Origin: Natrarchaeobius chitinivorans
GTDB lineage: Archaea; Halobacteriota; Halobacteria; Halobacteriales; Natrialbaceae
DNA: 64,000 nt
Direction: 5' to 3'
Assembly (NCBI RefSeq): GCF_003841505.1
Contig: NZ_REGA01000003.1
Span: 1-64,000, forward strand
Shown: positions 1-64,000 of the stretch, in pieces
Numbering within the stretch: position 1 is the stretch's first letter
How the letters are laid out: each line of letters begins with the position of its first letter
Notes under the pieces: model-generated
The model's input: the letters and a program-made list of their open reading frames with translations, nothing else
Told to the model about the DNA's origin: nothing
The model's database searches: none
Position numbers and translations under genes: made by a program

Positions 1-191
1 GTCTCATCAGCTGTCGAGTTGTAGCTGCGTCTGAAGCCAGCGAGTGTTCGGCTTTCGCCTGCGGCGAAACCGAACACGAATGCCCAGACGAATGCGGGAA
101 TCTGGAGCTTGCGGTCGCGTTCGACCACGCCGAGTTCCTCGGCGTGCTCTTCGAGGAACTCGGAGGGAAACAATGTAGTGAGCCGACGCAT
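1..191 (-). CDS. IS4/ISH8-type transposase, N-terminal part (cut by window edge)
   Basis: Read from ATG at 191 toward the left edge, this gives 63 residues opening MRRLTTLFPSEFLEEHAEEL and running through an FVWAFVFGF hydrophobic stretch to RRSYNSTADE. This is the recognisable amino terminus of haloarchaeal ISH8-group IS4-family DDE transposases. The catalytic domain lies outside the window, so intactness cannot be judged. The gene points away from the modular protein that ends at 274. Identification is from remembered family sequence, not from a search. Confidence 0.8.
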   Translation of the reverse strand, partial: MRRLTTLFPSEFLEEHAEELGVVERDRKLQIPAFVWAFVFGFAAGESRTLAGFRRSYNSTADE

Positions 192-262
192 AATCCGAGA
201 TGAGGAGGTTTCGTTGTGCACACTCGATACCTCCTCATTCCTTCCGAAAAGTATCCACGATA
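1..262 (-). mobile_element. ISH8-like insertion sequence, one end (boundary approximate)
   Basis: The transposase start at 191 is followed outward by about 45 bp and then by CATTCCTTCCGAAAAGTATC at 236-255, which has the look of an IS terminal repeat. The other end is outside the window, so the exact boundary and any target duplication cannot be fixed. The end lies directly behind the stop codon (274) of the neighbouring repeat protein. Confidence 0.5.
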
Positions 263-273
263 AGCTGTCGCTG

Positions 274-3200
274 TCACGTGGTTTCACGCTTAGCTAAAGA
301 CGGATAAAGCGGGAGGTTGGTGCCCGGAAGGAACTCGTACCCCTGTTCGATTAGCTGGGGAACTTTTTCGTTGATGTGGCTCGCTTTCTTGAGTCGTTCG
401 CTCCCAGTTCCCCGGGACGGATTTGCGGATTTTCTGTTGTCGCTCGTCGGCTCGAGGACGTGAGTGACGACCGGCAGGGCAGGCTCCCCGTCTGTGGTGT
501 CGGGTCTGGTCACGCGGACGAAATCGAGTTCGAACCCGTCGGCGATGTCTCGATCGGGTTTGTAGTTCTGGATCAGTGCAGACTCCCCTTTCCCCAACTG
601 GGCTGGTTGAAACTCGTTCCAGACGTAGTCTGCCTGCAGGTCCTCGAGGCTGAGGTCGTTGCGGTTTATCTTCAGGCGGTTGGTTCCACTGCCTTTGAGT
701 AGGCTTGCGGCGACGAGTTCTTCGTTTACGTTCCCCTTCATATCGTGGACGATTTTTCCGTTCTCCCGCTTGTCCGCTGCCGGGTCGGTTGGGCTGTGTT
801 TTCCTCTCTGCCAATGATTTCTGTAGTACGCTGAAAAGACGAACTCCGTGAGAAGCGGTTGGATCGAGGTTTCAGCCACGTCGTGGGCTCTGGCCCCCTT
901 CTTTGCTGCTTCAGTAATCGTGTTCGAGACGATTTGTACGTCGAGATAACTACCACGAAGTGGAAGATCGTCGACGCTCCGCCCGAAATCTGGCGTGGTG
1001 TCCTGGAAGGTCCCGACCAACCCGGGCGAGACTCCGTCTGGCTCGTCGGCTCGCCGCAGGGTCCGCGCACCTGCTTCTACTGCCTCTTCAAAGCGGTCTG
1101 CTCTCTGGAGGATGGAACGGCCGATCGAACCGAGACGCGCGAACGCCCCGCCGATGATGAGTCCGCCGGCCGAATACCCCAGATACCACATGACGGCAAA
1201 CGGCATGTACGTGTCGTCCGGCCGACGGTGTGGATTGTCGTCGTCTTGTTTTTCAACGAGACCGTCGACGGTCTCCCAGTATTTGTCTGGAATCCCTTTG
1301 AGTGCGGCGACGAGGTACCCCGCTGCAGCTTGTAGATTGCCGAGGAGATCGGAGAACAGCGAGAGGAATCCGTCGAAGACGACCCGCAGATCAATCGTAG
1401 CGAGCGACACGATTACGTCTTTGAGACTCGTGACTCCGTCGACGAAATCGCTAAACCCGGTGAGCAGCCCCTTGATGCACCCGTGGGCTGCAGCGAGAAG
1501 CTGGCTGTCGTACTCTTTTGTAGATCGGACGTACTGCATATACAGCGACGTGAACGAGTTCGCATCGAGCAGAGACAGCGGATAGTCGTCTCGATCGATA
1601 GTCAGGGACGGTATCGGATCGAACACCGGCAACTGACCGGGCTGGAAATCGAAGGCGACCGACGTTCCACTCGCCTCTGCATCGATTTCCACGTTATGTA
1701 CACCCAGCGGAATTCGTGAGGACGTTTTGAACAGACCCATCGCGTTCGTGGTGGCTACTTCGTCTACGCCTCCAAACTGGACGTCGATCGTATCGAACAG
1801 CGCCGCCCCCTCACTGTCGATAACAGCGCCAACAACAGGCCGGGCCGGGTCAAATACGACGCGGTGTCGGGAGTGAGTCTCATCGACATACACCCCGACT
1901 TCTTTCGTCTGGTTGACCTCTGGTGATCGGACGGTTAACTCGTAGTCTCCTGAAGGTATGTCCGAGAAGGTTGTGACCCCGTCTGCCGAAGTGCGTTTGA
2001 TCTCATCACCCCCATCAACTGGTCGCAGAGTAACCGCAGCGTCGTCAAGCGGTGATCCTCTTGCGTCTTCGACGTCGACAGTATACCTGACGGATTCCCC
2101 GGAGGAAACCTGGAACGCGTGTTCGGACCACTCGTCATCGATCCTGGTCGATAGATCGTCACGATCACTCTCTTCCCAGAGAGTGACTTGAACGTCGTAC
2201 TCGCCGTCTCTCCCGTCGTCTTCGACCAGCCACTCTAACTCGAGAGCGAGCTCTTCGCCGGCGTGTACCGTGACTGGCTGCCCGGTCTCACCGTCGTTAT
2301 CGTACGCGTTCCCATCGCTGTCGTGGAGGGTATACCCGGCAAAGAACGTGTGGGCCTCCGTCCCTGTGTTGAGAATAGTGGCGGTAGTGACGACCGGGTC
2401 ACCGTCCGAATACGTTCCATCGGGGGTTTCGATGTCGATGATCTCCGCTTCGATTTCAGGTGCGTCGTTTTCGATCCGGAGCGCTTCGTACTCCCACTGT
2501 TCGTCGAGTCGGGTCCGGAGTCCGTCACGATCGTTTTCTTCCCACAACGCAACCTGCGTGTCGTAGTGTCCCGTCGTCACTTCCGACTCGACGGTCCACT
2601 CCAGAGTAACCTCCGTTGACTCACCCGGTTGCAACGAGATCGTCTTCCCGGTGGTTTCGTCGTTGTCGTGTATCTCTCCATCCGGGCCGTGGACGGAGTA
2701 GCCGAGGAAGTACGTGTGACTCGCGTTCCCGGTGTTTCCGACGTTCGCAATCGTCTCGACGGTACTTCCTGGAGTGTATTCGCCGCTGTCGGGACTGATC
2801 CAGTGTATGTGGCCGTCGATCTCTTCTTCCGCCTCGACGACGTCGAAGGCGTCGTACTCCCTCACGTCGTCGAGGCGAGTGGAGAGGTTGTCGCGGTCGC
2901 TTTCTTCCCACAACGCCACCTGTACGTCGTATTCGCCGTCCGGGGCGTCTGACTCCGCTTTCCACTCCAGGTCGACGGTCCGGGACTCACCCTCGCTAAG
3001 AGAGACCGGTCGCCCCGTTCCGTCGTCGTTGTCGTAGATCTCCCCATCCGGGCCGTGGACGGAATAGCCGAGGAAGTACGTGTGACTCGAGGATCCCGTA
3101 TTTTCGACGTTCGCAGTCGTCTCGACGGAATCGCCGTGAGTATACGTTCCGGTTCTGGGACTGATCCAGTTCACCTGGCCGTCGATTTCCGCTTTCTCCT

Positions 3201-3564
3201 CTTCGACCTCGAAAGCGCCGTTGTCCCACTCGTCGTCGAGGCGAGTGGAGAGGTTGTCGCGGTCGCTTTCCTCCCAGAGCGCGACCTGTACGTCGTACGT
3301 TCCCTCTGGCGTGTCCGACTCCACGATCCACTCCAGGTACACTCGATGGGATTCACCAGGCTGCAACGAGGCGGTTTGCCCCGTTCCACTGTTGTTGTCG
3401 TAGATCCCACCATCTGGTCCGTGAACCGAGTATCCCACAAAATACGTGTGGCTCGTGGTGCCGGTGTTCGCTACGTCCGCCGTCGCCCACACCGAGTCCC
3501 CCTCTCCGTGATTTCCGCTCTGGGTGGTGACCCTCTCGATCTCCCCCTCAACTCCCCCGGACAT
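274..3564 (-). CDS. Modular CARDB-like repeat protein with toxin-like C-terminus
   Basis: 1096 residues from ATG at 3564 (MSGGVEGEIE); an upstream in-frame extension to 3867 has non-haloarchaeal composition and is left out. Residues about 1-485 are four tandem Ig-like units of about 120 residues, each with an NTG...HTYF.GYSVHGPDG core and an EYDVQVALWEESDRD core, like CARDB/bacterial Ig domains. Two carboxypeptidase-regulatory-like beta domains follow (about 490-640). A helical glycine-rich stretch with possible membrane segments comes next (about 660-830). The last 200 residues are a separate domain containing NEELVAASLL, FELDFVRV and THVLEPTS, in the order expected for a restriction-nuclease fold although the ExK lysine is not obvious. 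No signal peptide is visible. The layout (repeats, hydrophobic middle, variable C-terminus) resembles polymorphic toxins; that role is inference. Confidence 0.75.
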   Translation of the reverse strand: MSGGVEGEIERVTTQSGNHGEGDSVWATADVANTGTTSHTYFVGYSVHGPDGGIYDNNSGTGQTASLQPGESHRVYLEWIVESDTPEGTYDVQVALWEESDRDNLSTRLDDEWDNGAFEVEEEKAEIDGQVNWISPRTGTYTHGDSVETTANVENTGSSSHTYFLGYSVHGPDGEIYDNDDGTGRPVSLSEGESRTVDLEWKAESDAPDGEYDVQVALWEESDRDNLSTRLDDVREYDAFDVVEAEEEIDGHIHWISPDSGEYTPGSTVETIANVGNTGNASHTYFLGYSVHGPDGEIHDNDETTGKTISLQPGESTEVTLEWTVESEVTTGHYDTQVALWEENDRDGLRTRLDEQWEYEALRIENDAPEIEAEIIDIETPDGTYSDGDPVVTTATILNTGTEAHTFFAGYTLHDSDGNAYDNDGETGQPVTVHAGEELALELEWLVEDDGRDGEYDVQVTLWEESDRDDLSTRIDDEWSEHAFQVSSGESVRYTVDVEDARGSPLDDAAVTLRPVDGGDEIKRTSADGVTTFSDIPSGDYELTVRSPEVNQTKEVGVYVDETHSRHRVVFDPARPVVGAVIDSEGAALFDTIDVQFGGVDEVATTNAMGLFKTSSRIPLGVHNVEIDAEASGTSVAFDFQPGQLPVFDPIPSLTIDRDDYPLSLLDANSFTSLYMQYVRSTKEYDSQLLAAAHGCIKGLLTGFSDFVDGVTSLKDVIVSLATIDLRVVFDGFLSLFSDLLGNLQAAAGYLVAALKGIPDKYWETVDGLVEKQDDDNPHRRPDDTYMPFAVMWYLGYSAGGLIIGGAFARLGSIGRSILQRADRFEEAVEAGARTLRRADEPDGVSPGLVGTFQDTTPDFGRSVDDLPLRGSYLDVQIVSNTITEAAKKGARAHDVAETSIQPLLTEFVFSAYYRNHWQRGKHSPTDPAADKRENGKIVHDMKGNVNEELVAASLLKGSGTNRLKINRNDLSLEDLQADYVWNEFQPAQLGKGESALIQNYKPDRDIADGFELDFVRVTRPDTTDGEPALPVVTHVLEPTSDNRKSANPSRGTGSERLKKASHINEKVPQLIEQGYEFLPGTNLPLYPSLAKRETT

Positions 3565-3884
3565 TACACGAATTCTATAAATTCTGAACAAGTAAATTTT
3601 GGGATGTGTGTGAATTCGGTCGAGATGAGATGATCGACACCGATACGCTGGACCATTCCTGGCAGTAATGACAGTATGAATATGACTTTCGGAGAGATCA
3701 GTAGGATAACGGATAGTACGGAAAGAAACAGCCAATTCCCGCTCCAGCAGTGCTGATCGGCGGTCGATTCCGCAGCGGTCGGACGAAACCGCTCGTCCCT
3801 GCACTCGAGATTTGCCACGGTATCGCCGATCCCGCGCTACCGGGAGTACTATCGATGACCGGACCACGACAGCCCGATTCCGTC

Positions 3885-4255
3885 GATCGGATTGCTATCG
3901 AAACACAAGGACTCGTCGCGCTCGAAGCGAACGCCTGCGGAACGCCTGTCGTCGCCGCTGATGCTGGCGCGTTGAAGAATACCGTTCTCGAGGGTGAAAC
4001 CGGCTATCACTATCCACCGGGGGACGTCTTCGCACTCTGTGATACGGATTACTGTAACTGTTTACCGGCGCACCCGCGACCCGGGCGGCGGGTGCGCCGG
4101 TAATGATTTACAGTAAACCGTATGAGACGATCGAACGGACACTGGCGGACCAGCGACGACTGAGCGATCTCTGTCTGCGCCGCCGCGAGATGATCTCGGT
4201 CGAGCACTCACTCGAGCAGCTACAGACCCTCTACAACGCACTTCCTGCGGCGTGA
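3885..4255 (+). pseudogene. Glycosyltransferase family 4, C-terminal remnant split by an 80-bp insertion
   Basis: Residues RIAIETQGLVALEANACG and TPVVAADAGALKNTVLEG, then YHYPPGD, are the typical C-terminal nucleotide-sugar-binding half of GT4 (GT-B fold) enzymes, including the EANACGTPVVA motif. The N-terminal half is missing; upstream sequence to about 3600 shows no further match. At 4040-4125 a palindromic element interrupts the frame. Joining 4042 to 4126 gives FALCETIERTLADQRR and continues to a stop at 4253-4255 (QTLYNALPAA). The gene was therefore already truncated or became so, and was separately hit by the element. Confidence 0.8.
4043..4122. mobile_element. 80-bp palindromic element (family 1), copy 1
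   Basis: Begins TACGGATTACTGTAA and ends TTTACAGTAAACCGTA, with a long inner stem (ACCGGCGCACCCGC paired with GCGGGTGCGCCGGT). It is flanked by TGA at 4040-4042 and TGA at 4123-4125, a 3-bp direct duplication. It lies inside the glycosyltransferase remnant and introduces a frameshift and stop. There is no coding capacity, so it would need a transposase supplied in trans. Confidence 0.9.
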
Positions 4256-4280
4256 TCGGGACCGAGTGGTGTGTCGATCT

Positions 4281-4349
4281 CGATCGAGCCGTCACGATGG
4301 AACTGGTAATCGATCGAACCCTCACGATGGAACCGGTATTCGATCGAGC
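4281..4349. repeat. Tandem repeat, 2.3 units of 30 bp
   Basis: Units at 4281-4310 and 4311-4340 share CGATCGA, CTCACGATGGAAC or its one-base variant, and a GGTAAT/GGTATT end; a partial third unit (CGATCGAGC) occupies 4341-4349. It lies between the glycosyltransferase remnant and the next palindromic element, in DNA with no gene. Confidence 0.8.
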
Positions 4350-4570
4350 TACGTGCTATTTCAATCGTCTAAATGTCGGAAGGTTCTTATTTGTCTCGAG
4401 GTTCACAGGACAACAGTGATGAGTGACGTAGCAGCGACCCTCCCGGTGGACCGTGGCCTCGAGGAGTCCGGACAACCAGCAGGCGGAAATGGCCATCAGA
4501 AGGCAGTTTCTCGTCGCCGTCGACGGTTCTCGAGCGTCGAACGGGGACAATCCCCGAAGAACGCCTTTCG

Positions 4571-4648
4571 GACGGATTGCCGTCACTGTGTACCCGAGGC
4601 CGCGGAACGTCGCTCGGTCGCTCCGGAAACGACGGACAGTAAACCGTC
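4571..4648. mobile_element. Palindromic element (family 1), decayed copy
   Basis: 78 bp with ends GACGGATT...CACTGTG and GGACAGTAAACCGTC, and GGTCGCTCCGG in the right half as in the copy at 38989. Flanks are TCG (4568-4570) and TCA (4649-4651), a possible worn 3-bp duplication. It lies just upstream of pabB, so the open frame upstream of residue 1 of pabB is element sequence rather than protein. Confidence 0.6.
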
Positions 4649-4692
4649 TCACCCGTCTCCGAGTGCGGCGATCCGACGCGCTCGCGTCACCC

Positions 4693-6198
4693 ATGACGTC
4701 GACTGATGGGAACCCCGTCGTCCGTACGGATCTCGAGGCGTTTCGCTCGCTCGCCGAGGACGCGCCGCCGAACGCTCGCGTCCCGGTCGAAGTTCGGGTT
4801 CGCGTCTCGGATCCGTTTCTCGCGTACAGACGGGCTCGAGATGGGTGGGGCGGCGTCTTCTTCGAGACGTCCGGCGGCGACGACGGGTGGAGTTACTTCG
4901 GCGTCGAGCCCGCCGACTGGATAACGCGATGGTCGACGGACAATCGAACCAGTTTCGAGGTGCTCGAGGGGCTGCTCACGGACACCGAACTGATTCGAGG
5001 CGAAGTCGACGTCCCGTTTCCCTGTGGGGCGTTCGGCTGGCTGTCCTACGATATCGCGCGCGAACTCGAGTCGCTTCCGGGGACGACCGTCGACGACCGC
5101 GGACTTCCCCGCCTACAGCTCGCGACGTACGACACCGTCGCCGCCTGGGAAGAGCCTCGAGACGGATCGACGACGCTTCGAATTACGTCCTGTCCCGAGA
5201 TCACGCCCGAATCGGATCCTGAAGAGCGCTACGAAACCGCGCGTCGAAACGCACTCGACCTCGCCGACCGGGCCGTCTCCGGATGCCCCGGGGTCGGCGA
5301 TCCGCCGTCCGACCGACGAACCGCGACGTTCGAAAGCGAATGCGGGAAACCGGAGTACGCGGACCGCGTCCGGCGCGTGAAGGCGTACATTCGGGATGGG
5401 GAGACGTTTCAGGCGAACGTCTCTCAGCGACTCGTCGGTCCCGCGGTCGTCCACCCGGTTACGGTGTTCGGTGGACTGCGCCGGACCAACCCGGCACCGT
5501 ACTCCGCGCTGCTCGAGTTTCCCGGCGTGGACCTCGTCAGCGCCAGTCCGGAACTCCTGCTCGACGTCGAGGGCGATCGGCTACGGACCGAACCGATCGC
5601 CGGAACGCAGCCGCGAGGGGAAACCGAACTCGAGGACGCACGCCTCGAGACGGAACTCCTCGAGAGCGAGAAAGAGCGCGCGGAGCACGCGATGCTGGTC
5701 GACCTCCAGCGAAACGACCTCGGAAAAGTCGCGGCCTACGGCACGGTGGCGGTCGAGGAGTTCCGCCGGGTCGATCGCTACTCGGAAGTGATGCACACGG
5801 TTTCGGTCGTCACCGGGACGCTTCGTGACGAGGAAAGCGTCGCCGACGCGGTCGAAGCCGTGTTTCCGGGCGGGACGATCACGGGCGCTCCGAAGCCCCG
5901 GACGATGGCGATCATCGACGAACTGGAAGACACCCGGCGCGGCCCGTACACCGGCGGAATCGGCGTGTTCGGCTACGACGAGCGGGCGACGGTGAACATG
6001 ACGATCAGAACGCTCGTGCGGACCGGTGACGAGTATCACCTCCGGGTCGGTGCGGGGATCGTCCACGACTCGGATCCACACCGGGAGTACAACGAAACCC
6101 TCGCCAAGGGCCGGGCGTTGATCGATGCGATCGGCGACGCGATCGACGAACCGCTCGAGGTGGACGATGGGACGATCATCGGAGGGTCACGACGATGA
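4693..6198 (+). CDS. pabB: Aminodeoxychorismate synthase component I (PabB)
   Basis: 501 residues from ATG 4693 (MTSTDGNPVV); the frame is open further upstream but runs through a decayed palindromic element. It has the chorismate-binding fold shared by PabB, TrpE and MenF. The PIAGTQPRG segment and FPGGTITGAPKPRTM, in which ITGAPK is the PabB rather than the TrpE form (TrpE has SGAPK), point to conversion of chorismate plus ammonia to 4-amino-4-deoxychorismate for folate-type cofactors. The stop overlaps the start of the glutaminase partner in an ATGA junction, so the two are translationally coupled. No aminodeoxychorismate lyase gene follows. An anthranilate synthase role cannot be excluded without a tree. 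Confidence 0.85.
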   Translation: MTSTDGNPVVRTDLEAFRSLAEDAPPNARVPVEVRVRVSDPFLAYRRARDGWGGVFFETSGGDDGWSYFGVEPADWITRWSTDNRTSFEVLEGLLTDTELIRGEVDVPFPCGAFGWLSYDIARELESLPGTTVDDRGLPRLQLATYDTVAAWEEPRDGSTTLRITSCPEITPESDPEERYETARRNALDLADRAVSGCPGVGDPPSDRRTATFESECGKPEYADRVRRVKAYIRDGETFQANVSQRLVGPAVVHPVTVFGGLRRTNPAPYSALLEFPGVDLVSASPELLLDVEGDRLRTEPIAGTQPRGETELEDARLETELLESEKERAEHAMLVDLQRNDLGKVAAYGTVAVEEFRRVDRYSEVMHTVSVVTGTLRDEESVADAVEAVFPGGTITGAPKPRTMAIIDELEDTRRGPYTGGIGVFGYDERATVNMTIRTLVRTGDEYHLRVGAGIVHDSDPHREYNETLAKGRALIDAIGDAIDEPLEVDDGTIIGGSRR

Positions 6199-6770
6199 TT
6201 CTCGTCGTCGACAACTACGATTCGTTCGTGTACATTCTGGTCCAGTACGTCGGCGAGTTCGCCGAGGACGTCGCCGTCCGCCGGAACGACGAGATCACCG
6301 TCGAGGAGATTCGGACACTCGAGCCGGACGGTATCGTCGTCTCGCCCGGACCCGGAACGCCACGGGACGCCGGGGTTTCGATCCCGATTTTCGAACGGAC
6401 CGAAATCCCGTCCCTCGGCGTCTGTCTCGGCCATCAGGCGCTCTGTGCGGCCGAGGGAGTTCCCGTCGGCCACGCCGACGAGGTCGTCCACGGAAAGTCC
6501 TCGGAGACCACACACGACGGAGCGGGGATCTTCGACGGCGTCAGGGATCCGTTCGAAACCGGCCGGTATCACTCCCTCGCGGTTCGTCGCGAGGATCTCC
6601 CGCCGACGCTCGTCGAGACCGCTCGAACGGCCGACGACCGACGGACCGTGATGGCCGTTCGCCACCGCGAGAAACCCCACGTCGGCGTGCAGTTTCACCC
6701 CGAAAGCATCCTCACCGAGGACGGATCGACGCTGGTCCGAAACTTCTGTGAGCGGCTCGCTGGTCACTGA
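6195..6770 (+). CDS. pabA: Aminodeoxychorismate synthase glutamine amidotransferase subunit (PabA)
   Basis: 191 residues, class I glutamine amidotransferase that releases ammonia from glutamine for PabB. The nucleophile Cys77 lies in LGVCLGHQAL and the catalytic His168 and Glu170 in GVQFHPES. The oxyanion region SPGPGTP is at residues 50-55. It overlaps pabB by 4 bp. The family is shared with TrpG; the assignment as PabA follows from its partner. The stop codon lies inside a 26-bp tandem repeat that continues downstream. Confidence 0.88.
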   Translation: MILVVDNYDSFVYILVQYVGEFAEDVAVRRNDEITVEEIRTLEPDGIVVSPGPGTPRDAGVSIPIFERTEIPSLGVCLGHQALCAAEGVPVGHADEVVHGKSSETTHDGAGIFDGVRDPFETGRYHSLAVRREDLPPTLVETARTADDRRTVMAVRHREKPHVGVQFHPESILTEDGSTLVRNFCERLAGH

Positions 6771-6841
6771 TCCGAACTGTTTTCCGGTGTCACTGGTCAG
6801 AACTGTTTCCCAGCGTCACCGATCCGGACTGTTGTGGGGTA
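6764..6841. repeat. Three tandem 26-bp units over the pabA stop codon
   Basis: Units 6764-6789, 6790-6815 and 6816-6841 share the pattern TCACTGATCCGAACTGTTTT with small changes. The pabA stop TGA is inside the first unit. The array accounts for most of the spacer before the oxidoreductase gene. Confidence 0.85.
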
Positions 6842-6914
6842 GGTCAGCCCACGTTCGATACGAGGGGTTCCGGTGTCGGTACCATTTTGCGAATACAGGT
6901 TATAGACTGGATCG

Positions 6915-8600
6915 ATGAAACACGTTCACGGCCCACTCCTCACGATCGACCTGGGTGAGCATCGATCCGAGAGCGAGGAGATCGACGACGTCCTCGAGCG
7001 TTCGATCGGCGGACGGGCGCTCGGTACCAGACTCGCCCACGACCGGATCCCCTTCGACGCCGATCCGCTGGGTGCCGAAAACCGACTGTACTTCGCGACG
7101 GGGCCGCTCCAGCACTCGACGATGAGTTTCACCGGCCGAATGTCGGCGACTGGGCTCTCGCCACTGACCGACGGATTGCTCTCCTCGAACGCCGGTGGCT
7201 TCCTCTCGCGGAACTTCACCGGGACTGGATACAGCGCAGTCGAGGTCACCGGCGCGAGCGACGAACTCGTCGTCGTCCACGTCACCGACGAGGGCGTCGA
7301 GTTCGAGCCCGTTCCGGATCTCGCGGAGGCAACCGTCTCCGAAACCTGTGCGTACGTCGAGGACGAACACGGCCTCGGGTCCGAACATACGGTCGTCGTC
7401 GGTCCCGCCGGCGAGAACGAGGTGCGGTACGCCTCGATCATGACCTCCGAAGAGCGGGCGTTCGGCCGGGGCGGGCTGGGTGCCGTCCTGGGAGCGAAAG
7501 GGGTCAAGGCGATCACGTTCGACGGCGACTCGACCCGGGACGTCGAGATTCCGCCGCTCCAGATGGAGATCCACGGCGAGGCCGGCCGGTCGGATCACGT
7601 CATGAAACGTCAGGGGACCACCTCCGTCGCGGAGTACGCAAACACCGTCGACGCCCTGCCGACGCGGTACTTCTCGGAGCTTTCCTTCGAACACATCGAC
7701 GACATCAAAGGCGACCGCGTCGAGGAGAAAAAGTACAAGAAGGGGACGTGTTCGGCCTGTGCGTTCGCCTGCAAACTGCCGACCAGAGACGAGGAGTCGG
7801 GCCTCGAGACGGAGGGCCCGGAGTACGAGACGCTGATGGCGTTCGGGTCGAACTCGGGGGTCGACGACATCGTCGACGTGATGAAGTCGAACAAGCTGTG
7901 TGACGAACTCGGCCTCGACACGATCTCGGCCGGCGACGTCGTCGCGGCCTACCTCGCGAGCGAAGACGAGTTCGGCAACGCCGAACTGATCCACGAGACG
8001 GTCGAGAAGATCGCCTACCGCGAGGGGATCGGCGACACGCTCGCGGAGGGGGTAGACCGGATCCACGACGAACTCGGCGTCGAGAACTGGTCGGTCAAGG
8101 GCATGGAGTTTTCCGCTCACGACGGGCGCACGTTGAACGGACAGGGGCTCGCGTTCGCCACGTCGAATCGCGGAGCCGACCACATGTACGCCGAGTTCTA
8201 TCCGTACGAGTACCCCCTCGTCGACGCCGAGAAGGCGTTCGAGAAGGAGGGCCTCGAGGAGAAGCCGCCGAAGATCGTCGAACTCGAGAACGTCAACGCG
8301 ATCAAGGACAGCGCCGTCCTCTGTAAGTTCTCCCGGAGCTTCGTCGACGAAGAGCGTCTCTCGACGCTTCTGGACGCGGAGTACGACGAGTTGCTCGATA
8401 TCGGCGGCGAGGTCGTCGCCCTCGAGCGTCACTTCAACAACCAGCGCGGCTTCGACCGGGGCGACGACAGGCTTCCGTACGAGGTCCCGGGCTTCGACGA
8501 CGGACTCTCGGAGTACTACGAGGAACGCGGCTGGAACGACGACGGGACGGTCCCCGACGCGGCGATCGGCGACGAAAGCGGTGTCCCGGCCGACGACTGA
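6915..8600 (+). CDS. Tungsten-dependent aldehyde:ferredoxin oxidoreductase family protein
   Basis: 561 residues, slightly shorter than the usual 600 or so. The N-terminal AOR domain (residues 1-200, with GGRALGTRL and TGPL...STMSFTGRMS) binds the bis-pterin tungsten cofactor. The 4Fe-4S ligands are visible as CSACAFAC (C-x2-C-x3-C, about residue 280) and a fourth Cys in AVLCKFSR (about residue 475). These enzymes oxidise aldehydes to acids with ferredoxin as acceptor in the cytoplasm; the substrate here is unknown. It stands alone, without a nearby molybdopterin or MoaD-like gene. Confidence 0.88.
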   Translation: MKHVHGPLLTIDLGEHRSESEEIDDVLERSIGGRALGTRLAHDRIPFDADPLGAENRLYFATGPLQHSTMSFTGRMSATGLSPLTDGLLSSNAGGFLSRNFTGTGYSAVEVTGASDELVVVHVTDEGVEFEPVPDLAEATVSETCAYVEDEHGLGSEHTVVVGPAGENEVRYASIMTSEERAFGRGGLGAVLGAKGVKAITFDGDSTRDVEIPPLQMEIHGEAGRSDHVMKRQGTTSVAEYANTVDALPTRYFSELSFEHIDDIKGDRVEEKKYKKGTCSACAFACKLPTRDEESGLETEGPEYETLMAFGSNSGVDDIVDVMKSNKLCDELGLDTISAGDVVAAYLASEDEFGNAELIHETVEKIAYREGIGDTLAEGVDRIHDELGVENWSVKGMEFSAHDGRTLNGQGLAFATSNRGADHMYAEFYPYEYPLVDAEKAFEKEGLEEKPPKIVELENVNAIKDSAVLCKFSRSFVDEERLSTLLDAEYDELLDIGGEVVALERHFNNQRGFDRGDDRLPYEVPGFDDGLSEYYEERGWNDDGTVPDAAIGDESGVPADD

Positions 8601-8680
8601 TCGGCCGCCCGTCGCCAGCGGCCGCGTCTGACGCTCGTTTTCGACTCGGATCCCACCGCAACGACGGACAGTGGGCCGTC

Positions 8681-10771
8681 TCAGAGGCCCAGCAGACCGA
8701 GCTGGAACAGTCCCCAGACGAACGCGAGTCCGAGGACGGCCAGCGCCGTCTGGTGGAGACGCGCCCGACCGGACCAGTCACCGTCGGACCACGCGAGAGC
8801 GCTTCCGACGGCCGTCGCGGCCGCGAGCAACGCCACGACTGGCGGAAGCACGAGCGCGACGCGAAGCGAGAGCGGCATGGTCACGAACGCCATTTCGCCC
8901 GCCGCGGCGAACCCCGCGAGGAACAGCCCGACGAACGAGAGCGAGACGACGCAGAGCCCGACGCCGGCGGCTCGAGCGAGCCACGACCGACTGCGGAGTC
9001 GTGACGCGAGGCCGTCTCGGATCGTCATCGAGGCGTCGGCGTCCGCTTCGGCGCGCGCTCGTACTCGACGTCGCTGCCAGCCGCGCCAGACCGCGAGGGT
9101 GGCCCACCCGAGGACCGATAGGGCGAAGCCGACGAGCGGGGCACCGACGGCGACGCCCACGACGAGCGTCCGCTCGGAGAGCGGGACCGGCTGGAACGTG
9201 ACTACCGGCAGGCTGTTCAGGTGGAGCGTCTGGACCTCGCCGTCGTCGACCTCGGCCACGAGGACGTCGTCGCCGCCGACCTCGTGGTAGACGTACGGCT
9301 CGGTTTCGACCCACTCCTGTTCATCGAACCCGAGCGTGTCGCTCTCGAGGCGGCCGTCGCCGACCGCGTCGACCGATAGCCGGGTGACGACACCGAGGGC
9401 CTGCTCGGGCCCGTCGTCCGGCACTTGGGAAAGGTCGTACTCGCCTGCGACCGCGTCCGCCCGTTCGCCCGCGTTGTCGTCTTCACCGAACGCTTCTTCG
9501 GGTGTGTCTGTTGTCGAGGTGAGGTCGTACGCCGTCAGAATCCTGTCGGCGGCGTCGGACGGTAACGCCTCCTCGTTCCGGACGTTGTAGCTGACGAAGA
9601 CGGCGACGTCCTCTTCCGGCGCGAGGACGAGTTTGCTCGTCGCGTGGAGTAACCCGCCCGAGTGGGCGATCAGGTCGTCCTCCGGCGGGCCGTACTCGTA
9701 GAAGCCGTAGCGCCAGTCGTTGATCTCGGGGTGGCGCTCGTGGTGGACGTCGTGCATCGTCTCGACGGTCTCCTGCTCGAGGATTCGGGCGTCGCCGACC
9801 GCACCGTCGCCGAGGTGGGCGCTCGCGAACGTCGCCATGTCGGTCGACGTCGCGCTCATCGAGCCGGCCGGCCGCCAGTTGATGTAGAGTCGGTCGGCCC
9901 GTTCGGCGCCGTCTGCGGTCGGCTCGTGAGGTGCCGCGAGTTCCCCCGGACGGTCCTCGGGGACTGGCTGGGCGAACGTACTGTGGTCCATCTCGAGGGG
10001 CTCGAACACCTCGGACTGGACGTACTCCTCGAACGTGGTGTCGTGGGCCTCGGCGACGACGTGGCCGGCGAGCATCGTCCCCCAGTTCGAGTAGCGGGGC
10101 TCCGCTCCCGGTGGCGAGACGCGCTCGGGTTGGGTTTCGACCAGCGCCGTCTCGAGCGACGTCACCTCGTCCGGATCGTCGGCCAGCCCCGGGTTGAGCC
10201 TCGTGTCGAAGCCGGCAGTGTGCGTGCCGAGGTGACGCAGCGTCACGGGGTCGTCGTACGTTTCCGGAATCTCGACCGCCGAATCCTCGAGGTAGGTGTT
10301 GACGTCCTCGTCGAGGTCGAGCGTGCCGTCCTCGACGCCCTGCATCACGGCGGTCCAGGTGACGAGTTTGCCCACGGAACCGGTCATAAATGCCGTCTCG
10401 TTCGCCCGCACCGGTTCCCCCGTCTCGAGGTCCGCCTCGCCGTAGCCCTTCGCGAGGACCGTCTCGTCGCCCTCGACGACGGCGACCGTCGCGCCGGGAA
10501 CGTCGCCGTCGGCCATCTCTTCGGCCATCACCTCGTCGACCAGCGCCTCGAGTTCCTCGGGGTCGTCGAACACTACTTCGTCGGATGGAGCGTCTGTTTC
10601 CTGCGCTCCGGTCGGGGTACCCGCGGCCAGGGCCGGGCCGGAAGCCAGTACCGGGCCAGAAACGCCTGCGATCAGAAGCGACACGACGACTGCAGCCAGC
10701 AGGCCGGACGAAAGCGCCGATCGACCGATAGCCCGACTCCGGTCGGATCGGCGAGCGGGTGAACGGATCAT
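8681..10771 (-). CDS. Beta-lactamase-fold serine hydrolase with C-terminal membrane domain
   Basis: 696 residues from ATG 10771 (MIRSPARRSD). A signal or anchor segment (ALSSGLLAAVVVSLLIAG) is followed by a class C beta-lactamase/penicillin-binding-protein-like domain: SxxK in TGSVGKLV, YxN in RYSNWGTM, and HSGG as the third motif. The last 200 residues hold four to five transmembrane helices, so the catalytic domain is held outside the cell. Halobacteria lack murein, so the substrate is probably a peptide, ester or amide rather than peptidoglycan. An ATG 30 bp upstream is possible but less likely. It is divergent from the wHTH gene at 10877. Confidence 0.85.
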   Translation of the reverse strand: MIRSPARRSDRSRAIGRSALSSGLLAAVVVSLLIAGVSGPVLASGPALAAGTPTGAQETDAPSDEVVFDDPEELEALVDEVMAEEMADGDVPGATVAVVEGDETVLAKGYGEADLETGEPVRANETAFMTGSVGKLVTWTAVMQGVEDGTLDLDEDVNTYLEDSAVEIPETYDDPVTLRHLGTHTAGFDTRLNPGLADDPDEVTSLETALVETQPERVSPPGAEPRYSNWGTMLAGHVVAEAHDTTFEEYVQSEVFEPLEMDHSTFAQPVPEDRPGELAAPHEPTADGAERADRLYINWRPAGSMSATSTDMATFASAHLGDGAVGDARILEQETVETMHDVHHERHPEINDWRYGFYEYGPPEDDLIAHSGGLLHATSKLVLAPEEDVAVFVSYNVRNEEALPSDAADRILTAYDLTSTTDTPEEAFGEDDNAGERADAVAGEYDLSQVPDDGPEQALGVVTRLSVDAVGDGRLESDTLGFDEQEWVETEPYVYHEVGGDDVLVAEVDDGEVQTLHLNSLPVVTFQPVPLSERTLVVGVAVGAPLVGFALSVLGWATLAVWRGWQRRRVRARAEADADASMTIRDGLASRLRSRSWLARAAGVGLCVVSLSFVGLFLAGFAAAGEMAFVTMPLSLRVALVLPPVVALLAAATAVGSALAWSDGDWSGRARLHQTALAVLGLAFVWGLFQLGLLGL

Positions 10772-10844
10772 CTCGTTCGTCCCCTCGCACGGAACCGTCA
10801 AAGCGCCTCGAGCACGGCTTCAGGGGGTGAAGTCGTCGGTACGA

Positions 10845-10852
10845 TTTTATAT
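10845..10852 (+). promoter_or_regulatory. TATA box for the wHTH gene
   Basis: TTTTATAT is centred about 28 bp upstream of the GTG at 10877, the spacing expected for a leaderless haloarchaeal transcript. Confidence 0.6.
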
Positions 10853-10876
10853 CCGCTCTCCCTGCACGTACCCATC

Positions 10877-11218
10877 GTGAGTGAGGAGCGTCTCGAGGAC
10901 CTCGCTGCCCTGCTCGAAGACGAGACGGCGCGGCGCATCCTTACTGAAACGTACCGGAAACCTATGTCAGCGAACACGTTGAGCGAACGGTGTGGCGCGT
11001 CGAAACCGACAGTGTACCGCCGGCTCGAGGATCTGCGACGATGTGATCTGCTCGTCGAACGGACGCGTCCGGATCCCGAGGGGGGACACCATCACACGGT
11101 GTACGCGACGAACTTAGAGCGGATTGTCGTCGAGATAGACGACGACGGCATCGACTTCCGGATCGATCGACAGGAGAACATGGCCGATCGGTTCACACGT
11201 CTGATCGAGGGGATGTAA
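10877..11218 (+). CDS. Winged helix-turn-helix regulator (ArsR-like)
   Basis: 113 residues starting at GTG. Residues 5-85 form a winged helix: an N-terminal helix with ARRILTETY, a helix-turn-helix LSERCGASKPTVYRRLEDL, and a basic wing ending in GGHHHTVYAT. It is probably a DNA-binding repressor acting on its own operon. Its stop is 1 bp from the start of a three-helix membrane protein, a pairing often seen in halobacteria. The inducer is unknown. Confidence 0.8.
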   Translation: MSEERLEDLAALLEDETARRILTETYRKPMSANTLSERCGASKPTVYRRLEDLRRCDLLVERTRPDPEGGHHHTVYATNLERIVVEIDDDGIDFRIDRQENMADRFTRLIEGM

Positions 11219-11219
11219 G

Positions 11220-11552
11220 ATGCTCGAGACGCCGCTCCAGGTCAGCGAGGTGTTTCGCGCCGATCAGTTCGAACTGGCGATGCTCGGGATCAACCTCCTG
11301 AAGGGGATACTCGGGTTCGTGATCGCCTACATCGCGTACCGGGGGTACCGGCGCAACGAGAGCCGGCCCATGCTGTACATCTCGACCGGATTTATCCTCC
11401 TCCTCGCCGTTCCGTTCGTCTCCTTCGCTGTGGCGATTTCGCTCGTCGCGGCGGTCGACCTGCCGCCGGTTGCCGAGCAAGGGGTCGTCGTCGTCTCCGA
11501 ACTCAGCCAGCTTATCGGCTTGCTCGTCATCGTCTACGCCCTCCGAATGTGA
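11220..11552 (+). CDS. Small three-helix membrane protein (DUF7521-like)
   Basis: 110 residues with three predicted membrane helices, about 20-42, 50-78 and 87-107. It is cotranscribed with the wHTH gene 1 bp upstream, so it may be the membrane partner or target of that regulator. It resembles the haloarchaeal DUF7521 family by size and gene pairing. No enzymatic motif is visible. Confidence 0.7.
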   Translation: MLETPLQVSEVFRADQFELAMLGINLLKGILGFVIAYIAYRGYRRNESRPMLYISTGFILLLAVPFVSFAVAISLVAAVDLPPVAEQGVVVVSELSQLIGLLVIVYALRM

Positions 11553-11625
11553 GGTTCCCGTCCGTCGCGTCTTGCGCTCTCGCGCCGTTTGCCGGTTCAG
11601 TCCAGTTTTCCGTGTCGTCCCGCAC

Positions 11626-11958
11626 TCACCCATCGGTCCGGTTTTCGTCGTCCTCAGCCCGGTCCGACGGTGGCTCTCGATCGTCCCCGCGCGAACGAAG
11701 CGGCGCGTCGTCGGCTCGAGACGGATGAATGTTGAAGTTGTGCCCCCTGTACGGATCGGTTTCCGGATCGTACGATAGCTCGCTGCGCTCGAAGAGATAG
11801 ATGAAAAAACCGAACAGCGGGATACAGAAGGTGATCGCCGCCCATTTGCGCGGCGGCTCGAGTCCGACGCGGCCGGCGTCGTAGTAGGTAAACGCCGTCA
11901 GGCCGAGGTGCCAGGCCAGCGGAATCCCCACGATCACCACGAGCAAGATCGTGTCCAT
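11626..11958 (-). CDS. Small membrane protein of unknown function
   Basis: 110 residues from ATG 11958 (MDTILLVVIV). It has two hydrophobic segments, about 2-25 and 40-62, joined by a short loop with YYDAGRVGLEPPRKWA, then a hydrophilic acidic tail. The hairpin with a conserved-looking Pro/Trp loop recalls phospholipase D N-terminal-like (PLDc_N) membrane hairpins, but no more can be said. It stands alone and is convergent with the wHTH operon. Confidence 0.6.
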   Translation of the reverse strand: MDTILLVVIVGIPLAWHLGLTAFTYYDAGRVGLEPPRKWAAITFCIPLFGFFIYLFERSELSYDPETDPYRGHNFNIHPSRADDAPLRSRGDDREPPSDRAEDDENRTDG

Positions 11959-12365
11959 ATCGGGTCTACGGCTCGAGTGTACTAAACAGGCAGCCATGCT
12001 GGGACGCTCTCTTTCTGCACGGAGAGAATCCAGCCGTAAACCGACGTCCTCAGAACGCGGAGCGCGCTGATGGGCATCGAAAACCTTCGGTTTGGCCACC
12101 GGGAGTGAATCCGGCGACGCCGACACAATCCACGTTCGGTAACAATATGGACATTTGAATCCAGTCAGAAAGTAACATGGCATACACCGAGGGGGCACGA
12201 CCCGCCACCCAATCGGACAATATCAGGACCCCGAGATCCAGACCGGTCGAGACGCCCTCGAGAAACGCGGTTCGTGAAGAGTCGGGGTCGGCACCGAATT
12301 GCGGTGATCCGACCGTGAGGTGCCGAATTGCACTGACTACCGTACGCCACCGAATTATGCTGAAC
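11959..12365. other. Gene-free stretch
   Basis: About 400 bp with no coding sequence I can support on either strand; composition is slightly AT-richer than the flanks. It ends at a palindromic element. Confidence 0.4.
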
Positions 12366-12450
12366 CTATAGTAGCCACTGGAAGTCAATGCACACTTGAT
12401 CGCACGATAGCTGTGCGATCAGTTTGTGAATAGTTCCAGTTGTTACTATA
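12366..12450. mobile_element. Palindromic element (family 2), copy 1
   Basis: About 85 bp, palindromic over almost its whole length: left end TATAGTAGCCACTGGAA, right end (complement) TATAGTAACAACTGGAA, inner stem TGATCGCAC/GTGCGATCA. It is clearly related to the element at 38750-38832 and unrelated to family 1. There is no coding capacity. Confidence 0.75.
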
Positions 12451-12614
12451 CCGTGACAGTGACGGCTTACGCGTCTCGGCTCGAGTCGTTCTCGTGTGCC
12501 GACGGCGACCAGTTCACAATTGCACCGATAAACATCAGCTTCGACGGGAAAACGGTTCCCGGGTTTATCGATGAGCGGATTGATACGTCGATGCCCGGTA
12601 TGGGTAGATCAGCT

Positions 12615-12920
12615 ATGCGCGATACAAACCACAGATCAGTCGGCCGACGGCTCGCAGCGGCGGTGATCGTCGGGACGGTCCTGATTGCGATGACTGCCGG
12701 CATCGGGGCGGCGGTAGATGCCGAGGAAACGTCAGAAGAGTACACGTCGTACGAGGACTCGGTCGAGACGGTCAGCGAACAGGTATCCGAGGACGTCTCG
12801 GTCGCTACGGAAGTCGAACACGAGGAAGTAGCGGAGCCAATCGTCCCCGACGATATCGGTGACGTGGTCGTCGATGACGTTCTCGACGAACCGCTGTTCG
12901 ACGGATCGTCCATCCTCTAG
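12615..12920 (+). CDS. Small secreted acidic protein, unknown
   Basis: 101 residues from ATG 12615 (MRDTNHRSVG). ATGs at 12591 and 12600 are alternatives; the open frame further upstream is palindromic-element sequence. A basic start and a hydrophobic segment (LAAAVIVGTVLIAMTAGIG) ending near AAV-DA look like a signal peptide. The remainder is a very acidic, Val/Glu/Asp-rich chain of about 65 residues without recognised domain. Function unknown. Confidence 0.5.
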   Translation: MRDTNHRSVGRRLAAAVIVGTVLIAMTAGIGAAVDAEETSEEYTSYEDSVETVSEQVSEDVSVATEVEHEEVAEPIVPDDIGDVVVDDVLDEPLFDGSSIL

Positions 12921-13032
12921 TCCTTCCCATCCAAGCGTCGATTACGAGCGAAATCGGCCCACACCGCATGATTTCGCTCATCAGTTCAGGCTGGGCCAGT
13001 ACCGCCTCCGACAGGCGGCGGTCACCCCGCCG

Positions 13033-14337
13033 TTATCCGTTATCCTCCCGTTCGACGAGACCGAGATACCTAATCTCGACGTCGACGGGATCGTCGGCGT
13101 GCTGATTGATCCGCTCGTGTAACGTATCGGCGAGTCCGGGTGCCGGTTCGCCCGGTGGACCGCCGATCGTCACGACGACCCGCTCGGGGCCGAGGAACGG
13201 ATACTCCTGGTCCATGACGACCTCGAACTCGAGCAGTTGATACTGGGCGAACTCCTCGTCCTCGAGGACGAGTTCGGCCTCGCCGCGGGCGTTTTCTTCG
13301 AACGTCGCGACGGCAAACGAGGAGTACGTGATCGCGCCGAGGAAGACGGCGAAGACGAGGACGATCACCGCGAGCCCGACGACCCGTCGGCGGACGCGTT
13401 CTTCGGTCTGGCCGAGCGAGAACAGGTTCTCGGGTCGGTAGCCGGCGTACCACAGCGTGAGCAACCCTGCGAGGTTGACCGAGAGGACGTTGACCAGTAC
13501 GAGGACGGTCGAACCGACCGCGGCCGAGGGCTGGCCCCAGGCGATGGCGATACCGGCGGCCGCCGCCGGCGGGATTAACGCTGCGGCGATCATGACGCCG
13601 ACGAGCGCGACCGACGTTCCGGTTGCAATGCTGATGATCCCCGCGACGCCGGCACCCAGTGCGATCACAAGCGAGAGCAGATCCGGCGCGAGCCGTTCGG
13701 AGATCTCGTCGACGTCTCCGATCGCGAGCCCCGGCGGAACGATGTTCGTCACCCTGACCATCCAGGCGAAGACGGCCGCGGCCGCGATCGCGAGGACGAT
13801 CCCGACGATCTGATAGAGAACGCTCTCGAAGAACAGGTCCTCGTCGTCGATCACCGTCCCGACGCTCGCACCCAGTGCCGGTCCGATAAGCGGTGCGATC
13901 ACCATCGAGCCGACGACGACCGCCGGCGAGTCGAGCAGGAGGCCGGCGGTTGCGACCACCGAACTGATTACCGTCATGATCGCGTACACCGCGAACGTCG
14001 GCGTCAACGACTCCGCTTCGGACTGGAGCTCCTGTCTCGAGATCCGATCGGATTCGACGTCGCCGTTTTCGTACTCCTCGCGCAACACCTCGAACCGACG
14101 GGAAACGACCGTCTCCGCGTCGACGACGACCGTGTAGGCGTCGTCGTCGATCCCCGCCTCCTGGAGTTCGTCGAGGACGCCTTCGACCGCCGGTGACGGC
14201 AACGGAAAGTAGACGACCGCCGTGTAGTCGCGATTGCTGTCCTCGTCGGTCACGACGTAGTCGATCCCCCGATCGTCCAGCGTCTCGAGGATCGTCTCCC
14301 GCCTGCCCGTCGGAACCGTCAGCTGTACGAGCCGCAC
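13033..14337 (-). CDS. DUF389 / TIGR00341 family membrane protein
   Basis: 434 residues. Residues 1-75 are a small alpha/beta domain (VVDAETVVSRRFE follows it). A region of six or more membrane helices (about 115-335) carries SMVIAPLIGPALG and GTSVALVGVMIAAALIPPAA, characteristic of DUF389. A soluble acidic domain closes the protein. Function is not established for the family. It is monocistronic. Confidence 0.85.
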   Translation of the reverse strand: MRLVQLTVPTGRRETILETLDDRGIDYVVTDEDSNRDYTAVVYFPLPSPAVEGVLDELQEAGIDDDAYTVVVDAETVVSRRFEVLREEYENGDVESDRISRQELQSEAESLTPTFAVYAIMTVISSVVATAGLLLDSPAVVVGSMVIAPLIGPALGASVGTVIDDEDLFFESVLYQIVGIVLAIAAAAVFAWMVRVTNIVPPGLAIGDVDEISERLAPDLLSLVIALGAGVAGIISIATGTSVALVGVMIAAALIPPAAAAGIAIAWGQPSAAVGSTVLVLVNVLSVNLAGLLTLWYAGYRPENLFSLGQTEERVRRRVVGLAVIVLVFAVFLGAITYSSFAVATFEENARGEAELVLEDEEFAQYQLLEFEVVMDQEYPFLGPERVVVTIGGPPGEPAPGLADTLHERINQHADDPVDVEIRYLGLVEREDNG

Positions 14338-14438
14338 ACCACTCCCTGAGACGGGGAGGGGTCATAACTTTCGGTCATCCACGGTGAACATCGAGGGCAC
14401 GTCGGAAACGACGGACAGTCCCCTCTCGCCGTGACGCT

Positions 14439-14447
14439 ACATATTTC
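14439..14447 (+). promoter_or_regulatory. TATA box for engB
   Basis: ACATATTTC lies about 28 bp before the ATG at 14471, consistent with a leaderless message. Confidence 0.5.
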
Positions 14448-14470
14448 CTCGAGACGGTCCTACGGCCGGT

Positions 14471-15088
14471 ATGTTCGATACACGTCCCGACCGCGAGGCC
14501 GAAGTCGCACTAGTCGGCCGCTCTAACGTCGGGAAGTCGACGCTCATGCGCGAGTTGACCGGTCACAGCTTCGACACCGGCGGGAAACCCGGCGTGACCC
14601 GCGAACCGAACCACTACGACTGGGGGCCCGAGGACTTCGTCATCACCGACCTTCCCGGATTCGGATTCATGAGCGGCGTCCACGAGGATCATCGCGAACA
14701 GATCAAGACGAACATCGTCCGCTACTTGGAGGAGTACGCCGAGCACGTCCTCGTCGCGATTCTCGTCGTCGACGGCAAGAGCGTTATCGACATCATCGAC
14801 CGCCACTCCGGTCCCGACGAGATCCCCTACGACGTCGAGATGTTTCACTTCCTCCGCGATCTCGGGATTCCGACCGTCGTCGCCGTCAACAAAATGGACA
14901 AGGTCGACGACCGCGACGAGCGACTGGACGACCTCTGTGATCGGCTCGGACTCCTGCCGCCGTGGAAGCAGTGGCAAGAGACCATCGCACCGATCTCGGC
15001 CAAGAACGGAACCATCGACCCCCTGAACGAGACCGTTCGCGACCACCTTCACGAGCAAAAGCGGGACGATCTGTTCAAGTTCTTCTAG
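14471..15088 (+). CDS. engB: GTP-binding protein EngB
   Basis: 205 residues, a TRAFAC-class GTPase of the EngB/YihA type used in ribosome large-subunit maturation. G1 GRSNVGKST is at residues 16-24, G3 is TDLPGFGF, G4 VNKMDK and G5 SAKNG. Length matches the family. A stem-loop and a GC-rich hairpin with a T run follow the stop. Confidence 0.92.
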
Positions 15089-15107
15089 AACCGAACTTTT
15101 CCTCTGC

Positions 15108-15130
15108 GTGCGGTCGCGGAGCGACCGCAC
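15108..15130. repeat. Perfect inverted repeat downstream of engB
   Basis: 10-bp arms GTGCGGTCGC and GCGACCGCAC surround a GGA loop, starting 19 bp after the engB stop. It may act as an RNA hairpin at the 3' end. Confidence 0.7.
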
Positions 15131-15170
15131 TCGGGAAAACTTCGATGAAAAGCACTCCTCCCTCCCCGCC

Positions 15171-15192
15171 AGCCGCGCACAGCGCGGCTTTT
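15171..15192 (+). terminator. Hairpin with T run after engB
   Basis: AGCCGCGC-ACA-GCGCGGCT followed by TTT: an 8-bp GC stem and a short T tract. It resembles a bacterial intrinsic terminator; in archaea the T tract is the effective part, so its strength is uncertain. Confidence 0.5.
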
Positions 15193-15639
15193 GGGTCGGT
15201 CGTCGGCCCGCTCACGGCGTTGCCGTTCGCGGTGAACCCGGTGTTTCGCCTGCCCTTCCCCGGGTCGCGCGCCTCTCGCAGTTGCTCGAGGCGCGCTCCC
15301 GGCCACAGCACTCACCGGGGTCGGACAGGGTTTTCGGGGGTCGAGTGGGTTCACGTTCTCGAGCCGATGACGCTCTCGTGGCTGGTGTCGTTCGATGGGG
15401 GTAGTCGGAAATCGGTGCGACTGAGCGGGCGTTGGCGACGGCGTCGGCGTGACAGTCCGGGTTCGTACAGCGGAACGTCTGACCCGTGGGACGCTCGCTG
15501 TTTCCTTTCGACCGGTAAAGAACTACGACCGTCCGTCTCACAGGGATTATCGTCGGAGTTCATCGTTTCCCGCTGAAGAACCGAAACACAGTGTCGAACG
15601 CCCGGTTTCGAGCCCTCCGGGAGGCGACGATAATCCGTC
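15193..15639. other. Gene-free stretch between engB and ubaA
   Basis: About 450 bp. Open frames occur on both strands but are rich in Arg/Ser/Pro and lack acidic haloarchaeal composition, so none is supported. Confidence 0.4.
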
Positions 15640-16491
15640 TCAGTCAGCAGTCAGCGAACAGCTCCCCTCGTAACTCGCGTCCTCGATCGATTCGATCTCG
15701 GGCTCGTCGCCACAGACCGGACACGCGGGGTTCGCGAGCACGTCGACCGTCTCGAAGCTCATGTCCATCGCGTCGTACATGAGCAGGCGTCCCTCGAGGG
15801 ACTCTCCCTTCTCGAGGAGGTACTTGACGACCTCCGTGGCCTGGATGCAGCCGACGGTGCCGGGGAGGACGCCGAGGACGCCGGTCGTCGCACAGTCGGG
15901 AACGGTGCCCGGCTCCGGGGCTTCGGGGAACAGACACCGGTAACAGGGGGGATCAGCCGCCTCGTCGCCGGCGTCCTCGTTCCGGTCGTTCGTGAACGTC
16001 GTCACCTGTCCCTCGAACCGGTAGATCGCACCGTGGGAAAGCGCCGTTCCGGTCAGCACGCAGTGGTCGTTGAGCAGGTACCGGGTCGGAAAGTTGTCGC
16101 TGGCGTCGAGGACGACGTCGTACTCCTCGACCAGTTCGCCGACGGTATCGGGGGTGAGACGCGTCTCGTAGGTGTCGACGTCGACGTCGGGGTTCAGCGC
16201 CGCGACGTAGTCGGCCGCGCTCTCGACCTTTGATCGGCCGACGTCGGCGTCCCCGTGGACGATCTGGCGCTGGAGGTTCGACCGTTCGACGACGTCGTCG
16301 TCGACGATCCCTAGCCGACCGACGCCGGCCGCCGCGAGGTACTGGATCGCCGGCGATCCGAGTCCCCCCGCGCCGACGACCAGCACGCTTCCCTCGAGGA
16401 GCCGCTTCTGTCCGTCGGGACCGATCTCGTCCATGATCACGTGTCTCGAGTACCGATCGAGTTGCGTCGCATCGAGGCGCAGGTCGCTCAT
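15640..16491 (-). CDS. ubaA: E1-like adenylyltransferase (UbaA/MoeB/ThiF family)
   Basis: 283 residues from ATG 16491 (MSDLRLDATQ); longer starts add non-conserved sequence. The Rossmann-type ATP site VVGAGGLGSP and the catalytic RxxxxR region NLQRQIVH are visible. Two zinc pairs, CYRC and CPVC, and a likely catalytic Cys in DCATTGVLG are present. In Haloferax, UbaA adenylates the ubiquitin-like SAMPs both for protein conjugation and for tRNA thiolation and molybdopterin sulfur transfer. No SAMP gene is adjacent. Confidence 0.88.
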   Translation of the reverse strand: MSDLRLDATQLDRYSRHVIMDEIGPDGQKRLLEGSVLVVGAGGLGSPAIQYLAAAGVGRLGIVDDDVVERSNLQRQIVHGDADVGRSKVESAADYVAALNPDVDVDTYETRLTPDTVGELVEEYDVVLDASDNFPTRYLLNDHCVLTGTALSHGAIYRFEGQVTTFTNDRNEDAGDEAADPPCYRCLFPEAPEPGTVPDCATTGVLGVLPGTVGCIQATEVVKYLLEKGESLEGRLLMYDAMDMSFETVDVLANPACPVCGDEPEIESIEDASYEGSCSLTAD

Positions 16492-16619
16492 GGGACCGTG
16501 TTGGGCCGAGAGCAAGAAAAGACCGCGGGTCGGGGTGACTCCGTTCTGTCGCGACGCGGCCGACACGAAGTGTGTTATCCTCTATCATGGTTGCGGCAGT
16601 CTTTCGGCCTACCCAACGA

Positions 16620-16627
16620 TTTAATAC
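16620..16627 (+). promoter_or_regulatory. TATA box for zinc-finger gene
   Basis: TTTAATAC is about 26 bp before the ATG at 16650, typical of a leaderless start. Confidence 0.55.
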
Positions 16628-16649
16628 TGTGGTGTGCGACAGCATACCT

Positions 16650-16835
16650 ATGGCATCCTCACCCAACGGTGCCGGTGACGACGTTTTTGACCAATTTCTC
16701 GATGACCACGGCCACACAGTAGAACGAGTCGGGTGGGAACGGGAGTATAACAAGAAACAGTGTCCCGACTGCGGCGGCCTCCACGAGACGTCTGCGACTA
16801 CCTGTACTGTCTGCGGGTGGGAACCGACGCCGTAG
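16650..16835 (+). CDS. HVO_0416-type small zinc-finger protein
   Basis: 61 residues from ATG 16650 (MASSPNGAGD). An acidic N-terminal half precedes two CPxCG-like knuckles, CPDCGG and CTVCGW, which would bind one zinc. This matches the haloarchaeal HVO_0416 family from memory. The TATA box supports this start over an ATG at 16572. Role unknown. Confidence 0.8.
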   Translation: MASSPNGAGDDVFDQFLDDHGHTVERVGWEREYNKKQCPDCGGLHETSATTCTVCGWEPTP

Positions 16836-16973
16836 CAAGTACGTGTCCGGACTGCAGACGGCCTTTTCCCGCCGGCAAACTGCCGACGTCGGCTTGTTGT
16901 GCTGATCGACTCGACGTCGGCAGGTCCGGACGACGACGTTGTTCACTCATTTTTACACAGAGGTCACGACACA

Positions 16974-16980
16974 ATTATAA
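16974..16980 (+). promoter_or_regulatory. TATA box for the TTG-start zinc-finger gene
   Basis: ATTATAA lies about 39 bp before the TTG at 17016, leaving a short leader of roughly 10 nt. Confidence 0.45.
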
Positions 16981-17015
16981 TGGTTGGGACGACACTAACT
17001 CAACGGTGAGAGAGA

Positions 17016-17174
17016 TTGCCGAAATGCCAGAACTGTGAGGCCTTCGTCACTGACGCCTACGCCCGCGTATTCACCCCAAGCGACGTTAGCGAACCGCGCG
17101 TTTGCCCGGAGTGTGAGGACAAGATCCGCGACGGTGCCGACGTCCGATCCGCCCGATCACCACGAAACCCGTAG
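17016..17174 (+). CDS. Small CxxC zinc-finger protein (DUF7563-like) with TTG start
   Basis: 52 residues. The frame has no ATG or GTG: a TGA stop lies 9 bp before TTG 17016, so TTG is the only plausible start. The translation opens (M)PKCQNCEAFVTDAY and has a second pair CPEC, then KIRDGADVRSARS. This is the pattern of the haloarchaeal DUF7563 family (MPKCQNC...FVT...RVFTP...CP.C). Either TTG is used, or the start codon has been lost recently and the gene is silent. Confidence 0.7.
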   Translation: MPKCQNCEAFVTDAYARVFTPSDVSEPRVCPECEDKIRDGADVRSARSPRNP

Positions 17175-17476
17175 ACGCTCGAGTCGCTGGTCCAGTCGCC
17201 GACGCGCGAATCCGAGGCCGGACGAACCCGCAGACCCTCGGGAACCTGTCGACGTGCAGACTCGAGGCCGTATGACCCCGACGGTACGGGACACAAGCAG
17301 GACGGAACCACCTCCAGTTCCGGTCCCACCGATTCACGTCAGTAGTCGGCCGAAGGCCATCTGTGGCCGCCATCGAATCGTCGCGCAATCGGTAGCCGTC
17401 AGGCTATTGTTTATCGGCTACAGCTATCGACGAAAACCCACGTCACTTATGAGTATCGCGCTCCTGAACAGCTATA
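17175..17476. other. Gene-free stretch before the UvrD gene
   Basis: About 300 bp with no supported gene. The last 70 bp are AT-richer (ATTGTTTATCGG, CAGCTATAATGG) and probably carry the helicase promoter. Confidence 0.35.
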
Positions 17477-19345
17477 ATGGCTACTACGGAGACGAAGGTG
17501 ACCCGGCTGTTCGGTGGTCCGGGAAGCGGGAAGACGACGGCGCTTCTCGACCACGTCGAAGAGATCTTAGAGCAGGACGACGTTACGTTTCGGGACATCC
17601 TCGTCGTTTCGTACACGCGAGCCGCAGCACAGGAAATTCGTGAACGACTGGCCGAGCGACTCGACGAGAGCCCCCGTGCGCTCCAGGGCAACGTCTGTAC
17701 GATGCACGCGAAGGCCTACGACCTGCTCGATCTCTCTCGAAGCGACGTCATCGGTGAATCCGACAAAGAGGAGTTCTGCGAGGAGTACGGTCTCGAGTTC
17801 GAAGACGAGTACAGCGGTGCCGGACGTCGAACCGCCCGGTCGACGACGATCGGAAACAAGATCATCGCGACGAGCCAGTGGCTCCAGCGGACCCGCCGCG
17901 AGGTTTCAGACTGGTACGACGTTCCCTTCCAGTGGAACGTCGAGGAGGTTCGTCTCCCACCGGAGATCGATCCGAACGCACAGGAGGGGAACAAGTACAC
18001 CCCGACCTGGCCCGCCGCGGACGATCGGATCGACGTTCCGGAGGCGATCCGTGCCTGGCGCACCTACAAGGGCGAGCAGGGGAAGATCGGATTCGCCGAC
18101 ATGTTAGAGCGCGTCAAACAGCGGTCGCTGCTCCCGAGCGTGGACTACCTCGTAATCGACGAGTTTCAGGACATCACGACCCTCCAGTACGACGTTTACG
18201 AGGAGTGGAAACCACACATGGAGCAAGTGCTGATCGCCGGAGACGACGATCAGGTCGTCTACTCCTGGCAGGGTGCCGACCCCGCGCTCTTGCTCGACGA
18301 GGACGTCGACGACGACGTTATTCTGCCGAACTCCTATCGACTTCCCTCCAACGTCCTCAACGCGGTCAATCAGGAGATCCGTCACATCGATCACCGACAG
18401 GACAAAGACCTCAATCCACGCAAAGAAGGCGGTGCCGTCGAGGCCCGCCGAAACGCCTCGATGCTCGACGTCGTCCGAATGGTCCGTCGGTCACTCGCCG
18501 AAGACGACGGCACCATTATGGTGCTGTTCCGGGCGCGATACCAGATGTTCCAGTTCATCGACGAGTTCATCACTGAAGGCATGCCGTTTACGTCGTTGAC
18601 CGACCAGCGGATGTGGACCGACCGACTTACCCAGTACGTCCGCGCGGTCGAAGCGATCGACGCCGGCGAGGACGTCACCGGACTGCAGGCCCGTCGACTC
18701 GCCGATATGCTCCAGGAGTCGGCGTTCGGGAGCAACGAACGCGACGACCTTTTCGACACCATCGACGAGCGACAGGAGGAAGCGGGCATCGACGACCTCC
18801 AGGAGTTGATGATCCCCGGCCAGGTCGTCGAGGACCACGCGCCGTTTATGCCCGGCCCGGCCTCCGCGGCCGACATGGTCCGGAAAGTGACCAACTTCCA
18901 GAAGAAAAGCGTCCGCTCGTACTTCGCGATCGGAGAGTACCAGGGGATGGATACCGACCAGATCCGCGTCGGAACGATCCACTCCGCGAAGGGTCGTGAG
19001 GCAGACCACGTCATCGTCGCCACGGATCTCACCGAGAAGGTCGTCGAACAGATGGTCGCCACCGTCGACGATCCGACGGAGATCCCCGGTTGCGAGGAGT
19101 TCACCAAAACCACCTCGCCCGTTCCCGTCCTCACCGACAACGAACGCCGCGTCTTCTACGTCGGCATGTCCCGAGCCCGCGAACGGCTCGTTCTCCTCGA
19201 GAACCTCGTCGACGGCGCCCCGACGCTCCCGATCGACGTTCTCCTGCACAACCGCCTCACCGACACGAGCCTCGAGGACCTGGTCGAGCAGGCCCAACAG
19301 CCCGAAGCCGTAGACGGCGACGAGATCGAAGCCGGAGCGACGTGA
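17477..19345 (+). CDS. UvrD/Rep-type superfamily 1 DNA helicase
   Basis: 622 residues. Walker A is GGPGSGKTTAL (residues 13-23); motif Ia is VVSYTRAAAQEI; Walker B/II is LVIDEFQDIT; motif III is IAGDDDQVVYSWQGAD; motif V is VGTIHSAKGREADHV; motif VI is VFYVGMSRARERLVL. All SF1A motifs are intact, so an ATP-driven 3'-5' translocase is expected. It is followed after 16 bp by an M24-fold gene. Role in repair or replication restart is likely; substrate specificity cannot be read from the sequence. Confidence 0.92.
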   Translation: MATTETKVTRLFGGPGSGKTTALLDHVEEILEQDDVTFRDILVVSYTRAAAQEIRERLAERLDESPRALQGNVCTMHAKAYDLLDLSRSDVIGESDKEEFCEEYGLEFEDEYSGAGRRTARSTTIGNKIIATSQWLQRTRREVSDWYDVPFQWNVEEVRLPPEIDPNAQEGNKYTPTWPAADDRIDVPEAIRAWRTYKGEQGKIGFADMLERVKQRSLLPSVDYLVIDEFQDITTLQYDVYEEWKPHMEQVLIAGDDDQVVYSWQGADPALLLDEDVDDDVILPNSYRLPSNVLNAVNQEIRHIDHRQDKDLNPRKEGGAVEARRNASMLDVVRMVRRSLAEDDGTIMVLFRARYQMFQFIDEFITEGMPFTSLTDQRMWTDRLTQYVRAVEAIDAGEDVTGLQARRLADMLQESAFGSNERDDLFDTIDERQEEAGIDDLQELMIPGQVVEDHAPFMPGPASAADMVRKVTNFQKKSVRSYFAIGEYQGMDTDQIRVGTIHSAKGREADHVIVATDLTEKVVEQMVATVDDPTEIPGCEEFTKTTSPVPVLTDNERRVFYVGMSRARERLVLLENLVDGAPTLPIDVLLHNRLTDTSLEDLVEQAQQPEAVDGDEIEAGAT

Positions 19346-19361
19346 TCGGGACCGAAACGAC

Positions 19362-20531
19362 GTGACCGAGGGCTCTACAGGCCGATCCGGAGGCCGGGAC
19401 GACGGTGATTGCACACTCGAGGAGTTCCTCGAGGCGGAACTCGACGCTCGGGACGGGACGGCGTTCGTCCACGCCGGACCGAACCGTGTCCCGGACCTTC
19501 GGTACTGTGTGGCCGCCGCAGCCGAAGGCGACTCGGGGTCCAGGTGGGGGCAGATCGACTCGCCATCCGGGTCGCTGGAGACCGACTCGCTCTCGAGGTC
19601 GAAGGCGGCCGACGGTCTCGCGATTGCGATCGCGTTCGACGGCGATCGGTGGTCTCTCGAGTCGGGACTCCCGGCTTCCGCACCCGCGGATCGACTCGCG
19701 GGAGAACTCGCCGACCGCCTCGAGGGCGAGACGCTGCTGACGCCGGCGCGGATTCCACACGATGCAGCTCTCTTCCTCGAGCGACAGGGGTTCTCGCTCG
19801 CGTCGACGGACGTTCTCGCTCGCGCTCGGGCGAAGAAAGCGCCAACCGAACGCGAGCGAATCGCGACCGCCCAGCGAGCGGCGGCCGCCGGGATCCGGCG
19901 CGCGGCGTCGGCGCTCGCCGAGGCGACGGTCGAGGACGGGTGGCTTCGACGTGAGGAGACGCAACTGACGCGCGAGCGCCTGCGGATCGCGATCGACGAG
20001 GGAATCGTTTCCGCCGGGGGCTATCCGGCCGGGAATACGGTCGTCGAGTCCGGCACCGACGCCGGCGAACTTCGGCCCGGCGAGCCGATCGTCCTCGAGG
20101 TCGCACCGCGGGAGCCGACCGGCTACCACGGGGCGCTCGCCCGGACGCTCGTCGTCGACGCCGACGGCGGGCGGGAACGACGCGCACACGTCGCAGTCAC
20201 GCAGGCGCTTCGGTCCGCACGAGCGATGCTCACCGCCGGATCGGAATCCGTCACGGCCGTCGAGGCCGACCTCGAGGCCGAAATCCGGGCGTTCGGCGAG
20301 GACGGACCGATCGAGACGCGAGTGTCCGGCCTCGGTCTCGAGACGGCGGAACGTCCCCTCGAGGGGAGTGACGACGTCGAACCGGGGACGATCGTCCGAC
20401 TCGAGGCTGCGACCAGGCTCGCTGACGGTGTATGGGTTCGGATCGCCGATTCGATCGAGAAGACCGCCGACGGCGCGGCGGTTCTCGAGGCACCCTCGCG
20501 GTCGCTCGAGCCGACGACCGTCCTCGAGTGA
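19362..20531 (+). CDS. M24 (pita-bread fold) protein lacking most metal ligands
   Basis: 389 residues starting at GTG 19362. The C-terminal 240 residues align by pattern with Xaa-Pro aminopeptidase/creatinase M24 domains. The usual two Asp ligands are replaced: the segment reads PIVLEVAPREPTGYHGALAR, where catalytic enzymes have D.G...GY.SD.TRT. The usual GHG motif is SGLGLETAERP, without His. Only the late Glu positions (ERP, VRLEAA) remain. It is therefore probably a non-catalytic member. It is cotranscribed with the UvrD helicase (16-bp gap). Confidence 0.75.
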   Translation: MTEGSTGRSGGRDDGDCTLEEFLEAELDARDGTAFVHAGPNRVPDLRYCVAAAAEGDSGSRWGQIDSPSGSLETDSLSRSKAADGLAIAIAFDGDRWSLESGLPASAPADRLAGELADRLEGETLLTPARIPHDAALFLERQGFSLASTDVLARARAKKAPTERERIATAQRAAAAGIRRAASALAEATVEDGWLRREETQLTRERLRIAIDEGIVSAGGYPAGNTVVESGTDAGELRPGEPIVLEVAPREPTGYHGALARTLVVDADGGRERRAHVAVTQALRSARAMLTAGSESVTAVEADLEAEIRAFGEDGPIETRVSGLGLETAERPLEGSDDVEPGTIVRLEAATRLADGVWVRIADSIEKTADGAAVLEAPSRSLEPTTVLE

Positions 20532-20945
20532 GATCTTCCCCCCCTCGAGTCACCGTCGCGGTCGTCGCCCACGGGGAGGGACTGACGGACGTCTTCCGGA
20601 TGGCGACTTTTCGGCCGGTGTCTGCTGATTCACGCCCGTCTGCAGAACGCAAAGCGTTCTGATGTGCGAACGAAAGCTCTGCTCTCGTCGACGTCGTGAA
20701 CGACGGGATTTCCTCGCTGCTCAAAGATAGAGTCAACTGCCAGTCGGTTCCGGTAGACCGTACGGGTCGGGACTTCCGGTGCATCGTGACGATAATCTAC
20801 AGGGGCCGCGCGAGCGCGAACGGCTGCAGTCGAACCGATACACAGTGGTAGCTCGTCTCGGAGACGAGTGAAACCGACGAAACCGGCCCGGACGGGGGAT
20901 CACACACTGGCCGATACCGTCTCGAACTGCGCAGATCCACGCGGC
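20532..20945. other. Gene-free stretch with a small hairpin
   Basis: About 410 bp without supported genes. A stem CAGAACGC-AAA-GCGTTCTG occurs at 20643-20661. Confidence 0.4.
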
Positions 20946-22037
20946 TCACTCGCTATCGTCCTCTGATTCGCGACCACCGTTCGTATCGTACGCCGTCTCC
21001 CGATCCGCGTCCAGCACGAACGGGCCCTCTTCGGGCGTCCGTTTGGTTACAGCCGCAGCGCGCAATACGTACGAGGTGAGGACGGCGTACGGGGCGAGCG
21101 AAATGGTGTACGCGAAACTGATGAACACCGTAAGCGGCGTGTAGCCGAGGAGCGTAACGTCCGGGAACATGCCCGTGTCGAGCGCGAGAAGCACGTAGGT
21201 TATAAAGACGATAATCGGTAACGAGACCGTCAGCAGCGTCGTCGAGAGGTCCGAGAGTTCGAGCTTGTAGTAGAGCGTCTTGAAGTACTCCCGACAGACC
21301 ATGAGCGTATGGAGCGTGTCCACGATGTCCTCGATAACCGCGCGCTCCTCGCTCGTGAGCTGTTCGCCGTACTCCGTGAGTATTCGCCGCGACTGGTAGA
21401 GTTGCCAGGAGGAGTCGTAGTTCAACCCCGTGAGCAGTTCGTCCGTCGAACCGCTTGGAACCCGTGCGAACGTCGTCAGCACCTCCTCCGTGTTTTCATG
21501 AATGTCGGATCGGAGCCGATCGACCTCGTCTCGATACGGCCCGCTCCCGGACTCCTCGAGGCGTTGGAGTTCGTCCGCTCGCTCCTTGATCGATCGAAGG
21601 ACGACTGCGGTGAACTGCCCTGGTCGCGCCGGGCTCACGTCGACGATACCGTGATCTTCGATCTGACTCTGGAAGTCGATGGTGGTGTCGACCCGTTCGA
21701 ACTGGTCGCTCAACGAGGTGAGCTCCTGAGAGATGCCGACGGCGGCGATCGAAACTACGATCGAAACCAGCAGAATCGTCCCGCTTAGCAGGGTGTTGAA
21801 CACCGTCTGTATCATCGTCGTCTCGCTCAGCAGTTCCTGATACTCGATCGGCCAGATCCCTCCCATGACGAGCAACACGCCAAAGACGGCCGCGAGTAAC
21901 GCGGTCGCCACTCGCTCGCGATTGCCGTCGAAGAGTATCCACCGCTTGATCCTGTTCTCGCTCGAGCGGTCGACCGGTCTCCCCGACGTGTTGATACGGT
22001 TCCAGACGGACCGTCTCACCCAATCGACATCGACCAT
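20946..22037 (-). CDS. Haloarchaeal membrane protein of unknown function
   Basis: 363 residues from ATG 22037 (MVDVDWVRRS); an ATG 69 bp upstream gives a less typical start. Two membrane helices near the N-terminus (about 45-65 and 80-110) and two near the C-terminus (about 255-280, 290-325) flank a 140-residue cytoplasmic helical segment rich in charged residues. No known motif is visible. It may be a sensor or channel-like protein, but nothing in the sequence decides this. Confidence 0.65.
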   Translation of the reverse strand: MVDVDWVRRSVWNRINTSGRPVDRSSENRIKRWILFDGNRERVATALLAAVFGVLLVMGGIWPIEYQELLSETTMIQTVFNTLLSGTILLVSIVVSIAAVGISQELTSLSDQFERVDTTIDFQSQIEDHGIVDVSPARPGQFTAVVLRSIKERADELQRLEESGSGPYRDEVDRLRSDIHENTEEVLTTFARVPSGSTDELLTGLNYDSSWQLYQSRRILTEYGEQLTSEERAVIEDIVDTLHTLMVCREYFKTLYYKLELSDLSTTLLTVSLPIIVFITYVLLALDTGMFPDVTLLGYTPLTVFISFAYTISLAPYAVLTSYVLRAAAVTKRTPEEGPFVLDADRETAYDTNGGRESEDDSE

Positions 22038-22211
22038 CGGGGCGTTCCGACAGGATCCACGGATAAATAGGATTGCGGTGCTTCTGCCCGGTCGAACGCG
22101 GTTCATCCGATCTGCTCTACGCCGTTACGGCTCACCCGGTCAGCAATATGCCATTACGGCACAGCCCCAGACCGTTCGCGATTGTGCGGGGCATCGTCAG
22201 GGCAGTCCGTC

Positions 22212-22466
22212 TCACTCGTTCTCGTCGGATTCGGATTTCGTATCCGGCGTCGCCGCGGACCCGATCCGTTTTGCGATCAGTCCCGGAACGTCGGTCGGCA
22301 TCGTGAGCCGTCGCTGGACGAGCACGAGTGCGACCGCGAGGCCGATGAGAACCGACCCGGTGACCGTCTCCCCGCGAACGAGCAGAAACTCGAGGCCGGC
22401 GAGGGCCGCTGGAATTGCGAGCACGAGCACGCCCGCGAGTTTGATCGTGTCGAGGATGCCTGCCAT
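22212..22466 (-). CDS. Small membrane protein (DUF7533-like)
   Basis: 84 residues with two membrane helices (about 9-27 and 35-53), then RRLTMPTDVPG and a hydrophilic acidic tail. Size and the MPTDVPGLIA-type segment fit haloarchaeal DUF7533. It is divergent from riboflavin synthase. Function unknown. Confidence 0.7.
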   Translation of the reverse strand: MAGILDTIKLAGVLVLAIPAALAGLEFLLVRGETVTGSVLIGLAVALVLVQRRLTMPTDVPGLIAKRIGSAATPDTKSESDENE

Positions 22467-22560
22467 CGACTACCGATAGCGAGCCAGGGGGCAAAAACGC
22501 AGCGACGTCGGTTCGAGAACACCGAATCACAGAACCGTGACGCGTACCCGACTCGGAACG

Positions 22561-22569
22561 GATTTATCC
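22561..22569 (+). promoter_or_regulatory. TATA-like box for riboflavin synthase
   Basis: GATTTATCC is about 25 bp before the ATG at 22590. Confidence 0.45.
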
Positions 22570-22589
22570 CTCGGCGGCCACCACCGAGT

Positions 22590-23189
22590 ATGTTCACGGG
22601 AATCGTCGAGGAGACCGGCGAAATCGTCGGCCGGGAGCGCGGCGAGGACGGGCTTCGACTGCGGATCGGGGCCGACGAGGTCGCGACGGGACTCGAGTAC
22701 GGACAGAGCGTAAGCGTCAGCGGCGCGTGTCTCACGGTCGAACGGTACGAGGACGGGGCGTGGTTCGAGGTGTTTCTCGCGAGCGAAACCGTCGACCGGA
22801 CCTACCTCGACGAGTTGGCCGAGGGCGATGCGGTCAACCTCGAGCGGGCGATGCCGGCCGAGGGGCGATTCGACGGCCACGTCGTTCAGGGACACGTCGA
22901 CGCGGTGGCGACCGTCTCGGACGTCGAGTCGGTAGACGAAGACTGGTTCTTCGAGTTCGAACTCCCCGAGGGGTACGAGCGCTACGTCGTCGAGAAGGGG
23001 TCGATCACCCTCGACGGGATCAGCCTCACCGTCGCGGATCTCGAGGAGCGGCGGGTCACCGTCGCCATCGTCCCGACGACCTACGACGTGACGACGCTGT
23101 CGGCGAAAGCGCCGGGCGATCCGATCCACCTCGAGGTCGACGTGCTCGCGAAGTACGTCGAACGGCTGCTCGAGGCCCACTTCGAGTGA
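22590..23189 (+). CDS. ribE: Riboflavin synthase, trimeric alpha-subunit type
   Basis: 199 residues from ATG 22590, opening MFTGIVEETGEI, the invariant start of the bacterial-type enzyme; the open frame upstream is not part of the protein. It has two lumazine-synthase-like barrels: residues 1-95 with SGACLTV and 96-199 with GHVVQGHVD and GISLTV. It converts two 6,7-dimethyl-8-ribityllumazine molecules to riboflavin. Many archaea instead use an unrelated RibC, so this is the form acquired by halobacteria. Confidence 0.92.
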   Translation: MFTGIVEETGEIVGRERGEDGLRLRIGADEVATGLEYGQSVSVSGACLTVERYEDGAWFEVFLASETVDRTYLDELAEGDAVNLERAMPAEGRFDGHVVQGHVDAVATVSDVESVDEDWFFEFELPEGYERYVVEKGSITLDGISLTVADLEERRVTVAIVPTTYDVTTLSAKAPGDPIHLEVDVLAKYVERLLEAHFE

Positions 23190-23346
23190 CGGGGGCGCCC
23201 GGGACCCGGGCCTGACCGAAGTCCCGCTCGGCACGGGTGACCGGTACCGATCGTCGATGAACGCCGTCGTTCTCCCCGTTCGACACGTTCGATGGCCGTC
23301 ATTGGATGAGGCGACGGCCCGTGCCGTCGGCAACGACAAAGGACAG

Positions 23347-23353
23347 TATAAAG
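23347..23353 (+). promoter_or_regulatory. TATA box for the AspA-like gene
   Basis: TATAAAG is about 28 bp before the ATG at 23378, a leaderless spacing that favours this ATG over the one at 23306. Confidence 0.6.
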
Positions 23354-23377
23354 ACCAACCGGTCCGTCGTGGGTGAC

Positions 23378-24334
23378 ATGACGACGCTCGGAACGGCGAG
23401 CGCGGAACCCGGCGAGATCGACACGGGCCGTCTCGAGGTCGGCGAGACCCGGGATGGAAGCCCGTTCGGGCTCCCCGTCGCCGTCATCAACGGCGCGAAA
23501 CCGGGGAAGACGCTCTACCTGCAGGCGGCGAGCGACGGCGACGAACTCAACGGGGTCGGCGTCATCAAGCGAGTCGTTCCCCGACTCGATCCCGCCGAAC
23601 TCTCCGGGACGATTCTGATCGTCGGGATCGTCAACTACCACGCGTTTCAGGTCGCCGAACACCGCAATCCGATCGACGATACGAAGATGAACCGCGCCTA
23701 TCCCGGCTCCGAGAACGGTACCTCGAGCGAGCGCATCGCCGCAACGACGTTCGAGGCCGCGACCCGCGCCGACCTGATCCTCGATCTCCACCAGGGCTCG
23801 ACGAGCCGGATGATCGACGAAGTTCGGGTGAGGTGTGGGAAACGCCATCGCCTCTACGAGGACTGTCTCGAACTCGCGAAGGCCTTCGACTGTGGCTACG
23901 TCCTCGACCAGAAGGGACCCGACGGACAACTCGCTCGAGCGGCACCCGACGAGGGGATTCCGACGGTCGACCCCGAACTCGGCGGCTGTATCGGCTGGGA
24001 CGAAACGAGCGTTCGAAAGGGCGTCGAGGGGGTCTTCAACGTCCTCACCCACTACGGGTTTCTCGAGGGGACGGTCGATCTGAACCGCCAGACCCGTGCG
24101 AACGGGTTCGAACAGTACGGCGCGCCGAACGGAGGTCTCGTGACGATGAAACGGGACCTCGGCGAGCAGGTGGCCCACGACGAGGAGCTGTTCGAGGTGA
24201 CGACGCCGTTTGGCGAATCGAAAGCGACCGTCACCGCCGACAGCGACGGGATCCTCTGGCGAACTCGCCGGCTCCCGCAGGTCGCAACCGGCGAGTACGT
24301 CTGCTCGGTCGGCACGGACGTCGATTCGTTCTGA
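23378..24334 (+). CDS. Succinylglutamate desuccinylase/aspartoacylase-like protein
   Basis: 318 residues from ATG 23378 (MTTLGTASAE). It has the M14-like AstE/AspA fold. The zinc motif normally reading HGxE is SDGDELNG here, with Asp in the place of His; the second zinc His is in LDLHQGST and a likely catalytic Glu is in VDPELGG. A C-terminal beta domain follows. Members remove acyl groups from amino acids; the substrate is unknown. The gene is 1 bp from the threonine-synthase-like gene, so the two are probably coexpressed. Confidence 0.8.
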   Translation: MTTLGTASAEPGEIDTGRLEVGETRDGSPFGLPVAVINGAKPGKTLYLQAASDGDELNGVGVIKRVVPRLDPAELSGTILIVGIVNYHAFQVAEHRNPIDDTKMNRAYPGSENGTSSERIAATTFEAATRADLILDLHQGSTSRMIDEVRVRCGKRHRLYEDCLELAKAFDCGYVLDQKGPDGQLARAAPDEGIPTVDPELGGCIGWDETSVRKGVEGVFNVLTHYGFLEGTVDLNRQTRANGFEQYGAPNGGLVTMKRDLGEQVAHDEELFEVTTPFGESKATVTADSDGILWRTRRLPQVATGEYVCSVGTDVDSF

Positions 24335-24335
24335 T

Positions 24336-25439
24336 ATGCCGTCGGATCTCGTCTGTCCGGCGTGTGAGCGGGTGTACGAGGCGGGTCCAGACGAACCCTG
24401 GCGCTGTGGCTGTGGCCACCCCCTCGAGTTCGTCGACCGACCCTATCCCAGCGGCGATCCGCTACCGCTGTCCAGACTCGACACCAGCGCCGGTCTGTGG
24501 ACCTTCTTCGAGTTCCTCCCGATCGAACAGCACGTAACGTTTCACGAGGGCTTTACCCCGATGGTCGAAGCCGGCGACTGGAACGCACGGTTCAAACTCG
24601 AGTACGTCTTTCCGACCGGTTCGTTCAAAGATCGCGGCGCGACGACGACGCTCTCTCGAGCCGTGGAACTGGGCGTCGAGCGGGTGATTGAGGACTCCTC
24701 CGGAAACGCCGGTGCGTCGATCGCGACCTACGCGGCTCGGGCCGGCCTCGAGGCCGACATCTACGTTCCGGCGGACGTCAAACAGTCGAAGCTGATGACG
24801 ATCCAGCGGGCCGACGCCCGCCCCGTCTGCATCGACGGTAGTCGCCAGGACGTCACCGACGCCTGTATCGACGCGGTCGAGTCCGGTGACGGGTGGTACG
24901 CGAGCCACGCCTGGAACCCCGCTTTCTACGCGGGGACGATGACCTTCGCGTTCGAAGTTGCGGCTCAGTGTAACTGGACGATCCCCGACGCGGTCGTCCT
25001 GCCGGTCGGCCACGGGACGTTATTTCTCGGTGCCTACAGGGGGTTTCGCCTCCTCGACGAAGCCGGCATCGTCGACGGCGTCCCGCGACTGCTCGGCGCA
25101 CAGGCCGCCGGCCACGCCCCCATCGTCGAACGCGTCGGTGGGGACCCATTCGGGGAGTCCGACGGCGAGTCCGAAATCGCCGACGGGATCGAGATCGCAA
25201 CCCCCGCACGGGGGGACGAGATTCTCGAGGCGATCGACGCGACGGGCGGTGACGCGATCGCCCTCGGGGACGACCCGATCGAGAGCGCACTCGACCGCCT
25301 CCACCGCGACGGATTCTACGTCGAACCGACGTCCGCAGTCGCCCCGGCGGCGCTCGAGCAGTATCGCGATGCGGGAGTGCTCGCGGACGACGAAGACGTC
25401 GTCGTCCCCTTGACCGGGAGTGGATTAAAAACGCTGTGA
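24336..25439 (+). CDS. Threonine synthase or related PLP-dependent lyase
   Basis: 367 residues from ATG 24336, 1 bp after the upstream stop. An N-terminal zinc-ribbon-like pair CPAC/CGCG (residues 5-30) precedes a fold-type II PLP enzyme. The PLP lysine is in TGSFKDRGA and the phosphate/substrate loop in DSSGNAGAS; the C-terminal LTGSGLKTL closes the cofactor site. This is the layout of archaeal threonine synthases (O-phosphohomoserine to threonine). Pairing with an AspA-like gene leaves room for a different substrate. Confidence 0.82.
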   Translation: MPSDLVCPACERVYEAGPDEPWRCGCGHPLEFVDRPYPSGDPLPLSRLDTSAGLWTFFEFLPIEQHVTFHEGFTPMVEAGDWNARFKLEYVFPTGSFKDRGATTTLSRAVELGVERVIEDSSGNAGASIATYAARAGLEADIYVPADVKQSKLMTIQRADARPVCIDGSRQDVTDACIDAVESGDGWYASHAWNPAFYAGTMTFAFEVAAQCNWTIPDAVVLPVGHGTLFLGAYRGFRLLDEAGIVDGVPRLLGAQAAGHAPIVERVGGDPFGESDGESEIADGIEIATPARGDEILEAIDATGGDAIALGDDPIESALDRLHRDGFYVEPTSAVAPAALEQYRDAGVLADDEDVVVPLTGSGLKTL

Positions 25440-25455
25440 CTGCTGGCTACTATAG

Positions 25456-26757
25456 TTATGTCGACTCCGCCGGTGCAGTGTGGAGTTCACTCGCACGCGA
25501 GCGCGCTTGCGAAATCACCGCCGGACGGGCTTGGAAATCGACGAGGACGTCCTCGTCGCCGTAGGTTACGTCGTCGACGTTTGCGTTGTCGTGAATCCAG
25601 GATACCAGACTCATCGTCTCTTCGGTCATCGGCAACACGAGTCGCTCTTGTTCCCAGTCCGGGAGTTCCTCGTCGATTCGTGAGAGCAACGCGTCGACGT
25701 TCGTCCCCTCGCGTGCGCTGACGGCGACTGGGTTCGGAGCGAGCGCCGAGAGCGCCTCGCGTTTCTCCGCGAGTTCGTCTTCGTCGACTTTGTCGGTCTT
25801 GTTCAGGACGGTCACGATCGGGGCCTCGTTTCGCTCGTAAAGGGTGTCGTGGCAGGTGACGAGTTTCTCGTGAATCTCGTCTACCGCTTCGCTGACGTCG
25901 ACGACCAGCAAAACCAGATCCGCCCGGTAGACGGAATCGAGCGTCGACTTGAACGACTCGACGAGCCAGTGGGGGAGGTCGCTGATGAACCCGACGGTGT
26001 CGGTCACAAGCACGTCCCGCGGCTCGATGTCCGCCCGGCGGGTCGTCGTTCCAAGCGTCGTAAACAGTTTGTCCTGGGACTCGGCCGTCGCCTCGAGGTC
26101 CCGGTGGAGCCCTTCGTTCTCGTCGACGTCGAGTCCCTCCGACAGCCGCCGCAGCAGGGTTGATTTGCCCGCGTTGGTGTATCCCGCGAGCGCGACCAGA
26201 TCGAACCCGGAGTCGCGACGTCGCTCCCGCCGGTGTTCTTCCGTCTGCTCGATCTGTTCGAGCTCGTCGTTGATGCGACTGATCTGGGCTTTGATGTCCT
26301 GTTCTCGACTTTCGTCGTACTCCCCGAGTCCCATGAAACCGGGATGTTCCTCGCGCTTGGCGAGGCTCGTCTTCGCCTCCGCGCGCGGAAGCTCGTACCG
26401 GAGTTCGGCGAGTTCGACCTGAAGCTGGGCCTTTCGCGTCTGGGCGCGCTGGCCGAAAATCTCGAGAATCAGCGTAAACCGGTCGATAACCTCGACGCCG
26501 TCGGGAAGCAACTGGCCGAGGTTGTACGTCTGGTACGGACCGAGCCGGTTGTCGAAGACGACGGTCGTCGCGTCCGTTTGTGCCACTCTCGCGGCGAGTT
26601 CCTCGGCTTTCCCCTCGCCCAACTGGAGTGCCGGATCGGCCTGTCGCGACTGTGTGACCTCGCCGACGACGGTGTAGCCGGCTGCCGCCGCGAGTTCGCG
26701 GATCTCGTTCGTATCGGGCGTTCCGGAATCGACGCGCTTTGCGATGATCGCTCTCAT
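25456..26757 (-). CDS. hflX: GTPase HflX
   Basis: 433 residues. The N-terminal HflX domain (residues 1-185) has the glycine-rich LGEGKAEELA, FDNRLGPYQ and GFMGLGEYDESREQ. The GTPase domain has G1 AGYTNAGKST, G3 DTVGF, G4 NKTD and G5 SAREG. HflX binds the large ribosomal subunit and splits stalled ribosomes. Length and domain order are complete. It is convergent with the threonine-synthase-like gene. Confidence 0.93.
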   Translation of the reverse strand: MRAIIAKRVDSGTPDTNEIRELAAAAGYTVVGEVTQSRQADPALQLGEGKAEELAARVAQTDATTVVFDNRLGPYQTYNLGQLLPDGVEVIDRFTLILEIFGQRAQTRKAQLQVELAELRYELPRAEAKTSLAKREEHPGFMGLGEYDESREQDIKAQISRINDELEQIEQTEEHRRERRRDSGFDLVALAGYTNAGKSTLLRRLSEGLDVDENEGLHRDLEATAESQDKLFTTLGTTTRRADIEPRDVLVTDTVGFISDLPHWLVESFKSTLDSVYRADLVLLVVDVSEAVDEIHEKLVTCHDTLYERNEAPIVTVLNKTDKVDEDELAEKREALSALAPNPVAVSAREGTNVDALLSRIDEELPDWEQERLVLPMTEETMSLVSWIHDNANVDDVTYGDEDVLVDFQARPAVISQARSRASELHTAPAEST

Positions 26758-26985
26758 AACAGTGGGTTGATTGTAGTCGGGCAGTGTCGGCTCCTCGAGA
26801 GGGGTCCCTCCTCGACTCGACTGGCGACGACCCGCGACCGATCGGCGCTCGCGGACGACTGACGGCGAAGTCCGCGCCCGGATACGCTATCGATGGCGGT
26901 CGAACACCTCCGTTCGGCAGTCGACAGTCATGATCGTTCGTACGCGACCGAACGTCTTCAATCCCGTGGCGATTCGTGCCGTCTC

Positions 26986-27711
26986 CTATCGCGTTTTCAG
27001 GTCGTCTTTGTCCTTGATGATCTCCGTTTCGGCGTTGCCGCTCGTGTGCTCGTTGACGGTGTCGTAGAACTCGTTTTGCATTCCAGCCGGAAAGGTCAAC
27101 ACGCCGATCCACGAGCCGTCGGGTTGCCACTCTTCGCGCTCGAGATCGCCGAACTGCCGAACCTTCGCCTGAGCGCTCCCCGCGTACTCGGCGGCGATCT
27201 GGACGGCGATCGTCACCTCCTCGAACCGGATCGGGATCACCGGTCGGAGCGCTTCCAGCGCGTCGTCGACCTGCTCTTCGACCGGCTCCATCGGATCGAC
27301 GGTGAACCCGGCTTCCTCGAGTGCGTTCTCGATCCGGTCGGGGGGATGGGGGGCGTTGTCCATCTGGGGGTTGACCGCGTTGCGCGCGATCGTATCGATC
27401 AGCTGTTTGCGCTTTTGTTCTTGCATCTCGCGGCGCTGGTCGGCCGTGATCTGGATCTCGCCGTCCGTGATGACGTCGGGGATGATCTCCAGGGGATCGG
27501 TGGTGTCGAAAACGTCCTCGAGATCGGCTTCCGCGGGACGGTCGCCCCGGGAAGCGTCCTCGAAGACGTCTTCGGCGGCGATGACGTCTTCGAGGTCGCC
27601 ATCGAACTCCCCGCGTTTGATCGCGAGGGCCGCGTCCGGGTCGACCAGCACTTCGAAGCGCGCGCCGTGTGACTCGAGTCGCGCCGTCACCGCCTCGTCA
27701 AGCGATATCAT
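26986..27711 (-). CDS. Ribosome assembly factor SBDS
   Basis: 241 residues. The N-terminal SBDS domain (residues 1-95, MISLDEAVTARLESHG) is followed by a helical domain with DQRREMQEQKRKQLIDTIAR and a ferredoxin-like C-terminal domain (about 165-235). SBDS with EF-2-like GTPase releases the anti-association factor aIF6 from nascent 50S subunits. It is downstream of psmA in the same direction, as in the archaeal RNA-processing/proteasome superoperon. Confidence 0.92.
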   Translation of the reverse strand: MISLDEAVTARLESHGARFEVLVDPDAALAIKRGEFDGDLEDVIAAEDVFEDASRGDRPAEADLEDVFDTTDPLEIIPDVITDGEIQITADQRREMQEQKRKQLIDTIARNAVNPQMDNAPHPPDRIENALEEAGFTVDPMEPVEEQVDDALEALRPVIPIRFEEVTIAVQIAAEYAGSAQAKVRQFGDLEREEWQPDGSWIGVLTFPAGMQNEFYDTVNEHTSGNAETEIIKDKDDLKTR

Positions 27712-27818
27712 ACTCGGGAGTAGCCGCGGCCGGGTAAAAGAGCTTTTCCTGACGATACGGCGAGTGCGGAAAACTGGTTGGCGACCGGGCGCTGGTCGAT
27801 TCGGGGCGCTCGATTACG

Positions 27819-28580
27819 TTACTCGTCGGTCTCGTCTTCGTCGTCGCCCTCGTCGAGGAGGTCGTTCTCCTCGAGGTGTTCACCGATCCGATCCTGCTCG
27901 AACTGCTCGAAGGATTCGGTTTCGACGTCCACCGTCGCGAGGCCGACCTCGCTCGGGAGCAACGATCCGTCGTTGACGGATGCGAGCGCGTCGAGTGCGA
28001 GCGCGATTCCGCCGTCGAGGTCGGCTTCCGTCTCGTAGTTCTCTTCGAGGTACTCCTGGAGTTCGCCGCGGTCGGCACCGACGGCCAGTGCCTTCCACTC
28101 GTAGGGCGTCCCGGAGGGGTCGGTCTCGAACAGGCGCGGTTCGCCGTTGTCGATGCCGCCGACGATGAGCGCGACGCCGAACGGGCGAGCGCCGCCGACC
28201 TGCGTGTACTGCTGGATGTGGTCGGTGACGTTTTTCGTCAGCGTCTCGACGCCGATCGGTTCCCCGTATCGGAGCTGGTTCACCTGGGCCTGTCTGCGCG
28301 CGAAGTCGATCAGCTGGCGGGCGTCGGCGACGTGGCCCGCGCTCGCGATGCCGACGTGGTCGTCGGCCTTGTGAATCTTCTCGACGCTCGAGTCCTCGAG
28401 CAGCGGCGACGGGACTCGTTTGTCGACTGCGAGGACGACGCCGTCCGCCGTTCGCACACCAATACTAGCCGTACCTCGTTTGACCGCCTCGCGGGCGTAC
28501 TCGACCTGGTAGAGTCGACCGTCCGGCGAGAAGATCGTAATACCTCGGTCGTACGCCTGCTGTTGGGCTTGTCCCTGCAT
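27819..28580 (-). CDS. psmA: Proteasome subunit alpha
   Basis: 253 residues. The N-terminal gate segment YDRGITIFSPDGRLYQVEYA is the alpha-subunit signature; there is no catalytic Thr, as expected. A Glu/Asp-rich C-terminal tail of about 25 residues is usual in haloarchaea. Seven copies form the outer ring that contacts PAN/Cdc48 ATPases. It starts 4 bp after rnp2, so it is in the same operon. Confidence 0.95.
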   Translation of the reverse strand: MQGQAQQQAYDRGITIFSPDGRLYQVEYAREAVKRGTASIGVRTADGVVLAVDKRVPSPLLEDSSVEKIHKADDHVGIASAGHVADARQLIDFARRQAQVNQLRYGEPIGVETLTKNVTDHIQQYTQVGGARPFGVALIVGGIDNGEPRLFETDPSGTPYEWKALAVGADRGELQEYLEENYETEADLDGGIALALDALASVNDGSLLPSEVGLATVDVETESFEQFEQDRIGEHLEENDLLDEGDDEDETDE

Positions 28581-28584
28581 AGTA

Positions 28585-29070
28585 TCACGCTAAATCGTAA
28601 TCGAGGTCCGTCGCGCCCGCGAACGCCTCATCGAGTCGCACGTCTGCGGATCCATTGCGGAGGACGGCGACTCGCTCTTCGTTCCCGAACACGACGTTTC
28701 TCTCTTCCGTGACTTGCCCACGGCGTCCTAAATAGTTTTCTTCAGCGGCACGGATCGTGCCACTGATACCGCGGACTCGAATTCCAACGGGAGCGCCGTC
28801 GACCGCGTCGATACAGGCGATCGCCGCGCGTGCTGGTTCGGTTTCGCCGCGGCGGACCCTGACGATCGCTTCGCCCACTCCGTCGGTGAAATCGAACCTG
28901 ACGACCGTCAGATCGGCTCGAGCGCTGCCCGGATCGCCGAGCAGGTTCTGGCCCGCGTACCAACACTCCCGCTGGAAACCGCGTCTATCGATCGACGCGT
29001 CCGGCCACGCCTCGAGGCCGACCGCGAGGTACCGCCAGCGCGGCTGAAGGTGTTTTGGAAGGTGTTTCAT
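28585..29070 (-). CDS. rnp2: RNase P protein component 2 (Pop5-like)
   Basis: 161 residues. MKHLPKHLQPRWRYLAVGLE is the typical start of archaeal Rnp2/Pop5 (Rpp14 family). It pairs with Rpp30 in the tRNA 5'-maturation enzyme. It is 4 bp upstream of psmA and 4 bp downstream of the methyltransferase gene, in one compact operon. Confidence 0.92.
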   Translation of the reverse strand: MKHLPKHLQPRWRYLAVGLEAWPDASIDRRGFQRECWYAGQNLLGDPGSARADLTVVRFDFTDGVGEAIVRVRRGETEPARAAIACIDAVDGAPVGIRVRGISGTIRAAEENYLGRRGQVTEERNVVFGNEERVAVLRNGSADVRLDEAFAGATDLDYDLA

Positions 29071-29074
29071 CGAG

Positions 29075-29737
29075 TCACTCGGATCCGTCGGTGGCGGTTT
29101 CCTCGATCTGTCCGGGCGTCTCTGCGACGCTTTTTGGCGTCCGCTCGGCGACGAGAACGCCGACCTGATCGTGGACTCGCTCGACGGCAGTCAGCGAAAA
29201 GCCGACGTCGGTGAAGGCGTCCGCGAGAAAGCCGACGGTCGCCGGGTCGTCGACGTCGGGGGAGTAAAACGGCACCTCGGGATCCGGCTCGTCGAAGAAC
29301 ATCACGTCGCCGAGGACGAACGTCTCGGGGCCCAGATCGGCGATCACCGAAATCGCCTCCCGCTTTGCCTCGTCCGAGAGGTGATGCATCGCGAAGTTCG
29401 AGGTGACGACGTCGACGGTCTCGTCGTACTCGGGTTCCCGGAACGTCCCGTAGCCGAATTCGACGTTCTCGAGGCCCTCCTCGGCCGCCTTCTCTTCGGC
29501 TTTCGTCATCATCCCCTCGCTGATGTCACGACCGACCACCCGTTTTGCCTCGGGCGCGAGCGCGAGCGCGATCGCACCGGTTCCCGTTCCCAGATCGAGG
29601 ACGACGTCATCGCTCCCCCGTCTCGCGTGTTCGATCACGAGGCCCGCACAGGCGCGGTACTCCTCCGAACTCGAGTCGTCGTACTCGGTCGCTTCGTCGT
29701 CGAATCTCGCCGCGTGTTCCTCAAGACTCTTCTTCAT
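29075..29737 (-). CDS. Class I SAM-dependent methyltransferase in the rnp operon
   Basis: 220 residues from ATG 29737 (MKKSLEEHAA). Motif I is VLDLGTGTGAIAL, motif II VVGRDISEGM, and a post-motif segment VVTSNFAMHHLSDE follows. Its start overlaps the end of rnp3 by 17 bp, and it ends 4 bp before rnp2. Position between the two RNase P subunit genes suggests, but does not prove, an RNA or ribosome-related target. Confidence 0.85.
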   Translation of the reverse strand: MKKSLEEHAARFDDEATEYDDSSSEEYRACAGLVIEHARRGSDDVVLDLGTGTGAIALALAPEAKRVVGRDISEGMMTKAEEKAAEEGLENVEFGYGTFREPEYDETVDVVTSNFAMHHLSDEAKREAISVIADLGPETFVLGDVMFFDEPDPEVPFYSPDVDDPATVGFLADAFTDVGFSLTAVERVHDQVGVLVAERTPKSVAETPGQIEETATDGSE

Positions 29738-30425
29738 ATCTGCCACGTTCGACCCCAGGCTCAATGAACGACTCGGAGTCGATCCGTCGGTTTCGTTCGG
29801 CGAGTCGGCCCCACTCCCGCAGTCCCTCCTCGATGAACTCACTCGAGAGGCCGATCTCCTCGCCGAGAGCCAGCAGTTCGCGGGGTGTCCGAAGCTCGAG
29901 GTGGGAGGACGGATCGGCGCTGACGACGTAGGGGGCGTCGTAGTAGTCGACGATCTCCTCGAGTTTGCGAAGCGACTGCACGTGTCGGACGCGTCTCCCC
30001 CCGTGGGTCCGGAGGACGTCCGAGAGGTCGAACTCGAAACGGACGCCGTTTTCGACTGCGGCTTTGGCGAGGACGTGATTGACGTCGCCGTTGCCGGCTA
30101 TCGGAGCGGCCAGGACGTCGACCTTCTCGTTCTCGACGGCAAACCGGTTCAGGGCGTTCGTCCCGCCCTCGACGGCGACGACCGTCTCGTCGGTTCGGTA
30201 GTTGCCCACCGCGCCGCTTGCCCCGTGGGGATCGTCGGCCCGAACCTCGACTCCGCGGACGACGTCGATCTCGTACTCCTCGCGGATCCGCTCCGGCTCG
30301 TACGACCCTCGAGCGTCGGAGTGATTGCGCACGACCACGCCCTCGTACCCGTAGTCGGCCGCCGTCTTCGCGAACCTCGCGACCGTACTCTCTCCGTCGG
30401 GGTGGGCGTGGACGGCCTCGTACAT
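29721..30425 (-). CDS. rnp3: RNase P protein component 3 (Rpp30-like)
   Basis: 234 residues, a PHP-related TIM barrel: MYEAVHAHPDGEST at the start, then GVVVRNHSD, RGVEVRADD and HLELRTPRELLAL. It is the Rpp30 partner of Pop5. It leads the operon rnp3-methyltransferase-rnp2-psmA, with SBDS following. Confidence 0.92.
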   Translation of the reverse strand: MYEAVHAHPDGESTVARFAKTAADYGYEGVVVRNHSDARGSYEPERIREEYEIDVVRGVEVRADDPHGASGAVGNYRTDETVVAVEGGTNALNRFAVENEKVDVLAAPIAGNGDVNHVLAKAAVENGVRFEFDLSDVLRTHGGRRVRHVQSLRKLEEIVDYYDAPYVVSADPSSHLELRTPRELLALGEEIGLSSEFIEEGLREWGRLAERNRRIDSESFIEPGVERGRYEEES

Positions 30426-30680
30426 ACCAGGTCATCTCACGGCGACGACTTGGGGTTTGCGTCACGCGGCGGAGCGAGACACTCGCCTCGACTGCGACGA
30501 TCGCAGTTCGCAGCCGAGAACTGGGAAGACGCGAGCCGTCTTTCCGTGCTGGAAAGCGAAACCGAGCGGAATCTGTGATTCCTCGAGTTTCGGCCCTCGC
30601 AGAAGACGGCGAGTGCTGGCGCTCTCGTGAGGATTTCAGCGGGGCGTGGTCCGTCACGCCCATAGCAGACGTATCGGCTT

Positions 30681-31499
30681 CTAGTTCAGAATGCTCTGTG
30701 CGACGGTCGCGAGCTGGCCGTTGTCAGCCTCGCGGAGTCGATCGTCGCCGATTTTCAGGCGCAGACGCGGTCTGCCGACGTCGATCGGGACCTTCTCGGT
30801 GTCGATCAGGCCCATGTCCTCGAGTTTGGTCTTGGTACGCGAGAACGTCGCTTTCGAGGCGATGCCGACGTCTTCGCCCCACTTGCTGATGTCGTACAGC
30901 AGCGCCTCGTTTTTCGCCGCGACGAGCAGAGAGATGGTTACCTCGTCCAGCCCGTCGCCGTCGCCGCGAGCCGTCTCGAGTGAGTTGAGGATCGAGGTGA
31001 AATCTTCCTCAGCTTCGGGGCTGATCTCCTCGGCGAGCGTCTCCCGGACGTCCGTAATCGGTGGCGTCCGGAGGTTGAACGACGTGGCACCCTCCCATCG
31101 TTCGGTGTACGTTTCGTAGGTGTCCTCGACGAACCCGTCGTCGTCGGTGACGAGTCCGCCGACGCGGTCGCCGGCGTGGACGACGGCGACGACGCGGTCG
31201 TCGGTGATCAGCAGCGAGTTTTCGGGTGCCTCGTCGATGGTCCGAAGGGAAAGCGTTCCGTCGGCGATGAGGTCGGCGGCGTTCGACGCGACGATGAAAT
31301 CGTCCATGACGTCTTTGAGCGTCCGCTCGTCGGCCAGCATCCGGATCGATGGCGACGATCCTCCGAAGTCCGTCGCGACGTTGACGAACTCCTCGATGGC
31401 GTCTCGCGAGGGGTTGATCATGTACACGTCTCCGCTTGCATCCTCGAGAACTGACCCGAGGATATCGTCAATTTGGTGGTTGAGTAAATTCGAGGTCAT
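30681..31499 (-). CDS. tbsP: Transcriptional regulator TbsP (DUF5821)
   Basis: 272 residues from ATG 31499 (MTSNLLNHQI); an ATG 12 bp upstream is possible. The N-terminal half is an alpha/beta sensor-like domain. The C-terminal 70 residues form a winged helix with KWGEDVGIASKATFSRTKTK as the recognition region. In Haloferax volcanii, TbsP acts with TrmB on gluconeogenic gene expression. It is transcribed away from the AT-rich spacer shared with the small ORF at 31882. Confidence 0.85.
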   Translation of the reverse strand: MTSNLLNHQIDDILGSVLEDASGDVYMINPSRDAIEEFVNVATDFGGSSPSIRMLADERTLKDVMDDFIVASNAADLIADGTLSLRTIDEAPENSLLITDDRVVAVVHAGDRVGGLVTDDDGFVEDTYETYTERWEGATSFNLRTPPITDVRETLAEEISPEAEEDFTSILNSLETARGDGDGLDEVTISLLVAAKNEALLYDISKWGEDVGIASKATFSRTKTKLEDMGLIDTEKVPIDVGRPRLRLKIGDDRLREADNGQLATVAQSILN

Positions 31500-31849
31500 G
31501 CCTATACACAAGTAAACGCACCCATATCACTTAATTTTGCTGGCCGTTTGCACACCAGAACTTCTACTCTTTGCGCAGACAGGTAATTTTTGGCACCCAA
31601 TATGTTATTTTCCCGACCTGTGCTGGAGGGTGGTAACGGAACACATATAATGAATATTATCCTCTCCGACGGTGCCCGGAGAGTGTACCGCGGTGCTCGA
31701 GTGACCACAGCCGCGGCTGTCGGACGAGAATACCCCACAGTCCGCTCTGAATCCGACCCGCTCCGGATCTGAATCAAACCGACGAGATCGGTGGACGGGT
31801 TGTGACGAACGAACCGTCGCCGCGAAATAGATTCGAGACTGACAATAAC
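31500..31849. other. AT-rich divergent spacer
   Basis: 350 bp between tbsP and the small ORF, clearly richer in A and T than the genes, with several TATA-like stretches (TTAATTTT near 31530, ATATAATGAATATT near 31644). It probably contains the tbsP promoter and regulatory sites. No gene is supported. Confidence 0.45.
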
Positions 31850-31857
31850 TATATATA
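31850..31857 (+). promoter_or_regulatory. TATA box for the small ORF at 31882
   Basis: TATATATA is centred 28 bp before the ATG at 31882, the strongest TATA match in this part of the window and at leaderless distance. Confidence 0.65.
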
Positions 31858-31881
31858 CGTGTCATTGTATTACAGTATCGT

Positions 31882-32022
31882 ATGGGTGTTAGCTCCGATC
31901 AGTTCCAGTGGGACCCAGTGGAGGTCGTCGACGATCAGTTGGCGTCACCGACGGATGCCGATCGGTGGGTCGGACGGGAAACCATGCGTGCAAAGCGAGT
32001 GAGCACGTACGGCGGGCCCTGA
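31882..32022 (+). CDS. Small 46-residue ORF, convergent with the CHAT protease gene
   Basis: The translation opens MGVSSDQFQWDPVEVVDDQL and ends RAKRVSTYGGP. It is acidic in the first half and basic in the second, has no Cys, and shows GC-rich third positions like its neighbours. A TATA box at 31850 places the start at leaderless distance. The stop (32020-32022) is 2 bp from the stop of the CHAT-domain gene on the other strand. Function is unknown; a link with the protease is suggested only by position. Confidence 0.6.
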   Translation: MGVSSDQFQWDPVEVVDDQLASPTDADRWVGRETMRAKRVSTYGGP

Positions 32023-32024
32023 CG

Positions 32025-34187
32025 TTACCGAGCGAACCGGGACCAGAGTTCTCCAGACCAGTAGACGTCTCCGTTGTATATGACCGATGCGTCCGTCTCC
32101 TCGAGTACGTCTGCGAGTTCCGACCGAGAGAGCGTAAAGTGTGACTCTCGGCCGCAGAGATAGGCGTATTCGTTGGTTTCCGTGTGCGGGAAGTAGTACG
32201 CACCCGTCTCCCTGGTCGAGTAACAGTCGAACGTCACGAGGAATCGATCACGGTTCTCACGTTCGTCCTCGAGTTCCTCGACGATCACCGTCGTCGGAAG
32301 TCGGTGTTCGCCCTGCACGAGCGAGTGCGTTCCGTCGCCGACGACCGCGTAATCTTTCCCCATCATGATGCGTCTTCGTGCGAGTCGCATCGCCCGCTCG
32401 ATGCTGAAGCCGTGAACGAGGAGTTTGGCGAACGTCGACCCCACTTTGACGGCGTGATCGTTCAACACCTTGCTGACCGTCACTGCGCCGGCGACGCTGC
32501 CCTTTTCGATCAACGTTCGTCCCTCGAAAAACGAGCCACAGGCGTTGAGAAAGAACGTCTGTGCGTTACATCCGTCGAGACTCGCCGTCGAGAGATAGCC
32601 GTCGGAGCATCGGAGCCCGTCCGTTTCGCAGTGACCGATGTAGTGGACGAAATCGTGTTCTCCCTCGAAGATTCGCGCGAGTTCGTCCGCCCGAAGGGAC
32701 TCCTCTACGGTGACGTGCATCGGAACCTCCTGGGATCGTTGTCGGTAGATCTTCGCGACGGTGTCGTGTTCGCCGCTCATGTCGGGATCGTTCAGGACGA
32801 CGTGGACGGAAATCGCGTCGCTGGATCGGGTCACGTACTCGAGTCGGTTCTGGTAGGCCTCCGGTGCGGATTTAAAGACGTCGATCGGGACCCCCTCTGC
32901 GAGCCAGCCGTGAACCCGCCCGTTTCTGAGTTCCGGTTTGACGATGTCCACCGACGCGACCCGTCCCGCACTCGCTCGCTGGCCGACTTCGGATCCGGAA
33001 TCGTCAGTTCGGGTTTCCCATCCCTGTCTGGCTCCGGATGACTCTTCGCCACGGTAGAAGTCGGTAAGCGATCGCTCGACTAACTCCTTGCCGTCGAGTT
33101 CGGACGTTCGCGGTTTGTAGATCATGCTCAACCGATCGAGCAGAAACGGTAACGTCTCGACGCGATCGTACGTCGGCGTGACGTACGTCGAGAGGTGCCA
33201 GTCCGGCAGTCGGTGTTCGATCGTGGCGTAGGGGACGTCGAGATACGTCGAAAGCCGGTGCTGTGGAGACGCCTCGTACAGATCGACAGGATCGAGGTCG
33301 AGCGGATCGAGCAGGTGCCTCGAGGCGAGGTTCGTTCCGTACGGGCCCGCGTTACGGACGAGACAGTCCATAAAAAAGACCTTTCGGAGCATCCGTTCGA
33401 CGTCGCGCTCGAGGTCGGGCATCGGCGAGAGTCGCTTCTCGAGGGCCGGGTCGGTGAGTCGGATCCGTGGTCGGTCGAGATCGCGGCTGATGTCGGCGTC
33501 TTCGAGCGTTCGAACGTGTGCCTGCAGGTAATACGCAAGCGGTGCAGTGACGAAAAGCGGTTCGTACGCCGAGGGGACGAGCAGTTCGATTCCCGAGTCG
33601 GGCGTCTCGGTACGGATCCTCTCGGGTATCTCGAGGGTCGGCCCGGTTTCGACCAGCGGTGGATGGCCGCGAAGGGTCGGATACGTCCGATCCGGGCCCG
33701 TCGTCTTGGAAGCCGACGCGAGGTGAGTCAGTGTCTCGGCTACGTCTGCAGGCGAGTCGGGAACGGTGATCGTTCCGGTCGGGAGTTCGTGGCGGCTTCG
33801 AAACCCGATGGCGAGGGGGGTTCGGTCCGGGAAGGTGATCACGACGGAGTCGAAGGTATCGGATCGCTCGATCGTCGCCGGCCCCGAAAATCGGAGGTAG
33901 GTCTTGATGTCCGTGTCGACGTCGACGACGTACTCGCCGGCCGAAAGCGAAAGCGTCTCCCCGCAGGGATCGAGTTCGTGTCGTTCCGGCGTGTCGAGGC
34001 CGAACGCGTAAACGATCGCGTGGGGAAATCGGAGTTCGGTCGCTTTCGCGGCGATCGAATCGTCGACGGGACGTGGGACGTCGGCGTCGGTGCCGTCGAC
34101 GTCGAATTCCTCGCCGACGACGACCAGTTCGGCGTTGTCCGCGTCGGTGACGCGAAGAGCGTGGTCTCCCACCTCCCACTCTATCAT
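32025..34187 (-). CDS. CHAT-type (caspase-like) cysteine protease, haloarchaeal
   Basis: 720 residues. The C-terminal 260 residues carry a CHAT/caspase-like domain: the His of the dyad in FVHYIGHC (His519) and the Cys in FFLNACGS (Cys550), each at the end of a hydrophobic strand, with KGSVAGAVTVSKVLND after the Cys. The N-terminal 430 residues are a mixed alpha/beta region without recognised TPRs or membrane helices. CHAT proteases act in bacterial programmed death, gasdermin and type III CRISPR systems; the haloarchaeal targets are unknown. The start codon lies inside an 18-bp palindrome. Confidence 0.8.
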   Translation of the reverse strand: MIEWEVGDHALRVTDADNAELVVVGEEFDVDGTDADVPRPVDDSIAAKATELRFPHAIVYAFGLDTPERHELDPCGETLSLSAGEYVVDVDTDIKTYLRFSGPATIERSDTFDSVVITFPDRTPLAIGFRSRHELPTGTITVPDSPADVAETLTHLASASKTTGPDRTYPTLRGHPPLVETGPTLEIPERIRTETPDSGIELLVPSAYEPLFVTAPLAYYLQAHVRTLEDADISRDLDRPRIRLTDPALEKRLSPMPDLERDVERMLRKVFFMDCLVRNAGPYGTNLASRHLLDPLDLDPVDLYEASPQHRLSTYLDVPYATIEHRLPDWHLSTYVTPTYDRVETLPFLLDRLSMIYKPRTSELDGKELVERSLTDFYRGEESSGARQGWETRTDDSGSEVGQRASAGRVASVDIVKPELRNGRVHGWLAEGVPIDVFKSAPEAYQNRLEYVTRSSDAISVHVVLNDPDMSGEHDTVAKIYRQRSQEVPMHVTVEESLRADELARIFEGEHDFVHYIGHCETDGLRCSDGYLSTASLDGCNAQTFFLNACGSFFEGRTLIEKGSVAGAVTVSKVLNDHAVKVGSTFAKLLVHGFSIERAMRLARRRIMMGKDYAVVGDGTHSLVQGEHRLPTTVIVEELEDERENRDRFLVTFDCYSTRETGAYYFPHTETNEYAYLCGRESHFTLSRSELADVLEETDASVIYNGDVYWSGELWSRFAR

Positions 34188-34202
34188 TCGATAGGTCGAA
34201 TG
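34185..34202. promoter_or_regulatory. Palindrome over the CHAT-gene start codon
   Basis: CATTCGATAGGTCGAATG: 7-bp arms CATTCGA/TCGAATG with TAGG between. The left CAT is the complement of the gene's ATG. It could be an operator or an RNA hairpin at the 5' end of the message. Confidence 0.45.
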
Positions 34203-34450
34203 GTGCCCCGATAAGTTAGTTGTATCGGAATGTCACCTTTTTCGTTAGGTATTCCTATCGATGGATTAATACACACTCAATTAGGTATGGTAGTTACGAG
34301 TATTAATATTTACGAGTCGAGCGATCCGTGAACACTTTTCGGCCGTTTGTGGCCGGTACTTCGATCGACTGATCGTCGAGCGCGACCGGCTCCCGATCGA
34401 AATTCGGGAGGATGGGTGATTCTCCCAGAAGTGACAGCTCACATGGGTCC
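34203..34450. other. AT-rich upstream region of the CHAT gene
   Basis: AT-rich to about 34320 with short palindromes such as TAGGTATTCCTA; the remainder has average composition. No gene is supported. Confidence 0.4.
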
Positions 34451-34490
34451 GGGAACGAAGCTCACGACTTCAGTCGTGGACAACTGACGT
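34451..34490. mobile_element. IS200/IS605-type right-end hairpin remnant
   Basis: GAACGAAGCTCACGACTTCA, then GTCGTGG: stem CACGACT (34463-34469) with AGTCGTG (34472-34478), preceded by GAAGC. This is the subterminal hairpin found at the right end of haloarchaeal tnpB-carrying IS200/IS605 elements. No tnpA or tnpB is nearby, so only the end remains. Confidence 0.55.
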
Positions 34491-34491
34491 C

Positions 34492-34541
34492 CGTCTCCCG
34501 TCGGCAGGAACGCTGGTGCTCGTCTCCCGTCGGCAGGAACG
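34492..34541. repeat. Direct repeat of a 21-mer, 29-bp spacing
   Basis: CGTCTCCCGTCGG followed by CAGGAACG occurs at 34492-34512 and again at 34521-34541 without a mismatch. It adjoins the IS200/IS605 hairpin remnant and the 3' end of glyA. Confidence 0.8.
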
Positions 34542-34558
34542 GGTCGTTCTCGCGTGGC

Positions 34559-35809
34559 TTACTCGTCTCCGTACAGGGGATTCGCTTCACACAGCGACTC
34601 GACCTCGTCGCGAACGTCTGCGATGACGTCCTCCTCGCTGCGGTCGACGACGCGAGCGATGAGGTCGCCAACCGTTCGACAATCGTCCTGATCGAACCCT
34701 CGAGTCGTCAGCGCAGGCGTCCCGGCTCGGATGCCACTGGGGTCGAACGGCGAGCGCGTCTCGCCGGGAACCGTATTCCCGTTGAGAACGATTCCGGCGT
34801 CCTCGAGCGCTTTCTCGGCGTCGCCGCCGCTCGTGTCGGGGTGACTCTCCCGGAGATCGACGAGCACGAGGTGGTTGTCGGTCCCGCCGGAGACCAGCGA
34901 GAAGCCGTGATCGGCCAGCGACTGGCCAAGCGCCTTCGCGTTGGCGACCGTCTGGCGGGCGTACTCCTCGAACTCGGGCGTGAGCGCTTCCTTGAACCCG
35001 ACGGCCTTTCCTGCGACGTTGTGCATCAACGGTCCACCCTGTCCGCCGGGGAAGACGGCCGCGTCGACGTCGTCGGCGTACTCCTCGCTCGTCATTACGA
35101 TACCACCGCGGCCGGCGCGGATGGTCTTGTGTGTCGATCCGGTGACGAAGTCGGCGACGCCGACGGGTGACTCGTGGACGCCGCCGGCGACCAGCCCGGT
35201 GATGTGGGCGATGTCGGCGAGGTGGAACGCGTCGACCGACTCGGCAACCTCCTGGATGCGTCCCCACTCGATTTCGCGGGGATACGCGGAGTAGCCCGAA
35301 ACGATCATGTCCGGATCGAACTCGGCCGCTTGATCCGCGAGGGCGTCGTAGTCGAGATACCCCGTTTCCGCGTCGACCTCGTACTGTTCGACGTCGTACA
35401 GCTGGCCGACGAAATTCGCCGGGTGGCCGTGACTGAGATGGCCGCCGTGTGTGAGATCGAGCGAGAGAATCTTGTCGCCGGGTTCTAACGTCGCAAAGTA
35501 AACCGCCTGGTTCGCTTGCGTCCCGGAGTGGGGCTGGACGTTGACGTGCTCGGCCCCGAACAGTTCCGTCGCGCGGTCGATCGCCAGCTGTTCGACCTCG
35601 TCGGCGTACTCACAGCCGCCGTAATATCGGGATCCGGGGTATCCCTCCGCGTACTTGTTCGTCAGGGCACTCCCCTGGGCGTCGAGAACCGCGCGACTGG
35701 CGTGGTTCTCGCTCGCGATCATCTGTAGCGATGACCGCTGGCGTTTTACTTCCGCCTCGAGCGCATCGGCGACGGCGGGATCGACCTCCCGGACGTGCTC
35801 GTGTTCCAT
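34559..35809 (-). CDS. glyA: Serine hydroxymethyltransferase
   Basis: 416 residues. It has the PLP lysine in TGSTHKTIRAGRGG, the LTNKYAEGYPGSRYYGG substrate/folate segment and DIAHITGLVAGG. It interconverts serine and glycine with transfer of a one-carbon unit to a folate or pterin carrier. It is divergent from folD, which uses the same carrier. A TATA box at 35833-35839 gives a leaderless start. Confidence 0.95.
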   Translation of the reverse strand: MEHEHVREVDPAVADALEAEVKRQRSSLQMIASENHASRAVLDAQGSALTNKYAEGYPGSRYYGGCEYADEVEQLAIDRATELFGAEHVNVQPHSGTQANQAVYFATLEPGDKILSLDLTHGGHLSHGHPANFVGQLYDVEQYEVDAETGYLDYDALADQAAEFDPDMIVSGYSAYPREIEWGRIQEVAESVDAFHLADIAHITGLVAGGVHESPVGVADFVTGSTHKTIRAGRGGIVMTSEEYADDVDAAVFPGGQGGPLMHNVAGKAVGFKEALTPEFEEYARQTVANAKALGQSLADHGFSLVSGGTDNHLVLVDLRESHPDTSGGDAEKALEDAGIVLNGNTVPGETRSPFDPSGIRAGTPALTTRGFDQDDCRTVGDLIARVVDRSEEDVIADVRDEVESLCEANPLYGDE

Positions 35810-35832
35810 GCCGGATGTGGGGTCCGACGTGT

Positions 35833-35839
35833 GTATAAG
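35833..35839 (-). promoter_or_regulatory. TATA box for glyA
   Basis: On the minus strand the box reads CTTATAC, about 27 bp upstream of the ATG at 35809. Confidence 0.55.
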
Positions 35840-36067
35840 TCTACCTTTCCCCGAACGTCCGAGCCATTAATGTTGACCGAACACACCGTCTGTTGAAGGC
35901 ACACTGGGTGCGACGAGGGCGTGGCGACCGAAAAGCGACCTCGTCGGCCCGGTCGCAATCGATTCCGTCGGAAACGTTACCCGGAACCGAGTGTAATTCT
36001 GGCGGATAACGGCGGCATCCGGCTCGAACCCGAGGCTTGATTAGCCTTGCGAGAGGGTACCCGAGTA

Positions 36068-36961
36068 ATGGCCGAAATCATCGACGGGAACGCGGTTGCG
36101 GACGACGTGCGACAGAGCCTCACGGATGCGATCGAAACGCTCGCGGACGCGGGTGCACGGCCCGGACTGGCGACGGTCCTGATGGGCGACGATCCCGCGA
36201 GCGAGACGTACGTGAACATGAAACAACGCGATTGCGAGGAGGTCGGCATCGAGGGGACCCACGTCGACGTCGACGGCGACGCCTCGCCCGCACAACTGTA
36301 CGACACGCTCGAGGATCTCAACACCGATCCCGACGTTCACGGCTACCTCGTGCAGTCTCCCGTCCCGGATCACATCGATTACAGGGAAGTCATCCACCGA
36401 ATCGATCCGGCGAAGGACGTCGACGGCTTCCACCCCGAAAACGTCGGGCGTCTCGTCGCGGGCAACGACCGGTTTCGTCCCTGTACACCCCACGGGGTCC
36501 AGAAACTCCTCGAGGCGTACGACGTCGATACCGAAGGGAAAGACGTGACGATCGTCGGCCGCTCTCGAATCGTCGGCAAGCCGCTCGCGAACCTGTTGAT
36601 CCAGAAAGCCGACGACGGCAACGCGACCGTGACGGTCTGTCACTCGCGAACCGAGAACCTGGCCGAGAAGACACGAAGCGCCGACATCGTTATCGCAGCC
36701 GTCGGCGTCCCGGAATTCGTCGACGGCTCGATGATCGGCGAGGGAGCGACCGTAATCGACGTCGGTATCAACCGCGTCGAGACCGACACGGAGAAGGGAT
36801 ACGAACTCGTCGGCGACGTCGAGTTCGAGAGTGCGAAAGAGAAGGCGGGCCTGATTACGCCGGTTCCCGGCGGCGTCGGCCCGATGACGCGCGCGATGTT
36901 ACTGTACAACACCGTCAAAGCCGCGAGCATTCAGGAGGACGTCGACGTCGACCTCCCCTGA
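36068..36961 (+). CDS. folD: Methylenetetrahydrofolate dehydrogenase/cyclohydrolase FolD
   Basis: 297 residues from ATG 36068 (MAEIIDGNAV); an in-frame ATG 21 bp upstream is less likely. The catalytic Tyr48 and Lys52 lie in SETYVNMKQRDC, the substrate loop is VQSPVPDHID, and the Rossmann site is VGRSRIVGKPLANLL. It interconverts methylene-, methenyl- and formyl-tetrahydrofolate with NAD(P). With the divergent glyA it covers the serine-derived one-carbon path. Confidence 0.94.
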   Translation: MAEIIDGNAVADDVRQSLTDAIETLADAGARPGLATVLMGDDPASETYVNMKQRDCEEVGIEGTHVDVDGDASPAQLYDTLEDLNTDPDVHGYLVQSPVPDHIDYREVIHRIDPAKDVDGFHPENVGRLVAGNDRFRPCTPHGVQKLLEAYDVDTEGKDVTIVGRSRIVGKPLANLLIQKADDGNATVTVCHSRTENLAEKTRSADIVIAAVGVPEFVDGSMIGEGATVIDVGINRVETDTEKGYELVGDVEFESAKEKAGLITPVPGGVGPMTRAMLLYNTVKAASIQEDVDVDLP

Positions 36962-36973
36962 ACGGAGTCCGTC

Positions 36974-37705
36974 TCACGGCCCATCGACGGTCGAGAACTC
37001 GAGGCCCTCGAGGCGATCCTGTGCGCGCCCGAACGCGAGTTCGTCGCCGCGAAGGCCGTTCGCGAGGTCCCGCGTCGCCTCGAGCAGTCGTTCGGCCGTC
37101 TCCGGACGAACGTCTCCGTCGAGCATCCGGAGCCGGGTGACGTGTTCGCCGAGGGTCTCGAGTGCGCTTCGTTCGCTCGACGTGAATTCACGATTCTTCC
37201 CCCAGGTTCTGATCTCGCGTCGGTACTCCCGGACCGCGTTCGCGTACGCGAGTCCGCGACTCGCTCGAAGTGCCGACGGGACAGCGTCCGGCGGCGGTCG
37301 TTTTCCGTCGTCGGCGTCGCGCAAAAGCGAGAGGAAGTACAACTCCTCGCGTTCGGACGGACGGACGTCGCGGACGACGTCGTCGGCGACGTGTCGGAGT
37401 TCCGCGGCTGCGAGGTAGGTATCGTCGAGCTCACGGAGCTCGCCCGCGTTGACGAACCCTCGCCGTCTAGCGTACTCGCGACAGCGGTCGCGAGTGCGAT
37501 CGGCGAGTTCGCCGACCGACGCGTCGTCGACGTCGGCACGAACGGGGGTGAGATCGAACTCGACCCGAACGTCCGTGTGTTCGGTTCGTTCGTCGATACC
37601 GACGCTGTGGAGGCTTCCACAGGCAGGACAGCCGACGCTTCCGGTTTCGTAGTACGACCAGCGGGTTCCACACTCCGTGCACTCGCGCTCCCCGCGAACC
37701 TTCAT
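36974..37705 (-). CDS. Zinc-ribbon protein of unknown function (DUF7117-like)
   Basis: 243 residues. The N-terminal ribbon CTECGTRW...CPACGSLH binds zinc in the TFIIB-type arrangement; the remaining 200 residues are helical and charged. It resembles haloarchaeal DUF7117 from memory. It is convergent with folD. No catalytic motif is seen. Confidence 0.7.
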   Translation of the reverse strand: MKVRGERECTECGTRWSYYETGSVGCPACGSLHSVGIDERTEHTDVRVEFDLTPVRADVDDASVGELADRTRDRCREYARRRGFVNAGELRELDDTYLAAAELRHVADDVVRDVRPSEREELYFLSLLRDADDGKRPPPDAVPSALRASRGLAYANAVREYRREIRTWGKNREFTSSERSALETLGEHVTRLRMLDGDVRPETAERLLEATRDLANGLRGDELAFGRAQDRLEGLEFSTVDGP

Positions 37706-37903
37706 ACGCGAGGGTATGGCGCGCGTCTGGAAAGTCCCACCGGTGACGAGCGGCGGATCGTTCGGCTGTGCTGGTCCTCTCGAGTCGGAATCTATCGTTT
37801 CCCGCTCGAACAGGAACGAACAAACGGACGATCCTCAATGGGTCATTAACGTACGGCAGTTGCAGGCCGCAATGAAACCAGCGGGAACGTTCTATCCAGG
37901 TGT

Positions 37904-38620
37904 ATGTCCCACCCACGATTCAACCGACGGAAGTTCATCGCTGCGGCAGGTACCACGAGTGCGCTCGTTCTGGCGGGGTGTGCCGACGAAGGTCCCGGCG
38001 AAGAGGAAGACGACGGAATCGACGACGATCCGGAAGAGGATCCGGTAGACGACGACGAGGATCCAGTGGACGACGACGAGGATCCGATGGACGACGACGA
38101 GGATGACGACGAAGAAGAGGAAGAAGAGGCCTACGCGTTGACCGTCACAGTCGAGGACGACGAGGAAGAACCCGTCGAAGGAGCGACCGTCACGGTCGAA
38201 GAAGACGGGATGGACGATGACGGAATGGACGACGAAGAGGACGACGGGCTGGACGACGAAGAGGACGACGGGATGGACGACGAAGAGGACGACGGGCTGG
38301 ACGACGAAGAGGACGACGGGATGGACGACGAAGAGGACGACGGGATGGACGACGACGAGAACGGGCTGGACGACGAAGACGACGAAGAGTGGGAAGAAGA
38401 GACCGACGAAGACGGCCAGGCCGAGTTCGAGGACCTCGAGGACGGCGACTACCTGGTCCACGCAGAGTACGAGGGCGACGAAGCCGAGGACGAAGTCGAG
38501 ATCGACGGCGCGGACGAGGAGATTACGCTCACTCTCGGCGAGGAAGCCGAAGCGGACGACGAAATGGACGACGAGAACGGAGACGACGAGAACGACGACG
38601 AAAACGACGACGGCATCTAG
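37904..38620 (+). CDS. TAT-exported acidic lipoprotein with internal repeat array
   Basis: 238 residues. A twin-arginine signal with lipobox (NRRKFIAAAG...VLAGC, Cys26) anchors it on the outer face. After a pure Asp/Glu/Pro stalk (residues 30-75) a small Ig-like carboxypeptidase-regulatory domain begins (YALTVTVED...GATVTVEEDG). It is interrupted by about six units of MDDEEDDG/LDDEEDDG (residues 103-155) and then resumes (DEDGQAEFEDLEDGDYLVHA). At DNA level the units are 24-27 bp and nearly identical, indicating recent slippage. The role of the domain is unknown. Confidence 0.8.
   Translation: MSHPRFNRRKFIAAAGTTSALVLAGCADEGPGEEEDDGIDDDPEEDPVDDDEDPVDDDEDPMDDDEDDDEEEEEEAYALTVTVEDDEEEPVEGATVTVEEDGMDDDGMDDEEDDGLDDEEDDGMDDEEDDGLDDEEDDGMDDEEDDGMDDDENGLDDEDDEEWEEETDEDGQAEFEDLEDGDYLVHAEYEGDEAEDEVEIDGADEEITLTLGEEAEADDEMDDENGDDENDDENDDGI
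38208..38375. repeat. 24-bp tandem repeats inside the acidic lipoprotein gene
   Basis: Repeated GACGACGAAGAGGACGACGG with ATG or CTG between units; six or so copies, differing mostly at that one codon. Copy number is likely variable between strains. Confidence 0.85.
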
Positions 38621-38749
38621 AGCGAACGACGGGAGTCGTTCGTTCCGGCCGATTCGATCGACGTATCGGTTCGCCGTCTGATCCGACCGTCCCATCGGCG
38701 ATAACACGCCGTTTCCGCTTTTTCGACGGAAGATACCGGTCTTCGGAGC

Positions 38750-38832
38750 TATAGTGTCAACTGAAACGATTCACACACCGATCGCCGATCAGTCTGGCGA
38801 TCGGATCTGTAGTGACGTGCAGTGGCTACTAT
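38750..38832. mobile_element. Palindromic element (family 2), copy 2
   Basis: 83 bp: left end TATAGTGTCAACTG, right end CAGTGGCTACTAT, inner stem CCGATCGCC/GGCGATCGG. Ends match the copy at 12366, while the inner stem differs in sequence but is paired in both, so pairing is what is kept. Confidence 0.75.
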
Positions 38833-38988
38833 GCTGTCCCGAATCGGTGCGTGCCGTCGGCGCGAACCGGTTCGTCCGTGTTCCGGAACCCGGCCGACGC
38901 CACCGTCGGAACCACCAGTCCTCCAGACCCCGACGATGGATCGGTACCACCGAAGCGGAAGTGACTTCCAGTGGCTCCCATCGTCTCA

Positions 38989-39068
38989 TACGGTTTACTG
39001 TGCGTCATTTCCGGAGCGACCGCGGGAAAGCGTCCGGTCGCTCCGGGAAGCAGTTACAGCAAACCGTA
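38989..39068. mobile_element. 80-bp palindromic element (family 1), copy 2
   Basis: Ends TACGGTTTACTG and CAGCAAACCGTA, inner stem CCGGAGCGACCG/CGGTCGCTCCGG, a different stem from the other intact copies. Flanks TCA (38986-38988) and CCA (39069-39071), a 3-bp duplication with one change. Confidence 0.85.
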
Positions 39069-39172
39069 CCAAGGATCACTATATATTCGATCGGTGTCTT
39101 TCTCTTACCCAAACCCTCCGGCCGTCGACATCAATAGTTACTTTGCGACGAACCCTCCTTGTTCGAGTACCG

Positions 39173-39430
39173 ATGTCAGTCCTCTCTACGGAAGACGAAG
39201 GCAAGTTCCTGATGGACGTTCGAGGCGAACAGATCGGGATCGTCACCGAGATCGATCCGATCGAACAGATCGCGTACGTCGACCCCGAACCGACCCTCAC
39301 GAACGCCTGGATCCAGAGCCTCGGCCGCGGCGGTGCCGGCGATGACGACCTCGAGATTCCGGCCGAGAACATCGAGACGATCACCGACTCGGAGGTTCGC
39401 GTCGACGCGGACCTCAGCAGCGACGCCTAA
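39173..39430 (+). CDS. PRC-barrel-like small protein
   Basis: 85 residues from ATG 39173 (MSVLSTEDEG). The core EGKFLMDVRGEQIGIVTEID and a second part ending IPAENIETITDSEVRVD fit a small beta-barrel of the PRC type, found in RNA-processing and photosynthetic proteins. It is monocistronic and function is unknown. Confidence 0.65.
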   Translation: MSVLSTEDEGKFLMDVRGEQIGIVTEIDPIEQIAYVDPEPTLTNAWIQSLGRGGAGDDDLEIPAENIETITDSEVRVDADLSSDA

Positions 39431-39608
39431 CGGCGACCAGACCCGACGTTCACCGCCGGTCCCGAGCGCCCGCTCGAGGCGTCGGTTCGCGGGTTTCGGT
39501 TCGACCCCTACTGGTCCTCGCTCGTGCGTTGGCGAGTAACGCGACCGATTCGGGAATACACCGACCGACGACGCCGATTCCGAACGACCGATCACGAGTG
39601 TTTCGTAC

Positions 39609-40253
39609 ATGTCACGAGACGACATCCGCTTCCACCCGGCCGTCGCCGCCCTCTACGACCCGATCCAGGTCTACTTCGAACGGTTTCAGGCCCCGCCACA
39701 CCGAACGTACCTGGCGAACGGTCTCGAGGGAACCGTCCTCGAGATCGGCGTCGGTACCGGAGCGATGGTCCCCTACTACGAGGACACCGTCGAGGACGGA
39801 ACGCGAATCTACGGCGTCGAACCCGACCCCGGAATGTGGCGGCGGAGCCAGGCCGCGATCGAGGAGCGCGACGTCCCGATGGAGGTGATCTGTGGACGCG
39901 GCGAGCGATTGCCGTTCGACGACGGCACGTTCGACTACGTGCTCGAGTGTGGACTCTTTTGTTCGGTCCCGTCGATCGATACGGTTCTCGACGAGATCGG
40001 ACGCGTTCTCGAACCGGACGGCGAGTTTCGGTTCTTCGATCACGTCCGATCGAACGGCCTCCTGGGTTACAGCCAGGACGCGTTGACTCCGCTGTGGCGA
40101 CGGATCGGCGGGAACTGTCACCTCGACCGACGCATCCTGCCGACCCTCGAGGAGAACGACTCCGTCCGAATCGAGACCGTCGAACGGCGACGGGTCGGTC
40201 ACTGGCCGATCAGAACGTTCGTTCGGGGAACGGCGACTCCGGTCAAGCGGTGA
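39609..40253 (+). CDS. Class I SAM-dependent methyltransferase
   Basis: 214 residues. Motif I is VLEIGVGTGAMVPYY, the acidic ribose contact is GVEPDPGM, and motif IV-like sequence is FDYVLECGLFCSV. This is the UbiE/small-molecule methyltransferase type. It lies just upstream of cofG in the same direction with a 90-bp gap; substrate unknown. Confidence 0.85.
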   Translation: MSRDDIRFHPAVAALYDPIQVYFERFQAPPHRTYLANGLEGTVLEIGVGTGAMVPYYEDTVEDGTRIYGVEPDPGMWRRSQAAIEERDVPMEVICGRGERLPFDDGTFDYVLECGLFCSVPSIDTVLDEIGRVLEPDGEFRFFDHVRSNGLLGYSQDALTPLWRRIGGNCHLDRRILPTLEENDSVRIETVERRRVGHWPIRTFVRGTATPVKR

Positions 40254-40341
40254 GTGTGAAACGGCGCGGTGTCGCTCGCTCGCCGACATCTCTCGAGTCG
40301 AAGTGAAGCCCTTATGGTGTGAGCGACGCCACTCCGAGGTA

Positions 40342-41526
40342 ATGATTCCGGGGGCGGCCGACTACGGCGTCGACATTTCGATCGATGGGGTTGCGATCGA
40401 CGACCTCCTCGATACCAGCCCCGCAGACGTCGATCCGCCGTCGGAACTCACCTTCGCCAGGAACGTGTTCGTCCCGCTGACGACGGCGTGTCGGTACACC
40501 TGTACGTACTGCACGTACTTCGACCCGCCGGGACAGGCCTCGCTGCTCTCGCTCGAGGAGGTCCGCGAGATCTGTCGACGGGGGGCGGACGCCGGCTGTA
40601 CGGAGGCGCTGTTTACGTTCGGCGACGATCCCGACGAGCGCTACGTCGAGATCTACGACCGGCTCGAGGAGTGGGGTCACGACTCGATCCACACCTACCT
40701 GCGCGAGGCCTGTGAGGTCGCCCTGGAGGAGGGACTCCTACCTCACGCGAATCCGGGGGACCAGACCCGCGAGCAGATGGCCGCGGTCGCCGACGTCAAC
40801 GCCAGCATGGGCGTGATGCTCGAGTCGACCGGCGAGGTGGACGCCCACGCGGGTCCGCGGCGAAAGGAACCCGGCCAGCGCCTGCGCACGATCGAAACCG
40901 CGGGCGAACTCGACGTGGCGTTCACGACGGGGGTTCTCGTGGGAATCGGCGAGTCCTGGCGCGACCGCGCGGAGAGCTTGCTCGCTATCGCCGAGATGCA
41001 CGAGCGGTACGATCACATACAGGAGGTGATCGTCCAGCCGGTGGTGGCCAACGAGCGGTGGTCCGGTGGGACTCCCGACCTCGAGACGATGCGCCGGGTG
41101 ACGGCGATGGCCCGCGTCGCTCTCCCGGAGGAGGTTTCGGTGCAGGTCCCGCCGAACCTCGCGCCCGCTCGAGAGCTGATCGACTGCGGTGTCGACGATC
41201 TCGGCGGGGTCTCACCGGTCACCGACGATCACATCAACCCCGAGTACGAGTGGCCAGCGCTGCGGGAACTCGAGGAGATCGCCGACGGCGCGGGCGTCCC
41301 GCTCGGCGAACGACTCCCGGTGTACGAGCGGTTCTTGCCGCCGGAGTTGCGAACGGACGGCTTCGACGGGGTGCCGGCCGAGGGGACGACAACGGACGCG
41401 ACGAGCGACGGACGGGGCGGCGACGCGGCCGGGGAGCGCGAGTGGATCTCGCCGCCGATCCGGGCGGCGCTTTCGGCCGACGACGAGGCCAGCCGGCGGT
41501 ATCGGGCCGTGCTCGAGTCGAACTAA
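40342..41526 (+). CDS. cofG: F0 synthase subunit CofG (coenzyme F420)
   Basis: 394 residues from ATG 40342 (MIPGAADYGV). It is a radical-SAM enzyme with the CxxxCxxC cluster site at Cys50, Cys54 and Cys57 (CRYTCTYC). It joins with CofH to make 7,8-didemethyl-8-hydroxy-5-deazariboflavin from tyrosine and a flavin precursor. The C-terminal 55 residues are a low-complexity acidic segment followed by EWISPPIRAAL. cofH is not in the window. Confidence 0.92.
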   Translation: MIPGAADYGVDISIDGVAIDDLLDTSPADVDPPSELTFARNVFVPLTTACRYTCTYCTYFDPPGQASLLSLEEVREICRRGADAGCTEALFTFGDDPDERYVEIYDRLEEWGHDSIHTYLREACEVALEEGLLPHANPGDQTREQMAAVADVNASMGVMLESTGEVDAHAGPRRKEPGQRLRTIETAGELDVAFTTGVLVGIGESWRDRAESLLAIAEMHERYDHIQEVIVQPVVANERWSGGTPDLETMRRVTAMARVALPEEVSVQVPPNLAPARELIDCGVDDLGGVSPVTDDHINPEYEWPALRELEEIADGAGVPLGERLPVYERFLPPELRTDGFDGVPAEGTTTDATSDGRGGDAAGEREWISPPIRAALSADDEASRRYRAVLESN

Positions 41527-41676
41527 CGAAGCTCGAGCCGAACTAATGAATTACCGGTGGGGCCTCGACCGCACTGCGGTCCCATCGGTGACGAGTTCCA
41601 GTGGTCCATCCCAGTTAGAGCAGTCCGTCTTAGTTAGGGACTACCGCTATGCCCGTTGGGCTCTAACGTCTAGTCC

Positions 41677-42201
41677 ATGAAGATCGCACACGTACAGTCG
41701 CTCGAGGAGTTCGGCACGCGGTCGCTGGTCATCCACGGGATCATGGTTATCGCGTTCGCAAACGCCATCCTGGCCGGGTTGGTCGTCGGCGGTGAGATCG
41801 GAACCGTCTCGTTCGTCGCCCTGCTCAATCTCACCGCCGGTCTGTGGGTCGCCCACTCGATTCACTCGCTTGGTAACGTCGGACCCGACGCCGAGTACCG
41901 GGGTGTGATCAACGAGTTGTTCGACACGGGTGAGGGTCCCGAGGACGGGTTCGACAGCGGCCGGTTCGGCCGCCTGCTCGCGCTGATCGCCGCCGTAACC
42001 GCCGTCGCGCTCCTGACGTCGGCCCAGGTCCTCTCGGGGCCGATCTTCTCGATCGGCGTCGTGGCGGTCGGCGCGGTCGCGGTCGTGACCGCCATCGTCG
42101 GGTTCTTCATCGCGCTCGGGGCCGCGTACGACGACGCGGCCGAGGTATCATCGTTTACAGACGAGCGGAACACCGACGGTCGACACGCCGCCGATCGATA
42201 A
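41677..42201 (+). CDS. Membrane protein of unknown function, four helices
   Basis: 174 residues with predicted helices at about 17-40, 42-65, 98-118 and 122-148 and a hydrophilic acidic tail. The MKIAHVQSLEEFG start is soluble. No recognised motif. It is convergent with serS. Confidence 0.6.
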   Translation: MKIAHVQSLEEFGTRSLVIHGIMVIAFANAILAGLVVGGEIGTVSFVALLNLTAGLWVAHSIHSLGNVGPDAEYRGVINELFDTGEGPEDGFDSGRFGRLLALIAAVTAVALLTSAQVLSGPIFSIGVVAVGAVAVVTAIVGFFIALGAAYDDAAEVSSFTDERNTDGRHAADR

Positions 42202-42247
42202 CGTCACGCGCCAACCGCCGTTCGCGTCGATCCTTCGGAAGCGACCG

Positions 42248-43627
42248 TCACTCGCGCTCGCCGGCACCCAGCGCGCTCTCGCCGACCTTCTCGAGGCTCT
42301 CGAGAACCTCCCTGTCACCCATGTACGGACGGAGCACCTCGGGGATCGTCACCGTCCCGTCTTCGTTCTGGTAGTACTCGAGGATCGCGACCATCACGCG
42401 GGGCAGCGCGAGCCCGGATGCGTTTAAGGTGTGGAGGTACTCGGCAGACTCGTGGCGCTCGGGGCGGTAGCGCAGGCCGGCACGACGGGCCTGGTAGTCC
42501 TCGAAGTTCGAGGCGGAAGAGACCTCGAGCCAGCGCCCGCCCTCCTCGGGGCCGTCTTCGAAGTCGTCGCCGGGGGCCCAGACTTCGATGTCGTAGGTCT
42601 TCGCCGACGAGAAGGTGAGATCGCCGGTACAGAGTTCGAGGATGCGGTAGGGAAGGCCGAGTCGCCGGAGGACCTCTTCGGCCTCGTCGAGCAGGCCCTC
42701 GAGGCGGTCGTAGCTCTCCTCGGGTTCGACGAAGTTGACGAGTTCGACCTTGTTGAACTGGTGGACGCGGACGATACCGCGGGTCTCGGTGCCGTGTTCG
42801 CCGGCTTCGCGCCGGAAGTTCGGGGTGTACGCCTGGTGTTTGAGCGGGAGGTCGTCTTTCAGCAGGATCTCGTTTGCGTACATGTTGGTGACGGGAACCT
42901 CCGCGGTGGGACAGAGCCAGAGGTCCTCTTCGTCGTAGGTCTCCTCGTTGCTCCCGCCTAGACGGAAGGCGTCGTCGGCGAACTTGGGAAGCTGGCCGGT
43001 TCCGCGCATCGACGCGCTCTTGACGGGAATCGGCGGGAAGAGGTCGACGTACCCCTGCTCGCGGTGGACGTCCATCATGAACTGGATCAGGGCGTGTTCC
43101 AGGCGCGCGCCGTCGCCCTTGAGGAAGTAAAACCCGGATCCAGTCGTCTTCGCCCCTCGTTCCTCGTCGATGATGTCCATCTCCTCGCCGAGGTCGTAGT
43201 GGGGGGTGATCTCCTCGGGGAGTTCGCGCAGGTCGTCGAACCCCCATCGGCGGTCCTCGACGTTGTGACGTTCCTCGAGGCCAAGCGGGACGCTTTCGTG
43301 GGGGACGTTTGGCACCTCGAGCAGCCGCTCTTGAAGCTCCGTCTGGAGTTCGCCTGCCTCCGACTCGACGGTCTCGATCTCGTCTTTGAGCTCCCTGGAT
43401 CGTTCGATCGCCTCCTCTCGTTTCTCGTCTTTCCCCTCGGCGACGAGTTCGCCGATCTTCTGTGTGATCTCGTTGCGGTCGTGGCGCAGGTCGTCGCCGC
43501 GGGCTTTCAGCTCCCGCCATCGTTCGTCGATATCGAGGATCTCGTCGAGGTCGACGTCCGCGCCCCGGTTCTCGAGGGCGCTACGTACCTCCTCTGTGTT
43601 CTCTCGCAGGTAGGTCCGGTCGAGCAT
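42248..43627 (-). CDS. serS: Serine--tRNA ligase
   Basis: 459 residues from ATG 43627 (MLDRTYLREN); a start 15 bp upstream (MNPRPMLD) is possible and longer frames are not real. It has the N-terminal coiled-coil arm (residues 25-110), class II motif 2 YTPNFRREAGEHGTETRG and a motif 3 region LHTLNASGLALPRVMVAI. It is the common bacterial-type SerRS and is complete. Confidence 0.95.
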   Translation of the reverse strand: MLDRTYLRENTEEVRSALENRGADVDLDEILDIDERWRELKARGDDLRHDRNEITQKIGELVAEGKDEKREEAIERSRELKDEIETVESEAGELQTELQERLLEVPNVPHESVPLGLEERHNVEDRRWGFDDLRELPEEITPHYDLGEEMDIIDEERGAKTTGSGFYFLKGDGARLEHALIQFMMDVHREQGYVDLFPPIPVKSASMRGTGQLPKFADDAFRLGGSNEETYDEEDLWLCPTAEVPVTNMYANEILLKDDLPLKHQAYTPNFRREAGEHGTETRGIVRVHQFNKVELVNFVEPEESYDRLEGLLDEAEEVLRRLGLPYRILELCTGDLTFSSAKTYDIEVWAPGDDFEDGPEEGGRWLEVSSASNFEDYQARRAGLRYRPERHESAEYLHTLNASGLALPRVMVAILEYYQNEDGTVTIPEVLRPYMGDREVLESLEKVGESALGAGERE

Positions 43628-43739
43628 TGGCCGTGGATTCATTGTGCCCGTCCAAAACCGTGTCGGATGCCTGCGTTCCGGGAGATCGGACAGCCCGCAC
43701 GGGAAACGCTTTTTTCGACGGGGAACGCTCGTTTCGGGT

Positions 43740-44948
43740 ATGGACCCGCTCGAGGGGGAAGCGTCGTCGGCATCGGTCGAGTACGAGCCCGTAAGCGTCA
43801 AAGACGTACTCGTCGAGATGAAAGACACCGCCGAGCTGTTGATCGACCTCTCGTACTCGGCGGTGTTACATCGCAACGAGGATCTGGCGAGGGAGGTGCT
43901 CCGCCTCGAAGAGCGGATGGACGTCCTCGAACTACAGGCCCGAATGAGCCTGATGATGGCCGTACGCAATCCCGACGACGCCGAACAGCTCGCGCCGGTG
44001 CTCGGGATCGTCGCTGCGGCCGGCGACATAAGCGACGCGGCCGGCGACATCGCGAAGATCGTCTTAGAGGAGGTTGGATTGCCCGATGCGATGCGTGCGG
44101 CGCTGCCGGAGGCGACCGAAACGCTCGTCCGGGGCGTCGTCGACGGCGGCTCCACGTACACGGGTCAGACGCTTCAGGAGATCGACCTCGAGTCGGAGAC
44201 GGGCGTTCGCGTGATCGCGCTTCGCCGAGGGGACGAGTGGATACTCAACCCCGGCCCGGAGACGACCATCGAGAGCGACGACGTCGCGTTCCTCCGCGGG
44301 CCGGATCCGGCGATCGATGACGTCTACGAGCGCCTGACCGGAGTCGCCTACGAATCGCCCGCTATCGAAGCACCGGATCTCGAGGACCTGGAACGGGCGG
44401 TCGACACGATCGTCCACATGAAGAATCTCTCGGAACTCGCGGTCGATCTCGCGTACAGCAGCGTCCTCTTCGATAGCGAGTACCTCGCCGAGGAAGTCAG
44501 AAATCTCGAGGTGGAGGTGGACGCGATGGAGTCGCGATTCGAAGCGTGGACGCTCCGGGCGGCCGCCGACGCCGAAGACCCCATCGCACTCCGGGGGCTG
44601 ATACACCTCGGGAGTAGCACGGAAGTCATCAGCGACGCCGCCGTCGACATCAGCGAGGGCGTCCTCCGTGATCTGGACGTTCACCCGGTGGTCCAACTGG
44701 CCGTCCAGGAGAGCGACGAGATCATCACCCGGGTCGAAGTCGAAGCCGGCAGCGCCCTCGATGGGACCGCAGTGACCAGCGGCGTTCCGGACGTGGAGTC
44801 GACGATGTCGGTGATCGCGATTCGCCGACCCGGTGACGGGTGGTTGCTGGTCGGCGACTCCGACGTCGAACTCAGACCCGGAGACGTCCTGATCTCGAAG
44901 GGGACGCGAACGGCCGGCGAAGCGTTCGAATCGCTGTCGGCAGCCTGA
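43740..44948 (+). CDS. PhoU / TrkA-C tandem protein, probable K+ channel regulatory subunit
   Basis: 402 residues from ATG 43740. Two copies of the module PhoU-like helical domain (about 18-110 and 215-305) plus TrkA-C/RCK-C domain (about 130-205 and 325-398), the latter with TGQTLQEIDL and DGTAVTSGVPDV. No membrane helix or Rossmann nucleotide-binding domain is present. It would work as a soluble regulator of a potassium channel or transporter encoded elsewhere. It is divergent from serS. Confidence 0.82.
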   Translation: MDPLEGEASSASVEYEPVSVKDVLVEMKDTAELLIDLSYSAVLHRNEDLAREVLRLEERMDVLELQARMSLMMAVRNPDDAEQLAPVLGIVAAAGDISDAAGDIAKIVLEEVGLPDAMRAALPEATETLVRGVVDGGSTYTGQTLQEIDLESETGVRVIALRRGDEWILNPGPETTIESDDVAFLRGPDPAIDDVYERLTGVAYESPAIEAPDLEDLERAVDTIVHMKNLSELAVDLAYSSVLFDSEYLAEEVRNLEVEVDAMESRFEAWTLRAAADAEDPIALRGLIHLGSSTEVISDAAVDISEGVLRDLDVHPVVQLAVQESDEIITRVEVEAGSALDGTAVTSGVPDVESTMSVIAIRRPGDGWLLVGDSDVELRPGDVLISKGTRTAGEAFESLSAA

Positions 44949-45020
44949 TCTGGAGCGGAAGGCGGAACCTGTCTCCGGAATAAGGTATCCGTATCGTCGG
45001 ACCCGAACGCATAGCAGTTG

Positions 45021-45029
45021 TATACTTTT
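45021..45029 (+). promoter_or_regulatory. TATA box for the ATP-grasp gene
   Basis: TATACTTTT lies about 29 bp before the ATG at 45055; the ATP-grasp and toroid genes overlap and would share it. Confidence 0.55.
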
Positions 45030-45054
45030 ACACGTTCTCGACGGTGACACTGCT

Positions 45055-46272
45055 ATGGATCCGGATGGGCCGACGGTGCTGTTGCTGGACGGGGATTACG
45101 ATACCTCCCTCGTGATCGCGAGCGAGCTCACCGAGGATCTCGAGGCGACGGTCGTCGGAACCGGCACCACGCGGTATAGCAGGCTTCTCCGATCGAACTA
45201 CTGCGAGTACGCCGCGATCGTTCCGCCGTCGGACGACCCCGCGTACGAGGACGCGCTGCTCGGAGTCGTTCGTTCGTCTCGGCCGGATATCGTCCTTCCA
45301 GTCGGATACGAATCGATGGCGAGCGTCGACGAAATCCGATCGGAGATTCCCGACGGCGTCTCGCTTTGCGTTCCACCCCCGGAATCGTTCCGGACTGCGG
45401 TCGACAAGGAGGCGACGCTCCGGCGAGGACGACGACTCGGAATCGATACCCCGGCGGACTACTCGACACTGGTCAGGGATCTCGAGGCGGACGGACGACC
45501 GCCGGTTGCCGATCGTCTCCCGTTTCCCCTCTTCTTGAAGGCGCGTAGGGAGAACGGGTCGGCGACGACGGCACCCGTCGAGGATCCGGCGTCGTTCTGG
45601 GATACCTACGACCGGATCGCGGCGGCCGCGCCGGGGGGCGACGTGCTCGTCCAGGAGTACGTCGAGGGATCCGATTCGACGTACGGATGCGGATTGCTCT
45701 GTTTCGACAACGAGGTCGAACTCGCGTGTCTCCACGAGGAACTCCGGTCGGTGCCCCGACACGGCGGCAGCGGGACGCACCTCCGCCTCGGTCGAGACGA
45801 CGGCCTCGAGCGGGACGCGCGGCGGTTGCTCCGCTCGATCGGGTGGAACGGCGTCGCCCTGGTGGAGTTCAAACGCCGACGGGACGGAACGTTCGTCCTC
45901 ATGGAGATCAACCCGAAGTTCTGGGCGTCGTACGCCCTCGCCAGCCGCTTTGGCTATCGGTTCGCCTCGACGATCGTCGCGGATCGGCTCGACCTCGAGG
46001 TCGAACTCCCGGTCGGCACCCCCCAACGAAGCGGCGAGATGGTCTTCCCGCTCAGGGAGTTGAAATTCCAGATCGAGAACCGATCGGAGGCGTCGCTTTC
46101 GGAGTACGTCACGACAATGTGCAAACCGTCGGCGGCGTGGGACGTCGACCGTCGAGACCTCGGCGCGTGGCTGATGCCGCCGATGTCCCTCGTTTCGAAG
46201 CTGCCAACCGTCGATCCGTCCGGTTCGCGAACGCGCTCCGAACCCGCTGTCCGAGGGGGGATGCATGGCTGA
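45055..46272 (+). CDS. ATP-grasp carboxylate-amine ligase family protein
   Basis: 405 residues. An N-terminal alpha/beta domain (VLLLDGDYDTSLVIASEL) precedes the ATP-grasp fold: phosphate loop in KARRENGSATTAPV, QEYVEGSDSTYG in the adenine region and the metal-binding FVLMEINPKFWAS. Enzymes of this type join a carboxylate to an amine with ATP. The next gene starts 8 bp before this one ends. Context with a toroid protein and a FemAB-like transferase suggests modification of a surface polymer. Confidence 0.82.
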   Translation: MDPDGPTVLLLDGDYDTSLVIASELTEDLEATVVGTGTTRYSRLLRSNYCEYAAIVPPSDDPAYEDALLGVVRSSRPDIVLPVGYESMASVDEIRSEIPDGVSLCVPPPESFRTAVDKEATLRRGRRLGIDTPADYSTLVRDLEADGRPPVADRLPFPLFLKARRENGSATTAPVEDPASFWDTYDRIAAAAPGGDVLVQEYVEGSDSTYGCGLLCFDNEVELACLHEELRSVPRHGGSGTHLRLGRDDGLERDARRLLRSIGWNGVALVEFKRRRDGTFVLMEINPKFWASYALASRFGYRFASTIVADRLDLEVELPVGTPQRSGEMVFPLRELKFQIENRSEASLSEYVTTMCKPSAAWDVDRRDLGAWLMPPMSLVSKLPTVDPSGSRTRSEPAVRGGMHG

Positions 46273-47533
46273 GCGAGCGACGAAACGGTCCCGGCTCCAC
46301 TCCCGGTACAGCCACGGCACACTCGCCCCTTCCGACGGATCACAGGAGTCCGACCCGCTTCTGGGACTCTGTCGGGAGACGCTCGCGTACGCGAGCGAAC
46401 GCGATTACACCGGCTGGGACTACGCGGACGGACTCAGCAGCGCGTTCGTTCGACGTCTTCCGGTAGAACACAAATACCTCAACCTCGCCGTCCAGGAGAG
46501 CGTCAAACGCGCGCCGGTCAACCTGCGGCCGCTGTTTCGCGTCGAGCAGCGTCGTAACTACAAAGGTGCGGCCCTGTTCGCGCTGGCGAACCTCGAGATT
46601 CACGCGCTCACGGGCGAGGATCGGTACGCGCGGGAGGCGCGGGCGCTCCTCGAGTGGCTGCTCGAGGACGCGAACGACTGGTGTACGGGCTTCGGGGGCG
46701 GCGGTCACAGACACCCGCTCCAGTCGCTCTCGAGCGAGACGGCGTCGACGCCGGGGGATGTCTCCGGGGTCGTCTCGACGGCCTACGCCGTCCGGGCGCT
46801 GCTTCGAGGGGCCGACCTCCTCTCGGTACCGAAATACGACACCGTCGCCCGAACGGCCAGCGAGTTCGTCTTCGAGGACCTGGAGTACACCGAAATCGCT
46901 GAGGGCGCGCGGATCAACTACACCGTCTCGCGAGACGGTTCCGCTGGCGGCGGCGATTCGTACACGCTCAACGCGAACGCGATCGGCGCTCGCCTCCTGC
47001 TCGATCTGTTCGACCGCTTCGGCGACGATCGATTCCGGGAGGCGGCGACGGCGATCCTCGACTACGTCGCCAGCAAGCAGACGGCCCTCGGTGGATGGAT
47101 GTACACGGATCCGCCGACGGCGTCGCACCTCTCGATGGACAGCTTCCACAACGGCTTCATCGTCGAATCGCTGCTTCGCCACCGGGAGGTGACCGGCGAG
47201 ACTCGATACGAAGAATCGCTCGAGCGCGCACTCGAGTTCTACCGCGACCGGCTGTTCGACGGCGGTGCGCCCCGGTGGGACGAATCGAGTACGTATCCCC
47301 GGGACATCCACGCGGCCGCACAGGGGATCGTCGTCTTCTCGGAACTGGGCGACCTCGAGTACACCAGACGGATCGTCGACTGGACGATCGAGGCGCTCCA
47401 CGCCGGAAACGGCCGATTCTACTACCAGCAACGCCGGTTCTATACGAAGCGATTCACGCTGATGCGGTGGTGTCAGGGGTGGATGGCGTTTGCCCTCTCG
47501 CGGTATCTCCGACGTCGACGTGACCTCGAGTAA
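46265..47533 (+). CDS. Alpha/alpha-toroid (six-hairpin-like) protein
   Basis: 422 residues, all helical with repeating hairpins, for example LFALANLEIHALTG, VSTAYAVRALLRGA, GFIVESLLRHREVTGETRYE and RDIHAAAQGIVVFSEL. This resembles glycoside hydrolase/epimerase-type alpha/alpha barrels. Likely substrate is a glycan. It overlaps the ATP-grasp gene by 8 bp, so the two are tightly coupled. No signal peptide, so it acts in the cytoplasm. Confidence 0.72.
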   Translation: MAERATKRSRLHSRYSHGTLAPSDGSQESDPLLGLCRETLAYASERDYTGWDYADGLSSAFVRRLPVEHKYLNLAVQESVKRAPVNLRPLFRVEQRRNYKGAALFALANLEIHALTGEDRYAREARALLEWLLEDANDWCTGFGGGGHRHPLQSLSSETASTPGDVSGVVSTAYAVRALLRGADLLSVPKYDTVARTASEFVFEDLEYTEIAEGARINYTVSRDGSAGGGDSYTLNANAIGARLLLDLFDRFGDDRFREAATAILDYVASKQTALGGWMYTDPPTASHLSMDSFHNGFIVESLLRHREVTGETRYEESLERALEFYRDRLFDGGAPRWDESSTYPRDIHAAAQGIVVFSELGDLEYTRRIVDWTIEALHAGNGRFYYQQRRFYTKRFTLMRWCQGWMAFALSRYLRRRRDLE

Positions 47534-47702
47534 CTGGACCGGCGACGACACTGCCAGATGACCCTCGATCGCACCCCGGTGACGGAATCGCCGGTCCCGC
47601 CTCGAGTGAAGGTGCTGTCAGCGCCTCCGATAATGTAAGCCGACTGTACTCTCAGAAGTCGGTTCGTAATTATGTGGCCCGTCGTCGAACCGGTCGGTCT
47701 AG

Positions 47703-48719
47703 ATGGGGCTCGACGTTCGTCACGTAGGGAGTATCGAAGCCGTCAACCGAAACCAGTGGAACAACGTCGTCGACCAGTCCGATCTCAGTTGCGTCTACCA
47801 CCGATACGAGTGGCTTCGCGCCGTAGAGGAGGGACTCTCCCACGAACCGAAACACGTCGTGGTGTCGAAAAGCGGTAACCCGATCGCGGTGTTGCCGAAC
47901 TTCGTCACGGAACTCGGGCGGGTCAACCGACTGAGTTCGATCAGACCCGGCTACGGCGGACCGATCGCCATGACCGACGAGGAGGAGTCGCTCGAACTCC
48001 TCCTCGACGCGGTCGAAGAGCTTTGTACCGGTCGAATTCTTTTCGACGAACTCCGGACCTACGACCAGAACTACGTCCGGTACCACGACTTTCTCGAGGC
48101 GAAGGGGTATCGGCCGACGATCCTCACCTGTCGGTTCACGCTCGATCTCTCCCGGGGATGGGAGGAACTGTTCGAGGGCATGGACAGCGAGCGCCGCCGT
48201 GGGATCAGACGCGGTCACGACTCCGAGTTCGACGTCGCTGAGGAGGATCTCGACGGGCGAACGTTAGAGGAGTTCTACCGCGATTACGCGGCCGTGGCCG
48301 ACCGCGTCGGCCTCCCGACGCACCCGCGTTCGTTTTTCAGGGAACTGCGAGGGTTCGACGACCGGATCGTGGTGTTCTCGCTGCGCGTCGACGGCGGAAC
48401 GCAGGGCAGGTACATGTACCTCTTGGACGAAGAACAGTCCACGCTTCAGCACCTCTTTACGGCCGTCACGGAGGACCACTTCGAGTACCACGCCCCGGAA
48501 CTGCTCCACGAGCACGCGATCAAGTGGGGGATCGAGGAGGGCTACGACACCTACGAACTGCGCGGGTCGCCGCCGGATTTCCGAAACGGCGTCTTCCGGT
48601 TCAAAGAGTACTTCGGCGCGGAGACGATCCCGCTGCTGGTCTACGAGCGCGGCCATCCTGCACCAGCGCTTCCGGTACTGAACGCGGGACGGACGATTTC
48701 GAGGCGACTCGAGTCCTGA
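47703..48719 (+). CDS. FemAB/GNAT-like acyltransferase
   Basis: 338 residues with two GNAT-related halves as in FemX/FemAB peptidyltransferases: the first with VYHRYEWLRAVEEGLSHEP, the second with DSERRRGIRRGHDSE, GRYMYLLDEEQSTLQHLF and HAIKWGIEEGYDTYELRGSP. The last two segments are the hallmark of the BioF2-like/FemAB C-terminal domain. Bacterial members add amino acids to peptidoglycan or acyl groups to polysaccharides. Halobacteria lack murein, so a surface glycan or peptide is the probable acceptor. Confidence 0.78.
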   Translation: MGLDVRHVGSIEAVNRNQWNNVVDQSDLSCVYHRYEWLRAVEEGLSHEPKHVVVSKSGNPIAVLPNFVTELGRVNRLSSIRPGYGGPIAMTDEEESLELLLDAVEELCTGRILFDELRTYDQNYVRYHDFLEAKGYRPTILTCRFTLDLSRGWEELFEGMDSERRRGIRRGHDSEFDVAEEDLDGRTLEEFYRDYAAVADRVGLPTHPRSFFRELRGFDDRIVVFSLRVDGGTQGRYMYLLDEEQSTLQHLFTAVTEDHFEYHAPELLHEHAIKWGIEEGYDTYELRGSPPDFRNGVFRFKEYFGAETIPLLVYERGHPAPALPVLNAGRTISRRLES

Positions 48720-48898
48720 TAGCGGCGGGTTTCGGTGTCCGCTCTCGAGGACCGACCCGCCAGATGGCGGTCGACCGAAACCTCGACGCGATTCGCTCGA
48801 GCGTGCGTGTCCCGGCTCCGCCCGTCGGTTGCGGCGGGCTGACCGCCTCTCCCCCGACCACTCCACCACGCCAGGCTGTCGCCCACGCGGCTTCCCGA

Positions 48899-49825
48899 TC
48901 ACGACACGCGACCGCCGGGAAGTACCGTCTCGCCGACCGCTCGAGCCGCGAACCCGACGTTTCGCTTTCCTCGGTTGATGACCCACCGTTTCCAGCGGTC
49001 GCCGTAGGGGACGAACTGCGCGACGTCGTGTTTGCGGGCCAGCCGACGCTGGGCGTCCGGCCGGACGCCCATCAGCATCTGAATCTCGAAGTCGGTGTCG
49101 TGCCGGCGGGCCAGTTCCCGCGCGTGGCCGATCATCGCGGGGTCGTGCGTGGCGACGGCGAGTCCGTCGTCGACGCGCTTGAACGCCGCCTCGAGCAGTC
49201 GTCGGTAGGCCTCGTCCATTCGAGCGTCGTCGGTGTGTGCGATGGCCTCGGGGCGCGCGTACGCGCCGCCTTTGACGAGTCGGACGCTCGCGGCGGTCCC
49301 GGCGACTCGCTCGAGGTCCTCGAGGGTCCGGTAGAGGTCGGCTTGCAGACAGACGCCGACGGCACCGTACTCGTCCGCGAGATCGATCGCCGCCGCGAGC
49401 GTCGGTTCGACGGTTCCGTGTTCTTCCATATCGAGCCAGACGAAGACGTCCCGGTCGTCGGCGCGGGAGACGATCCCCGCGAGCGTCGTTCGGAACAGCG
49501 ATTCGTCGACGTCTAGACCGAGTTGGGTCGGCTTGACCGAGATCGCTGCGTCCCCCTCGAGGGTCCCGAGATCGTCGACGAGCGCGCGGTATGCGGCGGC
49601 GTCGGCACGGACGCTCGAGCGCTCGCGGTGGTGGGAGCCGAGCAGGTTGAGCATCGGCTCGAGGTCGTCCTCGTCCAGTCGGCGGGCGTACTCGATCGCT
49701 TCGGCCGCCGTTTCGCCGGCGACGAACCGGTTCGCGACTGGTGGAATCACGGTTCGACGATCGATCGGTCGGACGAAAGTTAGGGGGTCGTTTCGTACGG
49801 GAAGGCGGGGTGTTCCAGCGTCCAT
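48899..49825 (-). CDS. Proline dehydrogenase-like protein
   Basis: 308 residues from ATG 49825; a GTG at 49834 would add three residues. It is a TIM barrel with AISVKPTQLG, VWLDMEEHGTVEPTLA, VRLVKGGAY, ATHDPAMI, EIQMLMGVRP and FVPYGDRWKRW, the PRODH pattern. It oxidises L-proline to pyrroline-5-carboxylate with FAD. The usual YxxRRxxEN end reads INRGKRN, a departure from canonical enzymes. Confidence 0.85.
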   Translation of the reverse strand: MDAGTPRLPVRNDPLTFVRPIDRRTVIPPVANRFVAGETAAEAIEYARRLDEDDLEPMLNLLGSHHRERSSVRADAAAYRALVDDLGTLEGDAAISVKPTQLGLDVDESLFRTTLAGIVSRADDRDVFVWLDMEEHGTVEPTLAAAIDLADEYGAVGVCLQADLYRTLEDLERVAGTAASVRLVKGGAYARPEAIAHTDDARMDEAYRRLLEAAFKRVDDGLAVATHDPAMIGHARELARRHDTDFEIQMLMGVRPDAQRRLARKHDVAQFVPYGDRWKRWVINRGKRNVGFAARAVGETVLPGGRVS

Positions 49826-49946
49826 CCGCGTCACTGAACTCCTCCGATCGGTGCCGAAAAGGGTTCGTACCGTTTCACACGTCGACTGACGAGCGAAACC
49901 GGACTACATCGCAGGATTTCGTCGTCAGTCCAGGCCTGGAACGCCA

Positions 49947-50525
49947 CTAGAATCCGACGACGAGCGCGGAGACGCCGATGAAGATGACCATTCCGAAGAC
50001 GTCGACGACGTTGGTGACGATCGGGATCGTCGTATCGTCGGGGTCGATCCCCAGTCGGTAGGAGCCGTAGGTCGCGGCGAAGCTAAAGAGGATGGCGATG
50101 ACGGCGACGGACATCCCGCTGACCAGCGAGATCACCAGCAGATCCGAAAGCGGGAGCGTCGATCCGATGACGATTCCCAGGAAGTACGCACCGACCGCGA
50201 GCGCGGTGAAGATCGTCGCCCCGAGCGCGAGGATGGCCAGGACGTTCGCCCACAGGACGCGATCGCTCGGATCGAGTTCGGTCGTCCCCAGGTGGAACCG
50301 ACTCGAGAGGCGAGAACTCAAGATTGCGCCGAGGTTCCCGCCCATGTCGACCATCGTCGGCACCATCACTGCGAGGATAGCGTACTGCTCGAGCATCTCT
50401 TCGGCGCTCTCGAGCGTGATGCCGGCCCAGAGGACGATGATCGAGAGAATGATCAAAAGCGGGAACATGTTGCCGACGATGCGTCGCCAGTTCCACGTAC
50501 CGAGCGAGCCGCCGGTGACGACCAT
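49947..50525 (-). CDS. MgtE-like transporter half protein (second gene of pair)
   Basis: 192 residues, five predicted membrane helices and an MVDMGGNLGAILSSRLSS segment equivalent to the divalent-cation site of MgtE/SLC41 pores. There is no N-terminal CBS domain. Its ATG shares one base with the stop of the upstream half gene (TGATG). With its partner it probably forms one magnesium or other divalent-cation pore. Confidence 0.82.
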   Translation of the reverse strand: MVVTGGSLGTWNWRRIVGNMFPLLIILSIIVLWAGITLESAEEMLEQYAILAVMVPTMVDMGGNLGAILSSRLSSRFHLGTTELDPSDRVLWANVLAILALGATIFTALAVGAYFLGIVIGSTLPLSDLLVISLVSGMSVAVIAILFSFAATYGSYRLGIDPDDTTIPIVTNVVDVFGMVIFIGVSALVVGF

Positions 50526-51097
50526 CAGACGAGCACCTCGACCAGACCGATCGAAAGCAGCATGAACAGCATCCCGAAGATGTCACCGAGTGTCGTGACG
50601 ATCGGGCCGACGAGATTGTCGGGGTCGTAGCCGCGCTTGTAGCCGGCGAAGATCAGCGCGAGCAGGCCGAAGATGAGGACCACCGAGGTCAACACCCCGG
50701 CGATCAGCATGATTCCGACGAGGACGTACACCGGGGCCGGCCACCACCCCGGCAGTATCACGAGCGCGAGCCACGTGATAACCCCGATGACGATCGAGAT
50801 GCCGATCCCGTTGACGAACGAGGCGACGACGGCGTTGACGAGGCGGTCGTCCCACGAGAAGTTGGGTTCGATCAACCCCTGGTGGAGACCGCTCGAGATA
50901 CGGCCGCCGAGCGCACCGTAGACGTTTCCGCGGGTGGCCAGAAACACCGGGACCATCACGAGCAAGCCGGGAAACTGTTCGACGCTTTCGACGATTCCTT
51001 CGAGCACCAGGCCGGCGAAGAGCCCGCCGCCGAGCGCGATGAGCAAGACCGGAAGCGCCTCCCGATAGATCGACCAGATGTCACGCCGAACGCTCAT
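50525..51097 (-). CDS. MgtE-like transporter half protein (first gene of pair)
   Basis: 190 residues, five membrane helices with FLATRGNVYGALGGRISSGL in the MgtE pore position (GN retained). It lacks CBS and N domains. It is coupled by a 1-bp overlap to the second half gene. The region upstream (51098-51298) is shared with the divergent small ORF/mgtE. Confidence 0.82.
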   Translation of the reverse strand: MSVRRDIWSIYREALPVLLIALGGGLFAGLVLEGIVESVEQFPGLLVMVPVFLATRGNVYGALGGRISSGLHQGLIEPNFSWDDRLVNAVVASFVNGIGISIVIGVITWLALVILPGWWPAPVYVLVGIMLIAGVLTSVVLIFGLLALIFAGYKRGYDPDNLVGPIVTTLGDIFGMLFMLLSIGLVEVLV

Positions 51098-51263
51098 ATG
51101 GGTGAATCACCCAGTCGACTGTTAAGTTTACCGGGAATGACTCGGCGGCACGTCGAACACAGCGCCCGTCGGAGTTGCAGGTCGTCTGAACCGGCGGACT
51201 GGTTACGTCGAGGTGTGCGAACGAATGGTATGTGAGTAAAACTCGTTATTAGTATAGAAGGAG

Positions 51264-51273
51264 AATATTTTTA
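51264..51273 (+). promoter_or_regulatory. TATA box ahead of the small ORF and mgtE
   Basis: AATATTTTTA lies about 30 bp before the ATG at 51299. The mgtE start at 51453 would then have a leader of about 150 nt. Confidence 0.55.
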
Positions 51274-51298
51274 GAGACAGCTAATATTGGGTTGGCGT

Positions 51299-51466
51299 AT
51301 GCTGGAATTCGATCTCAGCAAGCGACTCGGCATCGATACGACGATCAACGACGTGGCCCGAGAGCGCGGCCGTACGCTCGAGGAACTGGTTCTCGACCTG
51401 CTTGAAGGCGAGTTCGCAGGCGTCATTCGGTCCCACATTCGAGGTGAGGTGTATGGGGGCTGCTGA
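51299..51466 (+). CDS. Small 55-residue ORF overlapping the start of mgtE
   Basis: Opens MLEFDLSKRLGIDTTINDVA and ends RGEVYGGC. It is mainly helical and charged, with RERGRTLEELVLDLLEG as a probable amphipathic helix. Its stop (51464-51466) is 14 bp beyond the first base of the mgtE ATG (51453), in another frame. The TATA box at 51264 fits this ORF rather than mgtE. It may be a separate small protein or a leader ORF coupling translation of mgtE. Confidence 0.55.
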   Translation: MLEFDLSKRLGIDTTINDVARERGRTLEELVLDLLEGEFAGVIRSHIRGEVYGGC

Positions 51467-52487
51467 ACGGATCGGGGAGTTTCACGCGGACCGCGTCGCC
51501 GAGGTGACCGATGACGAGTACGTCTCGGTTACCCAGGATACGTTCGTGGGTATGGCGATCGACGCGTTCCGCGCGTTCGAACCGGTGTCCGACGAAACGA
51601 CGGTTTACTACCTCTACGTCGTCGATAACTCCGATCGACTCGTCGGCGTCATGTCCCTGCGGGAGTTGCTCAACGCGCCCGAGGACGACGTCGTCGAAGA
51701 CCACATGGTGACCGATCTCGTCACGATCGACGCCGATGCGGACCCGGAGTACGCGGCCGACGAGATGGCCGAACGGGAGTTTCCCGCCCTCCCGGTCGTC
51801 GAGGACGGCGTCCTCGTGGGAGTTCTCCGAACCGACGACATGCTCGAGGTCGTCGAAGAGGAGGCGACCGAAGACATTCTGAAGAGCGCGGGGTTTTCCT
51901 TCACCGACGTCGAGCAGTCCCGGAGTTCGGCGATCCTCGAGTCGTCGATTCCGCGCATCCTTCGATTGCGGTTGCCGTGGCTCATCGTCGCACTGGCGGG
52001 CGGATTGCTGGCGGGTGGCGTCATCGACTACCACGAGGAGACGCTCTCCGGCGTCGTCGCCCTGGCGTTTTTCGTTCCGGTCATCATGGACATGGGCGGC
52101 AACGTCGGCACGCAGGCGTCGACGATCTTCGTCCGCGGGCTCGCACTCGGACACATCGACGATCGGAACGCCGCGAAATACTTCGCTCGTGAAGGCTTTA
52201 TTGGACTCCTGATCGGCCTCATGATCGGCGCTATCGGCGCGGGTGCGGCGTACGTCTGGCAGATGAACGAACCGTACGCGACCGAACTGGCGATCGTGGT
52301 CTTCGTCGGCCTCGTCTCCGTCTGCGTCGTCGCCTCGGTCGTCGGGTACGTCATCCCGTGGGTGATGAACAAACTCGGATTCGACCCCGCAGCCGCCTCG
52401 GATCCGCTGATCACGACCGTCAAGGACGTGACGGCGCTGTTGATCTACTTCGGCCTCGCGGCAGTACTGCTGGCGGAACTGCTCTGA
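51453..52487 (+). CDS. mgtE: Magnesium transporter MgtE with CBS domains
   Basis: 344 residues from ATG 51453. A pair of CBS domains (about residues 20-150, with VVDNSDRLVGVMSLRELL and PVVEDGVLVGVLRTDDML) precedes the five-helix pore domain, whose cation site is PVIMDMGGNVGTQASTIFVR. The N-terminal superhelical domain of bacterial MgtE is absent. CBS domains gate the channel in response to Mg2+. Confidence 0.92.
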   Translation: MGAAERIGEFHADRVAEVTDDEYVSVTQDTFVGMAIDAFRAFEPVSDETTVYYLYVVDNSDRLVGVMSLRELLNAPEDDVVEDHMVTDLVTIDADADPEYAADEMAEREFPALPVVEDGVLVGVLRTDDMLEVVEEEATEDILKSAGFSFTDVEQSRSSAILESSIPRILRLRLPWLIVALAGGLLAGGVIDYHEETLSGVVALAFFVPVIMDMGGNVGTQASTIFVRGLALGHIDDRNAAKYFAREGFIGLLIGLMIGAIGAGAAYVWQMNEPYATELAIVVFVGLVSVCVVASVVGYVIPWVMNKLGFDPAAASDPLITTVKDVTALLIYFGLAAVLLAELL

Positions 52488-52519
52488 GCGGCGGTCGATC
52501 CGCAGACACTTTCGGCCTC

Positions 52520-52525
52520 TTTTTT
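52520..52525 (+). terminator. T-tract after mgtE
   Basis: Six T in a row 33 bp behind the mgtE stop and ahead of the stress-protein gene; archaeal RNA polymerase terminates at such tracts. Confidence 0.4.
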
Positions 52526-52549
52526 CAGGACCGACGTCGAAGTACACCC

Positions 52550-52990
52550 ATGTCACGACACGTTCTCGTTCCGATCGACGGGTCCGATCCCGCTCGCGCA
52601 GCGCTCGAGTTCGCCTGCGAGGAGGTCCCTGACGCGCAGTTGACCCTGCTGTACGTCGTCGATCCGATGGCCGACTACAGCCGTCAGCGAGCGTTTCCGG
52701 GTTACACGGACGAAGACGAGTACGGCACCGAGCGAGAGAAGGGCGACGCCATTCTCGCTTCGAGTCACGAAGCCTGCCCGGACGACGCGACGGTCGAAAC
52801 GGTACTCGAGCACGGGGAGCCGGCCCGGACGATTCTCGAGTACGCCGACGACGCCGACGTCGACAGGATCGTCATCGGTAGCCACGGTCGAAAGGGATCG
52901 GCGAGAGTACTGCTCGGAAGCGTCGCCGAGCAAGTCGTCCGTCGTTCCCGCGTCCCGGTCACCGTGGTCCGCGGATCGGACGGTGCGTAG
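52550..52990 (+). CDS. Universal stress protein (UspA family)
   Basis: 146 residues from ATG 52550. The nucleotide-binding motif GSHGRKGSARVLLGSVAEQV fits G-2x-G-9x-G-S, so it is an ATP-binding type. The start HVLVPIDGSD is typical. Role in the stress response cannot be specified. It is close behind mgtE but separated by a T tract. Confidence 0.92.
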   Translation: MSRHVLVPIDGSDPARAALEFACEEVPDAQLTLLYVVDPMADYSRQRAFPGYTDEDEYGTEREKGDAILASSHEACPDDATVETVLEHGEPARTILEYADDADVDRIVIGSHGRKGSARVLLGSVAEQVVRRSRVPVTVVRGSDGA

Positions 52991-53096
52991 CCGGGCTCGT
53001 GTGGAATCGGACCGGCGGACGATGCGTTCGGTCCGGTGTCGCCATTGCCGGAGCCCTAGACCGTTCGCAGTGTCTGTCAATCGAGACGCGTCCGGA

Positions 53097-53699
53097 TCAG
53101 ACGGGAATCGCGGAGACCGCGAGCCACGCCAGTCCGATGGCGACGATCGAGAGGAGGAGGTTCCCACAGGCGTTTGCGACGGCGAGCAGTCGATCGCCGC
53201 GTTCGTACAACTGCACCGTTTCGACCGAAAACGAGGAGAACGTCGTAAACGCGCCACAGGCTCCGATTCCGAGCAGCTGAATCGTCGACTCGCCGGCACC
53301 CGCAAAGATCGCCACGGCGAAGACGAAACTCCCGATCACGTTCACCACGAGCGTCGGCCACGGGAATCGATCGCTCGAGAGCGCGAGAAAGACGCCGTGG
53401 CGGAGTACGGCACCGATCGCGCCGCCGACTCCGACGAGGTGGGCGGGTTCGGGCTCGAGAGTGACGCTCTCGACGAGCGCGGGAAGGGTGACGAGAAGGT
53501 TCCCGACGAGCGCGGGGAGGACGATGAGAAGGCTCTCGCCAAGTGTGGGAAGGGCGATGAGAAGGCTCTCGCCAAGTGTGGGAAGGGCGATGAGAAGGCT
53601 CTCGCCAAGTGTGGGAAGGGCGATGAGAAGGCTCTCGCCAAGTGTGGGAAGGGCGATGAGAAGGCTCTCGAGCGACCCGATCGATCCCGCGGCGATCAC
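53097..53699 (-). CDS. crcB: Fluoride channel CrcB/Fluc with N-terminal repeat extension
   Basis: 200 residues from ATG 53699, which overlaps the stop of the other crcB in an ATGA. Residues about 80-200 are a complete Fluc subunit: VGGAIGAVLRHGVFL, LVVNVIGSFVFAV and CGAFTTFSSFSVE (the central Na+/F- site motifs). Residues 13-78 are four identical units LLIALPTLGES and two diverged ones, encoded by 33-bp repeats. No other CrcB I know has such an extension; no in-frame ATG lies between the repeats and the channel domain. Confidence 0.85.
   Translation of the reverse strand: MIAAGSIGSLESLLIALPTLGESLLIALPTLGESLLIALPTLGESLLIALPTLGESLLIVLPALVGNLLVTLPALVESVTLEPEPAHLVGVGGAIGAVLRHGVFLALSSDRFPWPTLVVNVIGSFVFAVAIFAGAGESTIQLLGIGACGAFTTFSSFSVETVQLYERGDRLLAVANACGNLLLSIVAIGLAWLAVSAIPV
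53485..53672. repeat. 33-bp tandem repeats in the 5' part of crcB
   Basis: Unit GGCGATGAGAAGGCTCTCGC plus CAAGTGTGGGAAG; cores start at 53522, 53555, 53588, 53621 and 53654 with exact spacing of 33. Units near 53485-53521 are diverged. Exact identity means recent expansion. Confidence 0.92.
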
Positions 53700-54124
53700 G
53701 CCGTCTCACCCCCGGCACTCGCCGACGGCTCCACCCCGCCGGCGATTCGGCGGGCGACCGACCGACTCGCGAGGACGCTGGCGAACCCGAGCCCGTAGTT
53801 GGCCGCGACGATGGTGATCAGGAGGACCGGTTCGGACGGACCAGCGGTGACCGCCGTCTGAACGGCGAACGTGCTGTACGTGGTCAGCGAGGAGAGAAAC
53901 CCGGTCGTGAACACGATCCGTGAGGTTCGGTCGACGAGTCCCGTGTACTGGGCCTCGTAGACGAGAAAACCGAGCGCGAAGCTGCCGAGGACGTTGACGA
54001 GGAGGATGGCCGGAATCTCGGGCACGAGCTCGATCGCGAAGAAACGGAGGTTCACTCCGGCGAAGCCCCCGATGGCGATCAGGGCGAGCGTCTCGAGTCG
54101 GGCGAGGAGGTGGTCGTCTACCAT
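53696..54124 (-). CDS. crcB: Fluoride channel CrcB/Fluc, first gene of pair
   Basis: 142 residues, four helices with GGFAGVNLRFF, LLVNVLGSFALGFL and TTGFLSSLTTYSTFAVQT. The 4-bp overlap with the second crcB suggests a heterodimeric antiparallel channel, as in two-gene Fluc systems. Confidence 0.9.
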   Translation of the reverse strand: MVDDHLLARLETLALIAIGGFAGVNLRFFAIELVPEIPAILLVNVLGSFALGFLVYEAQYTGLVDRTSRIVFTTGFLSSLTTYSTFAVQTAVTAGPSEPVLLITIVAANYGLGFASVLASRSVARRIAGGVEPSASAGGETA

Positions 54125-54156
54125 GGCTGAAAGTCACGGGAGCCTCGGCCGTTTCA

Positions 54157-54236
54157 TACGGATTACTGTCCCTGTTTACCGACGCACCCGCCGCCCGGAT
54201 CGCGGGTGCGCCGGCAATGACGTACAGTAAACCGTA
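54157..54236. mobile_element. 80-bp palindromic element (family 1), copy 3
   Basis: Ends TACGGATTACTG and CAGTAAACCGTA; inner stem GACGCACCCG/CGGGTGCGCC. Flanks TCA 54154-54156 and TCA 54237-54239. It lies in the spacer between crcB and the CDF transporter gene. Confidence 0.9.
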
Positions 54237-54416
54237 TCAGAGCCCGGGAGGCGTGTGGCCTCTCGAACCGAGCCGGTGACCGATCCGCCGAGTCGAAGTC
54301 GGCAGTCGAGTCGGGCGGGCCCCTCGCCCGGATACGGCCGCCTTCTCGGGGAATCGCCATGAGGATTTCGGAAGAAAAAGGAAAAGATCCAAGTTTAGAC
54401 TGGATCTAATCGCCGT

Positions 54417-55325
54417 ATGGACGACCGCGTCGAAGCGGGGAAAGGCGGATTCACTCGAGCCTCCTGGGTGAACGTCCTCGGGAACGCGGTGAAGATCGTC
54501 GTCGAGGGAGCCGTGGGGCTCGCCTTCGGGAGCGTCGCCCTGCTCGCGGACGCGGCACACTCCGTTGCCGACCTCGTGGCGAGCATCGTCGTCCTCGTCT
54601 GGGGACGGAGTTCGTTCGACGAACCCGATGACACCCACCCGCACGGCCACGACCGGATCGAACCCCTGACGGCGCTGTTCGTCGGCGCGGTCATCGCGTT
54701 GCTCGGCCTGAATCTGCTGTACGAATCCGCACAGGGGCTCGTCGTCGGCGTCGAGGTCGTGTTCAGTCCGTTACTGTTCGGCGCTCTCGCGTTCGCGATC
54801 GTGGACATGTATCTCGTCTACTGGTACACCACGCGGGTCAACGAGACGCTCGATTCGACTGCCCTCGAGGCGCTCGCGACGGACTGTCTCAACGACATCT
54901 ACACCTCGCTCGCCGCGGTCGTCGGCGTCATCGGGGTCCTGCTCGGCCATCCGATCCTGGATCCTCTCGCCGGCGGACTCGTCAGTGTGCTCGTCATCTA
55001 TCAGGGCGTCGAGATCGGCCGCGAGAACGTCGACTACCTCATCGGTGCGGCGGCGGACGCCGAACAGCGCGACGAGATCGCACGAACGCTGCGGGACCAC
55101 CCCGACGTCGAGGGGGTCCACGATCTGACGGTCTTCTACGACGGCCCCGTCCTCGAGGTCGAGGTTCACGTCGAGATCGACGGCGACATCCCGCTTCGTC
55201 GCGCCCACGACGTCGAGTCCGACCTCGTCGATCGGTTACGGGCGATCGAAGACGTCGGGGACGCACACGTTCACCTCGATCCGTCCGGAATCGGCGAGTG
55301 GAAAGAGCAACCGGACGGATCGTGA
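54417..55325 (+). CDS. Cation diffusion facilitator (Zn/Mn/Fe/Co efflux)
   Basis: 302 residues. Six membrane helices (residues 10-210) contain the metal site DAAHSVADL and the partner TDCLNDIYTS; HGHDRIEP is the conserved loop. A cytoplasmic C-terminal domain (215-295) has HDLTVFYDGPVLEVEVHVEID. It exports divalent metal against protons. Metal preference cannot be read. Confidence 0.9.
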   Translation: MDDRVEAGKGGFTRASWVNVLGNAVKIVVEGAVGLAFGSVALLADAAHSVADLVASIVVLVWGRSSFDEPDDTHPHGHDRIEPLTALFVGAVIALLGLNLLYESAQGLVVGVEVVFSPLLFGALAFAIVDMYLVYWYTTRVNETLDSTALEALATDCLNDIYTSLAAVVGVIGVLLGHPILDPLAGGLVSVLVIYQGVEIGRENVDYLIGAAADAEQRDEIARTLRDHPDVEGVHDLTVFYDGPVLEVEVHVEIDGDIPLRRAHDVESDLVDRLRAIEDVGDAHVHLDPSGIGEWKEQPDGS

Positions 55326-55342
55326 TTCGCACGCTGGGGTCG

Positions 55343-56533
55343 CTACGTCACACTCTGGGATTCCAGCGGGTTCGACGCATCGTCGGTCTCGGAACCGACG
55401 TCGGTCGACGTGTCGGCGTTTCGGTCGGCCGACCGATCGGACGCCAGGGGTAGCGTCACGGTCACTATCGTTCCCTGCGGACCGGTATCGGTGAGTTCGA
55501 CGGTGCCGCCGTATCTCTCCGTCAGGACTCGCACGAGGTAGAGTCCGAGCCCGTGGTGGCGTGATTTTCGCTGGAAGAGCGTCTCTTGCCACTCCGTCGG
55601 AATGCCTGAGCCGTCGTCGGTGACCGTGACGACGACGGTGTCGGACGCCGTCTCCGCGGTCAGTTCGACGCGCACTGTCCCGTCGTTGTGGACGATCGCG
55701 TTCTCGAGCAGGTTCGAGAAGATCCGCTTGATTCCGGCGTTGCCACGGACGGTGATGCCGTCCGGAACGGTAGCGTCGATCTCGGCGTCGTCGTGTGTGT
55801 CTCGAGCCGCCGTAACCTCCGTCCGGAGTAGTTCGGAGAGATCGATGGTCGCCATCCGATCCGGTCGCTCGTTTGCCTCGAGCATCAGGCGGACGTCCTC
55901 GATGACCGACGTGAGCGCGTCGCTTTCCCGCTCGATCGTCTCGAGGCGGCGACGCGTCTGTTCGTCCCTGTCGCCGTTGAGTAACAACGAGGCGTGGCCT
56001 CCGACGATCTGGGCGCTGTTGAGCACTTCGTGTCGCAGGAGATCGTTCAGGTACAACAGGAGTGCGCGTTCGTGCTCGAGCTGGTCGGACCGGACGGCCG
56101 CAGCCGTTGCCTCGGCCTCGCGCTGGATGGCCTTCGCTTCGACGATGCCGACCGCGAACCCGCCGACAGCGCCGGTGGTCACGGCGAAGTGGCTCCACAC
56201 GACGTTCCAGACGGCGTCGCTCCAGGGAAAGAACAGGACGACGAGGAGGTTGACGGCCAGAAATCCGAGTGCGCCGCCGAAACACCACCGGAGTATCCGT
56301 TCGTACCGCTCGGGTTCGGTGTCGTTTCGCGCGAGTCGGTGTCCGCCCCAGACTAACCAGAGTGCGGGCAGACCGATCGTACCGACGCTCAAAACGGCAC
56401 CGATCGCGTCCAGCGCGTCCCAGAACACGATCCACCAGCAGAACAGAAACAGAAACGAAACACCGCCGAAGGCACTCACGAGATAGGGGAGGCGGTCGCG
56501 TCCGGAACGACTGATCGACGGTACCCTGGTCAT
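55343..56533 (-). CDS. Membrane sensor histidine kinase
   Basis: 396 residues. The N-terminal membrane part has four or more helices (residues 10-150). The dimerisation helix carries the H-box LLRHEVLNSAQIVGGH typical of haloarchaeal kinases. The ATPase domain has NLLENAIVHND (N box), VTDDGSGIP (G1) and GLGLYLVRVL (G2). No response regulator is adjacent. The signal is unknown. Confidence 0.88.
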   Translation of the reverse strand: MTRVPSISRSGRDRLPYLVSAFGGVSFLFLFCWWIVFWDALDAIGAVLSVGTIGLPALWLVWGGHRLARNDTEPERYERILRWCFGGALGFLAVNLLVVLFFPWSDAVWNVVWSHFAVTTGAVGGFAVGIVEAKAIQREAEATAAAVRSDQLEHERALLLYLNDLLRHEVLNSAQIVGGHASLLLNGDRDEQTRRRLETIERESDALTSVIEDVRLMLEANERPDRMATIDLSELLRTEVTAARDTHDDAEIDATVPDGITVRGNAGIKRIFSNLLENAIVHNDGTVRVELTAETASDTVVVTVTDDGSGIPTEWQETLFQRKSRHHGLGLYLVRVLTERYGGTVELTDTGPQGTIVTVTLPLASDRSADRNADTSTDVGSETDDASNPLESQSVT

Positions 56534-56856
56534 CGTTTCACGGCCGATGGTCCGGAGTGTGAGATGACCGAACTCATCTACTGTCCCTCACAGACTACCC
56601 CGTGAAGTCTGTAACGGCCCACTGGGATCCGACCGGGTACGGAGATGTCATGAAGATGTCCAAAAGTTTCTGGAGTTCGTTCCCGCCTGTGCCCGTTCGG
56701 CCGGGGACCACGGTGACTTGAGACTGATACTGTCTGCCAAAGCGATGTGAAGATCGGTCGCTCCCCTGGGATCGTCTCCGATGGCGACGACCGCGAATTC
56801 GTGACCGACCACGCCGTGTCACCAGATTTTAACCCGGTTGCCGACGGGATACCGGT
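56534..56856. other. Gene-free stretch
   Basis: 320 bp. Minus-strand frames give Arg-rich then RTGTGGNELQKLLDIFM-like sequence, not convincing as a protein. A TATA-like ATTTTAA at 56826-56832 belongs to the next gene. Confidence 0.4.
56826..56832 (+). promoter_or_regulatory. TATA box for the MBL-fold gene
   Basis: ATTTTAA is about 28 bp before the ATG at 56857. Confidence 0.5.
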
Positions 56857-57774
56857 ATGGAGCCTGGAACGCCGAAACCGGTGGACGCTGGTGAGTGTAC
56901 GGACCTCTACTATCTCGACACCGGGATGTACGACACCGAGGAGTACGGCGCGGCGTACGTCATCGACGACGACCGGCCCGCAGTCGTCGAAACCGGGATC
57001 GGAACCAACGCCGATCGAATCCTCGAGGCGCTCGACGAACTGGGTATCGACCGGGACGATCTCGGGGTGATCGCCGTGACGCACATCCACCTCGATCACG
57101 CCGGCGGAGCGGGGTTCCTCGCCGAGGCCTGCCCGAACGCGGACGTCTACGTCTCCGGGGCCGGTGCGAGTCACCTCGCCGATCCGTCGAAACTGGTCGC
57201 CGGAACGAAAGCCGCCGTCGGGGACCAGTGGGAGTTCTACGCCGAACCGGAACCGATCCCAGCGGACCGGATCGTCGAAATCGAAGACGGCGACGTGATC
57301 GATCTCGGCGACCACGAACTCCGCGTCCACGCGGCACCCGGTCACGCCTTCCACCAGGTCGTCTTCGAAGACCCCGAAAACGACGCGGTCTTCACCGGCG
57401 ACGCCGCCGGGATATGGATTCCCGAACGCGAACGGATCGTCGAGACCTCTCCCCCCTCGGACTTCGACCTGGAGGAGTGTCTCGCCGACCTCGAGACGCT
57501 CGAGTCGATCGATCCCGACGTCCTCTGTTACACCCACTTCGGCCCGCGGGATGTCGGCGACGACCTCGAGGCGGCGTTGGACGAGTACGCCACCACCCTC
57601 TCCGAGTGGGTCGAGGACGTCGAGGAAACACGGGCGGAACTCGACGACGAGGCGGTGGTAGAGCACTTCGCGTCGTCGACCGATCTCGGAGACGTCTGGA
57701 ACGAACGGAAGGCACGCGCCGAGGCAGCGATGAACGTCAAGGGGGTACTCGGATATCTCGACCATCGAGAGTGA
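56857..57774 (+). CDS. MBL-fold metallo-hydrolase
   Basis: 305 residues. Metal site motif THIHLDHAGG (residues 72-81), a further His in HAAPGHAFHQ, Asp in FTGDAAGIW and His in CYTHFGPRD. A C-terminal helical tail of about 65 residues follows. It is a glyoxalase-II/lactonase-like enzyme; the substrate cannot be told. Confidence 0.87.
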   Translation: MEPGTPKPVDAGECTDLYYLDTGMYDTEEYGAAYVIDDDRPAVVETGIGTNADRILEALDELGIDRDDLGVIAVTHIHLDHAGGAGFLAEACPNADVYVSGAGASHLADPSKLVAGTKAAVGDQWEFYAEPEPIPADRIVEIEDGDVIDLGDHELRVHAAPGHAFHQVVFEDPENDAVFTGDAAGIWIPERERIVETSPPSDFDLEECLADLETLESIDPDVLCYTHFGPRDVGDDLEAALDEYATTLSEWVEDVEETRAELDDEAVVEHFASSTDLGDVWNERKARAEAAMNVKGVLGYLDHRE

Positions 57775-57860
57775 TCTCCGACCCCTAAAATGTCGACCAC
57801 TGGAACGTTCACGCTCCGGTAGGCAATAAACGACCGAAAGCGGACGACAAGTTTCATCAC

Positions 57861-57869
57861 GTTTTATCG
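57861..57869 (+). promoter_or_regulatory. TATA box for the acyl-CoA synthetase gene
   Basis: GTTTTATCG is about 29 bp before the ATG at 57894. Confidence 0.5.
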
Positions 57870-57893
57870 CACGGGACGTCCTCACATACGCGT

Positions 57894-59837
57894 ATGGACT
57901 GGCGGGAGGCCGAACGAGAGTACGAAGACGAGGTGATCGGCGAAACGACGCTCGGACGGATGTTCGAGGAGTCGGCCGAGAGAAACGCGAACCGTCCGGC
58001 CCAGCGGTACAAGGGCGGCGTCTACGACCGGTCGCTGACCGACGAGGTCCTGCCCGCCGCGACGCCCGGCGAGTTCCGAACGATCTCCTACGCCGAGATG
58101 CGCGGGGTCGTCCGCGCGCTGGCAGCCGGCTTTCGCGACCTCGGCATCGAGCGTGGGGACCGCGTCGGCATCTACGCGAACACCAGAATGGAGTGGGCAC
58201 AGTGTGATTTCGCCTTGCTCTGTGCCGGTGGCGTCGTAACGACCGTCTACTCGGGTTCCTCACCCGAGCAGACCAGATACCTGCTCGACGATCCAGGTGC
58301 GTCCGGCGTCGTCGTCGAAAACGAGGACGTTCTCGAGACGGTGCTCTCCGTCGAAGACGATCTCGACCTCGAGTTCGTCGTCTCGATGGACGACCTCGAT
58401 GGGTACGACGATCGCGAGGACGTTTTCACCCTCGACGAAGTGGTCGAACGCGGCGAGGAGACGCTCGATCTCGAGCGCTATCAGCAGTGGGTCGACGAAC
58501 CCGGCATGGACGACCTGGCGAGTCTGATCTACACCAGTGGGACGACCGGCAAACCGAAAGGCGTCGAACTCACGCACGGCAATTTCCGGTCGAACGTCAA
58601 CCAGATTCGCAAACGGTACGCCCCGCGTCCGGACAAGGCCGAGGGACTGCCTGCGATCGACGAGAACGTCGAGTCGGTCTCTTACCTCCCGCTCGCGCAC
58701 GTCTTCGAGCGGACGGCGGGCCACTTCGTCCTCTTTGCGAGCGGCGCGTGCGTCGCCTACGCCGAGGACCCCGAGACGCTCCAGGAGGACTTCGGCGCGG
58801 TTCAGCCGAACACGGCGACCAGCGTGCCACGCGTCTACGAGAAGATCTACGACGCGATCCGCGAGCAAGCCAGCGAGTCGCCGGTCAAACAGCGGATCTT
58901 CGAGTGGGCGACCGACGTCGGGGTCGAGTACCAGCGAACCGACTCGCCCGGCCCGGTTCTCTCGGCCAAACAGTCGATCGCAGACAAACTGGTCTTCTCG
59001 ACGGTTCGGGACGCCCTCGGTGGAAACATCGAACTCCTGATCAGCGGCGGCGGGAGCCTCTCACCCGAACTCTGTCGGCTCTATCACGCCATGGGCCTGC
59101 CGATCTACGAGGGCTATGGCCTGACCGAGACCGCACCCGTCGTCACGGTCAACCCGCCCGAGGAGCCCAAAATCGGAACGATCGGTCCGGCGCTTCCCGA
59201 CGTCGACCTCGAGATCGACGAGAGCGTCGCGGATCAGGAGACGTTCGACGATCCGGGCGAGGTCGGCGAACTCCTCGTCACGGGTCCCAACGTCACCGAC
59301 GGCTACTGGAACAGACCCGCCGCGACCGATCGCGCGTTCACCGAGGACGGGTGGTTCCGGACGGGTGATATCGTCCACCGCCGTCCCGACGACTACCTCG
59401 AGTTTCGCGACCGCGCGAAGCAGATCATCGTCCTCTCGACGGGTAAAAACGTCGCGCCCGCGCCGATCGAAGACCGGTTCGCCGCGAGCGAGGTCGTCGA
59501 GCAGTGCATGGTCGTCGGCGACGGCGAGAAGTTCGTCGGGGCGTTGCTCGTCCCCAACACGGACCACGTACGCGAGTGGGCCGACGGGGAGGGGATCGAC
59601 CTGCCGGACGATCCGGCCGAACTGTGCGACGACGAGCGCGTTCGCGAGTACGTCGGCCGGGAAGTCGACCGCGTCAACGAGAACTTCGAGCGCCACGAGA
59701 CGATCAAGCAGTTCGAACTCGTTCCGCGGGAGTTCACCGAGGAAAACGACATGCTCACCCCGACGATGAAGAAAAAACGCCGCGTTATCTTAGAACGGTT
59801 CGAAGACCGCGTCGAACGAATATACGCCGACGCGTGA
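57894..59837 (+). CDS. Long-chain acyl-CoA synthetase (AMP-forming, FadD15-like)
   Basis: 647 residues. AMP-binding loop YTSGTTGKPKGVELTH, the aromatic-substrate loop region GLTETAPV, the hinge WFRTGDIVHR, and C-terminal FKRAKQII-like RDRAKQIIVLSTGKNVAP. It activates a fatty acid via acyl-adenylate to acyl-CoA. Residues 250-350 hold the family's long insertion, so it groups with long-chain enzymes rather than acetyl-CoA synthetases. It is monocistronic. Confidence 0.9.
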   Translation: MDWREAEREYEDEVIGETTLGRMFEESAERNANRPAQRYKGGVYDRSLTDEVLPAATPGEFRTISYAEMRGVVRALAAGFRDLGIERGDRVGIYANTRMEWAQCDFALLCAGGVVTTVYSGSSPEQTRYLLDDPGASGVVVENEDVLETVLSVEDDLDLEFVVSMDDLDGYDDREDVFTLDEVVERGEETLDLERYQQWVDEPGMDDLASLIYTSGTTGKPKGVELTHGNFRSNVNQIRKRYAPRPDKAEGLPAIDENVESVSYLPLAHVFERTAGHFVLFASGACVAYAEDPETLQEDFGAVQPNTATSVPRVYEKIYDAIREQASESPVKQRIFEWATDVGVEYQRTDSPGPVLSAKQSIADKLVFSTVRDALGGNIELLISGGGSLSPELCRLYHAMGLPIYEGYGLTETAPVVTVNPPEEPKIGTIGPALPDVDLEIDESVADQETFDDPGEVGELLVTGPNVTDGYWNRPAATDRAFTEDGWFRTGDIVHRRPDDYLEFRDRAKQIIVLSTGKNVAPAPIEDRFAASEVVEQCMVVGDGEKFVGALLVPNTDHVREWADGEGIDLPDDPAELCDDERVREYVGREVDRVNENFERHETIKQFELVPREFTEENDMLTPTMKKKRRVILERFEDRVERIYADA

Positions 59838-59897
59838 TCGACGTCGGTGAGAGAACGTCTCGGTCGGGTCAGCGTGTCGCTCTGGCGAAGAAGCCGG

Positions 59898-60467
59898 TTA
59901 CCGATCGCCAGTGAGGATATCGCTGATCGACCCGCCGATCGCCATCGCCGTGAATATCACCGACACCTGACAGAGGTTGACCCACGGATCGTCCCAGGTG
60001 ACCCGTCCCCACAACGTCATCATCGCTGTCGCCGTGGCGAACGCGATAGCGAGGACCCACACCGGTCGGCGCGGGACCACGCCGAGGTACGGGTCGGTAA
60101 TCCGGACGTCCCGAAACTCCGCGACGTAGAGGATGCCGACCACCAGTGCGACGGCGAGTGCGACGTTTACTGCGAAAAACGCGGGCGTCTCGGCGAGAAA
60201 TTCGCCGATCTCGATGACGCCGTCTTCGACGAGCAACGGCATCCCGATGACGACGCTGCCGAGAAACGCCTCGGCTTTGTCCCTCCCGGTAAACTCGGTG
60301 ATCACCCGATTGACGGATCCGTTTCGCGTGATCCGGTCTGCCAGCTTCCGGGTCCGACGCACCTCCGTTCGCTCCTCGGGATCGTCGACCACCTCCTCTA
60401 AGGTCTCGAGTTGCTCGTAGAACGCTTCGATCGTTCCCTCCTTCGGTACCTCGTCCGACTGCGCCAT
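59898..60467 (-). CDS. DUF2391 (TIGR02587) membrane protein
   Basis: 189 residues. A soluble helical start (residues 1-60) precedes four membrane helices (about 68-185), with FTGRDKAEAFLGSVVIGMPL and VTWDDPWVNLCQVSVIF typical of the family. The function is not established. Confidence 0.78.
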   Translation of the reverse strand: MAQSDEVPKEGTIEAFYEQLETLEEVVDDPEERTEVRRTRKLADRITRNGSVNRVITEFTGRDKAEAFLGSVVIGMPLLVEDGVIEIGEFLAETPAFFAVNVALAVALVVGILYVAEFRDVRITDPYLGVVPRRPVWVLAIAFATATAMMTLWGRVTWDDPWVNLCQVSVIFTAMAIGGSISDILTGDR

Positions 60468-60627
60468 ACCGGGACCACTGACGGCAGCCGGATAACGTAT
60501 TCGACTGGTTCCGACGTCCTCCGTGGACTACCCTTTGACAGCGAGCGAGGCCGTTCGCGAGTCGGTCGCCGATACCTCGAGCACCGTGATATCGACATTC
60601 ACCGGATGGTTTTTCAGGTAGATCTCA

Positions 60628-60707
60628 TACGGTTTACTGTCAGTCATTTCCGGTGCACCCGCGACCCGGGCGGCGGGTGCGCCGGTAAATCGGGACAGCA
60701 ATCCGTA
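60628..60707. mobile_element. 80-bp palindromic element (family 1), copy 4
   Basis: Ends TACGGTTTACTG and CAGCAATCCGTA, inner stem GGTGCACCCGC/GCGGGTGCGCC. Flanks TCA 60625-60627 and TCA 60708-60710; the second is the stop codon (TGA on the minus strand) of the lipoprotein gene. Confidence 0.9.
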
Positions 60708-61493
60708 TCACTCGGTGTGATACTCCTCGACACAGGTGTGTAAAGCCACGTGGTGCGTTCGGATCTCCGTCCCCTCAATCGTTACGACGAGGTCCGCCGT
60801 ACCGCCCGTATCCCGACGGATGTCCCACGTTCCCGGTTCCCGTCGGTCGCCGTCGACCGTCGTATGGATCTCGAACGGGCCGTACTCGTTCGTGATGGGA
60901 AGTGACGGGCGGTCGGTGGAATCGATCTCGTCGTCGGGTCGGGCCTCGATGTCCTCCCGTTCGAAGACGACGTCTCCCTCGTCGTCGGAGACGGTCACCG
61001 ATACCACGACGGTTTCGTCGGTGTCGTTTACGACCTCGAGGTCGTGTGTCCCCGGCCACGTCGGCGTCGTCTCCTCGAGTCGAAGTCGAGATCCCGTTTC
61101 GACCACTTCGACGTCCCAGTCGTAGTACGTTCCGTCTTTTTCGACGACCGAGTTCGGGCCGACCGCGTGGGTAAACCACAGGTCTCCCCCGGATTCGTAG
61201 ACCCCGGTCTCGAGGGCCCGGTCGACTTCCCGCTTCGCTTCGTCGGGAAGACGACTGTACGGGATGATCGAAGCGTTACACTGCTCGAAGTCGGGATCGA
61301 TATCGGTCCACTCGTCGCCTCCGTCGTCCGTTTCGCGGTCCTCATTGCCTCCGTCGTCCGTTTCGCGATCCTCGTCTTCGACGCTATCGCCGGGGTCGGT
61401 ACCCGCGGTCTGATCGAACGCGTCGTCGACACAGCCTGCGACAGTGGAGGTGAGGCCGAACCCGGCGAAAGCGAGAACCGTGCGTCGGTTCAT
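60708..61493 (-). CDS. TAT-exported lipoprotein, unknown
   Basis: 261 residues. Twin-arginine/lipobox signal MNRRTVLAFAGFG...STVAGC (Cys21), a short Asp/Glu linker with two EDRETDDGG units, then a beta-rich domain (residues 70-260) with DLEVVNDTDETVVVSVTVSD and a Cys pair (Cys near 73 and HTCVEE near 253) that may form a disulfide. Stop codon TGA abuts a palindromic element. Function unknown. Confidence 0.75.
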   Translation of the reverse strand: MNRRTVLAFAGFGLTSTVAGCVDDAFDQTAGTDPGDSVEDEDRETDDGGNEDRETDDGGDEWTDIDPDFEQCNASIIPYSRLPDEAKREVDRALETGVYESGGDLWFTHAVGPNSVVEKDGTYYDWDVEVVETGSRLRLEETTPTWPGTHDLEVVNDTDETVVVSVTVSDDEGDVVFEREDIEARPDDEIDSTDRPSLPITNEYGPFEIHTTVDGDRREPGTWDIRRDTGGTADLVVTIEGTEIRTHHVALHTCVEEYHTE

Positions 61494-61641
61494 ACTATCA
61501 AATCACCACACTTTCCGGGCGGATAAACTCTTTTTGGAACGGACGGGCGATCGGAAACTATTACCCCCGTTCGCGCCCTTCGGTCGCGCTCGACACTTGC
61601 CGAGGCATCGATTTAACCCGTTTCAGGGTGAACCCAGACAC

Positions 61642-62091
61642 ATGAAGTTACTCGTCGCGGTCGACGGCTCCGACGAAGCCGAAAACGCTCTCGAGTACGC
61701 GGTGAACATCGCAACCGCGGTCGACGGATCGATAACCGTCGTCCACGCGATCGACCCTGTGGTCTACGAGGAAGGCGGCAGCGAGCCGATCTCGACGCTC
61801 TCCGATGCCGACCAGCGGCTGATCCTCGAGGCCCTCGAGGACACCGAACAGCGGGGAATCGAAATCCTCGAGGCGGCCATCGCCCATGGTGACGAACTCG
61901 GCTACGACGTCGATAGCGAACTCCTCTACGGTGATCCTGTCACGGAGATTCCCGACTACGCCGACGCGGAGGGGTTCGACGCGATTTACGTCGGCCACCG
62001 CGGGCGCTCCGAGCGACTCGAGTCGATACTGGGAAGCGTCGCGAAAACGCTCGTCGAGCGGTCGAACGTCCCGGTCACGGTCGTTCGGTGA
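61642..62091 (+). CDS. Universal stress protein (UspA family)
   Basis: 149 residues from ATG 61642 (MKLLVAVDGSDEA); the open frame upstream is not protein-like. Nucleotide motif GHRGRSERLESILGSVAKTL. It is a second UspA paralogue in this window, 9 kb from the first. Confidence 0.9.
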   Translation: MKLLVAVDGSDEAENALEYAVNIATAVDGSITVVHAIDPVVYEEGGSEPISTLSDADQRLILEALEDTEQRGIEILEAAIAHGDELGYDVDSELLYGDPVTEIPDYADAEGFDAIYVGHRGRSERLESILGSVAKTLVERSNVPVTVVR

Positions 62092-62291
62092 CCGGCGACT
62101 CGTCGAGGACGACCTCGTCGTCACCACGTCGCCGAGTTATCGCCCCGAGGCACGGAGGGTCGCCTTCAGCCGGCTGCTCCTCATCGCTTCCGTCGCTCCA
62201 CTGCTTCCGTCGCTCGAGCGTGGCTGTCACCGCTTCGGGTTTCGTCGCTCGAGTGTGTCCGTCACTCCGTATGGCTCGAGCGTGGCTCTCA

Positions 62292-62371
62292 TACGGTTTA
62301 CTGTAAATCATTACCGGCGCACCCGCGACCCGGGCGGCGGGTGCGCCGGTAAATCGCTACAACAATCCGTA
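62292..62371. mobile_element. 80-bp palindromic element (family 1), copy 5
   Basis: Ends TACGGTTTACTGTAAATC and CAACAATCCGTA, with inner stem CCGGCGCACCCGC/GCGGGTGCGCCGG identical to copy 1. Flanks TCA 62289-62291 and TCA 62372-62374, the latter being the stop of the CapA-like gene. Confidence 0.92.
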
Positions 62372-63367
62372 TCACTCGGTAAGCGGGAGGACGAGTGCCT
62401 CGCCGTCCCGTTCGAACGACGTCCCGAACTCCTCGGAGCGTGCCCGCATTCGAGCCCGACACCACGCGGCTGCATCGGTCGACGCCTCGTGGACCGCCAC
62501 GTCGAAGATTTCGACCGGTTGCAGGCGAAGTTCCGAGGGGCGTCCACCGTCCCCGACCGAGAGTTCGAACAGGAAACTTCGATCGTTCCGGAGGTCGTCG
62601 TCGACGGCGTAATCGTCGACGAAGTCGCCCGTATCGTACAGGATCGGCCGTCCCTCGTACACCTCGATTCCGTGAAATACGTGGGCGCTGTGGCCGTAAA
62701 CTACGTCGACACCCTGGTCGACGAGCCACCGCCCGAATCGCCCGAACGACTCGGGCGGCCGCTCGACCATGTTCGGGCCCCAGTGGAGCGATACGATCAG
62801 GAGATCGGGTGATTTCGATCGAGCCCGGTCGAGTGTTTCTCGAACGGTCGTCCGCGTCCGCGCGTCCTCGACGTCGATGTCGACGTAGGCCGTTCCGGGT
62901 GAACTCTCGTCGGCCGCGTACTCGGGAACGTTGTCCGTAAGCGAGACGAATCCGATGGTCCGGTCACCGACGGTCACGTGTGCCGGTTCCAGTGCCTCCT
63001 CGAGGGTGCGCCCCGCGCCGGAACGTGCGATCTCCGCCGCGTCGAGTTCGTCGAGCGTATCTGTCAGCCCGACCGTTTCGAAGTCGAACACGTGATTGTT
63101 CGCCAGCGCACAGGCGTCGACGCCGGCGGACTCGAGTGCGGGTATCGCCCACTTCGGGTTCGCTCGGAAGTGAAACGGCCGATACGTTCGACGCCAGGGT
63201 TCCCCGCGAGACGAGAGACAACACTCGAGGTTGACGAACAGGCCGTCACAGGCGCGGAGGCGATCCAGCATGGTCCCCCACACCGCCTCGGGGGATCGGC
63301 GACGGTGACGCTCGTCGACGAGCCGACCGAGCATCACGTCGCCCGTGAATCCGATCCGGTGGCTCAT
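62372..63367 (-). CDS. CapA-family (poly-gamma-glutamate type) metallophosphatase
   Basis: 331 residues from ATG 63367 (MSHRIGFTGD); a longer frame begins 81 bp earlier. Metallophosphatase motifs: FTGDVMLGR, FVNLECCLS, ALANNHVFDF, VSLHWGPN and YGHSAHVFHG. Bacterial CapA/PgsA takes part in poly-gamma-glutamate capsule synthesis; archaeal polyglutamate producers (Natrialba) carry similar genes, but no capB/capC is near. No signal peptide visible. Confidence 0.85.
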   Translation of the reverse strand: MSHRIGFTGDVMLGRLVDERHRRRSPEAVWGTMLDRLRACDGLFVNLECCLSSRGEPWRRTYRPFHFRANPKWAIPALESAGVDACALANNHVFDFETVGLTDTLDELDAAEIARSGAGRTLEEALEPAHVTVGDRTIGFVSLTDNVPEYAADESSPGTAYVDIDVEDARTRTTVRETLDRARSKSPDLLIVSLHWGPNMVERPPESFGRFGRWLVDQGVDVVYGHSAHVFHGIEVYEGRPILYDTGDFVDDYAVDDDLRNDRSFLFELSVGDGGRPSELRLQPVEIFDVAVHEASTDAAAWCRARMRARSEEFGTSFERDGEALVLPLTE

Positions 63368-63645
63368 CGGCCGGTCGGTCGACTCGAAGCGACAAAACCA
63401 CCGGTCTTCGTTCAGCGAGTCACTCCCGGCGAAAGCAGCCGTTGACAAGGTCGTTACCGATCCGATGTGGGGTCGGACGAGACCGTTCGCTCGGCCGAAT
63501 TCGGTTTGTACGCATCCGGCGATCTCGGGCGCGGTATATCGTCGATGATCGCCGACGAGTTTCGGTAACCTCCGGTTTCGGATCGGGAGAAACAGACCGT
63601 GACCGCCGCCTCATCCCGGCGCACGGAAGGCTTTGAGTCGAAACC

Positions 63646-63888
63646 TCAGGACGATCCGCTCGAGGAGTCCGCCGATCCCGTCCACGTCACCGTCAGTTCG
63701 GTGAGCCGGACGGAGGGTCCAACTGGAACTATTCGCGTCGAGAGGTGTGCTTGCCAGTCGTCTCCCTCGATCGGATCGTCCTCCGTTCGTTCCCCGCCGA
63801 GCCCCTCGAGATATCCCGTCGCTTGCTCGAGCGTGAGTCCGCGAAACCGGCGAGTGAGGTGCAATCGCCCGTCTTCCACCGACTGCAC
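63646..63888 (-). CDS. Small conserved haloarchaeal protein, unknown
   Basis: 80 residues from GTG 63888 (MQSVEDGRLH). Contains LTRRFRGLTLEQATGYLEGLGG and WQAHLSTRIVPVGPSVRLTE; alpha/beta with a Ser/Gly-rich end. The first stretch suggests a small ferredoxin-like or swapped-hairpin domain, but no family is certain. Confidence 0.55.
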   Translation of the reverse strand: MQSVEDGRLHLTRRFRGLTLEQATGYLEGLGGERTEDDPIEGDDWQAHLSTRIVPVGPSVRLTELTVTWTGSADSSSGSS

Positions 63889-63986
63889 CTGTTGCGCTCG
63901 ATCTAAACCGGCATCGAGTCGGCAAATCGAACGCTATATCACTTCGAGGCGGGAACGTGGTGGAAACTGCTTGCCGATCCGATCGC

Positions 63987-64000
63987 ATGATGATCTACGG
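63987..64000 (+). other. Possible start of a further gene at the window edge
   Basis: ATGATGATCTACGG reads MMIY and runs off the edge. Too short to judge. Confidence 0.15.

Follow-up and report, generated by a model that had tools for sequence, protein, structure and literature searches.

What is the function of a protein of 46 amino acids whose gene converges on that of a 720-residue protease so closely that two bases (32023-32024) separate the two stop codons? The pair lies in a stretch of 64,000 nucleotides from Natrarchaeobius chitinivorans (contig NZ_REGA01000003.1, positions 1 to 64,000), which was analysed as a whole and is called the window below; the features discussed are listed in the Table. 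The translated small open reading frame (31882-32022, plus strand) reads MGVSSDQFQWDPVEVVDDQLASPTDADRWVGRETMRAKRVSTYGGP. Because the box TATATATA precedes its ATG by about 28 bp and the AT content across 176 related copies of the gene reaches its maximum at -30, a leaderless transcript is expected, and judging from the DNA a leaderless start is plausible. The initial annotation had described both the gene pair with its 2-bp convergent gap and a promoter box suited to a leaderless start; the former is exact to the base, and the latter agrees with the box and with the AT peak in the related copies. The neighbours conserved at the CHAT loci are glyA (78 of 80) and tbsP (73 of 80) and not cas genes, and tbsP is probably context that lies outside the CHAT-microprotein module. 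Two other elements of the region deserve mention in their own right. A perfect palindrome, CTCACGACTTCAGTCGTG (34461-34478, between CHAT and glyA, with a chance expectation of 0), resembles the hairpins at the ends of IS200/IS605 elements and is possibly an insertion-sequence remnant, and positions 37904-38620 encode a TAT-like lipobox protein (RRKFIAAAG...LAGC), most of which is made up of tandem repeats rich in Asp/Glu (unit length 24 bp).

Table. Features of the CHAT-microprotein locus; positions are those of the window.
Feature	Position	Strand	Basis
tbsP, divergent from the microprotein gene	30681..31511	-	conserved neighbour
TATA box TATATATA of the microprotein gene, ~28 bp 5' of the ATG	31850..31857	+	
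Microprotein gene, module-B partner of CHAT, 46 aa, ATG start, predicted leaderless	31882..32022	+	ORF, convergent conservation
Tail codons KRVSTYGGP and stop codon of the microprotein gene	31993..32022	+	invariant S, Y, G, P
CHAT-fold (clan CD) cysteine protease gene, 720 aa, ATG start	32025..34187	-	
Catalytic Cys550 codon of the CHAT protease	32538..32540	-	invariant in alignments
Catalytic His519 codon of the CHAT protease	32631..32633	-	invariant in alignments
N-terminal region of the protease, residues 1-332: beta-rich domain, then alpha/beta part	33192..34187	-	separate model

Up to an E value of 1, the 720-aa protein matched nothing in Pfam, NCBIfam or PADLOC, nor was it assigned to a PHROGs family; in particular, the Pfam CHAT model (PF12770) did not match it at E up to 1 and gave 0 matches in the entire genome at E up to 10, and the search of PDB sequences returned sortase-like matches only (E about 0.3). 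The PADLOC models of anti-phage defence matched neither the protease nor the microprotein. Comparison of the AlphaFold2 model (pLDDT 84.9, pTM 0.86) with known structures by VIA-align identified SAVED-CHAT (PDB 8tl0) as the best match (Z 16.7, rmsd 2.7, 168 residues), along with gingipain RgpB (Z 16.6, rmsd 2.8, 244 residues), separase (Z 16.3, rmsd 3.2, 205 residues) and TPR-CHAT (7y85; Z 14.6, rmsd 3.9, 220 residues), and Foldseek agreed on the fold. Because these structures match the model and the protein carries a His/Cys dyad (H519 within HYIGH, C550 within LNACGS), it is, by predicted fold and dyad, a CHAT-like cysteine protease of clan CD. The dyad had been noticed in the initial annotation, and both residues turned out to be invariant in 33 divergent homologs, in alignments of 27 and 64 rows, and in the DUF7503-linked paralogs described below. 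The N-terminal 332 residues, modelled alone (pLDDT 92.9), reached a best VIA Z of 7.9 over about residues 1-133, and no known fold could be assigned to them with confidence; the first ~132 residues are beta-supersandwich-like, with the YidC periplasmic domain and GH31 in the top rows (Z <8), and in a model this likeness may be merely that of a common arrangement. No TPR, SAVED or CRISPR relative was present among the structures compared with the N-terminal model, which agrees with the initial annotation, where no TPR or CRISPR module had been recognised, although a TPR may still be present.

A CHAT protein or a paralog was found by sequence in 365 of the 391 halobacterial genomes: nearly every haloarchaeon possesses at least one caspase-like protease of the CHAT fold, and most of the genes face a tiny gene that ends in Gly-Pro. 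When convergent ORFs of 18-110 aa with a GP-stop end were counted between -60 and +480 bp from the CHAT stop, they were found at 67 of 77 homologous CHAT genes; of the 635 other genes in these loci, 1 had such an ORF, a count that leaves out matches to S-T-Y-x-G-P and YTGP, which are the CHAT partners themselves. The partner lies within 10 bp at 42 of these 67 genes, and the background rate of a GP C-terminus is 1 in 697 long proteins. A larger figure, 174/215, includes loci picked for carrying DUF7503, hence 67/77 is the less biased one, and all partner counts come from ORF scans, in which diverged partners may be missed.

Throughout the Natrialbaceae, homologs of the microprotein gene converge on the stop codon of CHAT. 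A search of the 391 genomes for the DNA of the exact tail pattern found it in 39 (the reversed control gave 1 match), and all 39 coordinates, which we read ourselves, adjoin a CHAT gene in convergent orientation. A second weak match of the tail (G308 C26:127812) was rejected as chance, with no CHAT near it and a stop inside. In Natronorubrum texcoconense (locus L169) a further small ORF with the end NRVSTYSGP exists alongside the convergent partner; it lies on the CHAT strand, ends about 555 bp past the CHAT stop and constitutes the second tail match in genome G116. No relative was found in viral contigs. This comparative sequence evidence establishes the small ORF as a genuine gene with a wide distribution. 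The partner can also be separated from CHAT: in one genome (G119) it was relocated together with tbsP to a distance of 77 kb and is still intact, which argues that it acts in trans.

The C-terminal tail is the sole part kept in all partners. In the Natrialbaceae it follows the pattern [VI]S[TSI]Y[GSR]GP-stop: none of the 81 distinct copies departs from S(-6), Y(-4), G(-2) or P(-1), with wobble bases free to change and each of the three stop codons in use. In other families it takes forms such as YSGP, YTGP, YQGP, SGP or NGP, Gly-Pro being always terminal. The microproteins are 20-75 aa long; their N-terminal part is not conserved and in some it is absent, certain partners comprising just 20-31 aa with the tail retained, and some have lost the membrane segment. 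Inspection by eye and of hydropathy revealed neither a signal peptide nor a membrane segment in the Natrialbaceae partners of the window type (module B); in B partners of some other families the hydrophobic part ends in VSA or VGA, and GP follows the conserved hydrophobic part at a variable distance. The 46-aa microprotein itself belongs to no Pfam family, its match to RmlD (E 0.19) being at chance level. In each of the 7 genomes compared, the two modules have different tails; the genome of the window carries KRVSTYGGP in module B and GLHGQVGP in a second module, A (contig 18, G000:C18:25214-25336). The idea that the tail is conserved as a by-product of overlap with the CHAT coding sequence was ruled out, given that the two genes of the window do not overlap and that the wobble bases vary.

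The partners of module A are DUF7503 (PF24335) proteins, which mostly end in GP and are encoded away from the window locus. In all 15 genomes sampled, their gene converges on a second CHAT paralog (30-36% identity to the window CHAT, with the same dyad), and 19 of 19 further DUF7503 copies adjoin a CHAT, five of them without the GP end. At loci L260, L267, L268, L269 and L271, DUF7503 stands beside CHAT and ends in TIR, TVT, AIS, ATT or TVG. By eye and hydropathy, DUF7503 exhibits a signal-peptide-like N-terminus (LLLSQAGT.AA) followed by 7-13 residues up to GP. Our initial reading of DUF7503 as an unrelated membrane peptide was dropped after the comparison of neighbours, which placed a CHAT gene next to it. 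The window microprotein did not match the DUF7503 HMM, and a weak relation to DUF7503 (E 0.0064) was detected in one membrane-type partner of another family only.

DUF7503 is present in 334 of the 365 CHAT-containing halobacterial genomes and in 0 of the 26 CHAT-less ones (Fisher p about 5e-25, to be read with the caveat that related genomes are not independent), and in genera g30, g32, g41 and g59 the CHAT-less members lack it and their CHAT-containing congeners possess it. It is also carried by the genome of Haloferax volcanii, and a literature search for DUF7503 found no paper. In the tree, the DUF7503-linked CHATs group together as a clade with support 0.92, separate from a grouping of window-type CHATs that has weak support at its base; since both groups carry convergent partners, the pairing most likely predates the split of the two CHAT clades, as far as sequences tell.

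Because some intact CHAT genes lack a partner, CHAT must also work alone. In Natronorubrum genomes G166, G293, G271, G150 and G329 the CHAT dyad is intact and the partner is missing; it was sought beside CHAT, beside tbsP and genome-wide by the tail pattern, and was not found. Halostella and others likewise possess an intact CHAT with no adjacent partner, and so do several intact copies of the A clade, including a tandem triplet (locus L296, G023:C1:417046-423281) of three CHAT genes that retain the dyad and lack a Gly-Pro microprotein. Among catalytically dead paralogs and relatives, 0 of 6 have a partner, one of them being situated on the contig of the window. This third CHAT paralog (L291, G000:C3:298729-300627, outside the window) has Asp/Pro in place of His/Cys, is predicted from the alignment to be catalytically dead and has no Gly-Pro partner. 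Distant CHAT relatives from outside Halobacteria, i.e. from methanogens (family f19, loci L292-L295), have no evident partner. The initial annotation had proposed a small protein dedicated to the CHAT gene, occurring together with it and possibly acting as its substrate, inhibitor or trigger; it had noticed neither the Gly-Pro end as the one universal feature nor the second module elsewhere in the genome. The dedication is borne out by the small ORF being kept beside CHAT genes across Halobacteria, and the co-occurrence by the paralogous DUF7503 never being found in a genome without CHAT. As to the role, the loss of the partner from several Natronorubrum genomes that kept an intact CHAT speaks against an obligate inhibitor, and substrate and trigger both still stand.

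Taken together, CHAT and its Gly-Pro microprotein point to an undescribed protease-plus-microprotein module. The explanation that we prefer, and to which we assign roughly even chances, is that the window contains one copy of such a two-gene module, in which a trans-acting, leaderless microprotein ending in Gly-Pro controls its own cytosolic CHAT. As the partners share nothing but the tail, and as the two modules of a genome have different tails, we infer that it may be a cognate C-terminal peptide ligand or docking tag, which would dock on its own CHAT and control the protease; docking would most likely either present the microprotein to CHAT or switch CHAT on. The N-terminal part would only set the location, membrane- or signal-peptide-like in DUF7503 and soluble in the Natrialbaceae, and the expected output would be a regulated cleavage of further cell proteins by CHAT. 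Direct contact is awkward to reconcile with module A, where the DUF7503 tail may be outside the cell while the CHAT protease looks cytosolic. A bolder and distinctly more tentative generalization would regard haloarchaeal CHATs as receptors for cognate Gly-Pro peptides, made as leaderless microproteins or exported; several pairs per cell, insulated from one another, would then control proteolysis in signalling or cell death.

A regulatory ligand is favoured over a substrate because no cleavage-site residue is conserved. Still, it is possible, with a minority share of our confidence, that CHAT cuts the microprotein near its C-terminus and thereby releases or inactivates a membrane-active peptide: CHAT relatives cleave dedicated partners (Csx29 cuts Csx30, PMC10028731; gasdermin systems are another case of a dedicated partner, PMC10989679), and a hydrophobic segment is followed by a short tail in DUF7503 and in several B partners. 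However, the P1 residue of such a cut is not conserved, conservation is maximal at the free C-terminus, and the N-terminal part is unconserved and sometimes absent. Or perhaps the precursor is exported and its tail re-imported to bind the cytosolic CHAT, as in arbitrium and RRNPP signalling? The signal-peptide-like part of DUF7503 with its 7-13 residues ending in GP, the VSA/VGA end of the hydrophobic part in some B partner families and the module-specific tails would be in accord with this; we nevertheless regard it as unlikely, given Natrialbaceae B partners without a signal peptide, no linked importer or exporter, and signal peptides called by eye and hydropathy alone.

Quite unlikely, in our opinion, is an antitoxin role, in which a short-lived microprotein would inhibit CHAT by plugging the active site with its tail, and an end to its synthesis would release the protease and kill the cell. 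In favour of it, the gene is small and predicted to be leaderless, the partner is never found without CHAT and no partners accompany the catalytically dead paralogs, but several Natronorubrum genomes without the partner retain the catalytic residues, and Halostella and others have no adjacent partner either. Finally, the fact that the tail terminates exactly at the stop codon recalls regulatory arrest peptides of the SecM/TnaC type, with the ribosome stalling at Gly-Pro-stop, and a proline before the stop does slow termination. We find this hardly credible, as there is no downstream gene on the same strand to be regulated, the spacing between the hydrophobic part and GP varies, and the partner is intact at 77 kb from CHAT in G119.

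The preferred model, a Gly-Pro ligand that controls its own CHAT, has partial parallels in known systems. In arbitrium and RRNPP systems an adjacent gene encodes a short protein, the C-terminal residues of which are the specific part; here, judging by sequence, the receptor would be a CHAT protease instead of a TPR regulator, and the hydrophobic signal-like segment is found in the A type and absent from the window type. In bacterial operons that combine a gasdermin with a CHAT-type protease, the protease adjoins a membrane-active protein, whereas the 46-aa partner contains no gasdermin domain and the Natrialbaceae partners lack a membrane segment. The pore former of bacterial gasdermin systems is held inactive by a short C-terminal peptide (PMC10989679). 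SAVED-CHAT (8tl0) is the best structural match to the protease domain, but the haloarchaeal protein exhibits no visible SAVED domain, no CRISPR context and no sign of filaments, and its partner is the Gly-Pro microprotein. TPR-CHAT/Csx29 of Craspase has the fold in common with the haloarchaeal CHAT and both have a dedicated partner; the differences are that no TPR and no Cas7-11 were found and that Csx30 comprises 565 aa compared with 46 aa of the microprotein. Csx29 requires C-terminal residues of Csx30 (PMC10028731). DUF7503 resembles the window microprotein in being short, haloarchaeal, mostly GP-ended and convergent with CHAT, and differs from it in that the latter is negative with the DUF7503 HMM and has no hydrophobic segment, and that DUF7503 partners the other CHAT clade.

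Literature searches revealed no CHAT paired with a Gly-Pro microprotein and no CHAT domain in halophilic archaea. Haloferax volcanii exhibits a strong caspase-like activity with no assigned gene, gene homologues being lacking (PMC3615174); the CHAT family is a candidate for the gene behind this orphan activity, although CHAT relatives need not be Asp-specific. Thus, a near-universal haloarchaeal protease family (365/391), missed by Pfam, NCBIfam and PADLOC, gains a link to a dedicated microprotein family, DUF7503 gains a functional context, and the caspase-like activity of Haloferax gains a concrete candidate gene family.
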